Source: Flavobacteriales bacterium
GTDB lineage: Bacteria > Bacteroidota > Bacteroidia > Flavobacteriales_G > Salibacteraceae
Assembly: GCA_020435995.1 (NCBI GenBank)
Contig: JAGQYO010000013.1
Span: forward strand, 1 to 64,000
Direction of reading: 5' to 3'
DNA: 64,000 nt
Part shown: positions 1 through 64,000 of the stretch, one piece after another
How the letters are laid out: every line of letters starts with the position of its first letter
Position numbering within the stretch: position 1 is the first letter of the stretch
The notes under the pieces: generated by a model
The model's input: the letters and a program-made list of their open reading frames with translations, nothing else
What the model was told of the DNA's origin: nothing
Databases searched by the model: none
Position numbers and translations under genes: made by a program

Positions 1-101
1 GGCCCCTTTTTCTTTTAATAAATATCCAGAAATCGATAAGTTCTTTACGAAAATTAACTCTTCCATATATTATTTTTATTCTTTGAATTATTATTGAGCA
101 T

Positions 102-1268
102 ATGGACAAGGACGACCCATTTAATATACTAGGCAAAGCTTTTATCGAAAGTATTATGGAGCAGAAAAAAGAAAGTGATTTAATAGTGAAAACATTACCA
201 ATAAGTTCCTTAATCGAGGCTTTGCTGTCATATAGAAATGAAAAGAATTATTCATCTCAATATTCATTGGATCTAAAGCTTGAGCGAGTTGATAAAATAG
301 TTCCACTTAATTATTACACTAAATTCAAGACACTATCATTTTATCAAGATGCTAAATCAAATTCTTTAATTAGAAACAATTTACCACCTAAACCTAACCT
401 TGATGATATTGACATTGGTTTGGCAATACTCGAAGATTATTTATTCGAGTTAAAAATAGATACCAGCAATTCGGAGCAATTAAAGGTCTATAAGCTTTTA
501 AAATGCAGATTGAACAACCCTCATTTTGAAGAAGATCTTGCACTTTTTTTTCGAGGAGGTGAGGGTATACCTTTTCCAAGAAGAAGTGATATTTACATAA
601 GAAAGTTATTTAAACAATTCGGTCATGATGTAGAGTCTAATAATTCAAATAGCGGTTTTTGGGTAGAGGAGGCTTTAAAAAAACTCAATATTCAAGAAAT
701 TGCTGACTTAGTTACTAAAGGTTTGTTTTCGAAGAGAGATTTTCGTGTTCTTGGTAAACTGGATGACTTTAATCTGGATGACGTTTTCGAAGCTGCAGAG
801 CTTGAATTTAAACGCTTTATTGACGAATCAATTAATGCCGGAAAGGACGTAGAGTTGGGTGATTTAGTTGCTTTAAATTTTAATACTGAACTAATTTTTG
901 AAAGTGATTACAATTCTTCTGACAAGGACTTAAATGACCTTGTAAAAGAGGCAAAAAGAAGGTACAGAAAACATGGGGAAATGCAGGTTGCAATTGAAAA
1001 ACTGTGGGATGCATTCGAAAGATTAAAAACTTTTTACGATCCTGATAAGAAAAGTTCAATAAAAAAAATTTTTAATAACATCTCATCACCAGAATTACTA
1101 GATGTAATAGAAAATGAATTTACGCAACTTACCAAAATCGGCAATAACTTTCGAATTCGACATCATGAAAACGGAAAAATCCTTATCGATAATGAGTTAG
1201 AGTTAAAATATTTGTTTTTTCGGATGTTGTCCTTACTAGATTTTTGTATTCCTAAGCTTAAAAAATAA
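102..1268 (+). CDS. Unassigned protein, possible HEPN/Abi-type defence protein
   Basis: A 388-residue soluble protein without signal peptide or membrane segment. I do not recognise a named family with certainty. The C-terminal third (about residues 290-385) is helical and contains the stretches WDAFERLKTFYD and IGNNFRIRHHENGK. An R-x-R-H-H core after a helical region resembles the tails of HEPN/Abi-like proteins in phage-defence loci. That similarity is a recollection of style, not a proven homology. No partner gene is visible: the next gene is on the opposite strand and is housekeeping-like. The upstream neighbour lies outside the window. It could equally be an orphan hypothetical protein. 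Confidence 0.75.
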   Translation: MDKDDPFNILGKAFIESIMEQKKESDLIVKTLPISSLIEALLSYRNEKNYSSQYSLDLKLERVDKIVPLNYYTKFKTLSFYQDAKSNSLIRNNLPPKPNLDDIDIGLAILEDYLFELKIDTSNSEQLKVYKLLKCRLNNPHFEEDLALFFRGGEGIPFPRRSDIYIRKLFKQFGHDVESNNSNSGFWVEEALKKLNIQEIADLVTKGLFSKRDFRVLGKLDDFNLDDVFEAAELEFKRFIDESINAGKDVELGDLVALNFNTELIFESDYNSSDKDLNDLVKEAKRRYRKHGEMQVAIEKLWDAFERLKTFYDPDKKSSIKKIFNNISSPELLDVIENEFTQLTKIGNNFRIRHHENGKILIDNELELKYLFFRMLSLLDFCIPKLKK

Positions 1269-1278
1269 GGATGATTAT

Positions 1279-2448
1279 TTATTCGCTTCTAAAAAAATCG
1301 AGGGCCGACAAATGAATCAGGTGAGTGTCTTTGTAATAATAATGTAGAATTTTGTTGTAAGGATATCCCAACTCGGCCATTTTCATGGCTCCTTCTTGAC
1401 TCAGCCCTACTCCATGCCCAAATCCCTTCCCTTCGAAATACACATATCCGTCAGACGCTTTAATGGTAAAAAATGTAGAGCGCAAACCCCAATCTTTTCG
1501 AATATCCTTTAACCTAATGGTTGTATCTAAAGGTGAAAGAAAAACATCCCTCACATCGGGGCAATAACTCAAAACATACTCGCGGTAAGTGGAATCCTCA
1601 ACAGGGTACTTGTAGTTCTTTTTAAGATAGTTCAGCCATTTATCTTCAGGTATAAAGGTTTTCCAATTGTAGTGTGGCATATCCTTACTAAATGTATCGG
1701 GTACCGAGCGCAAATACCCCATAGGTTTGCTCCACGCATCTTCCGAGTTAACCGTTTGTCCGCCCGAATTAGAATGAAATACAGCCTGAATTAAATTGAT
1801 ATCACTGTCGACCAGTACCAAACCTTTTGTGGCGTTTACCGCCCTCACAATATCAGGGTTTCTCGTACTTTTACCTTTGTACACTTGGCTATTTACGCGG
1901 TCGCACACATTAAATCCATACTTCGAGTACTTGTTCAAGTTGGTAAGTACATAAGTTCGTGCTATAATTGCCTGAACCTTGTAGAACTCAAAAGTTTCTT
2001 TTGAACCTGACTCAGCTTCCACTACACCAGCTATATAGTGTTCGATATAAACACTATTGACCAACTTTAAGCGATTTCCGTTTACCGTCAGAACTAAATT
2101 GTCATTGTAAGTTCGCCGGTCTGTCTTTGGGTTCGTTCCTTTTAAATTGAAACATGCGCCCCATACTTTTCGGGTTAAATTTACTTTATGATAAGAGCCT
2201 ATAATTTTACCTCCAGAGGTAATTTGAACCTTACCTCCCGAAACGGCGGCCAGAAAAGTTTGGTTTTCTGCCATTGTTTTTACTGCATGGCCATCTCCAA
2301 TAAGGTCGTAACTACCCAGCTCAATCGAAATTAAGGAAGACGATGGCAACGTTCCCCAAAATATTCCTACGTTGATAACTTCACGAATGGCAAAGCCACC
2401 CAATTGAAGCCCAAGAATAAAAATAGCTGTGATTATATACCGATGCAT
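1279..2448 (-). CDS. SpoIID/LytB-domain protein
   Basis: A 389-residue exported protein with an N-terminal hydrophobic segment (residues 4-20), then a SpoIID/LytB domain. Visible family signatures are YIAGVVEAESG, VQAIIARTYVLTN, NSQVYKG, HSNSGGQT and the C-terminal GKGFGHGVGLSQEGAMKMAELG. SpoIID proteins of sporulators are lytic transglycosylases that cut peptidoglycan glycan strands stripped of stem peptides. In non-sporulating Bacteroidota the domain is common and presumably acts in cell-wall remodelling in the periplasm. The ATG at 2448 is used. It is followed upstream by lpxB on the same strand, about 35 bp away. The glutamate in VVEAESG is the likely catalytic acid by family analogy. Confidence 0.9.
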   Translation of the reverse strand: MHRYIITAIFILGLQLGGFAIREVINVGIFWGTLPSSSLISIELGSYDLIGDGHAVKTMAENQTFLAAVSGGKVQITSGGKIIGSYHKVNLTRKVWGACFNLKGTNPKTDRRTYNDNLVLTVNGNRLKLVNSVYIEHYIAGVVEAESGSKETFEFYKVQAIIARTYVLTNLNKYSKYGFNVCDRVNSQVYKGKSTRNPDIVRAVNATKGLVLVDSDINLIQAVFHSNSGGQTVNSEDAWSKPMGYLRSVPDTFSKDMPHYNWKTFIPEDKWLNYLKKNYKYPVEDSTYREYVLSYCPDVRDVFLSPLDTTIRLKDIRKDWGLRSTFFTIKASDGYVYFEGKGFGHGVGLSQEGAMKMAELGYPYNKILHYYYKDTHLIHLSALDFFRSE

Positions 2449-2482
2449 GATGGAAACAAAAATAGATTCGCGAAGCGGGGGT

Positions 2483-3610
2483 TTATTTTCCTTCCGACAG
2501 AGTTTTCAACATCAGACTAGCAGTAATTTGTGAAGCCCCTGATCCACCTAGTTTTTCCTCCAACAGTTGGTAGTTGGCCATGAGCTGATCGCGTTCTGGG
2601 CCCTGTGTAAGTATCTTCTTTAGTTCTGCGGTAATTTGTTTTTCATTAAACTCACTTTGAATTAACTCTCTCACAATTTCTTTGTCCATGATGAGGTTGA
2701 CCAGAGATATGAACTTCACTTTAACTAGCAATCGCGCTATCATTACAGATATGGCACCACCCTTATAACACACCACCTCTGGTACTTTAAAAAGTGCTGT
2801 TTCTAAGGTAGCTGTGCCACTGCTCACCAAGGCCGCACTGGCGTGCAAGAGCAAATCATAGGTTCTGTTTTGAAGAATTTTAATGCCATCGTTTTTTGCA
2901 AATCCCTTGTAATAAGCCAAAGTTTGCGACGGAGCTCCTGCTATAATAAACTGGTAGGCTGGAAAGTGCTTTTGCACCTTTAAAAAAACTGGCAACATAG
3001 CTTCAATTTCCTGCTTTCGGCTTCCTGGAAGTAGTGCAATAATCGGTTTTTCATTAAGACCATGTATTTTTGCAAAATCAGCCAACGATACTTTCTCCTT
3101 TCGAAACTGTTCGATGGCATCAAGCAAAGGATGACCCACAAATTCAACCTCAAAATCGAATTTTTTATAAAACTCCTTTTCAAAGGGCAAAATCACGAAC
3201 ATTTTATCGACCACCTCCCGGATTTTAAAACCTCTGTTTTGCTTCCAAGCCCAAATCTGGGGAGATATATAATAGAAAACCTTAATGCCCTTCTTTTTAG
3301 CCCATTCGGCAATTCTTAGATTAAAACCTGGGTAGTCGATCAGAATCAGCACATCAGGTTGGTAACTTTCAATATCTTTTTTGCAAAAGCCAATGTTTTT
3401 AAGGATAGTTCCAAGATTCATGATAACCTCTACAAAACCCATAAAAGCCAGATCCTTGATGTGTTTTACCAGATGTGCCCCTTGATCTTGGATGTGGTCG
3501 CCACCCCAAGCTCGAAACTCCGCATTGGGATCCTGTTTTTTCAGTTCCTTAATAAGGTTTGATCCGTGGAGATCGCCTGAAGCTTCACCAGCAATAAGGT
3601 AGTATTTCAC
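2483..3610 (-). CDS. lpxB: Lipid-A-disaccharide synthase
   Basis: A 375-residue GT19 glycosyltransferase that condenses UDP-2,3-diacylglucosamine with lipid X to form the lipid A disaccharide at the inner membrane. Hallmarks: GEASGD at residues 8-13, YISPQIWAWK at 114-123, FVGHPL at 157-162 and LLPGSR at 193-198. Length is normal for the family. The start codon is GTG; it overlaps the TAG stop of the upstream small membrane protein by one base (TAGTG), implying translational coupling. Order surE, small membrane protein, lpxB on the same strand suggests one transcript. Confidence 0.96.
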   Translation of the reverse strand: MKYYLIAGEASGDLHGSNLIKELKKQDPNAEFRAWGGDHIQDQGAHLVKHIKDLAFMGFVEVIMNLGTILKNIGFCKKDIESYQPDVLILIDYPGFNLRIAEWAKKKGIKVFYYISPQIWAWKQNRGFKIREVVDKMFVILPFEKEFYKKFDFEVEFVGHPLLDAIEQFRKEKVSLADFAKIHGLNEKPIIALLPGSRKQEIEAMLPVFLKVQKHFPAYQFIIAGAPSQTLAYYKGFAKNDGIKILQNRTYDLLLHASAALVSSGTATLETALFKVPEVVCYKGGAISVMIARLLVKVKFISLVNLIMDKEIVRELIQSEFNEKQITAELKKILTQGPERDQLMANYQLLEEKLGGSGASQITASLMLKTLSEGK

Positions 3611-3882
3611 TAGATATAGAAATAAGTAATGAAGGCGATAACGTACGCAAAATTCACGATAAGAATTCCCCTTCCTATTTTATCCTTTTTAAGTTTATTG
3701 AGTACCAACCACATAACACCAGCGTTGATTCCAATACCCATCAAACATATATTTTCGAAGTAGGTCGAAGAGTAATCGAATAGTTCCTGGTTGACGGAAA
3801 TAGCCAAAAGATAGACTACAATTGGAGGGATAATTAAACCCAAAAATGCTCCTAAAAAAAGGTTATCGTTTATTGACATCAT
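3610..3882 (-). CDS. Small hydrophobic membrane protein between surE and lpxB
   Basis: About 90 residues with three hydrophobic stretches, so probably a small inner-membrane protein. I do not recognise a family and assign no function. The reading frame is open up to a TTG at 3891, but the ATG at 3882 is preferred because it overlaps the surE stop codon as ATGA; a second ATG follows immediately at 3879. Its stop overlaps the GTG of lpxB. Being wedged with overlaps on both sides between surE and lpxB indicates that it is a real co-translated gene, perhaps linked to envelope biogenesis by position only. Confidence 0.8.
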   Translation of the reverse strand: MMSINDNLFLGAFLGLIIPPIVVYLLAISVNQELFDYSSTYFENICLMGIGINAGVMWLVLNKLKKDKIGRGILIVNFAYVIAFITYFYI

Positions 3883-4643
3883 AGCTTCCAAGATTTTAAG
3901 GTGCTTAGCGTTGGATGTGAAGTTAGGTCGTACTGAACGGGCACTACAGAAACATAGTTATTCTCCAAGGCCCATATATCAGTATCATCTCCTTTATCGT
4001 GATTTTTGAACTTACCAGTGAGCCAATAATACTCATGGCCCGTGGGGTCGAGGCGGGTTTCAAATTCCTCTTCCCAATTACCGTCGGCTTGTCGACAGAT
4101 TCTAATTCCCATGATCTCACTCTCGTGCAGTTTCGGAATATTCACGTTCAAGCATACTCCTTGAGGTAATCCTTCAGAAAGTACTTTTTGTGTAATGGTG
4201 CGCGCAATTTTTCGAGAAGCACTAAAATCAGCATCAATACCGTGATCCAGCAAAGAAAAACCAACACTGGGAACTCGCTCAAGGCTTCCTTCCACGGCGG
4301 CAGACATGGTGCCCGAATAGATAACATTAATAGAGGCATTGCTACCGTGATTGATGCCCGAAACGATGATGTCTGGCCTTTCGGTGCCCAATTTATGCAT
4401 TGCAAGTTTGATACAATCTACAGGCGTACCGCTGCAACTGTAAACTACCAATTCTTTTTCCTCCCTAATTTTATTTAACCTCAAGGTAGAATTTACGGTA
4501 ATACCATGTCCAGTTCCAGACTGAGGTTTGTCGGGTGCAACAACCATCAACCTTCCCAAATCTTGAATTGATTCAATTAGCGCATTTATCCCTGGGGCTG
4601 TTACGCCATCGTCGTTACAAACCAATATAAAGGGTTTTCTCAT
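3879..4643 (-). CDS. surE: 5'/3'-nucleotidase SurE
   Basis: A 254-residue metal-dependent phosphatase that dephosphorylates nucleoside 5'- and 3'-monophosphates in the cytoplasm. The metal-binding acidic pair D11-D12 lies in the motif CNDDG. S42 lies in PQSGTGHGIT, and N98 lies in SGINHGSN, matching the usual SurE ligands. Further family blocks are SGTPVDCIKLA and YSGTMSAAVEG. The ATG at 4643 lies 3 bp after the stop of the RNA methyltransferase gene, so the genes from 5420 down to 2483 look like one operon. Confidence 0.96.
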   Translation of the reverse strand: MRKPFILVCNDDGVTAPGINALIESIQDLGRLMVVAPDKPQSGTGHGITVNSTLRLNKIREEKELVVYSCSGTPVDCIKLAMHKLGTERPDIIVSGINHGSNASINVIYSGTMSAAVEGSLERVPSVGFSLLDHGIDADFSASRKIARTITQKVLSEGLPQGVCLNVNIPKLHESEIMGIRICRQADGNWEEEFETRLDPTGHEYYWLTGKFKNHDKGDDTDIWALENNYVSVVPVQYDLTSHPTLSTLKSWKL

Positions 4644-4646
4644 CTA

Positions 4647-5420
4647 TTAATATCTTTTGAATTCTGAACACAATATAGCTGCAGCAATAGCCACATTAAG
4701 TGATTCACCTTGGCCAAATCGGGGAATCATAACCTCACGTGTGAGCATTTCCTTAACATCTTCTCTCAATCCGTGTGATTCACTTCCGAGGACCAACACT
4801 GCATTTTGATCCAAATTCATGTTGAAAATATTATCCCCAACTAATGATGCTCCGTAAACGGGTTTTAATGGATTATTTCTCCTTATTTTCTGAATCGCCG
4901 CTGGTAAATCGGTATAAATCACATTCACGCGAAAAATAGAACCCATAGTAGCCTGCACAACCTTGGGGTTGTATAATTCCACGCAATCGGTACTACATAT
5001 AATGTATTTTATTCCAAACCAATCAGCACATCGGATAATGGTTCCAAAATTACCCGGATCGCGCACACCGTCAAGCATCAGTACGAGTTCTTCGTCAAGC
5101 GGCTTTAACATTTTGGTGGGAGTAGTTACTACTGCAAGTACCTGATTTGGTGACGAAAGGCAGGATATTTTCAATAATTCCGACTCAGTAACTTCCTCGC
5201 AATTGAAATCCGCATCTTCCAGTTCGTCTAAATGATTCATTTTCCAAGGAAGGGTATAATACAAATCGGTAATCTTATAAACCGATTCTCCTTCACCAAA
5301 ATATTGAGTCAATAATTCGTCAACCATTTTTTCACCTTCCACCAAAAAAAGTCCGTTTTCTGATCGGCCTTTTTTTCGTTGGAGAGCGTTTATTTGTTTG
5401 AGTTTGTTTTTCGATAGCAT
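4647..5420 (-). CDS. TrmH/SpoU-family RNA 2'-O-methyltransferase
   Basis: A SPOUT-fold, SAM-dependent methyltransferase expected to methylate a ribose 2'-OH in rRNA or tRNA. It has an N-terminal substrate-binding part (KNKLKQINALQRKKGR, FLVEGEKMVDELL) and a C-terminal SpoU domain with motif 1 DGVRDPGNFGTIIR, motif 2 LVLGSESHGL and motif 3 IPRFGQGESLNVAIAAAI. The open frame extends to 5480, but the ATG at 5420 is chosen. It begins with the family-typical MLSKN, a -7-like TACCTTTG lies just upstream on this strand (5454-5461), and the longer version would overlap the divergent gene. Length from this start is 257 residues. Confidence 0.93.
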   Translation of the reverse strand: MLSKNKLKQINALQRKKGRSENGLFLVEGEKMVDELLTQYFGEGESVYKITDLYYTLPWKMNHLDELEDADFNCEEVTESELLKISCLSSPNQVLAVVTTPTKMLKPLDEELVLMLDGVRDPGNFGTIIRCADWFGIKYIICSTDCVELYNPKVVQATMGSIFRVNVIYTDLPAAIQKIRRNNPLKPVYGASLVGDNIFNMNLDQNAVLVLGSESHGLREDVKEMLTREVMIPRFGQGESLNVAIAAAILCSEFKRY

Positions 5421-5453
5421 ATTTAGCCTTAGATAGCAAATTGAGTAATATTG

Positions 5454-5461
5454 CAAAGGTA
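5454..5461 (-). promoter_or_regulatory. -7 promoter element (TACCTTTG)
   Basis: The minus strand reads TACCTTTG, matching the Bacteroidota -7 consensus TAnnTTTG. It lies about 33 bp upstream of the methyltransferase ATG. No convincing -33 TTTG was found at the right distance, so the call rests on one element. Confidence 0.4.
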
Positions 5462-5483
5462 TCAAAAAGCCAAAGGACAAGAA

Positions 5484-7925
5484 TTGATTAAGGCATTACA
5501 TAGGGCATTTTTATTTCTGCTTACATTAGTCATTTTTGGCGCCTGTCGACCTCATAAGAACTTAGCCGAAGGTCAGTATCTTTTACACAAACAACACATC
5601 AATTTATCTCAAAATCTCAGCCCAGAAGCAGCCTTAGAATTTCGCCAAAATGTTTCTATGGATGAGTTGGAAGGTTTGTTTAAACAAAAGGGAAACAGAA
5701 AGTTACTGGGCCTCTTCAAACTTCAATTGCATGTGTATTCCTATGGTATAAGAAAAGACAATGGATGGCGAAGGTGGGTGCAAAAGATGGGCGAACCACC
5801 AGTAATTATAGATACATCACTTGCTAGAAAAACCAACGAAAACTTAGAGCTCTTTTTAAAAAAGAAGGGATATTTTTTGGCCGACTCATGGGATACGGTT
5901 CGTTACGCGGAAAAAAAGAGGGCCAGCATCGAATATTTTATCAAGCCTGGAAAAGTTTATAAATTTCGAAAAATCAGTTACTATATTGAAGATACCGGGA
6001 TTGTGGCCGACGTAAGCAAAATGACTAGGGAAACGAAAGTAGATCCTGGAAAGCACTATGATGAATACCTCTTAACGGAAGAGCGAAACAGAATAGAACG
6101 CGCGATGAAGAACCGAGGTTATTATGATTTTACCGATATGTATGTTTCCTTTTTGGTAGATTCCATCGATAAAAACTACGGAGTCGACGTAGAATTAAAA
6201 ATCAAACAACCATCCAGCAATGTTTTAACAAAAAACGGAGTCGATTCTGTTATACTAACACCTCACAAAAAATATTACATCAAAGATGTTTTTGTAAACG
6301 TAGAAGACCGATCAGGAAAAATGATGAACTTGGGGGATACCTTGGTTGTGGATGGGTTTCGGTTTTTAAATCACGGGCACAAGCTCCTACGTCCTTATGT
6401 GATTTTGAGGGCGCTATTTGTTAAGCCGGGCGACGTATATAGCCTTCAAAATGTAGAATATACCTACGAAAGACTTGGAAATCTTCGCGCCTTTAAATCG
6501 ATAAGCGTTAATGTATACCCCGACCCAAAAGAGCCAAATGGAAACCAGTTGAAAGTGGAAATCAATCTGTCGCCAAATTCTAGGCAAAGTTTTATGATAG
6601 AAACCGAAGGAACCAATAGACAAGGAAACCTCGGTATTAATGGGAGTATGACATTTACCAACAGAAACACTTTTCATGGCGCCGAAATTTTAGAATTTAA
6701 AGTAGGAGGAGGTTTAGAAGCTCAGAGAACAGAAGGAACCATTCAGGATGAGGATAGCCAAGAAGATCCAGTAGATAGGGGAATTCTTGGAAATTCCCCC
6801 TTTAATACCCTTGAGTATGGTTTCGAAACGCATCTCAAAATTCCTGGGCTTTGGATTCCTAGAAAACCGAATAAAATACCTACTTACACTAAGCCAACAA
6901 CCCAAGTGGGACTCGGGTATAACCACCAATTTAGAAGTGCTTACAAAAGAGACATCTTTAATATTTCGTACTCCTACCGTTGGTTTCTGAGAAGAAAACA
7001 CGGTTTCAAAGTGAGTCCCTTTGATTTGTCTTTTGTTAGAATTGATAAGGCTGAGTGGTTTGAGCAACGACTTCAAGACTCTAAAAACTCCTTGTTGATC
7101 AATAGTTACCAAAATCACTTAATTGCCGCAACCATATTCCAATATGAGTTTACCAACCAAGAACGATACGATAAAAACTATTTGGCCTTTAAGACCACCT
7201 TGGAATCGGCTGGTAATATGCTCCGGCTTATTGACGAAACCTTCGGGTTTCCTATTACGGAAGATTCAACGGGTAACTACTACACCACCTTTGGAATTCG
7301 ATACGCACAATACGTTAAAGTTGATGGAGACATTCGACTCTACAATGTACTCACAGAAAGCATGAGATCAGTCTATCGGTTTTACGGTGGATTTGGGCTT
7401 CCTCTTAGAAACCTAACAGTACTACCCTTTGAAAAGAGTTTTTATGGTGGTGGCTCGAATAACAACAGGGCTTGGGTGGCTCGTACTATGGGACCTGGTG
7501 GTATGCCCGACACAGTGCCAAATGTGGACCGAATTGGAGATTTAAAATTTGAATTTAACTGGGAATTTCGATTCTCCATTATCGGAAGTATCGAAGGCGC
7601 CTTTTTTATTGATGCAGGAAACGTTTGGCTAAGACAAAAAGATGAAAAACGACCTTTAGCTGATTTCGATTTAAACAGGTTTTATAAAGAAATTGCCGTT
7701 GGAAGTGGTTTAGGAATAAGATACGATCTAAGCTTCTTTATCATACGATTAGACGGGGGTTATCGTGTACATGACCCGATTTACCCAGAGGGCGAAAGAT
7801 GGTTTTTTCAAGGCAAAGACCAATACAAACAAATGAGGCACGATGTGGCCAATAAGGGAACAGACCTCGGAAGTCCCGCCTTTAGAGGCGTTACCTTTAA
7901 CCTAGGTATTGGTTATCCCTTCTGA
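5484..7925 (+). CDS. TamL-type lipoprotein of the BamA/TamA (Omp85) family
   Basis: An outer-membrane assembly or translocation protein of about 813 residues. The N-terminus is a lipoprotein signal ending LVIFGAC, with the lipobox cysteine at residue 21. It is followed by POTRA-like periplasmic repeats (about residues 100-360) and a C-terminal 16-strand-type barrel (about 380-813) ending in aromatic GIGYPF. Lipidated TamA homologues are known in Bacteroidota as TamL, partner of TamB; no tamB is seen next door. The frame is open from a TTG at 5451, but the TTG at 5484 is preferred because AAAGGA lies 6-7 bases before it and the signal peptide then has normal length. No ATG start is available. 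Confidence 0.9.
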   Translation: MIKALHRAFLFLLTLVIFGACRPHKNLAEGQYLLHKQHINLSQNLSPEAALEFRQNVSMDELEGLFKQKGNRKLLGLFKLQLHVYSYGIRKDNGWRRWVQKMGEPPVIIDTSLARKTNENLELFLKKKGYFLADSWDTVRYAEKKRASIEYFIKPGKVYKFRKISYYIEDTGIVADVSKMTRETKVDPGKHYDEYLLTEERNRIERAMKNRGYYDFTDMYVSFLVDSIDKNYGVDVELKIKQPSSNVLTKNGVDSVILTPHKKYYIKDVFVNVEDRSGKMMNLGDTLVVDGFRFLNHGHKLLRPYVILRALFVKPGDVYSLQNVEYTYERLGNLRAFKSISVNVYPDPKEPNGNQLKVEINLSPNSRQSFMIETEGTNRQGNLGINGSMTFTNRNTFHGAEILEFKVGGGLEAQRTEGTIQDEDSQEDPVDRGILGNSPFNTLEYGFETHLKIPGLWIPRKPNKIPTYTKPTTQVGLGYNHQFRSAYKRDIFNISYSYRWFLRRKHGFKVSPFDLSFVRIDKAEWFEQRLQDSKNSLLINSYQNHLIAATIFQYEFTNQERYDKNYLAFKTTLESAGNMLRLIDETFGFPITEDSTGNYYTTFGIRYAQYVKVDGDIRLYNVLTESMRSVYRFYGGFGLPLRNLTVLPFEKSFYGGGSNNNRAWVARTMGPGGMPDTVPNVDRIGDLKFEFNWEFRFSIIGSIEGAFFIDAGNVWLRQKDEKRPLADFDLNRFYKEIAVGSGLGIRYDLSFFIIRLDGGYRVHDPIYPEGERWFFQGKDQYKQMRHDVANKGTDLGSPAFRGVTFNLGIGYPF

Positions 7926-8013
7926 TGTAGTCGAAGGTTTCTTAATTATTTTCACGAGCTTGCAATAAGAAATATTTTTTATCCGTTTGTGAATTGTTCT
8001 AAAAATTCAATTC

Positions 8014-8745
8014 ATGAAATACTTCAGTTTAATGATCGTAGCCATTTGTTTTCACAATGCGCAAGCTCAAATGGATTCAACAAAATTCAAAAATGAAATC
8101 GGAGTTAATGTTTCTCCTCTGGTTACTACGCTAGGAGCAGGAGTTACACCTAAAACCACCTTCGAGTTGAGGTATGGCCTCCAGCTAAAAGAGGATTGGT
8201 TTTGGCGAAGTAGTATTGCAACTGGGCTTCCCAATTATAATTACAACAACTATGGCCCCGAGAACATGACCATTTACACCAAAGATGACAGTAGTTTATT
8301 TGTAGATTATAAAATGGATTCTGAAAGGTTTGTAAGAATCGCCACAGGGGCCGAGTGGCGATTTGTAAACCGAGGACGCTTTCACATGGGGCTTGCTTCG
8401 GATGTTTATTACCAATACTCCGAAATGAACACTGAGGTACAAAGAACTGAATACAGATTAAACAAAGACGTATACGACCCCATTCCCATTGATTTCTCAA
8501 AAAGCGATGCACTTCCAAAAGCTTACCTTGTAAGAACCTCAAACGAATTGGGCTTGAGATTATCTGCAGTGTTCCTTTACAATGTATCAACTCGCTTTTC
8601 AGTACGTGCGGATGTAACGGCGGCGGCAGGTGCAGGTTTTTCAAGAAATCGTGATCTCGAAACAGGTACTATCACCTACACCAATATAGTATTGTTTGAT
8701 TTCGAGCCTATGTTGAGTAACTTATACCTACAATTCCATTTTTAG
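8014..8745 (+). CDS. Secreted protein, probable small outer-membrane beta-barrel
   Basis: A 243-residue protein with a signal peptide (MKYFSLMIVAICFHNAQA, cleavage before Q19). The remainder alternates hydrophobic and polar residues and ends in an aromatic strand (LYLQFHF), as outer-membrane barrels do. I do not recognise a specific family. It follows the TamL gene by 88 bp on the same strand and might be cotranscribed. Nothing in the sequence reveals substrate or function. Confidence 0.75.
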   Translation: MKYFSLMIVAICFHNAQAQMDSTKFKNEIGVNVSPLVTTLGAGVTPKTTFELRYGLQLKEDWFWRSSIATGLPNYNYNNYGPENMTIYTKDDSSLFVDYKMDSERFVRIATGAEWRFVNRGRFHMGLASDVYYQYSEMNTEVQRTEYRLNKDVYDPIPIDFSKSDALPKAYLVRTSNELGLRLSAVFLYNVSTRFSVRADVTAAAGAGFSRNRDLETGTITYTNIVLFDFEPMLSNLYLQFHF

Positions 8746-8751
8746 AGCAAG

Positions 8752-9195
8752 CTAGCTCGTGTGATCCAGCACAATTTTCCACTCGCCACCCTTCCTTTGC
8801 CAAAGAAGCGAAAAATGACCTTGTAAAGTATCTGAGGTTCGGCTCACCTTCCATTTTCCAAGCATCAGTGCCGAGACGTTACCCAAATTCTTAGTTTCTA
8901 ATATCTCAAAATCCAGTTTGCCCATCTTTTCAGGGGTAGGATATCCTTTTTGATAGTTGTTCATAACCTTCTGCCAACCATTAGACAAGCCATTTTTTGA
9001 GAGAAATTGAAGCGAATCACTTTTCCAGTAGTAGCTCATAAAACACTCAAGATCAGCCGAATTCCAACAATTCTGTTGTTCGTTCATCATCTTTTCTAAT
9101 TCACCAAGAAATGGTGATGATAATCCTTTTGGAGTCTTTGTTTCGCAACTGCTAATTGTTATCATTGCAGCAATGAGGATGAATACCGTTTTCAT
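8752..9195 (-). CDS. NTF2/SnoaL-like (DUF4440-type) lipoprotein
   Basis: A 147-residue lipoprotein with lipobox TISSC (C17). The mature part fits the cone-shaped NTF2-like fold: helix with NCWNSADLECFMSYY, then strands ending in LLWQRKGGEWKIVLDHTS. The family holds enzymes, ligand binders and many uncharacterised secreted proteins, so no reaction can be assigned. It is convergent with the gene at 8014-8745 (6 bp apart) and divergent from the response regulator. Confidence 0.8.
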   Translation of the reverse strand: MKTVFILIAAMITISSCETKTPKGLSSPFLGELEKMMNEQQNCWNSADLECFMSYYWKSDSLQFLSKNGLSNGWQKVMNNYQKGYPTPEKMGKLDFEILETKNLGNVSALMLGKWKVSRTSDTLQGHFSLLWQRKGGEWKIVLDHTS

Positions 9196-9239
9196 GGGCT
9201 TCCTAATTTATTATATTGAATTTAAGTAGTGTATCTTCT

Positions 9240-9247
9240 TATATTTG
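9240..9247 (+). promoter_or_regulatory. -7 promoter element (TATATTTG) of the response-regulator gene
   Basis: TATATTTG matches TAnnTTTG. An ATTG at 9215-9218, with 21 bp between, is a weak -33 candidate. Expected transcription start is near 9253, leaving a leader of roughly 25 bases before the TTG start. Confidence 0.4.
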
Positions 9248-9276
9248 AAGAAATTAACGCACAAGAGTAACAAAAT

Positions 9277-10506
9277 TTGGCGTCGAAAACCACAAAAGTA
9301 CTAGTTGTAGAAGATGAGCCAGGAATGGCATTTCTCCTTAATCGGCTGTTGGAAAAACTAGGATATTCTGTATTGGCCACAGTAGACTCTGGCGAAGAAG
9401 CTGTGGAACTAGTTTCCAAAACCAAGCCCGATATTATCTTAATGGACATCTATTTAGCTGGTAAAATGAACGGAATTCAGGCAGCGGAGCTGATTCTGGC
9501 TAAGGAACATATTCCCGTGATTTACGCCACCTCCGATACCGACGAACAAACACTACAAAACGCAAAATCTACCTACCCACTTGGATATATTGTAAAACCT
9601 TATGATAAAAACGTTCTAAAATCTACTATTGAAGTTGCCTTATCCATTAAGGAAGTAGAGCACAGAAAAAATGAAGAATTAAGGATGGCTTATGATACCA
9701 TTACCTACCAAACTGGTGAGTTAATGGAAAGCTTTAAAAGTGCGAAAGAAATTCAAAAAGCCATTCTGCCGAGTGAATCAGATTTTCAACGGATTTTTCC
9801 AAATTCATTTGTGCTTAACAGACCCAAAGAGAGCTTAGGAGGCGACTTTTTTTGGTACAAAAAGCTTTCTTCCGAAGAATATATTTTTGGGGTTATTGAC
9901 TGCACAGGCCACGGCGTACCTGGAGCCTTGATGTCTATTTTGGTAAACTACCAACTTTCGAAAGGTTTGGGGGAGCTGCCTAAAGGTTCCCATATTTCTG
10001 ACTTATACAACTTTATCGATAAAAATTTGTCGGATGTGTATTGGGAAGATGATTTTGCTGGTTTCAGCGAAGGCGATGATTCTGGTATAAAAAACCTTAA
10101 TGCCGGATTTGATTCCGGGCTTTGTTACATCAACACAACTACCCATTTACTGAGTTACAGCGGTGCAAAGCGTCCACTCTGGGTATTGAGAAATAATGAA
10201 ATTATAGAAATACAAGGTAGCCGTGCATCAGTGGGATTGTATAGTCATGATGGAAAAGCATTTAAGGATGATAATATCCAAATATTGAATGGGGATCGAC
10301 TTTTTCTTTTTTCAGATGGTTTCACCGACCAAATAGGCGGATCAAATCAAAAAAGATATTTAACACGAAATTTTAAATCACTGATTCTTCGCACTGGCCA
10401 TTTACCACCCGCAGAACAGCGAATAGCCTTAATTCAAGAATTCCAACAATGGAAGGGATTGACCGAGCAAATGGATGATGTGCTTGTGTTGGGGATTGAA
10501 TTCTAA
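9277..10506 (+). CDS. Response regulator with PP2C/SpoIIE-type serine phosphatase output
   Basis: A 409-residue cytoplasmic two-domain signalling protein. The receiver domain (residues 5-120) has the acidic pair E12-D13, phospho-acceptor D57 in IILMDIYL and K107 in YIVKPYD. A short coiled linker (120-165) leads to a PP2C/SpoIIE phosphatase domain (about 170-409) with LGGDFFW, GVIDCTGHGVPGALMS and LFLFSDGFTDQIGG, supplying metal-binding aspartates. Such proteins dephosphorylate anti-anti-sigma-like partners; no STAS or anti-sigma gene is visible here. The start is TTG: an in-frame TAA at 9268 and no ATG before the receiver domain leave no better choice. It ends overlapping the convergent gene by 4 bp. 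Confidence 0.93.
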   Translation: MASKTTKVLVVEDEPGMAFLLNRLLEKLGYSVLATVDSGEEAVELVSKTKPDIILMDIYLAGKMNGIQAAELILAKEHIPVIYATSDTDEQTLQNAKSTYPLGYIVKPYDKNVLKSTIEVALSIKEVEHRKNEELRMAYDTITYQTGELMESFKSAKEIQKAILPSESDFQRIFPNSFVLNRPKESLGGDFFWYKKLSSEEYIFGVIDCTGHGVPGALMSILVNYQLSKGLGELPKGSHISDLYNFIDKNLSDVYWEDDFAGFSEGDDSGIKNLNAGFDSGLCYINTTTHLLSYSGAKRPLWVLRNNEIIEIQGSRASVGLYSHDGKAFKDDNIQILNGDRLFLFSDGFTDQIGGSNQKRYLTRNFKSLILRTGHLPPAEQRIALIQEFQQWKGLTEQMDDVLVLGIEF

Positions 10507-11882
10507 TTTACCATGATTTGTCTACGCAACCTTGGAATTATTTCAAAGTTGAGCTCCTTACTAAGGGAAGTATAGCATTTGTTAGAAGCACCAGCATAGT
10601 TCAAGTCTACACCTTTTATTCCGGATAAATTTTCGGTAAATATCACCTTGCCATCACCTGCCCTCACCACTGAAAGTAACCCTGATAAACTGGTAGTAAA
10701 CAATCCTTGGTACTCTCCCGCCTCACTGCTATTCGCCTTGAGTTTGAGTATATAATGCGCCTTGTTCAAATTGTTTTCATATTGAAATGAGTTGGCCGTA
10801 AGTGCCGATTCAAGACCATTTTTAACCTCAGAGGTACTTTTAGGTTCGTCCTTATGCTTCAACTCTAGCTCGATATAAACGCGGGGGCTTTCCGAAACTA
10901 TGGCAATCTCCGAACCTGGAATTCGCAAACTCAATAACAGGGCTTCAGTAAGCGGTGATTTGGTTTTAGCATAACTCATTACATCGAGCGATATTTTGAT
11001 TTCACCGCTCCCCTTTTTTGAAATTTGGCCAAAGGATACATTAGCTGTTCCGTCCTGAATACTTTTCGCAATGAGTTTTTTCTTTAAAAATTCACATTCG
11101 AATACAATTGGAATATCGGAAATAGGTAAGTCTTTATCATCGGTAACAAGCACTTGAGTTTTTTCTCTATCCACTTCAAAACCTGGTGTAGTTTGAACAA
11201 TGGGATTCATTCGCTGTATTTGCATCTTATCCAAAAGCGATTGCAACTCAGCATAAAGGACGTTGTCATAAAAATAGGTGGAACCGTCTTCGTTTTCAAG
11301 CTTCATTGGCTCGTTTAAATAAGGTTCGATACTCTGAAGCGCATTGATATAGTTTCCCAGGGCCACATGGTATTTTTCCTGCTCTAGGGCTGTTGTAGCG
11401 TTTGTATAATACGTTGTGGACTTATCCAATGCCTTGAGCTTTTTTTGTCGTTGAAGCTCCTGATAAGCAGCTTTATCAAGTCGGTAATAGGAGTAAAATC
11501 CTGTTGCATCGGAGTAAGAATCTACTGCCTCATAGCCTTCAAGTTGAAGTTTGGTTTTGAGTTTGGTATCGCTCAAAAAATCCTGCTTAAAGCTTTCGTT
11601 TTTTTCAATTTGATATAGAAGTGAATTGGCATCAATTTTCACTTCTATTTCTGACGCCAAATCTTGCAGCGCATTGCTCTTTGCGCTAGCCATTGGATCG
11701 CTGCCCTCTAGCCCCGACCTACCAATTCCAATGTAATATTGTGAACTTACGGGCCTCTGGTTCACCCAAGAGGGTATTTCTCTTTTTACTTCAACTGCCT
11801 TTTGAGTACTGCTAAGTGTCTTTTTTTTATTCGCACATGCGCAGGCCATTAATACCACAAAGGGAATCATTATGTATTTCAT
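10503..11882 (-). CDS. LPP20-family lipoprotein
   Basis: A 459-residue lipoprotein (signal with LMAC14 / CAC16). Residues about 35-150 form an LPP20 domain: PSWVNQRP, YYIGIGRSG and MASAKSNALQDLASEIEVKI are typical. The rest is a mixed alpha/beta region with Ig-like strands. LPP20 proteins include the flagellar outer-membrane FlgP of Vibrio, but no flagellar gene is present. Its ATG overlaps the upstream CsgG-like gene (ATGA), so the two are cotranslated and probably act together at the outer membrane. Confidence 0.87.
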   Translation of the reverse strand: MKYIMIPFVVLMACACANKKKTLSSTQKAVEVKREIPSWVNQRPVSSQYYIGIGRSGLEGSDPMASAKSNALQDLASEIEVKIDANSLLYQIEKNESFKQDFLSDTKLKTKLQLEGYEAVDSYSDATGFYSYYRLDKAAYQELQRQKKLKALDKSTTYYTNATTALEQEKYHVALGNYINALQSIEPYLNEPMKLENEDGSTYFYDNVLYAELQSLLDKMQIQRMNPIVQTTPGFEVDREKTQVLVTDDKDLPISDIPIVFECEFLKKKLIAKSIQDGTANVSFGQISKKGSGEIKISLDVMSYAKTKSPLTEALLLSLRIPGSEIAIVSESPRVYIELELKHKDEPKSTSEVKNGLESALTANSFQYENNLNKAHYILKLKANSSEAGEYQGLFTTSLSGLLSVVRAGDGKVIFTENLSGIKGVDLNYAGASNKCYTSLSKELNFEIIPRLRRQIMVN

Positions 11883-13255
11883 TTCAGCATCTTGAGTTTC
11901 GTAAGTTCCGCAGACACTTCGCTGCCAATTTTCGACGATATTTTACCCACAAGTTCTTCTTCAGAAACAAGCGATCTTCTTTTTTCTTGAAACAACATGT
12001 CTAAATTTCTTTTGTCAGCTGAGCTAGTGAATATCTCCTTTTCGTTGCCAGGGTATAAGTCGCGATACGCCTCACTGTATTCAGCATAGTCCAACTCGTC
12101 TTTTTCGGACTGCGTAAATGTTTTCGAATATAAAATTTGTCCTGTTTCAGAAGAAACCACGCTCACTGCAAATTGGCAATGAATCATTCGATTTCCCGTA
12201 GTTTTTGAGTAAGTGGTTCGGGTGTATTCTATATCGTTGTAATAAGCTCCCTTTGTTTTATCGTATTTTCTAACCGTGTATTTTATATACCCAATCTCAT
12301 TTGATTTAACTGGTTTTTTAACACTCTCAGAATAGCTAAGAAGCTTAGAATTTATGACCCACTTGGCTCCTAATAATTTACCCGCCTCGGCAACCGAACC
12401 TCCTTCAAGAGCCCCGCTCATTCCCAATTTTTGTTCCGCAATTAAGGCATCTAAATTTTTTCTATCGATTAATACCAAAAAGGGGTCCTTAGTTGAAATA
12501 ATGGCGTTTTCAATGGCCGTGTACAATACTTCTGCAACCTTCGCATTCGATTGGCTAGCAACCGGCAGCATGGCAAGCGTAACCCTTCCATTTTCTAAGC
12601 ATTTCTGTTTGTAATACTTCGACTCCTTATAATTCGCGCTTTTAGAAGTTATTTTTTGAAATATCTCGTATGCTGCAATATAATTTTTTGATTCAAATTC
12701 ACTTATTCCCTTTTGATACCTAGGCTCCAAATCGGAATACAATAGCAAGCTCGAAGCATCCATGTATGTTGGTTCAATATCCACAATTTCTTGAAGTAGG
12801 GGTTTTGCCTTTTCAAATTCACCATCATCAACGAGGGCTGTCGATTTAAGATATTGCTCGTTCAAGAAAATTGTCTTGGATTCTTTGTAGTAATCCTCAT
12901 AATAGGGTGGTTTTTCAAGTGTTACGAATGGACTTACTTTTTTATCAAACGCTTCAGCTTCACGGTAAAGGTGCACGGCATCTGCGTGTTTTCCAAGCCC
13001 ATGGGCTACGTAAAACTTTTGGTATAACTCGTCGGATAATTTTTGGCCATAGGTTTTAAGGGCAATTTTAGCATCAATGTTATTTGTGTTTCGCTGAACT
13101 GCAATGAAATAGTAATCGGTTGCTTCCTTTTCCATTCCAGCTAATCTCAGCTTCTCCCCTCTTTTGTAGTAGGCCTTAGAGCCACTACACGCAGAAAGAA
13201 AGAAAACCAAGGTAAGGAGAAAAAATGAAAACTTAAGAGATTTGAGCAAGGGCAT
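11879..13255 (-). CDS. CsgG-like lipoprotein with TPR-like N-terminus
   Basis: A lipoprotein of 458 residues with signal MPLLKSLKFSFFLLTLVFFLSAC (C23). Residues about 30-220 are TPR-like helical repeats; residues about 225-320 match the CsgG/curli-assembly fold (VTLAMLPVASQSNAKVAEVLYTAIENAI, FLVLIDRKNLDALIAEQKLG, AGKLLGAKWVINSKL). CsgG forms the curli export pore; related folds occur in FlgT and LpoB. No csgA/B/E/F genes are present, so amyloid export is not implied. The frame opens with a TTG at 13264, but the ATG at 13255 gives a clean lipoprotein signal. A -7-like TAGTTTTG lies on this strand at 13293-13300. Confidence 0.86.
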   Translation of the reverse strand: MPLLKSLKFSFFLLTLVFFLSACSGSKAYYKRGEKLRLAGMEKEATDYYFIAVQRNTNNIDAKIALKTYGQKLSDELYQKFYVAHGLGKHADAVHLYREAEAFDKKVSPFVTLEKPPYYEDYYKESKTIFLNEQYLKSTALVDDGEFEKAKPLLQEIVDIEPTYMDASSLLLYSDLEPRYQKGISEFESKNYIAAYEIFQKITSKSANYKESKYYKQKCLENGRVTLAMLPVASQSNAKVAEVLYTAIENAIISTKDPFLVLIDRKNLDALIAEQKLGMSGALEGGSVAEAGKLLGAKWVINSKLLSYSESVKKPVKSNEIGYIKYTVRKYDKTKGAYYNDIEYTRTTYSKTTGNRMIHCQFAVSVVSSETGQILYSKTFTQSEKDELDYAEYSEAYRDLYPGNEKEIFTSSADKRNLDMLFQEKRRSLVSEEELVGKISSKIGSEVSAELTKLKMLK

Positions 13256-13318
13256 TTTTCGCAAATTTATTCAGCGATTACAAACGATTTGCCAAAACTA
13301 GTTAAAGGATTAAGTTTC

Positions 13319-15433
13319 TCAGAAGATCACAATTTGAACTCTTCTGTTATAAATCAACTTCTTAGGGTCTTTTGAAATCTCGTCAACTGAAAGTCGAGGC
13401 TTCGATTCACCAAAAAATTCTAACCTCATCGGATTCGTCACCCCTTGTGAAGTGAGGTATTCCGCAACTGATTCTACCCTTTTTCCAGACAATTGAAGAT
13501 TATAAGCTTCATTACCCACATGATCGGAATGGCCGCTTAGGTAAATACGTGCTTTAGGGTTAGCCTTGGTATATTCTAAGAGTTTGGTCAACTTATTTCT
13601 GCTGTATTCGGTTACATATTTAGAGTTGCTACCGAAATAAACAGTTTCTTCAAATTTAGCTTTTAGTGGCGCTCCGTCACCTGCACCACCAGCAATCACG
13701 ATTTGACCTCCGCCAAGGGCCTCATCAGTCTCATCCATACCTGTGTAAATAACCTCGATTCTTTCCGCCACAATTCCTTGGGCAACCATTGCATCAAAAG
13801 CAACCATAGCTTTCTTGCGCGCATCTTGCTTGGCATTTGGACCACTTGCTGTTGCAACTATCTGAGCGGTTAAACTTGCATCGGCTATTAGTGCTGCCGA
13901 TACATCATTTACTTTTTTAGTAGTGGCTTCATTTAATGTTCCATCATCGTCAAGGCCTATGTTGTCAACAAGTAGAACTCTTTTGGCCCTAGTTTGGGTT
14001 GTATCTCCATCTTTTCGATCAAGACCCGCAAGCATAGCTTCATCTATGTCTTTTTCTTCCCCTACGGTTATTTTATAAAGATCAAATTCGCCATAACCGC
14101 CTGCCCTATTTGATGCATAATATGAATGAGACTTATCGTGGGCCATCAAATAGTTTATCTCGTCGAAGGGCGAATTAATAGGCAGTTCCAGATTCTTAGG
14201 TGTTGTCCACCCATTTGCACTTAAGTAGGTTACAAACACATCAAATCCACCGATACTTGAATGGCCTTTGGAAGAAAAATAAAGTGTAGTGTCGTTCAGT
14301 AAATAGGGTGAATCCTCATCAAGTTCTGAATTGACAATGGGCCCCATAGAAATTAAATCACCCCATTCACCGGATTCAGTAGCTTCACTATAAAACAAAT
14401 CTCGCCCACCAATACAGTCAAACCGTTCGGCTGCAACATAAAGTTTACTTTTATCTGGAGAAATACTTACACTGGTTATTGAGCTTCCCGCCCTGCTAAA
14501 TTTCTCACTAAATTTTTCGGGCTCCAGCCATTTTTCTCCATCAAATCTCACCACGCTCACATGGTTTTCAGAATACACAAAAAGTTCGTTTTCATCAGGA
14601 GAAAGCGAAACCGAAGCGTTGTGACCAGATTGGTTTTGAATAGCACCATTAAAAAATGGCGAGTTGTTTATGTTGTTTACATCAGTCCAAAGACCTGATT
14701 TATTGATACAGATATACATGTCTTCAAAATACTGGCCGTCTGAATAAAGCTCACCCCCAGTAGACCCACTTCTTCGAGAAGTAAACAACATGTGCTTTCC
14801 ATTTTTAAAAATAACAGGGCCATATTCCGAAAACTTACTGTTTATTTCTTCACCCATATTTTCTAATTGCACAAACTTTTTATCGCCCAAATAGAATCTT
14901 GAAATATTTTTTGACGGCTTAGCTTCTGATTTAAGTATTTCCCCTTCTTTTTCCATCAAGTCTTTTCCTTGGGCGCATTGAGTAAGGTAGGCATCGACTT
15001 CTTTTTTGCGTTTCCTGCCCGCTCTTCCCTTCGGCAAACTTTCAGCTTTGTAGGTGCTATATGAAGCCATTGCGAAGAAAAAGTTGTGTTCTAAATGATA
15101 AACCCTACCTAAGTAATAGAAAAGGTCTGGCATGTCCTCTCGGTTTCCCAGCCGGTCGGCAGCTTCAAAATATTTTTTCGATGCTGATTTGTTAAACGAA
15201 CCTTCGAAGATGACTATACCCAATTCATAGTTATAAGCTGCATTGGCAGTATCAAGAGCATAAAGGGTTGAATATAAATTGAAAGCTTGGGTAAAATCTT
15301 GGGCTCGTAGGTATTCGCGAGCTTGATTGAGCATTTTCTTTTGGTCTACTTCGGTTAGAGTCGTGTCTTGAGCCTGGCTTATAAAGGACATAGCCAAAAC
15401 AATAATGAAAAGTAGCAGCTTAAGCTGTTTCAT
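13319..15433 (-). CDS. TPR / PD40 propeller / OmpA-like envelope protein (PorE-like layout)
   Basis: A 704-residue exported protein (signal ending SQAQ, residue 22). Order of parts: TPR-like repeats (30-150); a WD40/PD40-type beta-propeller (about 195-470) with blades such as DENELFVYSENHVSVVRFDG and LNDTTLYFSSKGHSSIGGFDVF; a second, degenerate OmpA-like segment (about 490-585); and a canonical peptidoglycan-binding OmpA domain (about 595-704) with YLSGHSDHVGNEAYN, LQLSGKRVESV and YNRRVQI. The T9SS component PorE has TPR, propeller and OmpA parts, so a T9SS or peptidoglycan-anchoring role is possible, but this layout is widespread in Bacteroidota. It is followed downstream by the CsgG/LPP20 pair. 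Confidence 0.9.
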   Translation of the reverse strand: MKQLKLLLFIIVLAMSFISQAQDTTLTEVDQKKMLNQAREYLRAQDFTQAFNLYSTLYALDTANAAYNYELGIVIFEGSFNKSASKKYFEAADRLGNREDMPDLFYYLGRVYHLEHNFFFAMASYSTYKAESLPKGRAGRKRKKEVDAYLTQCAQGKDLMEKEGEILKSEAKPSKNISRFYLGDKKFVQLENMGEEINSKFSEYGPVIFKNGKHMLFTSRRSGSTGGELYSDGQYFEDMYICINKSGLWTDVNNINNSPFFNGAIQNQSGHNASVSLSPDENELFVYSENHVSVVRFDGEKWLEPEKFSEKFSRAGSSITSVSISPDKSKLYVAAERFDCIGGRDLFYSEATESGEWGDLISMGPIVNSELDEDSPYLLNDTTLYFSSKGHSSIGGFDVFVTYLSANGWTTPKNLELPINSPFDEINYLMAHDKSHSYYASNRAGGYGEFDLYKITVGEEKDIDEAMLAGLDRKDGDTTQTRAKRVLLVDNIGLDDDGTLNEATTKKVNDVSAALIADASLTAQIVATASGPNAKQDARKKAMVAFDAMVAQGIVAERIEVIYTGMDETDEALGGGQIVIAGGAGDGAPLKAKFEETVYFGSNSKYVTEYSRNKLTKLLEYTKANPKARIYLSGHSDHVGNEAYNLQLSGKRVESVAEYLTSQGVTNPMRLEFFGESKPRLSVDEISKDPKKLIYNRRVQIVIF

Positions 15434-15449
15434 AAATTTCTTGTTTGAG

Positions 15450-15457
15450 CAAAAATA
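15450..15457 (-). promoter_or_regulatory. -7 promoter element (TATTTTTG) of the OmpA-like gene
   Basis: The minus strand reads TATTTTTG (TAnnTTTG), 17 bp before the ATG at 15433. No -33 TTTG is visible at standard spacing. Confidence 0.35.
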
Positions 15458-15517
15458 TATAAGTTAAAAAGGTAGGAGGTAAACTGGATAAAATCAATTG
15501 TACTTTCATCGAGAAAA

Positions 15518-16255
15518 TTACCCTTTTATCTTTTTTACCTGTACTTCTTTGAGTCTGTTGTGGGCAATTTCCACATATTCTGGGTTCAGTTCGAATCCGA
15601 TATAATTTCTTCCCAACAATGCTGCCGCAACTGCCGTAGTTCCAGAACCCATAAAAGGATCCAATATTAGGTCACCAAAATTGGAACTAATTTCTATGTA
15701 GGGGATACATACTTTAAGTGGTTTTTGGGTTTTGTGCTTGCTTCTTTCTTTTCCCATACATATCGGCGTTTCAATAAAATTATGCATTTCATTCACGTGC
15801 TTGTGATTCCATGTATTGGGTGACCCCTTGCTGAAATGAACAATAAGTTCCATTGAATTGGCAAACATTTTTCTAGTATGAATAGCAGGAAAAGGATTTG
15901 TTTTGTGCCAGTGAATCACCTTTCTAAAATTGAAACCCGCCTGCGCAACGAGACGATTGATGTAGGACACAAAATCATCGCCACAGAAAAAATACCCAGA
16001 AGCCCCAGGTTTAGCAACCCGATAACATTCTTGTAATACAGCCAATATAAATTCTAAATATTCTTCTTCCGAGTCGTATCCGTCAAAATCAAATTCTGTA
16101 ACTACATCTTTGTGATTTTTGAGGGAGGTAACATTCTGAGCGCGAAACTGATAGTATGGAGGGTCTGTAAAAATCAAGTCTACCGACTCCGACTCCATTT
16201 TCGCCAATCCTTCTAGGCACGATTCATTAAAAATAGTATTCGCCTTCACTAGCAC
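15518..16255 (-). CDS. Orphan beta-class DNA methyltransferase (N6-adenine/N4-cytosine)
   Basis: A 245-residue SAM-dependent DNA methyltransferase. Catalytic motif IV DPPY is at residues 31-34; the SAM-binding motif I DPFMGSGTT is near the C-terminus (199-207), followed by FELNPEYVEIA. The order IV, target-recognition region, motif I defines the beta class (CcrM-like). DPPY favours N6-adenine methylation. The start is GTG (16255, or GTG 16249); the next in-frame ATG would remove part of the fold. There is no restriction endonuclease or specificity subunit alongside, so it is either a solitary regulatory methylase or a remnant of a modification system. Confidence 0.9.
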   Translation of the reverse strand: MLVKANTIFNESCLEGLAKMESESVDLIFTDPPYYQFRAQNVTSLKNHKDVVTEFDFDGYDSEEEYLEFILAVLQECYRVAKPGASGYFFCGDDFVSYINRLVAQAGFNFRKVIHWHKTNPFPAIHTRKMFANSMELIVHFSKGSPNTWNHKHVNEMHNFIETPICMGKERSKHKTQKPLKVCIPYIEISSNFGDLILDPFMGSGTTAVAAALLGRNYIGFELNPEYVEIAHNRLKEVQVKKIKG

Positions 16256-16327
16256 AAACTTATCAGAGGCTAGCCTGCAAATTAACCTAAGGGCCCAATT
16301 TGTTTTGAACAGGTTATACCATTCACT

Positions 16328-17119
16328 TTATTTGTCCTGCCTTTTGGAATCAAACATAAAATGAGAAAGTTCCTCTACCTCAAAATTAATGTCATCTTCA
16401 CCTACCTGATCAAACGGGTTTTCTAGGTCTTCCTGAAGGTTGTCCAAACTCACGAGAATTACACTGTATAGCACGGCTATTAAATAGGCTATTCCGTAAG
16501 AATAATCTTCGTAAGTACTTGCCGCATAAGGGCCATAAAGTATGGGGAAAAAGTAAATAAATACCTTGCTATAAGCCCTCAATGTAATGGGTGTTCGGTA
16601 GTAGAAAACATTTCTAACAATACCATATCCTATAATCATTTTGCTTACGTATTGATGCAATCTAGAGAGCAGTCCCGCCTCTACGCCCACGTTTCTAGCA
16701 TGAACCAATCCTTCACTTAAGTCAGAAAAACGTCTGTAAATTTCGGCTTCGGTTGCTTTAGCTTCCTTTGGTTTCATCATAAATGTTGAACTTATAAGAT
16801 GAAACAGCTCCTTGATCTGAATTTTATAAGCCGCAGCCATGTCTTTGTCATACACATTGCCCCATTCTCTAATTGCTAAATAAAGTGAGAGGGCATGACC
16901 TTTTAAATCGGCGTAGTACTGCAGCGCATGCTCCCTTCTTTTGTAGGCGCTATCAATTGAAAAAACAATAGGAAATACGATGGCTATACTAATGAGATAT
17001 AAGGGAAACTCGGCTTTTACCCCAAATCTAATGCACAAATAAACGGACAGAACCGACACCAGTGACGCCAACAGGGTCTTGTAATTGAAAATGGAAAAAA
17101 AGCTTTTAAATGTGTTCAT
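16328..17119 (-). CDS. Bestrophin-like membrane protein
   Basis: A 263-residue membrane protein with four hydrophobic segments (about residues 15-35, 38-55, 190-206, 215-235). The loop after the second segment (SAYKRREHALQYYADLKG) and the tail LDNLQEDLENPFDQVGEDD closely resemble the cytosolic elements of bacterial bestrophins, which form pentameric anion channels. Family assignment is by motif resemblance only. The ATG at 17119 is used; neighbours give no functional hint. Confidence 0.75.
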   Translation of the reverse strand: MNTFKSFFSIFNYKTLLASLVSVLSVYLCIRFGVKAEFPLYLISIAIVFPIVFSIDSAYKRREHALQYYADLKGHALSLYLAIREWGNVYDKDMAAAYKIQIKELFHLISSTFMMKPKEAKATEAEIYRRFSDLSEGLVHARNVGVEAGLLSRLHQYVSKMIIGYGIVRNVFYYRTPITLRAYSKVFIYFFPILYGPYAASTYEDYSYGIAYLIAVLYSVILVSLDNLQEDLENPFDQVGEDDINFEVEELSHFMFDSKRQDK

Positions 17120-17233
17120 GTTTAATTTGAGATATGCAAACGAAAATAGTATTATTAATTCTTCGACACCATTTCACACGAGTGGAAGAATGAAATCATA
17201 AAATTAAATCTTAAAAAAAAAGAATTGGCCACG

Positions 17234-17896
17234 CTATAATGGCAACACAAGAAGTCTGTCGCAAATGTCGCGGCTAAATGTAGTAGGCGCAAGGCTGTTA
17301 TAGCTCACCTCCATACTTTGGTCAAATGCTTCGATGGATTTGACTTTAATTTCTGTTCCTAATTCTAAGTTTCTGTTATCCAAAAACTTTAAAAAATCCC
17401 TAGAGCTACTGCCCAGGGCCATTAAACGCACCTTAGACCCAACCGAAGCTTCAGAAAGTTTCGAAAAATTGTGATGCAATACTTTACCCTGCTTGTCAGG
17501 AATTGGCGAACCATGCGGATCTCTTTCTGGAAATCCCAAAATTTCGTCCATTCGATCAAAAAACAAAGAGGACTTTATGTGCTCCATTTCTTCTGCGATA
17601 TCGTGCACTTCTGACCAATTAAAACCCATTTTTTCAACCAAGAACATTTCCGCCAAGCGATGCCTTCTAACAATTTTTACAGCCTGCTTTTTTCCCTCAT
17701 CTGTTAAACTGATCGGTCGATACTTTTCGTAATTCACCCAATTCAATTCCTTTAAGCTTTTAATCATGCTGTTGGCTGTGGGATTGCTTACCCTTAGCCG
17801 TTCACTAAGCTTACTCAAGGTTACATTTTCGAGCTCATTAGAAAGTGCGTAAATGGCTTTTAAATAATTCTCTTTAGCAGGAGAAGACATGGGCAT
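17234..17896 (-). CDS. DtxR/MntR-family metal-dependent repressor
   Basis: A repressor of about 220 residues. The N-terminal winged helix (about residues 10-65) contains ENYLKAIYAL and SKLSERLRVSNPTANSMIKSL. The dimer and metal-binding region has RRHRLAEMFL and MEHIKSSLFFDRMDEIL, with the histidines and glutamates that usually hold Fe or Mn. The GFPERDPHGSPIP motif is diagnostic. A C-terminal SH3/FeoA-like domain follows. The frame is open from a TTG at 17911; ATGs at 17896 and 17890 are better starts. It diverges from a TonB receptor with a palindrome between them, so it likely controls that receptor and itself. Confidence 0.92.
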   Translation of the reverse strand: MPMSSPAKENYLKAIYALSNELENVTLSKLSERLRVSNPTANSMIKSLKELNWVNYEKYRPISLTDEGKKQAVKIVRRHRLAEMFLVEKMGFNWSEVHDIAEEMEHIKSSLFFDRMDEILGFPERDPHGSPIPDKQGKVLHHNFSKLSEASVGSKVRLMALGSSSRDFLKFLDNRNLELGTEIKVKSIEAFDQSMEVSYNSLAPTTFSRDICDRLLVLPL

Positions 17897-17908
17897 TAAA
17901 TTGGATTT

Positions 17909-17916
17909 CAAAAGTA
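17909..17916 (-). promoter_or_regulatory. -7 promoter element (TACTTTTG) of the dtxR-like gene
   Basis: Minus strand TACTTTTG fits TAnnTTTG and lies 12 bp before the ATG at 17896. The in-frame TTG at 17911 would fall inside this element, which supports the downstream ATG starts. Confidence 0.4.
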
Positions 17917-17940
17917 TGTTATTCTTTCATTTTATTGTTG

Positions 17941-17954
17941 TTAGACTTATCTAA
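17941..17954. promoter_or_regulatory. Candidate DtxR-type operator (TTAGA-N4-TCTAA)
   Basis: TTAGACTTATCTAA has perfect 5-bp arms (TTAGA/TCTAA) around four bases. It sits between the -33 region and the -7 element of the TonB-receptor promoter and upstream of the divergent dtxR-like gene. The TTAG...CTAA ends resemble those of IdeR/DtxR boxes, but this site is shorter than the canonical 19 bp. Confidence 0.45.
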
Positions 17955-17959
17955 ACTTT

Positions 17960-17967
17960 TATTTTTG
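17960..17967 (+). promoter_or_regulatory. -7 promoter element (TATTTTTG) of the TonB-receptor gene
   Basis: TATTTTTG fits TAnnTTTG; a GTTG at 17937-17940 is a weak -33 match with 19 bp between. The leader before the ATG at 17981 would be very short. Confidence 0.4.
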
Positions 17968-17980
17968 CTTGACTAAATTT

Positions 17981-20302
17981 ATGATTAGAAGACTCGCAAA
18001 CACTTTTCTATCCTCCCTTTTTGTTCTGGGCTGCATCAATTTCGTATTGGCCCAAGAATATACAGTAAATGGAGTGGTTACAGAAGCCAATATTCCGATT
18101 CCCTTTGCGGTGGTCAGCCTATTTTCAAATGAAGATACCATCAACTCCATTTCAAATGAAATGGGAGAATTTGAATTTACGAACGTCACATCGGGGTTGT
18201 ATACCTTTCAGGTTAAGGCAGTTGGATTCGAGATGTATTCTTCTCAACTCAATGTTAACTCCAACACCAGGATGCTAAAAAATATTGAATTGAAATCCAC
18301 TTGGTACAACCTGAATCAGGTGGTGGTAACGGGAACCAAAACCGCTAAGCGCAATACCGAATCAGCAGTAATTGTAAGTGTTATCGACAGCAAAGGCTTG
18401 GAAAATACCCAATCTTGTGTGCTCTCAGAGGGTCTGAAGTTTCAACCAGGGCTTCGAGTAGAAACAGATTGTCAGACCTGCAACTACACACAACTGCGAA
18501 TGAATGGACTGGGTGGTGGTTATTCTCAAATACTGATCAACGGAAGGCCTATTTTTAGTCCCCTAACGGGATTGTATGGCATGGACCAGATTCCAGCGAA
18601 TATGATAGAACGCATTGAAATCGTTCGTGGTGGAGGTTCCGCATTATATGGGTCAAGTGCTATTGGGGGCATTGTAAACGTAATTACCCGCGTACCTACC
18701 AAAAATGCTTTTGAAGCAGGATACACCTATCAAAACATTTCGGGAACCGATGACTATTCATTTACTGGAAATACAACCTTGATCAACAAAAAGAAAAATG
18801 CCGGCTTTTCACTTTTCCTGCTCCATCGAGAAAGAGGCTACTTCGACCAAAACAACGACAACTTTAGCGAATTACCCATAATTGAAAACAAGGCCATCGG
18901 AGGAAATTTGTTTTTTAAACCCAAATCAAACCAAAAGATCGAAGTGAATTTTTCGACATTAAAAGAATATCGCTTCGGTGGCGAAATGTTGAACATCTCC
19001 CCTCACCTGACTCAACAATCTGAAGAACGAACCCATAATGTACTCATTGGAAATGTAGATTACCAAATTAATTTTAATGATGACAATTCTTCAATTATCA
19101 CGTATGCGGCCGGCCAACAAACCCTACGCGATCACTACACTGGCATTTATCCTGATGACTCTTTAGAAATTGCAAATCATCTAAATCATCCGCCTTACGG
19201 CACTTCGGTGAACCAAACGTATCAAGGGGGCATCCAAGTAAATCATAGAATCAAAAATTTTTTAAATGGTACCAATGTCTTTACCCTTGGGGCAGAGTTT
19301 ATTAATGATGATATTTACGATGAAATACCTTCTTATGCTTATCTGGTCAATCAACAAACCCAAGACGTGGCAGCGTTTATTCAAAGCGACTGGGATATTA
19401 TTCCTTCTCTAACCCTTCTGAGCGGTGTGCGAATTGACAAGCACAATTTGGTGAATCATACCATTCTGAGTCCCAGGTTTTCGCTCATGTACAAATGGCG
19501 GAAATCCACGCAGATTCGGGCGAGCTGGAGTACAGGGTTCAGAGCCCCGCAAGCATTCGATGCCGACTTGCATATTGCATTTGCGGGCGGTGGGGTTTCA
19601 AGAATAACCCTCGACCCCAATTTAAAAGAAGAACGTTCTAACACTTTAAATGCTTCGGTAAACTACGACAATGCGCAGGAGCATTTTATTATTGGAGGCA
19701 CAGCAGAAGTATTTTATACGCAATTAAATAATGCCTTCTTTTTGCAGCACATTGGCGCGGATGAATTCGGTATGCAGTTTCAAAAGCAAAATGGAATTGG
19801 GGCTACTGTACAAGGAGTTACTTTAGAGGCTAGGGCTAATTTTGATCGGGTGGTTCAGTTGGAAGCGGGTTATACCCTACAATCGAGTTTGTACGATACA
19901 CCCGTGGAGTATCACGAAGGATTAGAAGCAAAAAAAGAGTTCTTGCGAACACCAGCCAACTACGGCTATGCAACCTTGGCCGTTTATGCCCCAAAAAAAC
20001 TAACAACATCCATTAACCTTGTTCAAACTGGGAGCATGTTAATTGGTCATTTTGGTGGTTCTCCTGAGCACACTGAAGACTCGTATGTAACCACCCCATC
20101 CTTTTCAGAAATAGGTTTTAAATGCGCTTATTCCTTTTCCTTTTCCAGCAAAATTGGCTTAGAACTATTTTCTGGAATTAAAAATTTAACGAATGCCTAT
20201 CAGTCCGATTTTGACTCAGGAAAAAACCGAGACAGCAATTATATATATGGTCCCGCAGCGCCTAGAACATATTTTCTCGGATTAAAATTAAAATCCATTT
20301 AA
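17981..20302 (+). CDS. TonB-dependent outer-membrane receptor
   Basis: A 773-residue active-transport receptor. Signal peptide ends NFVLA-QEY (cleavage after residue 24). A carboxypeptidase-regulatory-like beta domain follows (about 27-105), then a plug domain (about 115-235) with the conserved QLRMNGLGGGYSQILINGRP and ERIEIVRGGGSALYGSSAIGG, then a 22-strand-type barrel to the C-terminus. An N-terminal plug cysteine pair (DCQTCN) is present. The substrate is not deducible; siderophore, heme or a metal chelate is suggested by the divergent DtxR-type regulator. The frame opens at a TTG (17969), but the ATG at 17981 gives the proper signal peptide. Confidence 0.93.
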   Translation: MIRRLANTFLSSLFVLGCINFVLAQEYTVNGVVTEANIPIPFAVVSLFSNEDTINSISNEMGEFEFTNVTSGLYTFQVKAVGFEMYSSQLNVNSNTRMLKNIELKSTWYNLNQVVVTGTKTAKRNTESAVIVSVIDSKGLENTQSCVLSEGLKFQPGLRVETDCQTCNYTQLRMNGLGGGYSQILINGRPIFSPLTGLYGMDQIPANMIERIEIVRGGGSALYGSSAIGGIVNVITRVPTKNAFEAGYTYQNISGTDDYSFTGNTTLINKKKNAGFSLFLLHRERGYFDQNNDNFSELPIIENKAIGGNLFFKPKSNQKIEVNFSTLKEYRFGGEMLNISPHLTQQSEERTHNVLIGNVDYQINFNDDNSSIITYAAGQQTLRDHYTGIYPDDSLEIANHLNHPPYGTSVNQTYQGGIQVNHRIKNFLNGTNVFTLGAEFINDDIYDEIPSYAYLVNQQTQDVAAFIQSDWDIIPSLTLLSGVRIDKHNLVNHTILSPRFSLMYKWRKSTQIRASWSTGFRAPQAFDADLHIAFAGGGVSRITLDPNLKEERSNTLNASVNYDNAQEHFIIGGTAEVFYTQLNNAFFLQHIGADEFGMQFQKQNGIGATVQGVTLEARANFDRVVQLEAGYTLQSSLYDTPVEYHEGLEAKKEFLRTPANYGYATLAVYAPKKLTTSINLVQTGSMLIGHFGGSPEHTEDSYVTTPSFSEIGFKCAYSFSFSSKIGLELFSGIKNLTNAYQSDFDSGKNRDSNYIYGPAAPRTYFLGLKLKSI

Positions 20303-20355
20303 GCAACATCGCTCATTCTTGTTGATTATCTTGGTGGCTAAGAATTGTTGTCAAA

Positions 20356-21195
20356 ATGGATTACCTTGGCGCTTTCATTAGCTTCATAAAAAGCATGCTA
20401 AAGGGCATCTTCAACATCATACTATTCCTACTTCTTACCGCACTCACCCAAGTGGGCGGCGTGGTCTTGTTGCTCACAGAAATCATCATTTCAGGCTTCC
20501 CTAAAAACTGGAAACGAACAGTTTACGGCACCATCTTGTTTGTGGTCATCTATGGTATTTTTTCGACATACGCCTTACCAGCCTTGGCTAAAAACTGGGG
20601 GAAGGAACGAATTATGCCTACCGAATTTTTACAACCTCGGTCTTTTATGACCATTCTCACCAATCGCAATTATGTTACCTCCGAAATGCTTGCCGAAGCC
20701 ATTTCTGTTTCAAAAAAAATGAATAACCTTTATTACGGTACGGTAACCTACTACTACGACGCTTCTTTTCCTTTGTGGCCTTGGTTTCCTACCTTACCAC
20801 ACTTGAGTCATAAAACAGGTAAGGAGCTCGATCTTGGATTCTATTATTCAGATGCGGATGGAGCTTCTTTAAACCCACCTTCTTGGATTGGATATGGTTT
20901 TTTTGAAGAACCAGAAGAGGGGGAATTAAATCAGGCGGCAGAGTGCAAAAAGCAGGGAAATTTATTTTATTCTTTTACCAAAATACTTGCGCCCTTCTCG
21001 AAAAAGAAAGACCGAATCTTTGATTTAGCCAAAACAGCTGCGTTACTCGAAATGATTGACGACCACGAGATGATCAAAACGGTTTTTGTAGAACCTCATA
21101 TTGCCGAGCGATTGGGCGTTTCACATGAAAAAATCAAATTTCATGGGTGCCATTCCGTACGCCACGATGACCACTTTCATATAGAAGTACGTTAG
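20356..21195 (+). CDS. Membrane-anchored MepA-like zinc peptidase
   Basis: A 279-residue protein with two N-terminal membrane segments (about 18-45 and 55-78) and an extracytoplasmic domain. The domain carries LSHKTGKELDLGF, giving H152 and D159 with the seven-residue spacing of MepA, and ends in HSVRHDDHFHIEVR, giving H273 and H275. These are the expected zinc ligands and general base of LAS-type peptidases such as penicillin-insensitive murein endopeptidase. It probably cleaves peptide cross-links in peptidoglycan at the membrane surface. Recognition is by motif; overall similarity to classical MepA is otherwise limited. Membrane anchoring is unusual, since MepA itself is soluble and periplasmic. 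Confidence 0.8.
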   Translation: MDYLGAFISFIKSMLKGIFNIILFLLLTALTQVGGVVLLLTEIIISGFPKNWKRTVYGTILFVVIYGIFSTYALPALAKNWGKERIMPTEFLQPRSFMTILTNRNYVTSEMLAEAISVSKKMNNLYYGTVTYYYDASFPLWPWFPTLPHLSHKTGKELDLGFYYSDADGASLNPPSWIGYGFFEEPEEGELNQAAECKKQGNLFYSFTKILAPFSKKKDRIFDLAKTAALLEMIDDHEMIKTVFVEPHIAERLGVSHEKIKFHGCHSVRHDDHFHIEVR

Positions 21196-21230
21196 TGTGA
21201 AAGCTAAGATGGAGAGTTAGGTGAAGGCTA

Positions 21231-21268
21231 TTACGCAGAGTTACGCAAAGGATTCGCCAAGAAACTCA
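21231..21268. repeat. Dispersed intergenic repeat fragment
   Basis: Two adjacent 10-mers, TTACGCAGAG and TTACGCAAAG, run into GATTCGCCAAGAAACTCAG. This style of tract recurs in intergenic DNA of many Bacteroidota as far as I recall; only one copy is seen in this window. The surrounding gap 21196-21384 holds no gene. Confidence 0.4.
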
Positions 21269-21384
21269 GAAACCTATGGATTCTCAACGCTAAGTCTACC
21301 AGCTAGAAAATAAGATGGGTTTCACAGCCTTTTTTCAGAATTGTATCTTGAAGTTAAAATAGAGAATTTGCTCCCTGCTGCTGC

Positions 21385-22335
21385 TTATTTCGTGGCCAAG
21401 TACTTTAACACATTGGCTTCCACCCTAGTTTCGATATCTTGCACATTGGCTTTTTCAAACGATTTCCCAGTTATGCTTTCGTATAATTCGATATAACGCT
21501 CGCTTACCGTTTTCACAAATTCGTCTGGCATATTGGGCATTTGTTGGCCTTCTAAACCTTGAAACCCATTATCCATCAACCATTCACGCACAAATTCCTT
21601 AGATAGTTGTTTTTGCTTCTCACCGGCTTTTTGTCGAACTTCGTAACCGTCAGCATAGAAATACCGAGAGCTATCTGGTGTATGAATTTCATCGATCAGG
21701 GTAATGTTCCCATCGCGATCTTTTCCAAATTCGTACTTGGTATCAACGAGTATGAGGCCTTTCGCCAAAGCCATTTCACATCCACGTTGAAAAAGCGCCC
21801 TTGTGTACTTTTCCAATTGAGTGTATTCCGACTCTACAACTATGCCTTGTTTGATAATTTCTTCTCTCGATATGTCTTCATCGTGGCCCTCATCGGCTTT
21901 GGTAGCGGGTGTTATTATCGGAGTTGGGAATTTATCATTTTCCGTCATTCCATCTGGCATGGCTACACCGCAAATCATTCTTCGCCCCGCTTTGTACTCG
22001 CGCCACGCATGGCCCGATAAGTAACCGCGAATGACCATTTCTATGCGATATGGTGAACAAGCTTTTCCGACCGTAACTTGGGGGTCGGGCGACGCCATTT
22101 TCCAATTGGGAACAATGTCTGATGTTGCATCTAAAAAATACCCCGCGATCTGATTTAGCACTTGCCCTTTATAGGGAATTCCCTTTGGCAAAACATGGTC
22201 GAATGCCGAAATTCTGTCACTCGCCACCATGACCAATAAGTCGGTGTCTATTGTGTAAACATCTCGTACTTTTCCTTTGTAGTATTTGGTTTGATTAGGA
22301 AATTGGAAATTCATTTGAGTTAGTGCATCGCTCAT
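21385..22335 (-). CDS. purC: Phosphoribosylaminoimidazole-succinocarboxamide synthase
   Basis: SAICAR synthase, 316 residues, joining CAIR and aspartate in an ATP-dependent step of purine synthesis. Visible family blocks are [62 protein letters not shown] and [13 protein letters not shown]. Length matches the longer Bacteroidota and eukaryote-like form. The start overlaps the phoH stop (ATGA), so the two are cotranscribed from the phoH promoter. Confidence 0.96.
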
Positions 22336-23297
22336 TTCTTATCTTTCTTGTCTTGAATTGTTTTTTCAATTTTGGCATACCTCAAAATGATATCCTTCAC
22401 CAATTTATGCCGGATCACGTCATTTTCATCCAAGTGAATCATCGAGATTCCGTCAACATCCTTCAGAATGTTAACTGCCTGAATCAGCCCACTGGGCTGA
22501 TGTCGTGGTAAATCTATTTGCGTCAGATCGCCTGTAATGATAAACTTGGCCGATTTACCCATTCTGGTCAGAAACATTTTGAGCTGGCTCTGGGTGGCAT
22601 TCTGTGCTTCATCCAAAATCACGAATGCTTTGTCCAGTGTTCTTCCCCGCATAAATGCAAGTGGTGCAATTTGAATGGTGCCGTTTTCCATAAACAAACT
22701 AAGCTTGTCGGCGGGAATCATATCTCTAAGGGCATCATAGAGCGGTTGTAAGTAAGGATCGAGCTTGTCTTTTACATCTCCGGGCAAAAAACCTAGGTTC
22801 TCCCCAGCCTCCACAGCAGGTCGCGTAAGTATTATTCGTTTTACAGCTTTTTCTTTAAGTGCCTTTACGGCAAGCGCAACTGCGGTATACGTTTTACCTG
22901 TTCCAGCAGGACCTATGGCAAATATGAGATCGCTATTTTCAATCTCTTGCACCATTACCATTTGATTGGGTGTTCGGGCCTTTATAGATTCGCCGTTGAC
23001 GCCATATAAAATACGGGACTCTCCATTTACTTCTACCTTCGCTCCTTCCTTTTGTACAATCCGCTCCAAATCGTTTTGGGTAACTTGATTAAAGCGTTGG
23101 TAATGCTGAAAAATGTCGTGCATAACCAAATCAAAGTTTTCGAGTTCGGTAAGACTACCCATAGCCTTTAATGCGTTACCCCTCGCAATAATTTTAAGTT
23201 TAGGAAATTGTTTTTTCAGGAAGTCAACATTAGCGTTGTTAGTACCAAATATTTCTACTGGGTTGTTGGTATCGAATTCAAATATTTTTTCTTGCAA
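22332..23297 (-). CDS. PhoH-like ATPase
   Basis: A 321-residue cytoplasmic P-loop ATPase of the PhoH/YbeZ type, associated with RNA metabolism. Walker A is GPAGTGKT at residues 129-136; Walker B is FVILDEAQN near 225, followed by [21 protein letters not shown]. The N-terminal KH-like portion is normal. The start codon is TTG at 23297; an in-frame TAA lies four codons upstream and there is no ATG before residue 46. The stop overlaps purC. In other bacteria phoH sits beside ybeY, which is not seen here. Confidence 0.94.
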
Positions 23298-23362
23298 GTG
23301 TTCTGATTAACAGTAATTTAAATACGCTTACTTAATTAATAAAATTAATTTAAAAATAAGCC

Positions 23363-23392
23363 TTTGAGGGCATCGTCATTTCTTTACTTTTG
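23363..23392 (+). promoter_or_regulatory. Bacteroidota promoter (TTTG-N18-TACTTTTG)
   Basis: A -33 TTTG at 23363-23366 and -7 TACTTTTG at 23385-23392 with 18 bp between fit the consensus closely. It should drive the SAM hydroxide adenosyltransferase gene with a leader of about 50 bases. This is the best-formed promoter seen in the window. Confidence 0.65.
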
Positions 23393-23399
23393 TTTCGGA

Positions 23400-23407
23400 C
23401 AAAAATA
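23400..23407 (-). promoter_or_regulatory. -7 promoter element (TATTTTTG) for phoH-purC
   Basis: Minus strand TATTTTTG fits TAnnTTTG; an ATTG at 23427-23430 with 19 bp between is a weak -33. This gives phoH a leader of about 95 bases and makes 23298-23446 a region of overlapping divergent promoters. Confidence 0.35.
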
Positions 23408-23446
23408 TCCTATTTCGTCAACTGAAACAATTTTTGAAAAGCCCAA

Positions 23447-24229
23447 ATGGCGATAGTTACCCTCACATCTGATCTTGGTTTAAAGGATTATTACGTTTCT
23501 GCAGTAAAAGGGGCATTATACAGCCAACTCCCGGATATTAGAATCGTGGATATCACGCATGATATTGCTAAGTTTAATATTCTAGAAGCGGCCTTTGCTC
23601 TTAAAAATGCTTACTATGCTTTCCCAAAAGGAAGTATTCATATTATTGGCGTACAAGCCGAATTGAATGAATACACCTGCCACGTGGTGGTTGAACACAA
23701 CGATCATTTTTTCATTGCTGCCGACAATGGTGTTTTTTCATTGCTTTTTGACCAAAATCCAGATCGAGTATTTGAACTTTCCATTAAACACGACTCTAAT
23801 ACCACCACCTTTCCAATCCGCGATGTGTTCGTAAAAGCGGCAGCTCATTTGGCCCGAGGAGGCACACCAGAAGTAATTGGAATCCAAAAAACCGAATTGT
23901 TGATCAAAAGCGAATACCAAGTATTCGTTGAAGAAAACGCTATTAAGGGAAGTGTAGTTTACGTTGACTCGTATGGCAACGCAATTACCAATATTACATT
24001 AGATATTTTTAAACAAGTTGGCCGTGGGCGTGAGTTTGCAATTGGCGCCAAGGTAAAAGGTTATGACATCACCGCCTTGAGTACAAACTACGGAAACGTT
24101 CCTGCCGGAGAGCGCTTGGGCCTCTTTGGGGTAACAGGCTATTTAGAAATTGCCATCAATTTTGGCTCGGCAACTAACCTGCTGGGTCTTAAACTACATG
24201 ACATGGTGCGAATTGAGTTTATTGGCTAA
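23447..24229 (+). CDS. SAM hydroxide adenosyltransferase (DUF62 family)
   Basis: A 260-residue enzyme that hydrolyses S-adenosylmethionine to adenosine and methionine, related to fluorinase and chlorinase. Family blocks: TLTSDLGLKDYYVSAVKGAL, VDITHDIAKFNILEAAFAL, FIAADNGVF, FPIRDVFVKAAAHLARGG and VVYVDSYGNAITNI. Halogenases carry extra loop insertions that I do not see here. The gene stop overlaps the next ATG (TAATG), pointing to a two-gene operon with the ABM protein. Confidence 0.92.
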   Translation: MAIVTLTSDLGLKDYYVSAVKGALYSQLPDIRIVDITHDIAKFNILEAAFALKNAYYAFPKGSIHIIGVQAELNEYTCHVVVEHNDHFFIAADNGVFSLLFDQNPDRVFELSIKHDSNTTTFPIRDVFVKAAAHLARGGTPEVIGIQKTELLIKSEYQVFVEENAIKGSVVYVDSYGNAITNITLDIFKQVGRGREFAIGAKVKGYDITALSTNYGNVPAGERLGLFGVTGYLEIAINFGSATNLLGLKLHDMVRIEFIG

Positions 24230-24525
24230 TGGTTATTCGAGTAGTAAAAATGACTTTTAAGTCAGAACACGTCAAAGCATTTTTAGAGATTTTCGAAACA
24301 CATAAAAACGCGATTGCCGATCAGCCTGGCTGCACCCATCTTGACTTGCTACACGATATTAACAACCCCAACGTGTATTTAACCTACAGCATATGGAAAA
24401 CGGAAACCCAACTAAATGCTTACAGAAATTCCGAAACTTTTGGCATAGTTTGGCCAGCTACCAAAGCTCTTTTCGCTGAGAGACCAGTAGCATGGAGCAT
24501 GGAGGAAGTAATAAAAGTAAAATAG
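24229..24525 (+). CDS. ABM-domain (putative quinol monooxygenase-like) protein
   Basis: A 98-residue single-domain protein of the antibiotic biosynthesis monooxygenase fold, a dimeric ferredoxin-like barrel. Typical features: an opening beta strand with a basic residue, FLEIFETHKNAIADQPGCTHLDLL, and YLTYSIWKTETQLNAYRNSETF. Members oxidise small aromatics or have unknown roles; the substrate cannot be told. Its ATG overlaps the preceding stop. Confidence 0.88.
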   Translation: MVIRVVKMTFKSEHVKAFLEIFETHKNAIADQPGCTHLDLLHDINNPNVYLTYSIWKTETQLNAYRNSETFGIVWPATKALFAERPVAWSMEEVIKVK

Positions 24526-24576
24526 CTTCTCCTTAAGACACCATCATCGAATTAAGTTTGTTGGCTCTAGTTGAGC

Positions 24577-25893
24577 ATGGTTAAACACACCCAAAACGCT
24601 ATTTTTATGCAATTTGCACTGCTTTCTGCGGCAGTGATAGCTCTTACCCATTTTATAGTTAGAAATGATTTTATAAGCCTCTTTGGCCTTTATTCTGTGG
24701 GGTTTATTGCCTACCTTCAACTCAACAAACTGCCAGTTTCTTGGAAACAAATGCTTTGGGCGGGGATCGGACTTCGCTTGGTTGCCTTGTTTTCGGAACC
24801 TGCGTTAAGTGATGATTTTTATCGATTTCTGTGGGATGGTCATGTATGGACTGCGGGCTTGAATCCCTATATGTACACGCCGCAGGCGCTATACGGATCC
24901 TCAAAATTATCGGGGTATTCAAGCGAGATTTATTCCCTTTTAAACAGCTCGAATTACTACACGGTTTATCCTCCACTCAATCAATATTTTTTTGCACTTC
25001 CAGCCCTACTTTTCGGAAAAAACCTTTTGGCAAGCACTATCCTGTTAAAAGCCTCAATATTCGCCGCAGAAGTAGGCACCTGTTTGGTTTTTCCAAAACT
25101 ACTAAGGGTGTATGAGTTAAACATCAAACAAGCTGGATGGTACATTTTAAACCCCTTGGTGATTATTGAATTGTGTGGTAACAGCCACTTTGAGGGTGTC
25201 ATGATCTTTTTTCTTTTGCTTGGACTCTACTTCCTAAAAACACAGAAGTGGATCTTGGCGGGGATTTGCTTTTCATTGGCCGTGAATATGAAGTTGGTTC
25301 CTTTAATTTTTCTTCCTTTTTTGATAAAGTACATGGGATTTAAAAAATCAGCTATTTCCATGTTAATTGGAATATTGATTACCGCTTTGCTTGCCTTACC
25401 ATTTATCAGCAAAGAGCTTGTTTCTAATATCTTATCCAGTGTTGGGCTTTATTTTCAGGGATTCGCTTTCAATTCATTTTTTTACTCCATTCTTTTTGAC
25501 ATAAGCCCTGACGACTGGAAAGCCAAAGTGGCTACATCATTACTTTTAATCCCCGCTACGTTTATAGTTTACCATTTCTTTAAGACGTCGATTCACGCAA
25601 AAAACCTCGTGCGGTATTTAATACTTACACTCGGAATCTACTTCCTTTTTTCAGCCGTGATGCACCCTTGGTATTTATGTACACTTCTGGCTTTAAGTAC
25701 TTTAAATCATCAGCGATGGGTGATAACTTGGACCTGGGTAGTGTTTTTGAGCTACTTTACCTATCGAGTAGTTCCGTATGAAGAAAGCCCATTTATGATT
25801 GCCCTGGCGTACTTCATCCTTTTTACAGTGATGGCTTTTGATTATATGAGTTACAAACGAAATCAAAATCGACTGAAACAATCAGAAGCGTAA
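24577..25893 (+). CDS. GT-C-type mannosyltransferase-like integral membrane protein
   Basis: About 438 residues with ten or more membrane segments. The first periplasmic loop has SDDFYRFLWDGHVWTAGLNPY, a signature of polyprenol-phosphate-dependent GT-C glycosyltransferases, with the acidic pair expected at the active site. NPLVIIELCGNSHFEG is another conserved loop. It probably transfers a hexose from a lipid-phosphate donor to an envelope glycan. The frame opens at a TTG (24571), but the ATG at 24577 is the sensible start. It precedes nhaC by 17 bp. Confidence 0.85.
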   Translation: MVKHTQNAIFMQFALLSAAVIALTHFIVRNDFISLFGLYSVGFIAYLQLNKLPVSWKQMLWAGIGLRLVALFSEPALSDDFYRFLWDGHVWTAGLNPYMYTPQALYGSSKLSGYSSEIYSLLNSSNYYTVYPPLNQYFFALPALLFGKNLLASTILLKASIFAAEVGTCLVFPKLLRVYELNIKQAGWYILNPLVIIELCGNSHFEGVMIFFLLLGLYFLKTQKWILAGICFSLAVNMKLVPLIFLPFLIKYMGFKKSAISMLIGILITALLALPFISKELVSNILSSVGLYFQGFAFNSFFYSILFDISPDDWKAKVATSLLLIPATFIVYHFFKTSIHAKNLVRYLILTLGIYFLFSAVMHPWYLCTLLALSTLNHQRWVITWTWVVFLSYFTYRVVPYEESPFMIALAYFILFTVMAFDYMSYKRNQNRLKQSEA

Positions 25894-25910
25894 AGTTTAT
25901 TTTTGGCCAG

Positions 25911-27359
25911 ATGAGCGATACTAAATCAATATCCCTATTCTTTTCTTTCCTTCCTATTATAGTTTTGATTCCCTTTCTGGGGCTCAACGTCTATTTTTTT
26001 GGCGACAACACGCTTAGCGGCCCTAATCAGCTTGCTTTGTTATTTAGCGCTGCGGTGGGAATTGCCGTAGGCATCCAACATAAGTTTTCACTGCAAGTTA
26101 TCTTCAAATCCATCGAAAAAAATATTGCTTCTACTGTTGAAGCGATGATTATCCTTTTGCTTATTGGCTCCCTTGCTGGAAGCTGGATGCTTGGTGGAAT
26201 TGTGCCAGCCTTTATGGATTATGGACTAAAGATACTCCACCCTTCATATTTTCTAGTGGCCTCCACAGTTATTTGCGCCGTGATTAGTTTGGCTAGCGGA
26301 AGCAGTTGGAGTACAATAGCTACCATTGGAATCGCATTGCTAAGCATTGGCAAGGCCCTCGGATTCTCAGAAGGAATTATTGCAGGAGCTATCATTAGCG
26401 GAGCCTACTTTGGTGATAAGATGTCACCACTTAGTGACACCACCAACTTGGCAGCTGCTATGGCCAGAACAGATCTTTTCAAGCACATTAAATACATGCT
26501 GATTACCACTGGCCCATCCTTCAGTATCAATATCTTAATCTTTGCTGGAATTGGTCTTTTTTATGACACCCCACAAACCCAAGTGAATACCGAACTATTG
26601 AGCTCGGCCATTGAAAACACCTTCTATATTTCACCTGTACTATTCCTTGTGCCAGCAGTAGTTATATTTCTAATAATCAAAAAGATAAAACCAACAGCTG
26701 TTTTGTTTATCGGCGCCATTCTAGGGGTTGTATGTGCGGTTATCTTTCAACCAGAATTAGTGGCTCAAATTGGAGGTAATTCGGGTAATTACTTCCAAGA
26801 CGTATATCGCGCAACCATGATTTCAATGGGTTCGGAAATGCAAATCACGACTTCGAACGAAGGAATAAATGACCTACTCGCTACAGGTGGAATGGCGGGA
26901 ATGATGCCTACCATTTGGCTTATCTTATGTGCGATGACATTTGGAGGAGTGATGGATGCCATTGGGGCGCTAACTCGGATTACGGCCTGGCTTATGAAAG
27001 GGGTTTCGACTGCCACGGGTGTTGTAGCCACCACGGCTGGTTCAAGCCTCTTTATCAATTTTACGGCAAGCGATCAATATCTGGCAATAGTCATCCCAGG
27101 AAAAATGTATGGCGAGAGTTTTGAAAAAATGGGGCTAGCCCCCGAAAATCTGAGTCGAACCTTGGAAGATTCGGGTACGGTTACCTCCGTGCTTATTCCT
27201 TGGAACACCTGTGGGGCCACACAATCGGCTGTGCTTGGAGTAGGAACATTTGTCTATTTGCCTTACTGTTTCTTTAATTATATTAGTCCCGTAATGACCA
27301 TCCTCTTTGCATGGTTAAACATTAAAATAGCACACACCCAAAAAACGATTGAAATATGA
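25911..27359 (+). CDS. nhaC: NhaC-family Na+/H+ antiporter
   Basis: A 482-residue integral membrane antiporter with about twelve hydrophobic segments. Characteristic stretches are SLASGSSWSTIATIGIALLSIG, GAYFGDKMSPLSDTTNLAAA and LEDSGTVTSVLIPWNTCGATQSAVLG, all typical of NhaC. It exchanges Na+ for H+ across the inner membrane, consistent with a salt-exposed habitat. The stop overlaps the ATG of the following porin gene (ATGA). Confidence 0.94.
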   Translation: MSDTKSISLFFSFLPIIVLIPFLGLNVYFFGDNTLSGPNQLALLFSAAVGIAVGIQHKFSLQVIFKSIEKNIASTVEAMIILLLIGSLAGSWMLGGIVPAFMDYGLKILHPSYFLVASTVICAVISLASGSSWSTIATIGIALLSIGKALGFSEGIIAGAIISGAYFGDKMSPLSDTTNLAAAMARTDLFKHIKYMLITTGPSFSINILIFAGIGLFYDTPQTQVNTELLSSAIENTFYISPVLFLVPAVVIFLIIKKIKPTAVLFIGAILGVVCAVIFQPELVAQIGGNSGNYFQDVYRATMISMGSEMQITTSNEGINDLLATGGMAGMMPTIWLILCAMTFGGVMDAIGALTRITAWLMKGVSTATGVVATTAGSSLFINFTASDQYLAIVIPGKMYGESFEKMGLAPENLSRTLEDSGTVTSVLIPWNTCGATQSAVLGVGTFVYLPYCFFNYISPVMTILFAWLNIKIAHTQKTIEI

Positions 27360-28459
27360 AATTCCAAAGCACCCTACTTACCGCACTATTTGTAACAACC
27401 TTAAGCACAGGTTTTTCCCAAGCCGACTCTAGCAAAGGAGAGCTTAATTTTAACGCCTATATCGATTTGTACTACGGCTATGACCTCAACCAACCTTATG
27501 ACAATGAAAGACCAGATTTCTTGTTCAATTATGGCAAACACAACCAAATAGGAATCAATCTGGCCTTGGCCAATTGGGAATATACCAAAGGAAAACTAAC
27601 AGCGCGACTTGGGTTCAATTTCGGGGACTTCCCCAACAGAAACATGGCGCATGAGCAAGGCCTACTCAAAGCACTCTATCAAGCTAATGTGGAATATCAG
27701 TTCGCAAAAAAAGCGAGCTTTATGATGGGAATGTTTGGGTCTCATTTGGGATTTGAATCATTTGCCTCTTTTGAAAACCTATTTATTAGCCACTCGCTGG
27801 CCTCTGAATGGACACCCTATTATCAGTCTGGGGCTAGAGTAACTTTTAATCCAAACGAAAAATGGACCTTATCGGCTACCGTGGCCAACGGAACCCAAAA
27901 CATTACAAAAATTCCAGGAAACACGACCCCCGCTCTTGGCGGTCAGGTTGCTTTTTCGCCAAACAAAAACATCACTATTAACTACAGCAATTTGTATGTG
28001 AACGATTATCCCGATTCACTAGCTCAGTTTATGTTCTACAACAACCTTTACGCGACATTTACCCTCATGAACAAATTGGACTTAGTTACAGGATTCGATT
28101 ATGGAATAAACAACAATACGGTGCTAGATACTACCAACAATATAATGGTTATCAGCTTTTTAGCTAGATATAGGTTTAGTGAAAAATGGTCCGTAGGATT
28201 CCGTGCTGAACATTACGATGATCCAGGAAGTGTATATATTTCGACCGCCACCATCAATCCTTTTGTTACACAATGCTATACGGTGGGGTTAAACTACTCC
28301 CCAATGGATCGTGTAAAGTTTAGGATAGAGTCAAGAAACTTTACAGCTGAGAAGCCTTTTTATCGTAATGATCAGGGAACAAATCCATATGCTACGGGTA
28401 CGGTTCAATACATCAACTCAAATAGCAACATACTGTTCTCCGTTCAAGCTAAGTTCTAA
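27356..28459 (+). CDS. Outer-membrane porin-like beta-barrel (BBP2-type)
   Basis: A 367-residue protein with signal peptide (cleavage near GFSQ-ADS, residue 22). Alternating strands suggest a barrel, with motifs such as FNAYIDLYYGYDLN and NIALANWEYTKGKLTARLGFNFGDF-like segments; the final strand ends in F (LFSVQAKF). This matches the putative beta-barrel porin-2 family common in Bacteroidota. The substrate is unknown. Overlap with nhaC indicates coexpression, perhaps as an ion- or solute-related pair. Confidence 0.85.
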   Translation: MKFQSTLLTALFVTTLSTGFSQADSSKGELNFNAYIDLYYGYDLNQPYDNERPDFLFNYGKHNQIGINLALANWEYTKGKLTARLGFNFGDFPNRNMAHEQGLLKALYQANVEYQFAKKASFMMGMFGSHLGFESFASFENLFISHSLASEWTPYYQSGARVTFNPNEKWTLSATVANGTQNITKIPGNTTPALGGQVAFSPNKNITINYSNLYVNDYPDSLAQFMFYNNLYATFTLMNKLDLVTGFDYGINNNTVLDTTNNIMVISFLARYRFSEKWSVGFRAEHYDDPGSVYISTATINPFVTQCYTVGLNYSPMDRVKFRIESRNFTAEKPFYRNDQGTNPYATGTVQYINSNSNILFSVQAKF

Positions 28460-28464
28460 TACAA

Positions 28465-28950
28465 CTAAAAACTTGATTTAATACGTTTCACAATTTCATT
28501 CACAGCCGGACAAACAACCGTATTTTCTAAAGTTAAATCGATTATTTCGTGCATATTCTTCCTGTTGGTGTGTGGATATTCCCTGCAGGCCTCTGGTCGA
28601 ACATTATAAACTGCACAGGTATTATCCGCATTTAAAAATGAGCATGGGGCCGTTTTAAGCACAAAATCACCTTCTTCGTCCATTTCCAAATACTTGACGA
28701 TGAACGGACCAGATTTCACGTTTAAATAAGCTGCTATGCGGTCTATATCTTCTTGTAAGAAAATCGGACTGGTGGTTTTACAACAGTTGGCGCAATCCAA
28801 ACAATCCATTTCTTTAAAAACCTCATCATGAAAATGATGAAACTTTTGGTCCATCAAGCGGTGGTCCTTCCCCAATTCATTGAGCAATTTCTTATTCTGG
28901 CCCTTCAAACTCTTGGCCTGATCTGAGGATAAAACAGGGTCTTTAATCAT
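28465..28950 (-). CDS. YkgJ-family cysteine-cluster protein
   Basis: A 161-residue protein with the cysteine pattern CLDCANCC at residues 50-57, followed by CSFLNADNTCAVYNVRPEACREYP. This is the YkgJ/CxxCxxCC zinc- or iron-binding family, whose biochemical role is poorly known. The ATG overlaps the stop of the AlkD-like gene (ATGA). It ends 5 bp from the convergent porin gene. Confidence 0.9.
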   Translation of the reverse strand: MIKDPVLSSDQAKSLKGQNKKLLNELGKDHRLMDQKFHHFHDEVFKEMDCLDCANCCKTTSPIFLQEDIDRIAAYLNVKSGPFIVKYLEMDEEGDFVLKTAPCSFLNADNTCAVYNVRPEACREYPHTNRKNMHEIIDLTLENTVVCPAVNEIVKRIKSSF

Positions 28951-30032
28951 TTTATTACCGTAAAATTGACCTCTGACTTGATCACGCCATTAATCCTAAT
29001 TGCCAATTTGTGCTCACCTGGGTGGTGTTTTCGGGTAGACATATCAGCAAAGGATTGATATTTTTTGAAAGTTCTTGATTCTTTGGCCACCATCTCCATT
29101 TCCGAAATCTGGAAAACCTTGGTCGCTTGGCCTGTTTTGTTGACGTAAGTAATGAGATATTCAAGCCTGATTTTCTCCGATCGAATTGAATTATTTATAC
29201 ACTCAAATTTAAAATGGAGCTTCCCTCCTATTTTTACATCATGTTTTATAAGTTTTAGCGCTTCAATCAAAACCTGATTTGGATTACCATAACCGAACAA
29301 CTCCAACGCCCTAGGATGAGCATTTTTAAGTAGGCTGCGAAGTGCCTTTTTCACTATCCACGTGGTGTGTTTGTTATCTTCCTCCAACCAACGCTCGGCA
29401 ATTTCTAGCACAAGCTCGGGATGGTCCTTCGAAATATCGTTTAGGTTATTTGCCACACTCTTTCGCACATATAGCGATTCATCGGCTCGCAGCAATTCCA
29501 GAATTTCTACAATGGGATTAGGGTTTTCAATGGCCAACTGAAAATTTCCGCCCCAAGGTAGCCGAGGTCTGCACCCTTCGCTCGCCAGTCTTCTAACATG
29601 CTCATTCTTATCGCTGGTCCATTTTTTCATAATGGCAAGCGTTTTTGTTGGTTGTGCTTTTAAAAATTGTCGAATAGCAAATTCACATGTACTTCCCGCA
29701 GTTATTGATTTCATGGTTCGCATTGAATCCTCAAAGTGTTCGAGACCATAAAATTCTACAAAAGTGGGAAGCGTAATTTGTTCAAAACCACTCGGTAAAG
29801 CTTTGCTCACTTTTTCAATTACTTTGAGTGCCTCAGGAACGTTATTTGACATAAACCGACGAAGGTTTTGAGTAATATGAGCGATTCTAGCCTTTAATTC
29901 CAAATCAGACCAAGTGTCATCAAGCACGGATTTCTCGAACCCAGTAGCGTCAAATGAAGGGTAGTATTCTTTTACTGCAACGGAAATGGCCTTAACCACA
30001 TTGGGGGTAAACATGTACTTAAGCGGCTCCAC
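28947..30032 (-). CDS. DNA alkylation repair protein-like (AlkD/HEAT-repeat)
   Basis: A 361-residue all-helical HEAT-repeat protein of the DNA alkylation repair family. Repeats are visible through residues about 60-235 (for example WTSDKNEHVRRLASEGCRPRLPW and DESLYVRKSVANNLNDISK). A C-terminal beta domain (about 255-361) follows, which is extra relative to AlkD. AlkD excises N3- and N7-alkyl purines, but many family members lack proven glycosylase activity. The start is GTG at 30032, overlapping the subtilase stop (TAGTG); an ATG at 30014 is the alternative. Confidence 0.85.
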   Translation of the reverse strand: MEPLKYMFTPNVVKAISVAVKEYYPSFDATGFEKSVLDDTWSDLELKARIAHITQNLRRFMSNNVPEALKVIEKVSKALPSGFEQITLPTFVEFYGLEHFEDSMRTMKSITAGSTCEFAIRQFLKAQPTKTLAIMKKWTSDKNEHVRRLASEGCRPRLPWGGNFQLAIENPNPIVEILELLRADESLYVRKSVANNLNDISKDHPELVLEIAERWLEEDNKHTTWIVKKALRSLLKNAHPRALELFGYGNPNQVLIEALKLIKHDVKIGGKLHFKFECINNSIRSEKIRLEYLITYVNKTGQATKVFQISEMEMVAKESRTFKKYQSFADMSTRKHHPGEHKLAIRINGVIKSEVNFTVIK

Positions 30033-32617
30033 TATTTTTTGATAAAAGATTGATACAGTTTTGATTTTCCAATTAACTCTAGGACATAAAATCCTTGTGG
30101 CAACTCTGTTACATCGACTTTATGATAATTTGTTTGACGGAGCGGACCCTGCGCAAATTGTACACCTAAATTGGAATAGATTCGATACGAAATAAAGTCT
30201 TGATTTAAACCCTCAATTACTAACTCATCATGAGCTGGGTTTGGATAAACTTTTACATTGTTGGAGGAAAACAATTCTTCCCTTCCAGTTGCATCCTGCT
30301 GGATGGCAATGTTATCCAAGTACAGATTATTTCCATTGGCATTTACACCTTCGAAAATAATGACAAGCCCTGTGCTGCCATCAAACTGCGAAAGATCGAT
30401 GATGTTATTTTTCCAATCCGGAGCCGAAGGCCAAAAATAAGGGCCCTGCACGGGTTTGGTAAGCAAAGCATCACCTGAGGCGTGAAATACCCTTGTGCGG
30501 GAAGATAAATTGCAGCCTGAGGCAACATAAATATTGAATGTATCTGATAGAACCTGAACGTTTTTGGTGGTATAGGCATAATCGTAAACCAGTTGTAAAT
30601 TCTCTAAACCACTTGCATTAAAAACAGGTGAATACATCAAATCTCGTTGCGACTTTCGGCTGGTCATGCCATGAAACGGCAATTGGGCACTCCCCTTTTC
30701 CATGCCGCTATCACCCATCATTTTTACCCTCCATGTGTAATCGATGTCTGGGTTTTCGACTGTCCAACTTGACAATCCGCTTTCAAATTCTTCAGCAAAT
30801 GGCAATGTGGCTGTCCTCAAATTATTCCAATCGGCTACAATTTGATTGTTCCAAGGGTCGTCATTGAAACTTGCTTTAAAAACTAGGCTGGCCGTAAAAC
30901 CAGAATTTCCATTAGGATTATAAGTAATACTCGGATTAAAAAATGCAGTATCACCGGGATTTAAATCCGCAGAAAGACCTAGGCTTTGAGTTGCTCCATT
31001 TTGGGGATCAATTTTGATGTTTAGGTCAGTGGCATTTACCTTTCTTGCTCCCATATTCACCACCATTAGTTGGGCAATATTGTTTTCTGCACACGTAATT
31101 CCTGTTTTTTTAAAACCGATAAATTCAAGGGCCACATCTTCAGAATAATTCGTCGCTGGTTTTGGTGTGTATTGCTTAGCTAACCACAAAAACGCGCTAT
31201 CTACATGGATAATCCCGTTGCCATAATCATTGTCTTCTCCGGCTACTCCCAAATCTTGAGCCGTCATATAAAGAGCTTCGAGAAGCTTTTCACCCGGAAG
31301 TGTAGGAAAAGCCTCCTTCAGTAAAAGAACGGCTCCAGCCACATGAGGTCCTGCCATTGAAGTTCCTTGGTAGTTGGCATACCCATTTGTATCTACCGAT
31401 GACCGAATATTAACTCCTGGTGCAACCACTTCGGGTTTGATGGACAGGCTCCCCGTATCCACACAATGCGACGGGCCGCGACTGCTAAAACTGGCCAATG
31501 GATAATTAGAGTTATGAGGGCTGATGGCGCCAACGGTAAACACCAAATAAGGATTTCTAGTGATTGTGGCTGGGTTTCCTATTGTTTTTCCACCTGGACC
31601 GTTGTTGCCCGCACTCCAAACTACAGCCGTGCCGCCCAATTGACACGCCGCAATTGCATCCCCTATTGGGTTAATACAGATATACTCAGCGGTATCAAAT
31701 TCGTGACCCCATGAGTTATTTATCACATCGGGTACATCGTGGTAGGTACTGGTATCGCCATCAGGGTCTAAAGCCCACTCGAACGCTGGGGTTATGGTAT
31801 GCAATGATTTAATTTCATCGTGGTTGCTCACCACATGGTCGTCGGCTATAAACTGGGCATTAAACGCTACCCCAATGGTATCATTGTTAGCCTTGTGCAA
31901 ACCTAAAATTGTTCCCGCTACATGAGTTCCATGAGTTCCTGGTTTGTCCTGTGGGTATTTAGAATCATAGCCAAACCACGATTCTTTTAAAGGTGCCCGA
32001 TACCCACGCCACCGCTTGCCGAGGGCTGAATGTTGAGGCCAAACCCCAGTATCTAAAATCAATGCAAGACGGCCTGCTCCAGTATATCCCCTAGCCCACA
32101 TTTCTGGCGCATGAATAGCATCTAAACCTGGCTCGCGACCGTTGATCGATTCTGTTTTTAACGTTGCATTTCCTTCATCACATTTGCGGAACTCTGCAGC
32201 GATGGCATGTCGTTCATCGCTCAATTCTATCCACGAAATTTGGGTTTGGCTGGCTAGCGCTTTAAGTGTTGCGACCGACATCGAAACCACAAAAGAATTG
32301 TTCAGCCAATATGAATGTGCTATTTTTTTATGAGGCTCATATACCTCCAAAAAATTCGTCATCCATTGCTCAGCCGCCTCATTGTTTTGGTGTAAAACCC
32401 GCCAAACATAATTTCGACGTTCGTGATTTGTGAATCCTTTTTTATCAAATTCAGCAGCCAAAGCTTCATAATCGAGCTGATTGGAAAATTGAACCCATAC
32501 TTCAACTTCGACATTTGAGCGTTGCCTACCATATAATATGTTTCTAACACTTGGACTTAAATCTGCCTGTGACCACAGCGAAACGGGAATTAATAGAAAA
32601 AAAAGGAGTTTGTTCAT
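30032..32617 (-). CDS. Secreted subtilisin-like (S8) protease with T9SS sorting domain
   Basis: An 861-residue exported protease. Signal peptide ends SLWSQ (residue 17). A prodomain-like region (20-155) precedes the S8 catalytic domain with D189 (ALILDTGV), H229 (GTHGTHVAG), oxyanion N338 (SAGNNG) and S420 (GTSMAGPHVAG). A beta-rich region (about 490-760) looks like a jelly-roll/MAM-type module. The last 75 residues form a type A T9SS sorting domain (VKVYPNPAHDELVIEG ... GFYVLELIGK ... FIKK). It should be exported by T9SS and anchored or released at the cell surface. Confidence 0.95.
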   Translation of the reverse strand: MNKLLFFLLIPVSLWSQADLSPSVRNILYGRQRSNVEVEVWVQFSNQLDYEALAAEFDKKGFTNHERRNYVWRVLHQNNEAAEQWMTNFLEVYEPHKKIAHSYWLNNSFVVSMSVATLKALASQTQISWIELSDERHAIAAEFRKCDEGNATLKTESINGREPGLDAIHAPEMWARGYTGAGRLALILDTGVWPQHSALGKRWRGYRAPLKESWFGYDSKYPQDKPGTHGTHVAGTILGLHKANNDTIGVAFNAQFIADDHVVSNHDEIKSLHTITPAFEWALDPDGDTSTYHDVPDVINNSWGHEFDTAEYICINPIGDAIAACQLGGTAVVWSAGNNGPGGKTIGNPATITRNPYLVFTVGAISPHNSNYPLASFSSRGPSHCVDTGSLSIKPEVVAPGVNIRSSVDTNGYANYQGTSMAGPHVAGAVLLLKEAFPTLPGEKLLEALYMTAQDLGVAGEDNDYGNGIIHVDSAFLWLAKQYTPKPATNYSEDVALEFIGFKKTGITCAENNIAQLMVVNMGARKVNATDLNIKIDPQNGATQSLGLSADLNPGDTAFFNPSITYNPNGNSGFTASLVFKASFNDDPWNNQIVADWNNLRTATLPFAEEFESGLSSWTVENPDIDYTWRVKMMGDSGMEKGSAQLPFHGMTSRKSQRDLMYSPVFNASGLENLQLVYDYAYTTKNVQVLSDTFNIYVASGCNLSSRTRVFHASGDALLTKPVQGPYFWPSAPDWKNNIIDLSQFDGSTGLVIIFEGVNANGNNLYLDNIAIQQDATGREELFSSNNVKVYPNPAHDELVIEGLNQDFISYRIYSNLGVQFAQGPLRQTNYHKVDVTELPQGFYVLELIGKSKLYQSFIKK

Positions 32618-32656
32618 GGTGAAAACATTTGTCGGGTAAAAATAATGTTTTGATTG

Positions 32657-32690
32657 GGTTGGGTTGGTTGATCGGTTGATCGGTTAGTTG
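32657..32690. repeat. Short tandem repeat, GGTTGATC-like units
   Basis: Two perfect GGTTGATC units (32666-32681) flanked by degraded GGTT copies in the gap upstream of the subtilase gene. It has the look of a decaying dispersed repeat. The gap 32618-32792 shows no gene. Confidence 0.5.
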
Positions 32691-32792
32691 ACGCAATAAT
32701 TGACTCCTTGCTTGATGCGCTGCTTAAACAAAAGCCAACTTTGGAATTAGCCAAGCAGCGAATATTTTTGCATTGGTAAAAACCAACAAGAA

Positions 32793-33176
32793 TTACTTCA
32801 CCAATACCAAGGCACTTCCTTCAATAACCACCTTGCCATCTTGGTTAAAACAGGTAGTAGAAAGGCCGATTTTTGCCCCATCTATTGAAATAACTTCCAC
32901 AGTAGCGGTTATCACATCATTAATATATACCGGATACCTAAAGGAAACTGTTTGGTTAAGGTAGATGGCTCCCGCACCTGGTAATTTGGTAGCAATTACA
33001 GCCGAAATAAGTCCAGTTACCAATATTCCTTGAACGATTCGTGTACCAAATCTGGTTGTTTTGGCAAACTCTTCATCCACATGAATAGGGTTGTTGTCGA
33101 GTGATACTTGGGCGTAACTCATGATATCGTCATGTGTAAATGCCTTTGTTAGAGAAGCTTTTTGGCCTATTTCCAT
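32793..33176 (-). CDS. MaoC-like (R)-specific enoyl-CoA hydratase
   Basis: A 127-residue hot-dog-fold protein. The hydratase motif DNNPIHVDEEFAKTTRFGTRIVQGIL supplies catalytic D27 and H32. Members hydrate trans-2-enoyl-CoA to (R)-3-hydroxyacyl-CoA, feeding PHA or fatty-acid pathways. The neighbours do not indicate which. It is probably monocistronic. The gap 33177-33302 upstream contains no recognisable gene. Confidence 0.9.
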   Translation of the reverse strand: MEIGQKASLTKAFTHDDIMSYAQVSLDNNPIHVDEEFAKTTRFGTRIVQGILVTGLISAVIATKLPGAGAIYLNQTVSFRYPVYINDVITATVEVISIDGAKIGLSTTCFNQDGKVVIEGSALVLVK

Positions 33177-33302
33177 CTTTTATTCAAATGATTTTTTGTC
33201 TATTCGTGTTTCGCTTATTAGGTCCATATCCAATATTGACCAAAGTAATACTTCTTGAGGCAACACACAGAGTAGCCGCTGAACTTATTGAATTGAAAAT
33301 AC

Positions 33303-34031
33303 CTAGTTGTATAACCCAGCGGAAACACGTTTTCGAAAACCGCGAATGATAAATATCAATTTGAACAATTCACGGAAGGCTTGCCAAACTATTTTGATGG
33401 ATGCGCCTTTGCTTACACCTGCCTTTCGTTCCAAATACTTCGACTTCACCTCGATTAAATGGTTGTCCAAATAGAGAAGTTTGCTGCAAATTTCCGTTTC
33501 AATAAGAGAGCTATTAATCTCAAAATCAATACGATCAAGCTGATCTTTGCGGTAGGCCTTTACCCAATTTACATCTTTCATGCTAATGCCTAGAAAAATC
33601 TGATTCAAGGTTTTATTCACGAAGGAGAGGATGTTTCTAAACAAGGAGTAGGACGTATTTTCAAGTCTGTAAAAACTCAAAATTGTTTTGTCTTTTAGGT
33701 GAATATGAGGAATGAGTTCGGTGTAATCCCATTGGGCATCACCCGGGGTGTTCATCACGTTTTCTTTGGTGGCGTTTTTATATCCGTCAACCAGAGATCG
33801 GCCTATTCCTTTGTTCTTCTTATGTTTTATAAGCTTAATTTCGGGATGAACCTTCATGGCGGCTTTCACCAATTCCACCGATTTATCCTTGCTTCCGTCA
33901 TCTACGATGATAATCTCTAATTCGCTCACCAAGGGTTTGTACAAAGTTGTTATACGTTCGATAACGTATTCTATCGTGCTCTCTTCATTATAGCAAAGCA
34001 CTATGACAGACCAACTTGGTTTTTCAGCCAC
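33303..34031 (-). CDS. Family 2 glycosyltransferase
   Basis: A 242-residue GT-A glycosyltransferase resembling dolichyl-phosphate mannosyltransferases. It has SVIVLCYNEESTIEYVIERI, the acidic IIVDDGSKDKSVE and NTPGDAQWDYTELIPHI in place of the DXD block. The C-terminus is basic, suggesting peripheral membrane binding. The start is GTG overlapping the TAG stop of the aminotransferase (TAGTG), so it is the last gene of the sugar cluster. It may attach the modified sugar to lipid or glycan carriers. Confidence 0.9.
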   Translation of the reverse strand: MAEKPSWSVIVLCYNEESTIEYVIERITTLYKPLVSELEIIIVDDGSKDKSVELVKAAMKVHPEIKLIKHKKNKGIGRSLVDGYKNATKENVMNTPGDAQWDYTELIPHIHLKDKTILSFYRLENTSYSLFRNILSFVNKTLNQIFLGISMKDVNWVKAYRKDQLDRIDFEINSSLIETEICSKLLYLDNHLIEVKSKYLERKAGVSKGASIKIVWQAFRELFKLIFIIRGFRKRVSAGLYN

Positions 34032-35125
34032 TAATAATTATTTACTATTTCAATTACGTAACTCACTTCTTCGTCGGTTAGCTCAGCATACATTGGTAAA
34101 CTCACACAATGAGCCGCGAGATATTCTGATTGAGGGAAATCGCCTTCTGAATACCCCAAGTAGGTAAATGCTTTTTGAAGATGACAAGAAACTGGATAAT
34201 GCATGCCTGCAAATATTTCGTTTTCCTTGAGGTATTCCATAAAATGCTCACGGTTTTCAACCGTAACCACAAAAAGATGATAGTTCGATTCGTAGTCAGC
34301 ACCCACTTCTTGCATTCTGATTTTTGTGCTCACAATTTCAGACTGATAGCGAGCCGCAATTTCTCTTCTGCGACCATTCCATTCATCGAGCTTTCGAAGT
34401 TTGATGTCCAACACAGCACCTTCTACCCCACCCATTCTCATGTTGTAACCAATTTCTTGATGGAAATACTTCTCTTCGCTTGCGTGGTTTTTAAGTTTTT
34501 GGATTCGGTCATAATATTCTTTGTTGTTGGTGGTGATGCCACCCCCTTCTCCGTAGGTCCCCAAATTTTTTCCTGGATAAAAACTGAAGCAAGCTAATTC
34601 ACCAAATCCGCCAGACCTCACACCTTTATACTTCGAGCCTTGAGCCTGTGCAGCATCTTCCACAAAATAAATATTGTGCTTGTCACAAATTGCTTTTAAG
34701 GCCTCCACGTCGCACATTTTACCATAAAGATGAACGCCAATAATGGCCTTAGTTTTTAAAGTAATGGCTTTTTCGGCAGCTTCCACATCAATTTCCCAAG
34801 TATTTGGATCACAATCAACAAAAACTGGTGTAGCTCCTACATAAGCCGGCCCCCATGCCGTAGCAATAAAAGTATTGGCTGGCATGATAACCTCATCACC
34901 AGGGCCAATATTGAGCGCCACCATAGCTAAATGCAAGGCACTTGTTCCGTTATTTACCGAACTGCAATACTTCGTTTGACAATAGGCTGCGAAGTTCTCT
35001 TCAAACTTTTTTACGTGAGGTCCATTGGTAAATGCTGTGTTTTCAAACACATCCTCAACGGCAGTTAATACTTCGTTTTTAATTTGGTGATATTGTCCCT
35101 TAAGATCTAGGAAATTTACTTTCAT
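34031..35125 (-). CDS. DegT/DnrJ/EryC1/StrS-family sugar aminotransferase
   Basis: A 364-residue PLP enzyme that aminates keto sugars linked to nucleoside diphosphates. The PLP lysine is K186 in ACFSFYPGKNLGTYGEGG; other blocks are SSVNNGTSALHLAM, GDEVIMPANTFIATA, FVEDAAQAQGSKYKG and YNMRMGGVEGAVLDIKL. It lies between the LpxA-like acyltransferase and the GT2. It most likely acts on a 3-keto sugar produced by the upstream oxidoreductase, giving a 3-amino sugar. Confidence 0.94.
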   Translation of the reverse strand: MKVNFLDLKGQYHQIKNEVLTAVEDVFENTAFTNGPHVKKFEENFAAYCQTKYCSSVNNGTSALHLAMVALNIGPGDEVIMPANTFIATAWGPAYVGATPVFVDCDPNTWEIDVEAAEKAITLKTKAIIGVHLYGKMCDVEALKAICDKHNIYFVEDAAQAQGSKYKGVRSGGFGELACFSFYPGKNLGTYGEGGGITTNNKEYYDRIQKLKNHASEEKYFHQEIGYNMRMGGVEGAVLDIKLRKLDEWNGRRREIAARYQSEIVSTKIRMQEVGADYESNYHLFVVTVENREHFMEYLKENEIFAGMHYPVSCHLQKAFTYLGYSEGDFPQSEYLAAHCVSLPMYAELTDEEVSYVIEIVNNY

Positions 35126-35194
35126 GTTGTTTTGTGATTTTAAAAAGCTGCTCGATGTTCTTTGTTGTATTTCTTATTTGGATTGAAAACTCAA

Positions 35195-35875
35195 TTAATA
35201 CAATTGACGCCCTGATTCCACATGCAGTTTCTCAAACCTATCAGTAAGTTTTAGCAAAGCATCCGATGTGGGTTGCACGTTATCTTGAATGTAGCGATAG
35301 ATCTCGTCGGTGTACTCTTTAAAACCATACTTATCTATGTTATAATCATTGACTTTGAGCGGTTTACCTGGAATATATTTTACGAAGGGCTTAATATTTT
35401 TAACTACCGTAGCATTGGCTGCAACCATTGCATACTGCCCAATCACCGTAAATTGATGCACGACGGCCGCCATACCAATATTGGCGCCTTTGAGAATAGA
35501 AATATGCCCGCCAGATACTGAAAATGGGGTAATCACTACTTTATCATCAATCATTGCATCATGTGGAATGTGTGTGCCGTGCATCAAAAAAGTCTCATCG
35601 CCTATGTAAGTTTTGTCGCTCACAACAGGTTTTTGTACCGTCGAAAATTCTTTGATGATGTTACCGCTTCCTATTTCTACTTTGCAATTGGAAGAATCAT
35701 ATCGAGGTTCTCTTGTATTTTGACCTGCACTTCCTATCACCACATGAGGACCTATGATGTTGTTATCACCAATTTTTGTAGGGCCATAAATTACTGTGTA
35801 GGGAAGAATTTCGTTGCCACTACCCAAATCCACACGTGGGTCTATGATCGCCGTGGGATGTATATTGTTACTCAT
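35195..35875 (-). CDS. LpxA-like left-handed beta-helix acyltransferase
   Basis: A 226-residue hexapeptide-repeat acyltransferase. It resembles LpxA in layout: repeats through residues 5-160, LMHGTHIPHD with H105 in the position of the LpxA catalytic histidine, and VVHQFTVIGQYAMV near the turn. It is shorter than typical LpxA and lies with an aminotransferase and a Gfo/Idh oxidoreductase. The better guess is therefore N-acylation of a 3-amino nucleotide sugar (WlbB/QdtC-like role) rather than housekeeping lipid A synthesis. The acyl donor cannot be told. Confidence 0.87.
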   Translation of the reverse strand: MSNNIHPTAIIDPRVDLGSGNEILPYTVIYGPTKIGDNNIIGPHVVIGSAGQNTREPRYDSSNCKVEIGSGNIIKEFSTVQKPVVSDKTYIGDETFLMHGTHIPHDAMIDDKVVITPFSVSGGHISILKGANIGMAAVVHQFTVIGQYAMVAANATVVKNIKPFVKYIPGKPLKVNDYNIDKYGFKEYTDEIYRYIQDNVQPTSDALLKLTDRFEKLHVESGRQLY

Positions 35876-35893
35876 TGTTTGTTTAGTATATAA

Positions 35894-36901
35894 TTAGAGC
35901 CTTACTTCCTTTCCTCCATTCTTGATGGACAAATCAGAAGCTTCAAGAATTTCGACTACCGCTAGGCCTTCTTCTCCCCCGTTGATGGGTTTTACTTTTT
36001 TATTGATGGCATCTACAAAATGAGCCGTTTCCAATTTAAGTGCTTCCAATTGCTCCACCTTAGGGCTGCTCATATCTCCTGATCGGTACTGAATGAGAAG
36101 ATTATAAATTTCACTTTTGTCGGAAATATCAATTCCCTTATCGTAAACCTTGATTTTGTAATCTGGCTCTACGTCATCCCAAACCAACATTTTGTTGGAG
36201 CCCGCCAGAAGAGTTTGCCTAATTTTGACAGGCGACATCCAATTGGCATTGAAATGTGCTATAAAATTATTGTCGTATTGAACGGTTAAATAAGCTACAT
36301 CCTCTATTCCTCTTCCAAAGTGAGACGAGCCAGTAGCGTTTAAGGATTTAGGTTTGAGGCCCGGTACCAAATATTGCATGATAGAAATATCGTGAGGCGC
36401 CAAATCCCAGAGCACGTTTACATCGTGCTGAAACAAACCTAGATTCACCCGCATAGAATCGTAGTAATACAGATCTCCAACCGTACCATTATCAACCAAC
36501 TCCTTCATTTTGCGCACAGCACCCGTGAACAAAAAGGTGTGATCGACCATTATAATCAAGTCTTTTTTAGCTGCCAAATCGATAAGTTCTTTGGCTTCGG
36601 AAGACGTCGTAGTAAAGGGCTTTTCAATAAACACGTGTTTTCCATTCTCCAATGCTTTTTTCGCCAAAGGAAAATGAGCAAAAACAGGCGTTACGATAGC
36701 CACGGCATCAATACTCGAATCTTTTAAGATCTCATCCGCATCACTTACAATTTCGGAATTAGGAAAAGCCCCTTTAGCCACTTTTTGCCTATCGGCAGAC
36801 TTATCACAAATTTTTACTACTTCAATTTCACTATGGCCGTTAAAATTGCGAACTATGTTTGGTCCCCAATATCCATATCCTATTACTCCTGCTCTAATCA
36901 T
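35894..36901 (-). CDS. Gfo/Idh/MocA-family sugar dehydrogenase
   Basis: A 335-residue NAD(P)-dependent oxidoreductase. The Rossmann motif GYGYWG is at residues 8-13 and the family EKP motif at 93-95 (FIEKPFTTT). The C-terminal part has HDISIMQYLV. Similar enzymes (WlbA, GnnA) oxidise the 3-position of UDP-GlcNAc derivatives before amination. The frame opens at 36970, but the ATG at 36901 begins exactly as family members do (MIRAGVIGYG), and a promoter-like CAAATATATTTG lies inside the longer version. Confidence 0.92.
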   Translation of the reverse strand: MIRAGVIGYGYWGPNIVRNFNGHSEIEVVKICDKSADRQKVAKGAFPNSEIVSDADEILKDSSIDAVAIVTPVFAHFPLAKKALENGKHVFIEKPFTTTSSEAKELIDLAAKKDLIIMVDHTFLFTGAVRKMKELVDNGTVGDLYYYDSMRVNLGLFQHDVNVLWDLAPHDISIMQYLVPGLKPKSLNATGSSHFGRGIEDVAYLTVQYDNNFIAHFNANWMSPVKIRQTLLAGSNKMLVWDDVEPDYKIKVYDKGIDISDKSEIYNLLIQYRSGDMSSPKVEQLEALKLETAHFVDAINKKVKPINGGEEGLAVVEILEASDLSIKNGGKEVRL

Positions 36902-36919
36902 TGTATTTTTGATAGGTTG

Positions 36920-36931
36920 CAAATATATTTG
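36920..36931. promoter_or_regulatory. Palindromic bidirectional -7 element CAAATATATTTG
   Basis: A perfect 12-bp palindrome giving TATATTTG (TAnnTTTG) on both strands, in the divergent gap between the oxidoreductase and the Ycf48-like gene. On the plus strand an ATTG at 36900-36903 lies 20 bp upstream; on the minus strand a CAAA at 36943-36946 lies 16 bp away. Both genes could start here. Confidence 0.5.
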
Positions 36932-36983
36932 TTTGCCTTTTGCAAAACTCTTTTTATCATCGTAGCTCATTCACTTGTTTCAA

Positions 36984-38042
36984 ATGAAAAATTCACTTCT
37001 TTTTTTACCCATTTTATTATTAAGTATGATCGGTTGTCAAATCGACAAAACACCGAAAGTACTGGTGGGGTTCCAACCCCAAGATGCGGATTCGCGAGCA
37101 TCGCTTAGGGGAGTGAGCGCCGTTGATGATTCGGTTTGCTGGGTAAGTGGCTCTAACGGTACGGTGATGCGCACCACCGATGGCGGCAATTCTTGGGAAA
37201 AGCACGTAGTACCTGGTCATCACCAGTCCGACTTTAGAGACATTCATGCTTTTTCGGCATCAAAAGCAATTGTGATGTCGATTGGCAGTCCTGCTAAAAT
37301 ATTTAGAACCAACAACGGGGGCAAAACCTGGTGGCTTACCTATTTCTACGATAACCCTGATGCTTTTTTGGACGGTATCGATTTCTGGAATGAAAACGAA
37401 GGAATTGCATTTGGAGATCAAATAGATGGCCGAATTTTTATCTTAAAAACCGACAATGGTGGAAACTCTTGGTATGAAATCCCGGTTGATAACCAGCCGG
37501 CCGCACTTGAAGGAGAAGGTGGGTTTGCGGCCAGTGGCACTAGTATTCGAGCAGGATTTGATAGCTTGGTGTGGATTGGCTTAGGTTTTCCGAGAGGACG
37601 CGTACTTTATTCGAATGACAAGGGAATTACATGGGATTTTCAATTAACAGGAATGGGCAATGGAGACTCTAGTAGAGGAGTTTATAGCATCGACTTCAAC
37701 AAAAAAAGAGAAATGATTGCTGTGGGTGGCAGTTGGAATAAGCCCGTTCAAGAGGATTTAACAGCATGCACCAGCCCCGATGGCGGCTCAAATTGGATGA
37801 TGGTGGAGGAAAACAAACCGATGGGATATCGCTCTTGTGTAGCTTTTATCCCCGAAACTGACTTTGCTATGTGTACCGGAACTACGGGTACCGACATTTC
37901 ATTCGACAAGGGTAGAAACTGGGAAAACGTAGACCAAACTCCATTTAACTCTTTGAGTTGGAGCCCAACTGGTAAATCAGGTTGGATAGTTGGAAATGAA
38001 GGTAAAATGGCAAAACTCATAGTTAGCGAAGCGACGAAATAA
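36984..38042 (+). CDS. Ycf48/BNR-like beta-propeller lipoprotein
   Basis: A 352-residue lipoprotein (signal with LSMIGC, C18). The mature part is a propeller of BNR-like blades, each with a GGxxW-type strand: GTVMRTTDGGNSWEKH, AKIFRTNNGGKTWWLT, IFILKTDNGGNSWYEI, RVLYSNDKGITWDF and DISFDKGRNWENV. It resembles photosystem II assembly factor Ycf48, but this organism shows no sign of photosynthesis and such proteins are common in Bacteroidota. The ATG at 36984 is chosen over a TTG at 36975. The stop overlaps the pterin dehydratase start. Confidence 0.9.
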   Translation: MKNSLLFLPILLLSMIGCQIDKTPKVLVGFQPQDADSRASLRGVSAVDDSVCWVSGSNGTVMRTTDGGNSWEKHVVPGHHQSDFRDIHAFSASKAIVMSIGSPAKIFRTNNGGKTWWLTYFYDNPDAFLDGIDFWNENEGIAFGDQIDGRIFILKTDNGGNSWYEIPVDNQPAALEGEGGFAASGTSIRAGFDSLVWIGLGFPRGRVLYSNDKGITWDFQLTGMGNGDSSRGVYSIDFNKKREMIAVGGSWNKPVQEDLTACTSPDGGSNWMMVEENKPMGYRSCVAFIPETDFAMCTGTTGTDISFDKGRNWENVDQTPFNSLSWSPTGKSGWIVGNEGKMAKLIVSEATK

Positions 38043-38284
38043 TGAGTTGGGACTTGGATGGCGACAAAATGTATCGAAAATTCACCTTCGATAATTTTGA
38101 CCTAGCTTGGGACTTTATGAATGAAGTGGCTCAAGTAGCTAAAAAACAAAATCATCATCCCGAGTGGAAAAATGTGTACAACCAAGTTGAAATTTGGTTG
38201 AGTACTCACGATGCCAATGACTCCATCACCTTTAAAGACTTAGAACTGGCCAATGAAATCGATTTGATTTTCGAAAAACCTTGA
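38042..38284 (+). CDS. 4a-hydroxytetrahydrobiopterin dehydratase (PCD/DCoH)
   Basis: An 80-residue enzyme recycling 4a-hydroxytetrahydrobiopterin formed by aromatic amino-acid hydroxylases. The active-site block NHHPEW occupies residues 37-42, preceded by FDLAWDFMNEVAQVAKK and followed by VEIWLSTHDANDSIT. It is slightly shorter than the usual family length at the N-terminus. The start overlaps the preceding stop (TAATG). No phenylalanine hydroxylase gene is nearby. Confidence 0.93.
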   Translation: MSWDLDGDKMYRKFTFDNFDLAWDFMNEVAQVAKKQNHHPEWKNVYNQVEIWLSTHDANDSITFKDLELANEIDLIFEKP

Positions 38285-38291
38285 TCATAGG

Positions 38292-38311
38292 ATGAAGTAA
38301 TAATACTTCAT
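38292..38311. terminator. Stem-loop between convergent genes
   Basis: ATGAAGTA, four bases, TACTTCAT: a perfect 8-bp stem with a 4-base loop just after the pterin dehydratase stop. No clear T-run follows. It may serve as a weak bidirectional terminator between this gene and the convergent fibre operon. Confidence 0.4.
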
Positions 38312-38415
38312 TACAAGAAGCAATTAGTTTTTTGAAGCAAAGGTGCTTATTGGAATTTAAAACAAGACTCAGAAGATTTAGATTTCATTTTTCACAGAAA
38401 CCAATAACAAAAGGC

Positions 38416-41400
38416 CTAGTTTTTATAAAGAATGAATGAAAAAGGGTTATCCACCAAAGAGTTGGTGTTTGATTGCCAAATATAAACTTCGAGTTTACCA
38501 CTACTAAAATCATAGGTAGCCGTCCTTCCGTTTCCGTTGGCTTCAGGCGCTACCATTGCCACACAATTACTGTTAAAAGCCGAAAAATTTGAGAATGTAA
38601 TAACGTATTTCCCTGTACTTGGATTGGTAACCGTAAAATTTCCTGTACCATTTGTAATACCTCCTCCGCCCGCAATGCGTCCCATAGCCGCAGGTAACAA
38701 ATTCACGGAACCAGTGCTCGGGGAGTTTAGCTCTTCTACACTGATGGAATCGGCATCGATCCCACCCACAACTTCCATGGCGTCAGATGGAGTTACCGTG
38801 CCGATACCCACTTTTCCAGAGGAGTCTATCATCATTCTGGGAACTCCGTTATTGGTGCTTCCTGTAAACATTCTTATTTGATAGGGATAGGTATTGTCTA
38901 AGCCTGAAAATAGAGAAATAGCGGCACCTCCATTCGTTCCATTAAAATCCGAAAACAACCGTAGAATAGCTCTGCCAGTACTTTTAAAATTGTCAATTCT
39001 GGCTGTATTATTTCCTTCCAAAAAAATGGAATTATTGACATGGAGACGTGCTTGAGGATTTGTAACTCCAATCCCTAAATTTCCACCAGAAGTCAATCTC
39101 ATTTTCTCTGGAAGTCCTGCAAAGCCTACTTGATTGCTTCCACCCGCAAATACAATATCGGGGTTTGCGCCTCCTTGTCGATGGATTTTCCAAGCGTAGT
39201 TTCCTCCTGGGTTTTGAAACGTAATACCTGTACTATCGCTGTTGTTTGTGGAAACCAGATTTATTGTATTGGGTTCTGATGATTGCACTCCTACAGTTCC
39301 CGCTAAAGTGTTATTCCCTACATCCATGCTAGCCACATCTGATATGGCTTTGCTGTTCATATTTAAATTAGTAGTGGCAGTGTGATTTCCAAGGTTATCG
39401 CCTTGCGAATCTTGCCAAGAAGCATTTCCATTCGCATCGGATGTTAATACCTTATTTAAGGCAGCCCCAGATGATAACCTAATTGCAGCTGCTTCCATTC
39501 CTCCTCCAACCTCAAATAGTGAATCAGGGCTTGAAGTGCCTATGCCTACCTTGCCACTGTTTAATACTTTCATACGTTCATCCCATGAAATAGAACCGCC
39601 GGCAGTTCCGGCTGGCGCCGTATAGAAGGAAATACCATCGCTGTGTAATTTAATTCGAGACGCTTCTTCAGCATTAATATAATTGTCGCCTTCGTTAAAT
39701 GCGTTTTCATAGATATTAAACCTTCCATTTCCATCTGCTACCCCAATTGTTCCCCAACCAAGGTTATTACCATTGGCCAGATAAAGTGCATCTCCGCCTC
39801 CATCAAGTTTTAGATCTCCTACTACATGCAATTCGGTTTGTGGACCATTGGTGCCTATACCCACTCTATTGAATCCCGCATCCACGTTAAATGTGTTGCC
39901 ATCCACGCTAAATGCAGCGGTAGAAGTAACTGACAAATTATTCCCACCAGCTGAGATAACCGTATTGCCTGTTAAGGATCCAGAACCATCATAAATACCG
40001 TTGCCATCTGCACTACTCGGGACAGACTGCCAAGAGGCAACTCCACTTCCATCAGTTTGCAAAAAATGACCATTCGTTCCTTTATTTGAAGGTAGTTGAA
40101 CTCCCCCAAGAATGGACAGAGTGTCGGCTAGAACTTTTCCAGCTACCCTCAATTTGCTTCTATTGGCCGTAAGTGTATCACCCAAAAGCAAGCCGCCATC
40201 ATCAAGGAATATCCCCCATTGATTCACGTCATTGGTACCTGCATGCATAGTAATTGCCCCACCATTAGCCTGTAATGCCAAAAAAGAAGTTGAGCCATTG
40301 TTTCTTGCTAAAATTTCATTGTCATCGAACACCACATTGGTTCCTGATGTATTGCCAATTACCAAATACCCATTTGAAGCATTCAAGGATGCATCATTTC
40401 CACCTCTAATATGCAAAGGAACTTGAGGTGATGTTGTGCCAATACCCACCTTACCAGCAGTAGTAATACGCATTACTTCGGTACTATTGGTCGTAAAAAT
40501 AATTCGGTCTGAACTTAAGGCTTGAACCTTTGCAGAGCCATCGTTGTCGGTAATTCGAGAACTGTCTTTTACAGAGTTCGGCAATTGCGCCGAGCTAATA
40601 CTTCCTTGAAAAACCGAACTGTTGGTTCCTGCCGCGGCGATGCTGCTGCTGTAGCAAATGATGTAGTTGACGTTGGCGTTGACAGGGCGGGTTTCATTTC
40701 CGCCAGTGCTCTCTATATACTGGGTAAACCAGCCCTCAGCACCAACTGTACTTTCTCCGGTGATTCCGGAAGTCGGAAAATTCAAAGGATCGTTATAACT
40801 AGCACCTGTTGAAGTTTTGCCCCAAACCCTATGAGAATGGCTCTGAATTTGATTGCCCTGGACAGATCCTACCTTATCCCCAGTATTTCCGCCGGTATTA
40901 ATTGCCGATCTACCAGCTGCATCTGGATCATTGCCAGCTCCTAAGTTCGTTCCTCTTAAAAAACGACCTCGTAAATCAGGTAAGTTGAAGTTGCTTCCAC
41001 TTCCACCCCAAGCATAGCCGATGGCCGAGAATAATTCAGAATAGGAAGCTGTTGCCAAACTGGCGCCGTTACATAATAAAAAACCCGCTGGTACTTGAGC
41101 TGTATCGCCCGCAAAGGAAATAATGGAACCCGCAGGAACGGCAAATTGAGTGGCACCAGCCGAAGCAATGTTGGACCAACCTGAACCATTGTTATAAAAA
41201 AAAGCTGAACTGTCGGTATTGTAAATAAGTAGTCCGGCGGCAGGAGAACCTATCGCATTCATTTGAGTGGTGGTCATTCGAGGCCCCAAAAATCCTCGAC
41301 TGTTACTTTGCACTTCTAAGGCTGCTGAAGAATTTGGCGTACCGCCTGTTTGGTTGATTAAAACCCATTGAGCCTTTGCCGTTGGCGCGGCGAGTAAAAA

Positions 41401-41712
41401 GATAAAAGTTATAAAGTAAAAAGCTGAAAGGGGAAAGTGGAAAGGGGAAAGTTTAAAGGGGAAAGGAAAAAGTCGAAAGTTGAAAGGAAAAAGTTTAAAG
41501 TGGAAAGGGGAATGGTTAAAGTGGAAAGGGGAAAGTTTAAAGTTTAAAGGAAAAAGTTTAAAGCTTAAAGCGGGAAGGTTAAAATGGAAAGAGGTGATTT
41601 TAAAGTCAAAAGGTTGAAGTTTAAAGGGGAATACCAGCAAATTTCTTTTGCTAATTCTCATTAAAATAAATTTTATTTTATCAATGACTGATGTTTTTTT
41701 TAATTTATCCAT
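38416..41712 (-). CDS. Fibre protein A: signal peptide interrupted by heptad tract, phage tail-collar domain
   Basis: A 1098-residue secreted fibre. The hydrophobic signal core is at 100-110 (FITFIFLLAAPTAKA, cleavage near 114). The shared N-terminal module (115-185: SSAALEVQSNSRGFLGPRMT, QMNAIGSPAAGLL) follows, then a phage tail-collar domain (about 193-255, FNLPDLRGRFLRG) with an HSH motif (H292, H294) like metal-binding tail fibres. A beta-fibre shaft with GKVGIGTxxP repeats and KVLTSDANGNASWQ linkers runs to an unassigned C-terminal beta domain (about 1000-1098). Residues about 29-99 are encoded by 30 heptanucleotide units. The ATG at 41712 lies 2 bp after the upstream stop; an alternative ATG at 41661 gives MRISKRNLL, a natural signal-peptide n-region. 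Confidence 0.85.
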   Translation of the reverse strand: MDKLKKTSVIDKIKFILMRISKRNLLVFPFKLQPFDFKITSFHFNLPALSFKLFPLNFKLSPFHFNHSPFHFKLFPFNFRLFPFPFKLSPFHFPLSAFYFITFIFLLAAPTAKAQWVLINQTGGTPNSSAALEVQSNSRGFLGPRMTTTQMNAIGSPAAGLLIYNTDSSAFFYNNGSGWSNIASAGATQFAVPAGSIISFAGDTAQVPAGFLLCNGASLATASYSELFSAIGYAWGGSGSNFNLPDLRGRFLRGTNLGAGNDPDAAGRSAINTGGNTGDKVGSVQGNQIQSHSHRVWGKTSTGASYNDPLNFPTSGITGESTVGAEGWFTQYIESTGGNETRPVNANVNYIICYSSSIAAAGTNSSVFQGSISSAQLPNSVKDSSRITDNDGSAKVQALSSDRIIFTTNSTEVMRITTAGKVGIGTTSPQVPLHIRGGNDASLNASNGYLVIGNTSGTNVVFDDNEILARNNGSTSFLALQANGGAITMHAGTNDVNQWGIFLDDGGLLLGDTLTANRSKLRVAGKVLADTLSILGGVQLPSNKGTNGHFLQTDGSGVASWQSVPSSADGNGIYDGSGSLTGNTVISAGGNNLSVTSTAAFSVDGNTFNVDAGFNRVGIGTNGPQTELHVVGDLKLDGGGDALYLANGNNLGWGTIGVADGNGRFNIYENAFNEGDNYINAEEASRIKLHSDGISFYTAPAGTAGGSISWDERMKVLNSGKVGIGTSSPDSLFEVGGGMEAAAIRLSSGAALNKVLTSDANGNASWQDSQGDNLGNHTATTNLNMNSKAISDVASMDVGNNTLAGTVGVQSSEPNTINLVSTNNSDSTGITFQNPGGNYAWKIHRQGGANPDIVFAGGSNQVGFAGLPEKMRLTSGGNLGIGVTNPQARLHVNNSIFLEGNNTARIDNFKSTGRAILRLFSDFNGTNGGAAISLFSGLDNTYPYQIRMFTGSTNNGVPRMMIDSSGKVGIGTVTPSDAMEVVGGIDADSISVEELNSPSTGSVNLLPAAMGRIAGGGGITNGTGNFTVTNPSTGKYVITFSNFSAFNSNCVAMVAPEANGNGRTATYDFSSGKLEVYIWQSNTNSLVDNPFSFILYKN
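41417..41626. repeat. Heptanucleotide tract, 30 registers of NNNAAAG, inside fibre gene A
   Basis: Reading the plus strand in steps of seven, 25 of 30 units end exactly in AAAG (variable part GGG, TGG, TTT, TCG, TTG, GAA and similar); the other five are near-matches. The tract is 210 bp, 70 codons on the coding strand. There it translates as a heptapeptide pattern (FPFNFKL, SPFHFxx). One unit gained or lost shifts the reading frame. Counts were made by eye. Confidence 0.9.
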
Positions 41713-41714
41713 GC

Positions 41715-42077
41715 CTATAAAGATTTAATTAATCCTGATATGATTTTCGATACTTCTTCACATTGGTTTTTAAGGCTTTCAAACTCTGATTTTTGAACAT
41801 AACCTAAATCCAAAGCCACATAAAGCATCGACCTTACTTCGCCACAACTTGCCTTTGAAATAAACAAATAATTTCTCCATTCGGGAGTGGTTCTCTTTTC
41901 AAATCCTTCGGCAAGATTGTTCATCACAGAAACGGAGGCTCTACAAATCTGATCTTTAAATCCAAAATCACGCGAATCTTTAAACAATGCATAAACCTCT
42001 TTAACAAGAAGCCGTGCTTTTTGCCAAGCAATTAAGTCCTCAAATCTTATGACCGTATGAGATGCAGATTCATTCAC
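41715..42077 (-). CDS. Four-helix-bundle protein (23S rRNA IVP / Avd-like family)
   Basis: A 120-residue all-helical protein with the hallmarks of the four-helix-bundle family: FEDLIAWQKARLLVKEVYALFK, FGFKDQICRASVSVMNNLAEGFEK, EWRNYLFISKASCGEVRSML and a final helix. This family includes proteins encoded by 23S rRNA intervening sequences and the Avd accessory protein of diversity-generating retroelements. No rRNA or reverse transcriptase is present here. Its stop is 2 bp from the start of fibre gene A, so they may be cotranslated. The function in this setting is unknown. Confidence 0.9.
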   Translation of the reverse strand: MNESASHTVIRFEDLIAWQKARLLVKEVYALFKDSRDFGFKDQICRASVSVMNNLAEGFEKRTTPEWRNYLFISKASCGEVRSMLYVALDLGYVQKSEFESLKNQCEEVSKIISGLIKSL

Positions 42078-42131
42078 CGTTTACACGCTATTATTTATTG
42101 TTCTATTTTCTTTTCTTCTCTCAATTTTGGA

Positions 42132-42164
42132 CTTTTCAACTTTCGTCTTTCAACTCCAAACTCC
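42132..42164. repeat. Short inverted copy of the heptanucleotide repeat
   Basis: The plus strand reads CTTTTCAA, CTTTCGT, CTTTCAA, CTCCAAA: the same CTTTNNN units as in fibre genes A and B but in the opposite orientation. It lies directly after the stop of fibre gene B and before the four-helix-bundle gene. Confidence 0.6.
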
Positions 42165-45100
42165 CTACTTATTACTCTGCCCTTCATTCAACATTTTTTG
42201 TATTAATTCCAATTTGGCGTTTATTTCATTGATTTTTGATGTTTGATCTTCGATGTTGGATTGTTGATTTTCGATTTTGGATTTTAGACCACTATTTTTC
42301 AATTTTAATTCTTCAATTAATACTTGTTGTTCTTTAATAGCTTGCAACAAGACAGCCGAGAATTTAGCGTAATCTGCAGCCAAATAGCCTTCGGAATTGG
42401 GATAAACCAACTCAGGATATACTTTTTGAAGGTCTTGTGCAATTAAACCAATTGTTCTTTCACTTGAAAAAGCCAAGTTTGGAAAATTAATTGTGTCCCA
42501 ATTGTGATAAACACCTTCAATTTGATCCAATGTATTGAGTACACCTTCTATTGGCAGAATGTTGTTTTTGTACCTTCTATCCGATACCAAAGCAACTCCA
42601 CCTGCCCTTACCAACCCGCTGGCATTAATATCGCCTATGACGTGTAATGGATACGTGGGATTAATTGTTCCAATACCTACATTTCCAGTATTAGATATTC
42701 TCATCGCCTCTGTACCATTTGTCCTAAACGTTGTTGGACCATTCTCCCAATTCCAAAATACAGCCTCAGAACCAGACATACCAACAGTGAGTCCATCGTT
42801 GGCATTCCCTCCCGAAGAAGAATTTGTATATTGCATATAACTACCTGACCCGCCAGTGTTTAAGTGAAAATATCTCTGTGGATTCGTGGTGCCGAACCCT
42901 ACAAAGCCGTTGCTGTCAATGACCATACGGACGGTCGTTTTTTTCTTATCGTAAAAGCCAACACTTCCTTTTGATAGCTCATTATTAGCGCTGTCATCAA
43001 CAAATATCAGCCAATCTGCCTGGTCATTTTTTATATCAAATCCTGCTTCTTTTGTAGTATTCTCAATCGTCACATAACCGTGATCAGCGCCTCCTTGGTA
43101 TACTAATAGGCGGTCTTGGGTTCGTGACGGAATTGCCCCGATTCCCACCTTGCCATCATTTACCACAGTCATTCTACGAGATTCGGTATAAGAGGCATCA
43201 GGTCCGACACTATCAGCGGTGTAAAACCCAATTGAGCCCGAGATGTAATCAAAATTTATAAATGAGCCTAATCCTCCATTGATACTTTTCCAGCCTCCAT
43301 CATAGTACATATTACCCGTAATGTGGGCATTGTTTAAGGCCGAAGTAATGCCTGTCATATTTCCTACTTGAAAATGTGCCTTTGGGTTGGTAGTACCTAT
43401 TCCTACATTTCCAGCGTTGGTAATTCTCATCCTCTCCGTAGTGGTAGATGCACCACCGGCGGTAGTATGGAACTGAATTCTTCCAGGGGCATCGGCTGTT
43501 GCAGGAGTTCCATCCACTTCAAATTGGATTTTCGCTACTGTATTGTATGTACTTCCATCGTATGCCGCAGCACTTATTCGTCCAACATTATCTCCCGTGA
43601 CTACTGCAGTGGACGAAGCTTCAGTGCCCCTTGCTTTGCTTAAGATTAACGACGAAGCGTCAGACAATGTAGAACCAAATGAATTGATGCGAGCAGTAGT
43701 GGTTGAAGAGCCCGAAATAGTTAGCTTCGCCGATAGTGAACTGGTACCAATTCCCATATTGCCGGCGGTGTCAATGGTCAGTCTGGTAACGCCTTTGGTA
43801 TCATCTCGAATCAAGAATTTTTTTGGAATGCCCAACTGACCTATCGAATAGGTTTGATGAACACTTTTCATTCGAATAAATACGTCATTATCACCTCCCG
43901 ATTCCATTTTAAATTCGGTGTTAGAAGTAGGGCGATATAGATGTAATCGAACGTCTTGATTTGTTGAAGCATAAGTTCCTAACCCCACCGTACCCGTATT
44001 TCTGATTTGCATGGTTAAGTTGCCATTATTAAAGAAAGTCGTTGAATCTCCATCTGCTGTTGGTTCTAGATCAATTCTCGTATCGCTATCTTCATCCTTT
44101 ACTTTACTACCCGCAGCTGGCGTTTCCCACGTTGCTTTTCCTTTGGCATCGGAGGTGAGGATTTTACCATTTGTTGCCCCAAAAGGAAGGAAGAAACTAT
44201 CTCTTACCGTAAGAGAACTATTTAACAAAAGTGAATCCGTAGCAAAATCACCAAAAATTAATGGCAAAGAAGAATTTGAATTTTCGATATAAAGTTTTTG
44301 GCTAGCAGTTGAGTCGTTCTGACCCGCTTTAAAGCCAAGAAATACATTTGAATGACCTGTATTGTCCTTTCCAGCTTCATAACCAATGGCAACATTTCGA
44401 ATACCCGATGCATTGTTTAGCAATGAAGAGGAACCGATACTTATGTTGTCAGACCCACCAGTTTTTGCTCCTTGAGCATGTCTGCCTATTGCAATGTTAT
44501 CATCTCCACCAGTAGTATTTTCTAAAGCTTGGACACCAAGGGCTACATTACCACTTCCGCCAGAATGAGAGCTAATCGCCTTATTTCCAATAGCAATATT
44601 ACCAAATCCTCCATTATTGTTTGTCAGTGCATTTCCACCAATGGCTAAATGAGCTTGGGAGCTTTCGTTACTAGCCAAAGCATTTCTACCAATCCCTACA
44701 GATGGGTTTGATGTTGTTGGAAATTTATAATTGACCGCTGCATTCTCGCCAATAAATAGATGACCGCTGGTATTTAAAACCTCAATTCTTCCGCTGTCCA
44801 ATCTGAAGAATTCGGTCCCTCCCAAATCAAATCGTATGATGTCTTCGTCTGCAGATTCTTCCACTTGAATTTTGGTATCGTTATCGGAGTCTTGTATGGA
44901 AGAAACTGCAGCCACAGAAGGCGTTTGCCAAGAGGCCACTCCATTGGCATCAGAAGTAAGCACCTTGGTTGCTCCCGCACCATCAGTCATAGTAAGGTAG
45001 GTCGTTTTGATACCCCCATTTACGGTAAGAGTAGAATCAATTGAACCGGATCCTACGCCCAGTTTTGATGAAGGAATTACGACATTACCGCTAAAATTAG

Positions 45101-46193
45101 ATATACCTCCACTTGATATGGTAAATCTATCGTTTCCACCAGTTTTAAGGCGCAGGTCTCCAGAATTGCCATTATTTCCAGTTATTCCAATACTGGAATT
45201 TGTTAAATAATACCCCGTTCCTACCCCTGTGGTACGGTAATCTCCGCCAGCAATGATGGCGAAATTTCCGGCTCCTGCAGTCGCTGGAGTAAGGGTTACT
45301 TGGCCATTATTAGCGATGGTTATCCCTTCATTTCCGCCATCGTTAGACAAATAATTTCCGTTGAGTTGGATGTTTGAAGTGGCGGTGTGGTTACCGAGAT
45401 TATCTGTGGGATAACTACTCAACTCATTAATCGCTTTCCACGCGCTGCCATTGAAATAAAAGTGTTTTGAACTGTCAGTATTGTATACAAAAAGTCCACT
45501 AGCAGGTGAGCTTATTGCATTCATTTGAGTAGTGGTGAGCCTCGGCGGTAAAAAACCACGTGAGGTATCTGATACTTCGAGGGCTGCGGAATTGTGTGGG
45601 TTGCCGCCAGCTCGGTCTATTTTCATAAATTGTGCTTGCGCCGTCGGTGCGGCGAGTAAAAAGATAAAAGTTAAAAGGGGAAAGGGGAAAGTCGAAAGGG
45701 GAAAGTGGAAAGGGGAAAGTTGAAAGTTGAAAGTTGAAAGTTTAAAGTGGAAAGGGGAAAGTTGAAAGTTGAAAGTTGAAAGTTTAAAGTTAAAGGGAGA
45801 GTGGTTAAAGTCGAGAGTGGAAAGTTGGGAGGTCAAGTTTCGGCTTCGATTAAGATAATCATGCAAAGTGGGAATAATCGTTCTTCGAAGCCAATTTGTT
45901 TGGTTGGTATTCGATACCCTTCTCTCTTCAGTCGAATCGCTCAGACTGCTACCATTGTCAGTTCCCAGCCTAACCGGCAGGCAGGGAGTAGCTTTAAGGA
46001 GCGACAGCGGATTAAAGGTGTATCGAGAACTTGCTATGTTATTTAGAACTTCTCGATACATTTTGGCGAAGGCAAAAAAACTCCCAGACCGACCACCTGG
46101 AAGAGAAGTGGCAGAAAAAAAAGATAAAAACAATCTAACCTTCTTAAAGACTGATCTTATTTTCAATGACATATTCCATGACATAACATTCAT
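42165..46193 (-). CDS. Fibre protein B: YadA-like head repeats and peptidase S74 intramolecular chaperone
   Basis: A secreted fibre of up to 1342 residues. The signal core LLTFIFLLAAPTAQA (cleavage near 187) is nearly identical to that of protein A. Then comes the shared N-terminal module (188-257, PRLTTTQMNAISSPASGLF), collagen-like/YadA-like head repeats (nt about 44220-44760: NIAIGNKAI, NVALGVQAL, NVAIGYEAG), a GIGT-repeat shaft and a C-terminal S74 chaperone. In the chaperone, SDRRYKNNI places Ser1204 at the expected self-cleavage site, with GLIAQDLQKVYPELV and a terminal coiled coil. The first about 165 residues are translated from dispersed repeats and the heptad tract, and are doubtful; no ATG lies between residue 45 and the signal core, only a TTG at 45836. 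Confidence 0.82.
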   Translation of the reverse strand: MNVMSWNMSLKIRSVFKKVRLFLSFFSATSLPGGRSGSFFAFAKMYREVLNNIASSRYTFNPLSLLKATPCLPVRLGTDNGSSLSDSTEERRVSNTNQTNWLRRTIIPTLHDYLNRSRNLTSQLSTLDFNHSPFNFKLSTFNFQLSPFHFKLSTFNFQLSPFHFPLSTFPFPLLTFIFLLAAPTAQAQFMKIDRAGGNPHNSAALEVSDTSRGFLPPRLTTTQMNAISSPASGLFVYNTDSSKHFYFNGSAWKAINELSSYPTDNLGNHTATSNIQLNGNYLSNDGGNEGITIANNGQVTLTPATAGAGNFAIIAGGDYRTTGVGTGYYLTNSSIGITGNNGNSGDLRLKTGGNDRFTISSGGISNFSGNVVIPSSKLGVGSGSIDSTLTVNGGIKTTYLTMTDGAGATKVLTSDANGVASWQTPSVAAVSSIQDSDNDTKIQVEESADEDIIRFDLGGTEFFRLDSGRIEVLNTSGHLFIGENAAVNYKFPTTSNPSVGIGRNALASNESSQAHLAIGGNALTNNNGGFGNIAIGNKAISSHSGGSGNVALGVQALENTTGGDDNIAIGRHAQGAKTGGSDNISIGSSSLLNNASGIRNVAIGYEAGKDNTGHSNVFLGFKAGQNDSTASQKLYIENSNSSLPLIFGDFATDSLLLNSSLTVRDSFFLPFGATNGKILTSDAKGKATWETPAAGSKVKDEDSDTRIDLEPTADGDSTTFFNNGNLTMQIRNTGTVGLGTYASTNQDVRLHLYRPTSNTEFKMESGGDNDVFIRMKSVHQTYSIGQLGIPKKFLIRDDTKGVTRLTIDTAGNMGIGTSSLSAKLTISGSSTTTARINSFGSTLSDASSLILSKARGTEASSTAVVTGDNVGRISAAAYDGSTYNTVAKIQFEVDGTPATADAPGRIQFHTTAGGASTTTERMRITNAGNVGIGTTNPKAHFQVGNMTGITSALNNAHITGNMYYDGGWKSINGGLGSFINFDYISGSIGFYTADSVGPDASYTESRRMTVVNDGKVGIGAIPSRTQDRLLVYQGGADHGYVTIENTTKEAGFDIKNDQADWLIFVDDSANNELSKGSVGFYDKKKTTVRMVIDSNGFVGFGTTNPQRYFHLNTGGSGSYMQYTNSSSGGNANDGLTVGMSGSEAVFWNWENGPTTFRTNGTEAMRISNTGNVGIGTINPTYPLHVIGDINASGLVRAGGVALVSDRRYKNNILPIEGVLNTLDQIEGVYHNWDTINFPNLAFSSERTIGLIAQDLQKVYPELVYPNSEGYLAADYAKFSAVLLQAIKEQQVLIEELKLKNSGLKSKIENQQSNIEDQTSKINEINAKLELIQKMLNEGQSNK
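45664..45831. repeat. Heptanucleotide tract, 24 registers of NNNAAAG, in fibre gene B
   Basis: In steps of seven, 20 of 24 units end exactly in AAAG; 168 bp, 56 codons. A higher-order block (GGGAAAG, three TTGAAAG, TTTAAAG, TGGAAAG) is repeated with a 42-bp period, showing recent internal duplication. It immediately precedes the signal-peptide core, as in gene A. Confidence 0.88.
45834..46193. other. Repeat-derived stretch read through at the 5' end of fibre gene B
   Basis: Though open in the gene-B frame, this stretch looks non-coding. It holds CCTAACCGGCAGGCAGGGAG, a GC-rich element of the type scattered in Bacteroidota intergenic DNA, a TCAGTCGAATCGCTCAGACT segment, and an 11-bp inverted repeat at 46019-46060. 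Translation gives low-complexity sequence without domain character. The true gene-B start is therefore uncertain. Confidence 0.55.
46019..46060. repeat. 11-bp inverted repeat / stem-loop (TGTATCGAGAA ... TTCTCGATACA)
   Basis: Perfect 11-bp arms at 46019-46029 and 46050-46060 around a 20-base loop. It lies in the repeat-rich stretch between fibre genes C and B, and may be a dispersed palindromic repeat or an attenuating hairpin. Confidence 0.65.
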
Positions 46194-46206
46194 TTTTAAA
46201 TTATCA

Positions 46207-47643
46207 TTATTGGGCTTTTGTTATTGTATAGGTGATTCGAACTGAAGCTAACTGAATTGTCGTTAATGCTTCCTTAGTTTCAAATATTAGAGAGTAGACT
46301 TTTGATGAATTGTCAATGGTTGCGTTTGCAATGGTATTATCAACTAGCGTTTGGTTTCCGGAATTTCCAACTGAGGAGGCATTCGACATTTCTGCCATAA
46401 ATCCTGAAGCATGTAATTGATTGACAAGTCGAACTTGAGCATTATAAGTAGAATTGGCATCATAAACCAATGCCGAAACTTCAGTTACTGTAGCGCCATG
46501 TGGCAAATGAACTGGAGCAATAAGATAGGCATCGTTTGAAATCAATCCGCCTTGGGTTCCCACACGCATTACGCCGGTGGTTCCCGATGTTAGGTATTGC
46601 CTGTATGCCGATACGCTCTGGTTGGTAGTGGATATTTCGAAGGCTGAAGAATGAAAAGACATATAACTCGTTTTGGCCGATTCGTATGTATAATCGCCAT
46701 CAATTTGAATATCACCTTCAACATCCAATTCTTCGGAAGGTGACGATGTGCCGATTCCTACATTTCCATTAGCGCCATCAACTACCATCCTTGTTATTGT
46801 GGAGGTTCCTGTTCTAGTTCTAAATTCAATATCTCCAGGATCATAAGGTCCGAAAGTGTTTCCACCACCAGTTATCAACACGCCGCCACCTTGTCCAAAC
46901 CCAGGAGCACCATAACCATCTCCCGCAGATAAATACAAGGATCCACCTGGATAACCAAATCCACAGCATCCTGCACTGCCCGCAGCCAGCCCCAAGCTCG
47001 ATCCGGGTGCATTCGTGCTCCGGTTGTCTACGGTTATATTTCCTCCCGAAGATTCTAAAAACTTAATATTTCCAGCGAGATGAATTTTTTCTTCAGGACT
47101 TGTAATGCCAAAGCCTACATTTCCAGTATTATCTATTCGTATTCCCTCATTATCACCATCGTTTGACAAATAATTGTCGTTCAATTTTATGTTTTGGGTC
47201 GCGGTATGATCTCCCAAATTATCTTCTGATAAATCGAGCCACGAACTGCCATTGTAGAAGTAAAAACCTCCTTCCGTGCTATTAAAAACTAATAAACCTG
47301 TAGCTGGCGAACTAACCGCATTCATTTGTGAAGTGGTTAATCTTGGTATTAACATTCCCTTTGTAGTAGATTCTATTTCGATTGCTGCCGAAGAGTCTGG
47401 ACTGCCACCATTTTGATTGACTAACACCCATTGTGCTTGTGATGATTGAACCGCAAATAGAATAAATAAAGCAATGAATTGGAGAGCTAAAAAATTGAAT
47501 TGACTTGCACCATTTTTGAATAAGGAATACTTCGAAGATTTATTTTTCTCAATACTGACAAAAGAATATGGTTTCGAAACTGAAGGATTTAAGCTTCTCA
47601 GACATGATTGAATCTGCTGCATAAATTGGTTTTTAGTTTTCAT
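46207..47643 (-). CDS. Fibre protein C with unassigned C-terminal beta domain
   Basis: About 478 residues. A hydrophobic core LQFIALFILFAVQSSQA (about residues 53-70) is preceded by an unusually long polar N-terminus, so secretion starts oddly late. The shared module follows: WVLVNQNGGSPDSSAAIEIESTTKGMLIPRLTTSQMNAVSSPATGLL, given here only as a pattern in two parts around PRLTTSQMNA. There is a LSEDNLGDHTATQNI block, also in fibre D, then GIGTSSPSEEL and a C-terminal beta domain with PVHLPHGATVTEVSALVYD. The frame opens at a TTG (47649); the ATG at 47643 is preferred and overlaps the end of fibre gene D by 11 bp. Confidence 0.82.
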   Translation of the reverse strand: MKTKNQFMQQIQSCLRSLNPSVSKPYSFVSIEKNKSSKYSLFKNGASQFNFLALQFIALFILFAVQSSQAQWVLVNQNGGSPDSSAAIEIESTTKGMLIPRLTTSQMNAVSSPATGLLVFNSTEGGFYFYNGSSWLDLSEDNLGDHTATQNIKLNDNYLSNDGDNEGIRIDNTGNVGFGITSPEEKIHLAGNIKFLESSGGNITVDNRSTNAPGSSLGLAAGSAGCCGFGYPGGSLYLSAGDGYGAPGFGQGGGVLITGGGNTFGPYDPGDIEFRTRTGTSTITRMVVDGANGNVGIGTSSPSEELDVEGDIQIDGDYTYESAKTSYMSFHSSAFEISTTNQSVSAYRQYLTSGTTGVMRVGTQGGLISNDAYLIAPVHLPHGATVTEVSALVYDANSTYNAQVRLVNQLHASGFMAEMSNASSVGNSGNQTLVDNTIANATIDNSSKVYSLIFETKEALTTIQLASVRITYTITKAQ

Positions 47644-49402
47644 ACTCAATGTTTATTCCCAGTATTCTTAATTTTCCCGTACTCGTATCCAAGGCATCTC
47701 CCCCACTACGGCGAATTATAAATGTTACGTAGTTGCTTCCAGTACCTACAGAAAAACTCTTGTTCCAAATTTTCACCGCATCCACTGTTGACGGTGCTGG
47801 AATCGTATTCAATACACCACCAGGGGCACCAGAAACCACATCGCCTTCTGCAAAATTCTCAAAGGCCATAAACATTCTAAAATTCCCTGAGTTATCATCG
47901 CTAGTATAATAAATCACCGCAGTGAAATTATTGGATGTGCGATCTGCGGGTGCCAAAAAAGTCAAGGACAAGTCATCCGTATTGACATCGTCAAATTGAA
48001 CATATCTACGACCCCAGCTATATGTTCCAAAAGTGGTTCCTGAATAAAGTACGTCGTTGGAATACAAGTGAACAGGAAAGGCAATTGTGTTTGTTTTTGA
48101 CGGTACATCTTGCCACGTGGCATCACCATCAGCATCCGAAACCAATACTTTGTTCGCGGCTGCACCGGTAGTTACTTTTAAATCTTGCGTGATTGTTTTT
48201 CCAGAAATGTCTAACTCAGATGTAGGATTGGTATTACTTATACCTACATGTCCCGTTTGAGCTTCGACGACTATGCTTGGAGATTCATCTGTATTCGACC
48301 AGCGTCTACCAATTCCAAAATTGTTGCTTCCAAAACTGGAATCATCAAACCCCACATTCATTCCCACTGAGCTGGCATCTTGCCTAAAACGCAGCATGGG
48401 GTTGTCCGTTTCGGTAACGTTATCTGCATCGGCTTCGAGCCAAATCTCGGCATCTGCATTATCTTGAATATGCAAAAACGCTGAAGGGGAATTGGTTCCA
48501 ATTCCAATATAACCCGTGCTCGAAATCATCATCCTATCAGAATTAGAAGTTCTGAAATACAAATTGCCAACTTCGTAACCTTGGAAGTAGGTATTAAGTC
48601 CAGTTGTGCCTAACCTAAATCCATCGGTGGATGATGAGCCTGTAGAGGAATTGGTTATTTGCAACCATGATGATGATGCCGAACTGTTGATATGAACTTG
48701 ATTATGGGGATCGCTAGTCCCAATTCCCAAATTTCCGTTTTGGTCGATACGCATGCGCTCGTCCAAAGCATTGATATCCGAATTTGCCGCTCCCCCTCTA
48801 AACACCAAATCGGCCTGATTGCCTCCGACATTCTCCCTTCGAATATTCCAAGTGTAGGCTGCTCCTGAATTTTGAAAAGCAATCCCGTGGCTAAGTACAT
48901 TATTTGAGGATTGTAAGGTGAGTGCATTTGAAGTATCTCCAAAAATGGTAAGTTGTCCTGAAGGTGAAGAAGTTCCTATTCCTAAATACCCATTAGGCAT
49001 GAGCAGATTCCCTGAAAAAGTTCCTACTCCTGAATTACTAATTGAAAGTCCCTCATTTCCACCGTCGTTAGAAAGGTAATTGCCATCAAGTTGAATATTT
49101 TCGGTAGCGGTATGATCTCCCAAATTATCTTCAGACAAATTGACCCAAGCGCTTCCATTATAAAAATAAAAAGAGCCATTGGTACTGTTAAAGATTAAAA
49201 GTCCTGTGGCGGGTGATGAAATGGCATTCATTTGGGCGTTCGTCATTCGAGGAACAAGAACTCCCTTGCTCGTAGACTTTACTTCAAGCTGAGCAGACGA
49301 ATCTGGAGCTCCACCATTATCATCAATAAGAACATTTTGCCCACTAAGCGAAATTGAAGCTAATACAAGTACAAATAATACAACATGGCTTTTTTTTCTC
49401 AT
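47633..49402 (-). CDS. Fibre protein D with unassigned C-terminal beta domain
   Basis: A 589-residue secreted fibre with a conventional signal peptide (MRKKSHVVLFVLVLASISLSG, cleavage near Q22). The shared N-terminal module (about 23-92: VPRMTNAQMNAISSPATGLL, FYFYNGSAWVNLSEDN) is followed by a GIGTSSPSGQL/GIGTNSPSAFL shaft and the linker KVLVSDADGDATWQ. A C-terminal domain of about 150 residues begins IAFPVHLYSNDVLYSG and ends in IEYEN; its fold is not recognised. It is the second gene of the fibre operon, 18 bp after gene E and overlapping gene C. Confidence 0.85.
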   Translation of the reverse strand: MRKKSHVVLFVLVLASISLSGQNVLIDDNGGAPDSSAQLEVKSTSKGVLVPRMTNAQMNAISSPATGLLIFNSTNGSFYFYNGSAWVNLSEDNLGDHTATENIQLDGNYLSNDGGNEGLSISNSGVGTFSGNLLMPNGYLGIGTSSPSGQLTIFGDTSNALTLQSSNNVLSHGIAFQNSGAAYTWNIRRENVGGNQADLVFRGGAANSDINALDERMRIDQNGNLGIGTSDPHNQVHINSSASSSWLQITNSSTGSSSTDGFRLGTTGLNTYFQGYEVGNLYFRTSNSDRMMISSTGYIGIGTNSPSAFLHIQDNADAEIWLEADADNVTETDNPMLRFRQDASSVGMNVGFDDSSFGSNNFGIGRRWSNTDESPSIVVEAQTGHVGISNTNPTSELDISGKTITQDLKVTTGAAANKVLVSDADGDATWQDVPSKTNTIAFPVHLYSNDVLYSGTTFGTYSWGRRYVQFDDVNTDDLSLTFLAPADRTSNNFTAVIYYTSDDNSGNFRMFMAFENFAEGDVVSGAPGGVLNTIPAPSTVDAVKIWNKSFSVGTGSNYVTFIIRRSGGDALDTSTGKLRILGINIEYEN

Positions 49403-49420
49403 AAATCAATATCGTTCCCA

Positions 49421-52400
49421 TTACTTTTTATACACACATCTATATGGCGCAGTTAAAGTTGGATCTTGAAAAGCTCTATTGGTAATACCTCCATTTCCAA
49501 CAATCATCATGTTGTTTTGAGATATGTTGCTCACCCACTCGTTGTTATCGGTTTCGCCAGTAAGTACCAACAAATCGGCTGCCGTATACCACTCAACGTA
49601 AGAGGGTAGCTCTGCATCCTCATCGGCACAATCCGCTGCCGCGTTGAACCAAGAAGTGGCTGTACGTTCTGCTGTAGAAATACAGAACTTTTCGTTGGCT
49701 TTTGAAAAACCTGCAGGACAAGTTAGGGTGTCAACAAGAGTAGTCCAAGATGCATTTCCACTGGCATCCGAAGTAAGAATCTTACCCGCACCAGCACCAC
49801 TGGCCAATTGAAGTGTTTGTCCAATATATACGTTTCCTGTTCCAAAGTAACCCGCCCAGTTCGTTGTACCACCTGCAGCATAACCTTCAATTCCCTTATT
49901 TACGCCACCATCTTGGGCAACACCAATTACACCAACTCCCGCTCCTGAGCCACCTGAAGTGGTTCCCACAACTGCAGTTTTCTTTCCAGAGCCTGTTCCA
50001 CTCATCCAGTTGTAAATACCGTATTGGGCATAAGTTGTGCTAGCAGTGTTTCTAATTCGCAACGAATCGACCCAAATCTCACCAACAACTCTCATTTTAG
50101 AACTCGATGGCACTGTCGTGGTTCCAATACCTACTTTGTAGTCCCGAGTTAGGGTCATAATCTTAGTGCCAGTGGGATTTGGATCTCTATAAAAGTGAAG
50201 TGCAGTATCACTTTGGCTCATAGCAATAGAATATCCTCCTTTGCTATCTATATCCCAAGAATGAACAGGCGATCCCGAACTATTCTGCACCCTAGTGGTG
50301 ATAAACGCACTTTCAGTAGCACCTGTATTGTTGTTGTTAACGTAAATACCATTCTGTTGGAAATTACTAGTCGAACTAGGTTGCACCGTTAAAGGAGAGC
50401 TAGGGCTAGTTGTTCCAATACCTACCCTGTTGTTTGCTCCATCTACGCTGAATGTTGAGCCATCCACACTGAATCCGTTGGTAGCATTCGCGGCAAAACC
50501 AAGTGTATTTGTTCCTTGGGTTACAACGGTATTTCCAGAAAGCGAACCCGAACCATCATAGATACCGTTACCATCGGCACTCGAGGCAGGTGTTTGCCAA
50601 GTAGCATTGCCATTTGCATCCGAGGTAAGTACTTTTCCTGCGCCTCCTCCCTTATACATTCTAAAATAATCAGTTTTAATACCACCTTTAACATTAAGAG
50701 CTGAATCAGCATTATTGCCGAAAGATCCTCCAACAATCAACTTGTTGTTAATTTGAACCTTTCCATTATCAAAATAAGCCGCAAAGTTTTCATCACTTCC
50801 GCCTGAAGCTGTGGCCCATAAAGCATAGTTGGTTTCTGCGCCGGAAGCTTCCGCATAAATACCATAGTATTCCGACCCACTTGGGTTGTGCGACCCATAA
50901 GCCTTGAAATAACCTGCGTAAAAATCTGCGGCATCTGTGCCAATTCCAGAAGCGGCAACCGTTGAATGAATGCCATAACTCTTCGCGAAGTCTTCTACGC
51001 TACCAACTAATGTAGAATGAATGCCATAGGAGCGATCCACCTCTCCCATCAGGGTTGTTTTGAACCCAAAGGCATTGCCAGTGGTATTGTTGCTATATAT
51101 GGAGTTTGACAAACCAATTTCAGAAGAAGTAGAAGTTAATGAATCTGCTACACTTAGGCGTGCTATCGGCCTACCCGTTCCAATGCCAACATATTTGTTA
51201 GAAGTAAAAATGGTGTCTGAAGCTAAATTCCAAGGAGAAGTTGCCGCGGATTGCCACGAAGCAAAACCACTTCCGTCTGAGGTAAGCACCTTGCCGCTAC
51301 CTGCACCGCTAGGTAATTGTAAGCTATTTTCAATATATACATTACCGTTTTCAAAGTAACCAGCCCAATTGTTGGTTCCACCAGTGGCGTTACCATAAAT
51401 ACCATAATTTGTATATCCATTGCTTGCCATACCTTGAATACCATATACATCGCTTGTTACACTGGTGCCAAAAACATCCGAAACTAATCCCGAAGACTGA
51501 CTACCTACCACATTGTGCCAGATATACATACGTGCATCTTTAGAATGATCTCCAATACCAACATACTTCGCAGACGTAGTAGTGGTGTCGGCTGTTACAG
51601 TCCAAGGAGACGATGACGGTGTTTGCCAAGTTAGCTTTCCGCTTGCATCAGTTTGCAATACTTGCCCATTAGACCCTGCTGTAGTAGGGAAATAATAATT
51701 TCCATTAATACTCAAGGCGTCTACATCAGCAGAATCTACGAAAAGAGAATCGGCAGCGATATCACCTTCTACGCTTAGCGAATAATTGCCTGTACCGCCA
51801 TTTACCGACATGGTTCCTCTTGGAAACAAATGAATATAAGCACCAACACCACCTGTGGTATCCCAAGAGTATAAAGTGGTACTAATAGGAATCTTAGACC
51901 CAGTTCCCAATACGCCATCTACTTCTGACTGTAAGATTGACTTGCTATAATAGGAACCATTATAAGGCACCGCGCTTAATTCCATCACATAATCGTTGTT
52001 GGCTACGGGGAGTGGCGAACCTTTTTTACCTCTTTGTTGGTAAAAATCGAGGGTACTGGCACCAAATTGACCAGTTCCATAACTAAACAAATCGATTCCA
52101 GAAGCTCCGCTATCAGGTATTAATGTGAGGTCATAGCCATTGGTGTCTCTAAAGGTTGCACTTCCGCCTTGGAAAACCATATCGCCATCGTTTTCAACTA
52201 AGAGTCCTTCGTTGTCTCCATCGCTACTGATATATTTTCCATTTGTTAGGAGATTTTGCGTCATGGTGTGATTTCCTAAGTTATCAGCACCTGAAGCTGG
52301 TGTTTGCCAAGTAGCGAAACCATTTGCATCAGAGGTAAGAACTTTCCCGATACCAGCACCAGTTGGAAGGCTAAGGCCATGTTGGATAGAAAGTGAACTA

Positions 52401-55400
52401 TTAAAACGCAGTGAATCTGTGTTGAAATCACCATAAATAAGTGGTTTCGTTGAACTCGAGTTATCAATAATTAATAGGTTATCACTATTGCTTATTGTCC
52501 CTCCCGCTTGATATCCAATCATGATGTTTTGTTTGCCGGTATTAATTTCTCCAGCACCCGAACCCAAATAAACGTTTTGCTCGGCTGTAGAAGCAATTCT
52601 ACCCGCATTATGCCCGAGCATCAAGTTGTCGTTTCCTGAAGTCAATCCTGAACCCGATTGCAAACCCATTAAAGTGTTTCGCTGGCCACCAATTAAGGCA
52701 TCTCCCGAATAAGTACCTACTGCAGTATTATTAGCACCTGTATTGAGTTTTCCAGCATTAAAACCCAAGAAAGTATTGTTGCTACCCGAAGTATTGTTTG
52801 CTCCAGCTTCATAACCAATAAACGTATTGTTCGTACCTGAGGTAAGCTTTTCGCCGGCAAAAGCTCCCAACAAGGTGGCCTTGTTGGTAGTATATACTTG
52901 GATTTGACCATCTTTCTCAAATCGGAACATTTCCGTTCCACCTAAATCAAACCTTATGATGTCCTCATCAGTGTTTTTCTCCAACTGAATTTTGGTATCG
53001 TTATCTGCGTCACGAATAAGTGATAAGGTATCCATAGTCGATTTTGGCAAACCAACCTTTCCACCTCCATTACTCAACGAAATGGAATCACCCAAAATGC
53101 TCAATACTTGAATCTCATTCGTCGCACTTGAATCTTTGTAAGCTCCTGAGTTTACATCCGTGGTCAGAGTCGAAAGATTGGAAGCATTGGTGCCAATACC
53201 AGTAGCATTGGTATTTATCTGTGAACGTAGGGCATTGCTATCCAATAAGATTTTGGAGTATAGACTTGTCACATCTCCACTCTGGTTCAAACTTGCCAAA
53301 TCAACGGATTTGGTTCCAGCAGCATCTGTTATGTGTACACTATCTCCTGTGAAGGTAACTGCGGTAATTAATTCGTTGGTGGAATCGTTATCGTTGTTCG
53401 CCGAAATTGCCGGAAGAACTACATACCCGCCATTGCTCAAATAAATGGTGTCATTGCTCATACTCAAGGCTTGAATCTCATTCGTCGCACTTGAATCTTT
53501 ATAAGCTCCAGCATTAAGAGTAGAGATTGAAGACCGTAAACTGCTAGCTGTGTCTATAATGGCTTGCTGGTTTCGGTTAGTCGCAGCCGTATCTCGAAAC
53601 ACGGATAGATCTACGGTTTTGGTGCCGCCAGCATCTGTAATTTCTAAGTCACTTACATTTAATGTTGCACCAGTAAGCAATTCGTTTGTCGAACTCGAAT
53701 CTTTATAAGCGCTCAATTCAACTTGATTTAATCTTATGCTGTCTGCCGCAATTCGGGAACTATCTGATGAAAAACGCGCATTTGTAAGCGCCTTGTGGGC
53801 TGCATAGTCTGTCTGATCAACGTAGCCTGTTAAAAGCAAATGGCGTTTTACACCATTTTCAACAATAACGATGGAATCATTAGCCAAATAAAACGATGTA
53901 ATGAGTTCGTTGGTAGTGTCATTATCAATGCTGATTGTTGGTGCCTTCCATTGTGCTTTTCCATTCGCATCTGAAGTTAGCACGTAATTAGACTGAGCTC
54001 CATACCTCAAAAACAGGGTGTCGTCTACATATACTGATCCTTGCTTGAACCAACCTGAGATATTTACAGAAGCATTAGCCGCTTCTCCTAATATAGCAAT
54101 GTTGGTATCGCTTGTAGCACCTGACGCATTTCCTCTAACAGCTGTGTTTTTTCCATTCGCGGCATCTGTATGTCCATAAACCCCAGTGTTATTATTCGAA
54201 TAGCGGGCCTTACCATAAATACCAACATTATCACCCGAATGAACTCCTTCTGCCGAACCTTCGACACCAATGTTACCTACGCTAGTCGAAGAAGTGGAGA
54301 GAACAAATCCCAATATACCCCAATTTCGCCCCGAACTAGTTCCCGCTGCATCTACTCTACCGGTAACACCACCTTGGTCATTGCCACCATTTTGGGCGCT
54401 TCCATAAACACCAAAGTTGTTTACTGCTCCTTTGTGCGCTTCAGCGAATACACCAATGGTGGTATTTGCAGAATCTGCCCATCCATGGATACCTCGATTT
54501 AAAGTTCCGCCTGAAGCATAACCCCCGGTACCTGTGTTGGTGCCAGCCGAATTACCGTTTGACGTACCATCAACTCCAATGTTTTCACCATTTGTTCCCG
54601 ATATTTCTCCAAAAACCGCACTTTGGTATGCACCACTTGAGTTGGTACCCACAGACCTCGCCTTTAAAGCATGGGTGTAACCTGAAGTTCCTTGTGTACT
54701 ATCAACGATAGTAGCCACATTTGCCTCCTTTGAATTCGCGCCAAGGGTTATGGATTTTACATTGTTTATCTCTTGGTCTGCCGCGTCATTTCCTTCCGTT
54801 AGTACCGAGTCCAAGCCTTTTGTACTCTGTTTCGGAATACCAATTTTACCACCTCCATTGGACAAAATGATGGAATCATTTCCCGCATTCAAACTCAAAG
54901 TTTGAATTTCGTTGGTAGAGCTAGAATCTTTATAAGCCCCTTTTTCTAATACAGTAATTCGAGCAGTGTCTACATCATAAGCACTGCTTAAGTTGTTGAT
55001 TTTAATGGTATTGTCATTTACGCCAAGGCTGTTGTTCCCAATTAATGTATCGAATTTGATGCTGTCGTTTTTCAATCTGGTATCCAATGCAGAAACATCC
55101 GCAACTATACCATTGAGTCGATTGCTGTCATTTACTATTCGGGTATTGTGGTTTGTAATGGTTGTTTGTACTCCATTTAAGCGCGTGCTATCTGCTATTA
55201 TTCTGGAATTTAAGCCTGAGTTTACACCATTGAGGCGGGTACTGTCATTAGTGATTCTGGTTCCGAGTGCCGAAACCTGTGACGATTGGTTTAAGCTTGA
55301 TAAGTCCACTGTTTTAGCCCCGCCCGCATCGATAATGTTCAAGGTATTTCCCGATAAATTGGCTCCAGTGTTCAATTCATTTGTAGAGCTTAAATCGCCA

Positions 55401-56377
55401 TCTGCCGCTATATGGTTTCGCAGTGCCGTACTGTCATTGGTAATTCTAGTTCCTAGCGCTGAAACCTGAGAAGATTGATTTAGACTCGATAAGTCTACTG
55501 TTTTGGCCCCGCCAGCATCAATAATATTCAAATTGTTACCAATTAAATTCACTCCGGTGTTCAATTCATTTGTGGCACTCGAATCTTTATAAGCACCTGC
55601 GTTTACATTAGCTATAGTGGCATTTAATCGTACGCTATCGGCTGCTATTCTTCCGCTCATGGCTGCCAAATCAGCATTGTGCTTCGCCACTAGTGCGTTC
55701 AAATCCACCGCAAGGGCAAATGGACTCATATCAATCACATCGTCGGGCGATGTACCGTCGTATAAAATCAAATCATTTCCAGAAGCGTCGTATCTCAAGC
55801 GTTGGGCATCCTTTCGGTAGATTCCCAAATCAATAATCTTGGTGCTATTCGATAAGCTCAATTGATTATTGACATAGTTGATACTCAAATTTTGAAATTC
55901 ATTCGTTGGGTCGGCATCCGCATCATCTACTTTATCATTTTCTACGGTTTGAGCATGGTAGGCAAAAGGCACCGTTGCTAGCTTCGTTTTACTCCCGAGC
56001 GCAGTAAAATTGGAGCCACCATTTGGATCAATTTCCACAAAATATAGAATAGCCGAATTGGGGTTAATATCCCATTCAAAATCCTCAAATCGGGCTACTC
56101 CACCCGACTGAGGCGTACCTTGCCCAATGGTCAGGTTTACTAATCCCAGTACATTGGTGGTGGCCGTTTGCCTTTCAATATACTTCTGCCCCGACTGCTC
56201 GATGGTAAACTGAAAGCTCACAACTTGAGTGCTCAACACCTTACCACTTGCATCTCGAATGATGGCTTGATAGCGAATTCCATCAAATTTGTTTTGCGTA
56301 TATCCCTGAAAGGACAAAAGCATAATTAGGAGCAACAATGCTCCTTTTTGAAATTTGTAGTTCATAGTATTCTTCAT
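49421..56377 (-). CDS. Giant fibre protein E (2318 aa) with C-type-lectin-like cap
   Basis: A 2318-residue secreted protein, first gene of the fibre operon. The signal peptide ends SFQGYTQ (about residue 28). An N-terminal domain (29-150; KFDGIRYQAIIRDASGKVL) differs from the module shared by A-D. Residues about 190-480 are coiled-coil-like repeats (ALGTRITNDSTRLNG), including a duplicated block. YadA-like head repeats (nt about 52490-52880: NNTFIGYEAGANNTSG) and a long shaft with six KVLTSDANG-type linkers follow. The last 100 residues contain four cysteines (C2220, C2232, C2250, C2314) and WFNAAADCADEDAELPSYVEW, resembling a C-type-lectin-like cap. Trimeric adhesin or fibre structure is inferred. 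Confidence 0.85.
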   Translation of the reverse strand: MKNTMNYKFQKGALLLLIMLLSFQGYTQNKFDGIRYQAIIRDASGKVLSTQVVSFQFTIEQSGQKYIERQTATTNVLGLVNLTIGQGTPQSGGVARFEDFEWDINPNSAILYFVEIDPNGGSNFTALGSKTKLATVPFAYHAQTVENDKVDDADADPTNEFQNLSINYVNNQLSLSNSTKIIDLGIYRKDAQRLRYDASGNDLILYDGTSPDDVIDMSPFALAVDLNALVAKHNADLAAMSGRIAADSVRLNATIANVNAGAYKDSSATNELNTGVNLIGNNLNIIDAGGAKTVDLSSLNQSSQVSALGTRITNDSTALRNHIAADGDLSSTNELNTGANLSGNTLNIIDAGGAKTVDLSSLNQSSQVSALGTRITNDSTRLNGVNSGLNSRIIADSTRLNGVQTTITNHNTRIVNDSNRLNGIVADVSALDTRLKNDSIKFDTLIGNNSLGVNDNTIKINNLSSAYDVDTARITVLEKGAYKDSSSTNEIQTLSLNAGNDSIILSNGGGKIGIPKQSTKGLDSVLTEGNDAADQEINNVKSITLGANSKEANVATIVDSTQGTSGYTHALKARSVGTNSSGAYQSAVFGEISGTNGENIGVDGTSNGNSAGTNTGTGGYASGGTLNRGIHGWADSANTTIGVFAEAHKGAVNNFGVYGSAQNGGNDQGGVTGRVDAAGTSSGRNWGILGFVLSTSSTSVGNIGVEGSAEGVHSGDNVGIYGKARYSNNNTGVYGHTDAANGKNTAVRGNASGATSDTNIAILGEAANASVNISGWFKQGSVYVDDTLFLRYGAQSNYVLTSDANGKAQWKAPTISIDNDTTNELITSFYLANDSIVIVENGVKRHLLLTGYVDQTDYAAHKALTNARFSSDSSRIAADSIRLNQVELSAYKDSSSTNELLTGATLNVSDLEITDAGGTKTVDLSVFRDTAATNRNQQAIIDTASSLRSSISTLNAGAYKDSSATNEIQALSMSNDTIYLSNGGYVVLPAISANNDNDSTNELITAVTFTGDSVHITDAAGTKSVDLASLNQSGDVTSLYSKILLDSNALRSQINTNATGIGTNASNLSTLTTDVNSGAYKDSSATNEIQVLSILGDSISLSNGGGKVGLPKSTMDTLSLIRDADNDTKIQLEKNTDEDIIRFDLGGTEMFRFEKDGQIQVYTTNKATLLGAFAGEKLTSGTNNTFIGYEAGANNTSGSNNTFLGFNAGKLNTGANNTAVGTYSGDALIGGQRNTLMGLQSGSGLTSGNDNLMLGHNAGRIASTAEQNVYLGSGAGEINTGKQNIMIGYQAGGTISNSDNLLIIDNSSSTKPLIYGDFNTDSLRFNSSLSIQHGLSLPTGAGIGKVLTSDANGFATWQTPASGADNLGNHTMTQNLLTNGKYISSDGDNEGLLVENDGDMVFQGGSATFRDTNGYDLTLIPDSGASGIDLFSYGTGQFGASTLDFYQQRGKKGSPLPVANNDYVMELSAVPYNGSYYSKSILQSEVDGVLGTGSKIPISTTLYSWDTTGGVGAYIHLFPRGTMSVNGGTGNYSLSVEGDIAADSLFVDSADVDALSINGNYYFPTTAGSNGQVLQTDASGKLTWQTPSSSPWTVTADTTTTSAKYVGIGDHSKDARMYIWHNVVGSQSSGLVSDVFGTSVTSDVYGIQGMASNGYTNYGIYGNATGGTNNWAGYFENGNVYIENSLQLPSGAGSGKVLTSDGSGFASWQSAATSPWNLASDTIFTSNKYVGIGTGRPIARLSVADSLTSTSSEIGLSNSIYSNNTTGNAFGFKTTLMGEVDRSYGIHSTLVGSVEDFAKSYGIHSTVAASGIGTDAADFYAGYFKAYGSHNPSGSEYYGIYAEASGAETNYALWATASGGSDENFAAYFDNGKVQINNKLIVGGSFGNNADSALNVKGGIKTDYFRMYKGGGAGKVLTSDANGNATWQTPASSADGNGIYDGSGSLSGNTVVTQGTNTLGFAANATNGFSVDGSTFSVDGANNRVGIGTTSPSSPLTVQPSSTSNFQQNGIYVNNNNTGATESAFITTRVQNSSGSPVHSWDIDSKGGYSIAMSQSDTALHFYRDPNPTGTKIMTLTRDYKVGIGTTTVPSSSKMRVVGEIWVDSLRIRNTASTTYAQYGIYNWMSGTGSGKKTAVVGTTSGGSGAGVGVIGVAQDGGVNKGIEGYAAGGTTNWAGYFGTGNVYIGQTLQLASGAGAGKILTSDASGNASWTTLVDTLTCPAGFSKANEKFCISTAERTATSWFNAAADCADEDAELPSYVEWYTAADLLVLTGETDNNEWVSNISQNNMMIVGNGGITNRAFQDPTLTAPYRCVYKK
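55235..55565 (-). repeat. Duplicated coding block in fibre gene E
   Basis: Two consecutive copies encode almost the same peptide, NELNTGxNLxGNxLNIIDAGG followed by AKTVDLSSLNQSSQVSALG and TRITNDST. The DNA copies have diverged mainly at silent positions, which indicates an older duplication kept by selection on the protein. Confidence 0.75.
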
Positions 56378-56900
56378 AATGCTCGGATTAAAAACGTAGA
56401 ATATGTAATTGGAGTAATTTATTTCTGTTGTAATTGAGGGTTGATATGAGCCAGATCATTGTTTTACACAAAGGACTTTTTAAGTCGATCCCACTCGCTG
56501 GATACGAATAAGGGACTGACTTATCTGATAGATAAGTTGATTTATTATTTAACAAAATATTATAGTTTCCTGACTTCCTCAAAAATAGTATAATTCTCAA
56601 GTAAATTGGAATCATTTTTATACCGCGCATATTTCCCCATTAACAATTATCTATTTTTCTGAATTACAAGCACTTACAGAGCTACCATAACTTCACACAG
56701 AAATAGATTTTGTTTTGCTTGTATTTGTAAATTATAAGGCTAATCTAAACTTGTTAAATCACAAATTAACCAGCCAACTTTAAAGAAGTTACCTAATCAA
56801 TTAATCGTGTGACGAAACGAAAAAATAAGTAGTTGAATAAATTGCGACGTGTAGGATAAGATGGGTAAAAGTTGGATGTAATTGGGCAGAATTTTTACGA
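56378..56900. other. Long AT-rich gap upstream of the fibre operon
   Basis: About 520 bp without a credible gene; an 80-codon open frame at 56388-56630 has no family character or start context. It contains the palindrome at 56519-56537. No clear TAnnTTTG element with the right orientation was found, so the operon may use a non-standard promoter or an alternative sigma factor. Confidence 0.6.
56519..56537. promoter_or_regulatory. 19-bp perfect palindrome, candidate operator
   Basis: ACTTATCTGATAGATAAGT: 8-bp arms with a 3-base centre, about 140 bp upstream of fibre gene E. The size suits a dimeric regulator. Its arm ACTTATCT also occurs in the candidate DtxR site at 17941-17954. Confidence 0.45.
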
Positions 56901-57419
56901 CTATTGATTTTTCACAACTTTAAACGCTTTGAGTAAATCACCATTCGTATTTAGCACATTCATGATGTAAGTACCGTTAGGTAGGTAGTCCAAATAAAAT
57001 GTGCTTTCCGAACTTTCTATCTCCGCTCTAAATACTGGTTTGTACAAAAAGTCATGAACCACAAATTCAAGATGTTCATTGTTATTTCCAAAATCTGGAA
57101 TACTCAAGTTGAGATATTGCGCCATAGGATTTGGAAACAATTTCATTTCAATTTCTTCGGGTTCGTATTCCCACACTTCTACCACAGTCCATTCGCTCTG
57201 GTGAAATCCCTGGGTAACAAAATATCTGGAACTTCCTTTAGACTCCGTAAATGCTTCTCCAATGGTCCAAGAAACCTGAAACAATCCTTTGTGCTCTTGG
57301 TTTCCACCAGCGCTCATTACTTCCAGTTGTGGATCTTGTGCCAACCCTTGAAGACTAAAGGTTATCACAAAAATCAGAAACCAATAGCCTTTGTTTATAT
57401 GAAATTCGTTTGTTTTCAT
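56901..57419 (-). CDS. Small T9SS-targeted secreted protein
   Basis: A 172-residue protein with a signal peptide (cleavage near GLAQ-DPQ, residue 28). It has a conserved Bacteroidota block (MSAGGNQEHKG, VSWTIGEAFTES, FVTQGFHQSE) and a C-terminal T9SS sorting domain (LFPNPMAQYLNLSIPD ... LPNGTYIMNVLNTNGDLLKAFKVVK). The block is typical of short surface proteins of unknown function. It lies upstream of the fibre operon on the same strand, and a -7-like TACATTTG is at 57428-57435 on this strand. Confidence 0.87.
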   Translation of the reverse strand: MKTNEFHINKGYWFLIFVITFSLQGLAQDPQLEVMSAGGNQEHKGLFQVSWTIGEAFTESKGSSRYFVTQGFHQSEWTVVEVWEYEPEEIEMKLFPNPMAQYLNLSIPDFGNNNEHLEFVVHDFLYKPVFRAEIESSESTFYLDYLPNGTYIMNVLNTNGDLLKAFKVVKNQ

Positions 57420-57533
57420 CAGTTTTTCAAATGTAGAAAATTAAACTTGTCTTTTAGCTGCACAATCCTTTCTAAATTTGAAAGGTGATGAAACACCTGA
57501 TTTGTGTGACAATTTTTAGCCTTTATTAGACCC

Positions 57534-58919
57534 ATGACTTGGTGTATCATCGATATAGAAACCAACGGATTGAGCAAATTAAAAGGGCGAATTACCGAAA
57601 TCGCCATCTACAAACACGATGGCAAAAAAGTGATTGAAGAATTTGTTTCTTTGATCAATCCCGAATCACCTATTCCCTATGATATTTCTCGATTGACTGG
57701 CATTACCAACCAAATGGTTCAGGATGCACCTAAGTTCTATGAAGTTGCAAAAAGCATCATTGAAATCACGGAAGGAAGTGTGTTTGTCGCCCACAACGTA
57801 AACTTCGACTATGGTTTTGTACAAGAAGAATTTCGCCGATTGGGCTATACTTTTAAAAGGGATAAACTATGCACCGTAAAACAAAGTAGAGCGCTTATTC
57901 CTGGACATGCCTCCTATTCTTTGGGAAGAATTACACGGGATCTCGGAATTATCATCGATGGAAGACATCGCGCCGCAGGCGATGCAAAGGCTACAGTAAA
58001 ACTATTTGAGATACTCCATGGTATTGACGCCACTTTTGGCACCAAAGCAAAACCTGAAGAACAGCTGTCTAAGTACCTCCACCCTGCCCTGGATGTAAAA
58101 AAGGTTTTGGCTATCCCGAAAGACACTGGGGTGTATTATCTCTACAATGAAAAGGGCGAGATCATTTACATTGGCAAAAGTGTGAACCTCCGAACAAGGC
58201 TATTTAATCATCTGCGGCAACCCAAAACCAACAAAGCCATGCGAATGCACGCCGAGGTTGCCGACTTGAGTTATGAAATAACTGGATCAGAACTTATCGC
58301 ATTGCTGAAAGAATCGGAAGAAATAAAAAAGCTGCAACCCAAATATAACGTGGCTCAAAAACGTCCCAATTTCAATTTCGGAATTGTAAAAACTGAAGAT
58401 TTGTTTGGCTACATTCATTTGGCGGCCATAAAAATAAACCAGAGTCACCAGCCTATTTCGAGACATTCAACACTCGGCGAAGCCAAAAGCTTTTTGGAGT
58501 CATTGTGCAAAGAATATCAACTGTGCTTAGGATTAGCGGGGTTGAGCAAGTGTACCCGAGGTTGTGTGTACTACGGTGTAAAAGACTGCCAAGGAGCTGC
58601 CATTTGCGAAGAAAATGCCGATGCCTATAACCTGAGGGTACGCGAGGCCATCGAACGCATTCAATTTATCAATAAAGATTGTTTGCTTATCGAAAAAGGT
58701 TCAGATTCGGATAAACAGCACGCCATTCTACTAGAAAATGGAAAGTATATCGGCTACGGCGAATTTGATCCTGAATTTGTAAAACATCCAGATGCGATTA
58801 TTGATTGTATTCATACTAAAATGGACAACCCCGATGTACGAGGAATAATAAGTTCCTTTCTTAGAACTGGGAAAATCAAGCGTATTGTAGATTTACAAAA
58901 ACTCCAAGAAAACCGATGA
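57534..58919 (+). CDS. DnaQ-type exonuclease fused to GIY-YIG nuclease domain
   Basis: A 461-residue nuclease fusion. The N-terminal DEDDh 3'-5' exonuclease domain (1-165) has D7 and E9 (IIDIETNG), D92, H145 and D150 (HRAAGDA). A GIY-YIG domain (about 196-275) follows with GVYYLYN at 199-205 and IIYIGKSVNLRTRL at 210-223, as in UvrC and Cho. The C-terminal portion holds a cysteine-rich patch (LGLAGLSKCTRGCVYYGVKDCQGAAIC). Such fusions occur in several phyla and are thought to act in DNA repair. It ends directly against the convergent reductase gene. Confidence 0.92.
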   Translation: MTWCIIDIETNGLSKLKGRITEIAIYKHDGKKVIEEFVSLINPESPIPYDISRLTGITNQMVQDAPKFYEVAKSIIEITEGSVFVAHNVNFDYGFVQEEFRRLGYTFKRDKLCTVKQSRALIPGHASYSLGRITRDLGIIIDGRHRAAGDAKATVKLFEILHGIDATFGTKAKPEEQLSKYLHPALDVKKVLAIPKDTGVYYLYNEKGEIIYIGKSVNLRTRLFNHLRQPKTNKAMRMHAEVADLSYEITGSELIALLKESEEIKKLQPKYNVAQKRPNFNFGIVKTEDLFGYIHLAAIKINQSHQPISRHSTLGEAKSFLESLCKEYQLCLGLAGLSKCTRGCVYYGVKDCQGAAICEENADAYNLRVREAIERIQFINKDCLLIEKGSDSDKQHAILLENGKYIGYGEFDPEFVKHPDAIIDCIHTKMDNPDVRGIISSFLRTGKIKRIVDLQKLQENR

Positions 58920-59924
58920 TTAAACCTCAGCCGCCTGGTGTCTCACAACTACCCTTCCTCGTGTTTTTCCATCAATTATTTTTTGGATATAACCGTCCAA
59001 TTCGTTGAGGGTGATGTCAACAGCTACTTTTTCGATACTATCTGGTTTCCAAATAGAAGATAATTTATCCCATAAAATTAGCCGCGTTTCCATGTCAGTT
59101 TGGGCCGACTCCACTCCAATAAGGTTGATGCCATTTAACAAAAATGGGTAAACCGTGGCTTCTATTTGAGGTGAAGCAACTAAACCACACACAGCAATAC
59201 AACCATTTTTACCGCATCCAGCCATCAAGGTAGCCAATGTATTTCCACCTACTGTATCCACAGCGCCCGCCCATTTAGTGCGACTCACCGGACGCTTTGA
59301 TTCATCATTCGTATAAGATCTGTCTTCGCAGCGTACAGCCCCCAAAGATTTTAAATATCCGTGTTGATCTTTTTTACCCGAGGAGGCCACCACCTGATAT
59401 CCAGCCTTACTAAATACCGAAATAGCCATACTACCCACACCACCAGTGGCTCCAGTAATTACAATTTCGCCCTTTTCTGGTCGTTGACCAGCCATTTCCA
59501 TTTTGTATAATGCCAGCGCCGATGTAAATCCTCCAGTGCCAATCACCATAGCTTGCCTTAGTGAAAACGTAGATGGAAGTGGAACAACCCAACTAAATGG
59601 TACTTGGATATATTCTCCAAACCCTCCATCGGTATTCATTCCCAAATCGTAGCCTGTAACCAGCACCTTATCTCCTACTCTAAACTTATGGGAAGTAGTT
59701 TTAACAACAATTCCACTGGCATCGATACCAGGTGTGTGTGGAAAGTTTTTGGTTATCCCCTTATGGCCAAAAGATGACAGCCCATCTTTATAATTTAATG
59801 CCGCGTAGTGTACTTGAATTAATACCTCACCAGCAGGTAGTTCGTCTGTATTTCGCAGGACTATTTTTCTTTCAAACTTTCCTTCTGAAGTTTCAAAAAT
59901 TCGGTATGCCTTAAAATTTGCCAT
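58920..59924 (-). CDS. YhdH/AcuI-family acrylyl-CoA reductase-like oxidoreductase
   Basis: A 334-residue MDR-superfamily enzyme without the catalytic zinc ligands. Typical blocks are VHYAALNYKDGLSSFGHKGI, HTPGIDASGIV, GYDLGMNTDGGFGEYIQVP and the NADPH motif ITGATGGVGSMA. Family members (AcuI, YhdH) reduce acryloyl-CoA to propionyl-CoA, for example after DMSP or propionate-related metabolism. The acetyl-CoA synthetase gene lies 35 bp upstream on the same strand, consistent with short-chain acyl metabolism. Confidence 0.92.
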   Translation of the reverse strand: MANFKAYRIFETSEGKFERKIVLRNTDELPAGEVLIQVHYAALNYKDGLSSFGHKGITKNFPHTPGIDASGIVVKTTSHKFRVGDKVLVTGYDLGMNTDGGFGEYIQVPFSWVVPLPSTFSLRQAMVIGTGGFTSALALYKMEMAGQRPEKGEIVITGATGGVGSMAISVFSKAGYQVVASSGKKDQHGYLKSLGAVRCEDRSYTNDESKRPVSRTKWAGAVDTVGGNTLATLMAGCGKNGCIAVCGLVASPQIEATVYPFLLNGINLIGVESAQTDMETRLILWDKLSSIWKPDSIEKVAVDITLNELDGYIQKIIDGKTRGRVVVRHQAAEV

Positions 59925-59959
59925 AATTTTTACTTCTACAATTCAATACATGGTCACCG

Positions 59960-61864
59960 TTAGAGTGCTCCTTCTTTGATTTCATCAACTATGTTTGGAT
60001 CCAATAAGGTTGAAACATCCCCTAAATTGGATACATCTCCCTCTGCCACTTTTCGAAGAATTCTGCGCATTATTTTTCCAGATCGGGTTTTGGGTAACCC
60101 CGATACAAATTGAATTTTGTCGGGCTTAGCAATCTTACCTATTTCCTCTACTACGGTTTCTATTATTTCAGCTCGCAACACTTTGTCATCATCAATTTTG
60201 TCGCGAACGATTACATAAACATAAATACCTTGTCCTTTGATATCGTGCGGAAAGCCAACCACTGCACTTTCAGCTACTTGGGGATTTCTGTTAATGGCGT
60301 TTTCTAATTCGGCCGTACCAAATCTATGGCCCGAAACGTTGATCACATCATCTACCCTTCCTATCACTCGGTACATTCCATTTTCGTCTCGCAAGGCACC
60401 ATCACCTGTAAAATAATATCCCTTGTAGTTGTTGAAATAAGTATTTCTACATCGTTCGTGATCTTTATAGGTTGTGCGAATAATACTTGGCCACGGAAAC
60501 TTCACTGCCAAATACCCCTTTTCTCCATTTGCTTTGATTTCGTTTCCATCTTTATCAAGTAGCACTGGCTGAACTCCCGGCAACGGGTAACCCGCAAATG
60601 ATGGTTTGTGTGGTCCATAATCCCCGAGGGCAGAAATCATAATTCCACCTGTTTCGGTTTGCCACCAAGTATCTACTATGGGACAACGCTCCTTGCCAAC
60701 ATGCACGTGGTACCAATACCATGCTTCTTCGTTGATGGGTTCTCCTACCGTACCAATCACCTTGAGCGAGTCGAGGCTATAGGAAAGTACGTGATCGTCT
60801 CCTTCCGCCATTAATGCACGAATAGCCGTAGGAGCCGTATAGAATTGACTAACCCCATACTTGTCGCAAATTTGCCAAAACCTACCCGGATCGGGGTAGG
60901 TGGGAATGCCTTCGAACATAACTGTTGTGGCACCAGCCAGCAAAGGCCCATATACTATATAGGTATGACCAGTTACCCAGCCAATATCGGCGGTGCACCA
61001 ATAAATATCGCTTTCATCGTATTGAAACACATTACGAAAGGTGAAGTCCGAAAACACCATATACCCCCCACAAGTATGCACCACGCCTTTTGGTTTTCCA
61101 GTTGATCCAGAAGTGTAAAGTATGAACAACATATCTTCACTATCCATAGGTTCGGCGGGGCAATCGGCATCTACCTTATCTAGTTCATCGTGGTACCAAA
61201 CATCCCGACCGGCTACCATATTTACAGCCCAATTGGTACGCTGAACCACAATTACCTTTTCTACTGAAGTACAATCTTGGATGGCATCGTCAACAATTCT
61301 TTTTACCGGAATTTCTTTCGACCCTCTGTAAAGACCATCCGAAGTCAACACTATTTTCGCTTGTGCATCATTTATCCGGTCGGCCAGCGCATGAGCGCTA
61401 AAACCTGCAAAAACGACAGAATGCACGGCTCCAATTCGCGCACAAGCCAAAACGAAAACCGTTAATTCAGGAATCATAGGCATATAAATGGCAACTATAT
61501 CTCCTTTTTTACAGCCGTTTTCTTTTAATACATTGGCCATTCTACAAACTTTGCTGTGAAGTTCCTTGTATGTCCATCGGATAAATTTTTCCTTAGGGTC
61601 GTTTGGCTCCCAAATCAATGCGATTTTATTTCCTCTTTTATCTAAATGGCGATCGAGGCAGTTTTCGGTGATATTGAGTTTTCCTCCTTTAAACCAAGAG
61701 ATATTTGGTCCATCGAAATCCCACTCCAATACAGTGTCCCACTTCTTTCGCCAACGGAAATTCTCAGCTACCTTACCCCAAAACTCTTCTGGGGCGTCAA
61801 CTGATTCTTTGTATAGCTTTTTGTAGTGGTCAAATGAATTAACTCGATACCAAGGACTTTCCAT
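59960..61864 (-). CDS. acs: Acetyl-CoA synthetase (AMP-forming)
   Basis: A 634-residue enzyme activating acetate to acetyl-CoA via acetyl-AMP. P-loop-like YTSGSTGKPKGVVHT, the GWVTGHTYIVYGPL and VDTWWQTETGG blocks, and the C-terminal RSGKIMRRILRKVA with the acetylation-sensitive lysine K597 identify it. Length is standard. A TATATTTG element at 61890-61897 on the minus strand, about 25 bp upstream, is the likely -7 region. Confidence 0.97.
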   Translation of the reverse strand: MESPWYRVNSFDHYKKLYKESVDAPEEFWGKVAENFRWRKKWDTVLEWDFDGPNISWFKGGKLNITENCLDRHLDKRGNKIALIWEPNDPKEKFIRWTYKELHSKVCRMANVLKENGCKKGDIVAIYMPMIPELTVFVLACARIGAVHSVVFAGFSAHALADRINDAQAKIVLTSDGLYRGSKEIPVKRIVDDAIQDCTSVEKVIVVQRTNWAVNMVAGRDVWYHDELDKVDADCPAEPMDSEDMLFILYTSGSTGKPKGVVHTCGGYMVFSDFTFRNVFQYDESDIYWCTADIGWVTGHTYIVYGPLLAGATTVMFEGIPTYPDPGRFWQICDKYGVSQFYTAPTAIRALMAEGDDHVLSYSLDSLKVIGTVGEPINEEAWYWYHVHVGKERCPIVDTWWQTETGGIMISALGDYGPHKPSFAGYPLPGVQPVLLDKDGNEIKANGEKGYLAVKFPWPSIIRTTYKDHERCRNTYFNNYKGYYFTGDGALRDENGMYRVIGRVDDVINVSGHRFGTAELENAINRNPQVAESAVVGFPHDIKGQGIYVYVIVRDKIDDDKVLRAEIIETVVEEIGKIAKPDKIQFVSGLPKTRSGKIMRRILRKVAEGDVSNLGDVSTLLDPNIVDEIKEGAL

Positions 61865-61950
61865 ATCGTACTGTAATTTGAATGAGGCCCAAATATATAT
61901 CGCAAGCTAAGACGATAAGGAAAAGGTAGCGCTAAAAAAGAAAAAACCTG

Positions 61951-62949
61951 CTAAGAATATGCTTTGGTTGGTGCAAAACCATAATGGTTTTTGAAGGCAC
62001 GGCTAAATGCACTTAAATCAGAATAGTTGAGTAAATACGCTATTTCAGAAAGCGAATTACGTCTTTTACGGAGTTGAGATTTAGCAAACTCCATAGTGTG
62101 CTGTTCGAGGAGCTCTCTGAAAGACGTGTTTTCGTCCTTTAATTTTCTTTGAAGGGTTCTGGGCGAAATATTTAGCTCCGTTGCCACCTCTTCCACCGTA
62201 ACCCTATCTGGTAGGTGCTGCATAATTATTTCCGATACCTTGTTGGAATCCCTTTTGCCATTTTGAACTTTGAATATTTTGTCGTTGGCGTATTGAACAA
62301 GATGAGAAAGTAATGACCTATCGGCGGTTGCAATCGGTGATTCAAAATCCTTCTTCCTAAAAACCACCGTATTTCTATTATCACGTACAAATACAGGCGT
62401 TTTGTAGTACTTCTCCAATTTTTTGAACCCTACTTCAGGCGCGTAGTCCAAAGTAATTTTTACTGGTGAAAATTTGTTTTGGGTAAGCGCTTCATACTCT
62501 TTCAAGAGAAATAAAATAGAACCTTCGAGGGTGTGCCTAAAAGTGAGCTCAGAATGTGCCCTCCATGAGCGGTCGAAACTATATATTAATGTGTAAGAGT
62601 ACTCATCTTTTTCGATGCGCATAGGCAACGAGCTGCACCCCAACAAAGAATACTCGCAAGCCTTAAGCATAGCATCTTTAAAGGTATTTGAATATTGCGC
62701 AAGTTGCAGAATTAGCCCAGCCGCATTGAGGTTCATACTTTTGGTAATGTTCACACCGAGCATAGGATCTTTACATTGTCGGTAGGCCGTTTCAAAGGTA
62801 TTGTTGAATGCCTCGTAACCCAACTTTGTTTCCTCCTTTAGCAGCTCCTCCTCACTCATGCCTGCACATTGAAGCATAAGTTGTTTTGATGCTCCTCGGT
62901 TGTTTGCCTGTTGTATGATTTGATATAAAAATTTTCCGTTGAATGCCAT
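61951..62949 (-). CDS. AraC-family transcriptional regulator (arabinose-binding-like N-terminus)
   Basis: A 332-residue regulator. The N-terminal ligand-binding region (about 20-210; GVNITKSMNLNAAGLILQLAQYSNTFKDAML) matches the OruR/ArgR-like arabinose-binding type. The C-terminal AraC helix-turn-helix pair (about 230-332) includes VEEVATELNISPRTLQRKLKDENTSFREL and LSEIAYLLNYSDLSAFSRAFKNHYGFAPT. It may control the adjacent acs/reductase genes or the divergent SRPBCC gene; the sequence does not decide. Confidence 0.93.
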   Translation of the reverse strand: MAFNGKFLYQIIQQANNRGASKQLMLQCAGMSEEELLKEETKLGYEAFNNTFETAYRQCKDPMLGVNITKSMNLNAAGLILQLAQYSNTFKDAMLKACEYSLLGCSSLPMRIEKDEYSYTLIYSFDRSWRAHSELTFRHTLEGSILFLLKEYEALTQNKFSPVKITLDYAPEVGFKKLEKYYKTPVFVRDNRNTVVFRKKDFESPIATADRSLLSHLVQYANDKIFKVQNGKRDSNKVSEIIMQHLPDRVTVEEVATELNISPRTLQRKLKDENTSFRELLEQHTMEFAKSQLRKRRNSLSEIAYLLNYSDLSAFSRAFKNHYGFAPTKAYS

Positions 62950-63092
62950 ACCACAAAAATGTACATCCAGATGACGTAAAATGTTAAGCTATTGGCGTGT
63001 TATAAACAGCCGATTATCAATAACCTACAGATATTTGTTCTACGAAAACATGAATCACCTTAGCATTTATGTTCATATTAATTTCAAATAAA

Positions 63093-63536
63093 ATGAAAGC
63101 ACCAAAAGAAATCTATACTGAAATTACCGTCAATGCCAGTGCTAACAAAGTATGGGGTATATTGACGGACTTAAAAAACTACTCCTCTTGGAATCCTTTT
63201 ATAATCAAGGCTTCTGGCAATGTAATGATTGGAGAACAAATAACAAATACCACGAAAAATGGCGATAAAACCTTGAGATTTAAACCCAAAATAATAGAAG
63301 TGCAACCCGCCAAGCGTTTCGAATGGCTTGGGCACCTCGTGTTCCCCGGATTATTTGACGGCAGTCACTATTTTGAGATTCAAACATTGGGCGAAAATTC
63401 AGTAAAACTGATCCAAGGCGAGCGTTTCAAAGGCTTGCTTTCGGGGGTAATTATCAAATCGATAAGAGAAAATACCGAAAAAGGTTTCCGCGACATGAAC
63501 AGCGCGCTGAAAAAAGAAGCTGAAAAAATGCACTAA
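63093..63536 (+). CDS. SRPBCC (START-like) superfamily protein
   Basis: A protein of 147 residues of the helix-grip fold, with EITVNASANKVWGILTDLKNYSSWNPFI and the long C-terminal helix NTEKGFRDMNSALKKEAE. Members bind lipids or small hydrophobic molecules; no specific ligand can be named. The frame is open from an ATG at 63069, but the ATG at 63093 (MKAPKEIY) matches the usual family start. It diverges from the AraC regulator and overlaps the convergent next gene by 4 bp. Confidence 0.87.
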   Translation: MKAPKEIYTEITVNASANKVWGILTDLKNYSSWNPFIIKASGNVMIGEQITNTTKNGDKTLRFKPKIIEVQPAKRFEWLGHLVFPGLFDGSHYFEIQTLGENSVKLIQGERFKGLLSGVIIKSIRENTEKGFRDMNSALKKEAEKMH

Positions 63537-64000
63537 AATTTATAACCTATCAAGCTCCTCACGCCGTAATCTCGGTCTGAGGCTGTTTCGCTCCTCGGTT
63601 GGTTATCATAAGTATAGTAGATTTTAATTCCCATGTAAAAATCCTTAACGATTTCGAAATCGGCATTTATATCATATTGAAATCGAATACGCTTGGCTTC
63701 TGTTAAACTTGGGTATACCGTTGCTTGGGTATAGATATCGAGGTTAGGTGACTTGTATTTTAATTTTCTGAATGTAACTCCCAGCGCGGCCTCAGTACTC
63801 GAACTCACAAAGTTGGTATCCAAACCTTTTTCTTGGTTCCAGTAGGTTCCCAATTGAAAACTCAGTCGCTTCTTTGAACCCCTCATCAAATCATGCCCCA
63901 GTGCAAATCCCGATAACACACGATAATCCAAGCCTAATTCTGTATTCCTTTCGAAAGTGGAACTTCCATCCACATACCAATTCTTCTTTAAGTAGCGAGA
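63533..64000 (-). CDS. DUF481-like outer-membrane barrel, 5' end beyond window
   Basis: The C-terminal about 155 residues of an outer-membrane beta-barrel protein. The frame stays open to the window edge (upstream residues read KKNWYVDGSS...), so the start lies outside. Alternating strands (YRVLSGFALGHDLM, RIRFQYDINADFEIVKDFYMGIKIYYTY), given here as a pattern, and the final GVRSLIGYKF resemble DUF481/YdiY-type salt-inducible barrels. Confidence 0.8.
   Translation of the reverse strand, partial: SRYLKKNWYVDGSSTFERNTELGLDYRVLSGFALGHDLMRGSKKRLSFQLGTYWNQEKGLDTNFVSSSTEAALGVTFRKLKYKSPNLDIYTQATVYPSLTEAKRIRFQYDINADFEIVKDFYMGIKIYYTYDNQPRSETASDRDYGVRSLIGYKF

Follow-up and report, generated by a model that had tools for sequence, protein, structure and literature searches.

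Two adjacent paralogous fibre genes in a Flavobacteriales bacterium each carry a tract of degenerate 7-bp units in the region encoding the signal peptide, and both tracts look like translated, frame-kept heptamer inserts, i.e., a tolerated insert drawn from a common noncoding repeat. Within the window (the whole 64,000-nucleotide stretch of DNA that was analysed), the first of these genes is laid out as follows.

38416 to 41712, minus strand: fibre gene A, 1,098 residues, with a signal peptide containing the tract, an N-terminal fibre domain and a phage tail collar domain
41413 to 41629, plus strand: tract A, 31 AAAGNNN heptamers, of which 26 have an exact AAAG; the minus-strand translation is rich in F, L and P (~70 residues)
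41371 to 41415, minus strand: h- and c-region of the fibre A signal peptide, FITFIFLLAAPTAKA, with a hydropathy peak of 2.5
41662 to 41712, minus strand: probable true start and n-region of fibre A, MDKLKKTSVIDKIKFIL, homologous to the start of gene B
41630 to 41661, minus strand: alternative start, MRISKRNLLVF (ATG at 41661), the choice of the preliminary description

The collar domain of fibre A matches Pfam PF07484 (Collar, E=3e-19). The preliminary description had reported a plus-strand tract at 41417-41626 in which AAAG closes 25 of 30 registers, and both the sequence and a repeat finder bear this out; extension of the same register to 41413-41629 raises the tally to 26/31. When tract A was shuffled 20,000 times, the best register reached 7 AAAG, and elsewhere in the window, on both strands and with the two tracts excluded, the maximum was 4/30 per 210-bp stretch. 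Tract A lies within the open frame 38416..41712, is in frame, and is placed directly ahead of FITFIFLLAAPTAKA and the QWVLINQ that follows it; the earlier claims that the tract splits the signal peptide of fibre A and that it is presently in frame thus both hold. It had also been placed between MRISKRNLL, read from ATG 41661, and the h-region; here the position stands, yet the start of fibre A is probably ATG 41712, since this N-terminus is common to genes A and B. Over 43 bp, the A start MDKLKKTSVIDKIKFIL and the B start MSLKIRSVFKKVRLFL align at the DNA level without a gap (shuffle P=0.0002), rendering ATG 41712 better supported than the still possible ATG 41661.

A second tract, absent from the preliminary description, is found in the neighbouring gene B. 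Two further paralogues follow.

42165 to 46193, minus strand: fibre gene B, adjacent paralogue of A, ending in a Peptidase_S74 chaperone domain
45660 to 45834, plus strand: tract B, 25 AAAGNNN heptamers, of which 21 have an exact AAAG; it abuts LTFIFLLAAPTAQA
45840 to 46115, plus strand: in-frame insert of gene B, from the n-region to tract B, parts of which match other places at 75-84%
46207 to 47649, minus strand: fibre paralogue C, with a long n-region without heptamers
47633 to 49402, minus strand: fibre paralogue D, with an ordinary signal peptide

Tract B occupies the position in gene B equivalent to that of tract A, before LTFIFLLAAPTAQA, and the h/c-regions of the two genes are identical at 35/42 bp. 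As the n-region, insertion point and h-region are all common to A and B, the heptamer tract most likely predates the A/B duplication. No heptamer tract is present in paralogues C and D, and long n-regions without tracts occur both in a paralogue and among relatives. Direct alignment of tracts A and B yields indels that are not confined to 21-bp multiples, and was not used as evidence. The ~280-bp insert of gene B matches weakly once within the genome and twice among relatives, for which reason its assignment to a clear known element was rejected. This insert also holds an inverted repeat, GTATCGAGAA...TTCTCGATAC, with parts matching another contig and two relatives.

Between tract A and the mature protein of fibre A there is no in-frame ATG, GTG or TTG; tract A would therefore have to be translated if fibre A is made at all. 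Coding-strand stops across the three frames number 9, 0 (in frame) and 2 for tract A, and 4, 0 (in frame) and 1 for tract B. Upon shuffling of the units, the probability of an open frame is 0.008 for tract A and 0.106 for tract B, with the open frame also being the reason for which the feature was picked out. Tract A further displays a superperiod of three units (21 bp; D=0.091), a value reached in 0/2000 shuffles, whereas D in 22 other tracts is at most 0.012; tract B has no such 21-bp superperiod (shuffle P=0.97). Given that the superperiod is seen in none of the 22 comparison tracts, tract A appears to have evolved as, and by its sequence behaves as, coding sequence, whether through selection on the frame or through segment growth; the superperiod could derive from duplications of 21- or 63-bp segments rather than from selection.

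Tracts A and B are two of five places in this genome with AAAG heptamer tracts. Each of the other three closely follows the stop codon of a gene for an apparent sorted surface protein, and one of them is located at a contig end (contig C207 ends inside it). Two intergenic tracts of this genome, at 66975-67027 of contig C22 and 5906-5972 of contig C189 (L041 and L042), have flanking sequence in common and lie downstream of the stop codons of surface-protein genes that resemble each other, which suggests duplication of a gene end together with its tract. In a sample of 149 Bacteroidia relatives, in which the same genus is not represented, such tracts were found in 41 genomes. Only 21/110 of the relatives' tracts lie inside ORFs, many of these in doubtful frames, so the relatives' tracts are mostly intergenic. 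Among the usable intergenic tracts, 57/74 are closer to the gene lying 5' of the AAAG strand (P=3e-6), at a median distance of 20 bp on this side versus 133 bp on the other, and mostly after stop codons. Tracts A and B depart from the intergenic habit, as both are coding, yet they obey the rule of proximity to the 5' gene, since the h-region marks the beginning of their AAAG strand. Tracts were absent from the signal peptides of the other fibre homologues examined, and a translated search of public genomes returned tracts, none of them inside a fibre signal peptide. Apparent long ORFs running through tracts (e.g., L149, L150 and L165) were set aside, as these seem to be either spurious frames or cases in which a tract adjoins a start codon. 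In the cyanobacterial Moorena locus (L161), a near-perfect TTTCAAC array is of the same type as the AAAG tracts. The third fibre homologue, L118 (6210-6404), apparently begins with two tandem signal peptides, MKAIFLHSGFGFLLVVFMVIPTISYTQW...SALALIIILLVGNSVQA.

On balance, we consider it probable that a degenerate, usually intergenic heptamer array came to lie within the signal-peptide coding region of the A/B ancestor, where it is translated and kept in frame without being a tuned switch. Tract A would thus be an array of a kind widespread between Bacteroidia genes, which entered at the junction of the n-region and h-region in the common ancestor of the two genes. It would be read as an F/L/P-rich spacer of ~70 residues that should leave with the cleaved signal peptide, with selection having preserved a tract devoid of stops whose net length maintains the frame; gain or loss of one unit would amount to a null mutation. 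Against this account, it is unusual for a signal peptide to contain a spacer of ~70 residues, and tract B is without the superperiod.

The preliminary description had instead proposed that slippage switches the gene on and off, each 7-bp unit gained or lost shifting the frame. The frame-shift component of this proposal stands, with a one-unit change amounting to an OFF mutation: the unit length is no multiple of 3, the tracts lie inside a reading frame, and the other two frames stop at most 35 codons after the tract in A and at most 52 in B (range, 0-52), so the logic of a switch holds. A contingency locus toggling fibre A (and B) in the manner of the CTCTT repeats of Neisseria opa would also fit the placement within a surface protein's signal peptide and the presence of a tract in two paralogues, and opa itself is a precedent and the nearest case of such a switch at work (PMC3960869, PMC5354566). 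The slippage component is not supported, as (i) the units are degenerate, with no long run of identical units (period 7 persists uninterrupted for no more than 18 bp in A or 28 bp in B), (ii) tract A has a 21-bp superperiod, and (iii) tracts of this type in other genomes are mainly found between genes; the lack of a tract in every other fibre homologue examined also speaks against it. The fibre tracts being poor slippage substrates, an on/off switch, though possible, is in our judgement unlikely. An assembly artefact, i.e., a wrong number of units owing to short reads unable to span the tract, is a concern for a draft genome of 207 contigs, one of which ends inside another tract; however, with both tracts in place the reading frames run open for >1000 codons, an outcome expected of a random error in unit number 1 time in 3, and we hold this source of the feature to be very unlikely. 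Highly improbable is that the tract is noncoding, with the true gene start located after it and the open frame accidental. Heptamer tracts are normally noncoding, and in L165 a tract immediately precedes a start codon; yet for fibre A this reading is opposed by the lack of any later start codon, the improbability of the open frame, and the homologous n-region upstream of the tract in both A and B.

A further possibility arises from the gene located between fibre B and fibre A, which ends 2 bp before ATG 41712, and from the sequence beyond it.

41715 to 42077, minus strand: 23S rRNA-intervening-sequence protein (IVP; S23/four-helix-bundle) gene (PF05635, E=4e-33; TIGR02436)
42110 to 42155, AAAG on the minus strand: candidate left arm of degenerate heptamers, just past the fibre B stop and inverted relative to tract A

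Among relatives, IVP genes (loci L248-L317) have heptamer-periodic sequence on both flanks (P ~1e-10 each). Inverted similarity of the flanks exceeds the 95% level of 415 control genes at 37/51 IVP loci and the 99% level at 28/51; a control in direct orientation, against cross-locus pairs, gave a weak 11/51. IVP genes also recur at the same gene junctions across genomes, in two groups. One junction (L263, L268, L269, L277 and L282) resembles sufB-sufC, judging by the neighbouring sequences; the other (L249, L255, L260, L261, L264 and L270) resembles the fatty-acid oxidation pair fadB-fadA. In the sufB-sufC-like group, in which the surrounding genes are the same, arm complementarity has a median of 17.5 within a locus and 7.5 between loci, with a weaker contrast in the fadB-fadA-like group (11.5 versus 8.0). 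The arm sequence at one site thus differs among genomes, yet the two arms remain complementary. The literature searched yielded no account of IVP genes associated, outside rRNA, with heptamers or inverted repeats.

Tract A might on this basis represent the 3' arm of an element akin to an rRNA intervening sequence (IVS) but free-standing, the right arm of which overlaps the region coding for the fibre A signal peptide; in the transcript, pairing of the arms could then place the IVP gene within a loop. Such a reading, which concerns origin and is compatible with a translated, frame-kept insert, is possible, though we lean against it. The inverted arms of the relatives' IVP genes favour it, as does the local sequence: 42110-42155 scores 15.5 against tract A in inverted orientation and 8 in direct orientation, and a predicted fold pairs the two, such that tract A could be the 3' arm of the IVP element. 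Conversely, the similarity of the arms is modest (shuffle P=0.014) and an equal score is found elsewhere in the window, the predicted fold is no more stable than shuffles (z=0.41), tract A starts 85 bp past the IVP stop where 0-46 bp is typical, and tract B has no IVP gene. A wider and more tentative proposal, which we consider somewhat doubtful, is that free-standing IVP genes of Bacteroidota are intergenic IVS-like elements with inverted, complementary arms of fast turnover, that tract A is a 3' arm captured as coding sequence of a fibre signal peptide, and that stem processing could therefore cleave the fibre A transcript.

For the fibre genes, our analysis points to a normally noncoding heptamer repeat that was apparently domesticated as coding sequence in two signal peptides, with the frame signature of the tract setting such a domesticated repeat apart from a slippage switch. 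The association of IVP genes with heptamers is the more novel lead of the two. The presence of IVP genes between co-varying inverted heptamer arms, for which the literature searched has no counterpart, is a regularity that can be tested and that bears on the role of the very common S23/IVP genes as well as on that of the heptamer tracts.

Among known systems, the tracts resemble the Xanthomonas (GGGAATC) and Nostoc (GGGGA(C/T)T) heptamers, heterogeneous repeats which the available excerpt of their description (PMC4692102) presents as degenerate, mostly intergenic and near the 5' neighbouring gene, a proximity stated there for Xanthomonas. The AAAG tracts share with these the degenerate tandem 7-bp units, the dispersal through the genome and the proximity to the 5' gene, as well as the location described in that excerpt, on the sense strand after stops or the antisense strand before starts. 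The unit sequence and the phylum are different, the Xanthomonas repeats are rarely intragenic, and signal peptides are not mentioned in the excerpt (PMC4692102). The IVP locus resembles the 23S rRNA IVS of Coxiella burnetii, in which an S23p gene lies between terminal inverted repeats and tandem heptamers that vary between strains precede its start (PMC4990558). There, the element is located in a 23S rRNA gene and excised by RNase III (PMC4990558), whereas the IVP genes considered here, including that of the window, sit between protein genes. As in Neisseria opa, whose leader-peptide region contains CTCTT repeats (PMC3960869, PMC5354566), genes for surface proteins here have short repeats, with a unit length not divisible by 3, in the part that encodes the leader peptide; the opa units, however, are described as identical, with demonstrated high-frequency frameshift switching (PMC3960869), whereas the 7-bp units of the fibre tracts are degenerate. 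Haemophilus hmw1A and hmw2A likewise carry heptanucleotide repeats (ATCTTTC) at the 5' end of surface-adhesin genes, but those repeats lie between promoters and tune transcription (PMC8262952), whereas the fibre tracts lie inside the coding region.
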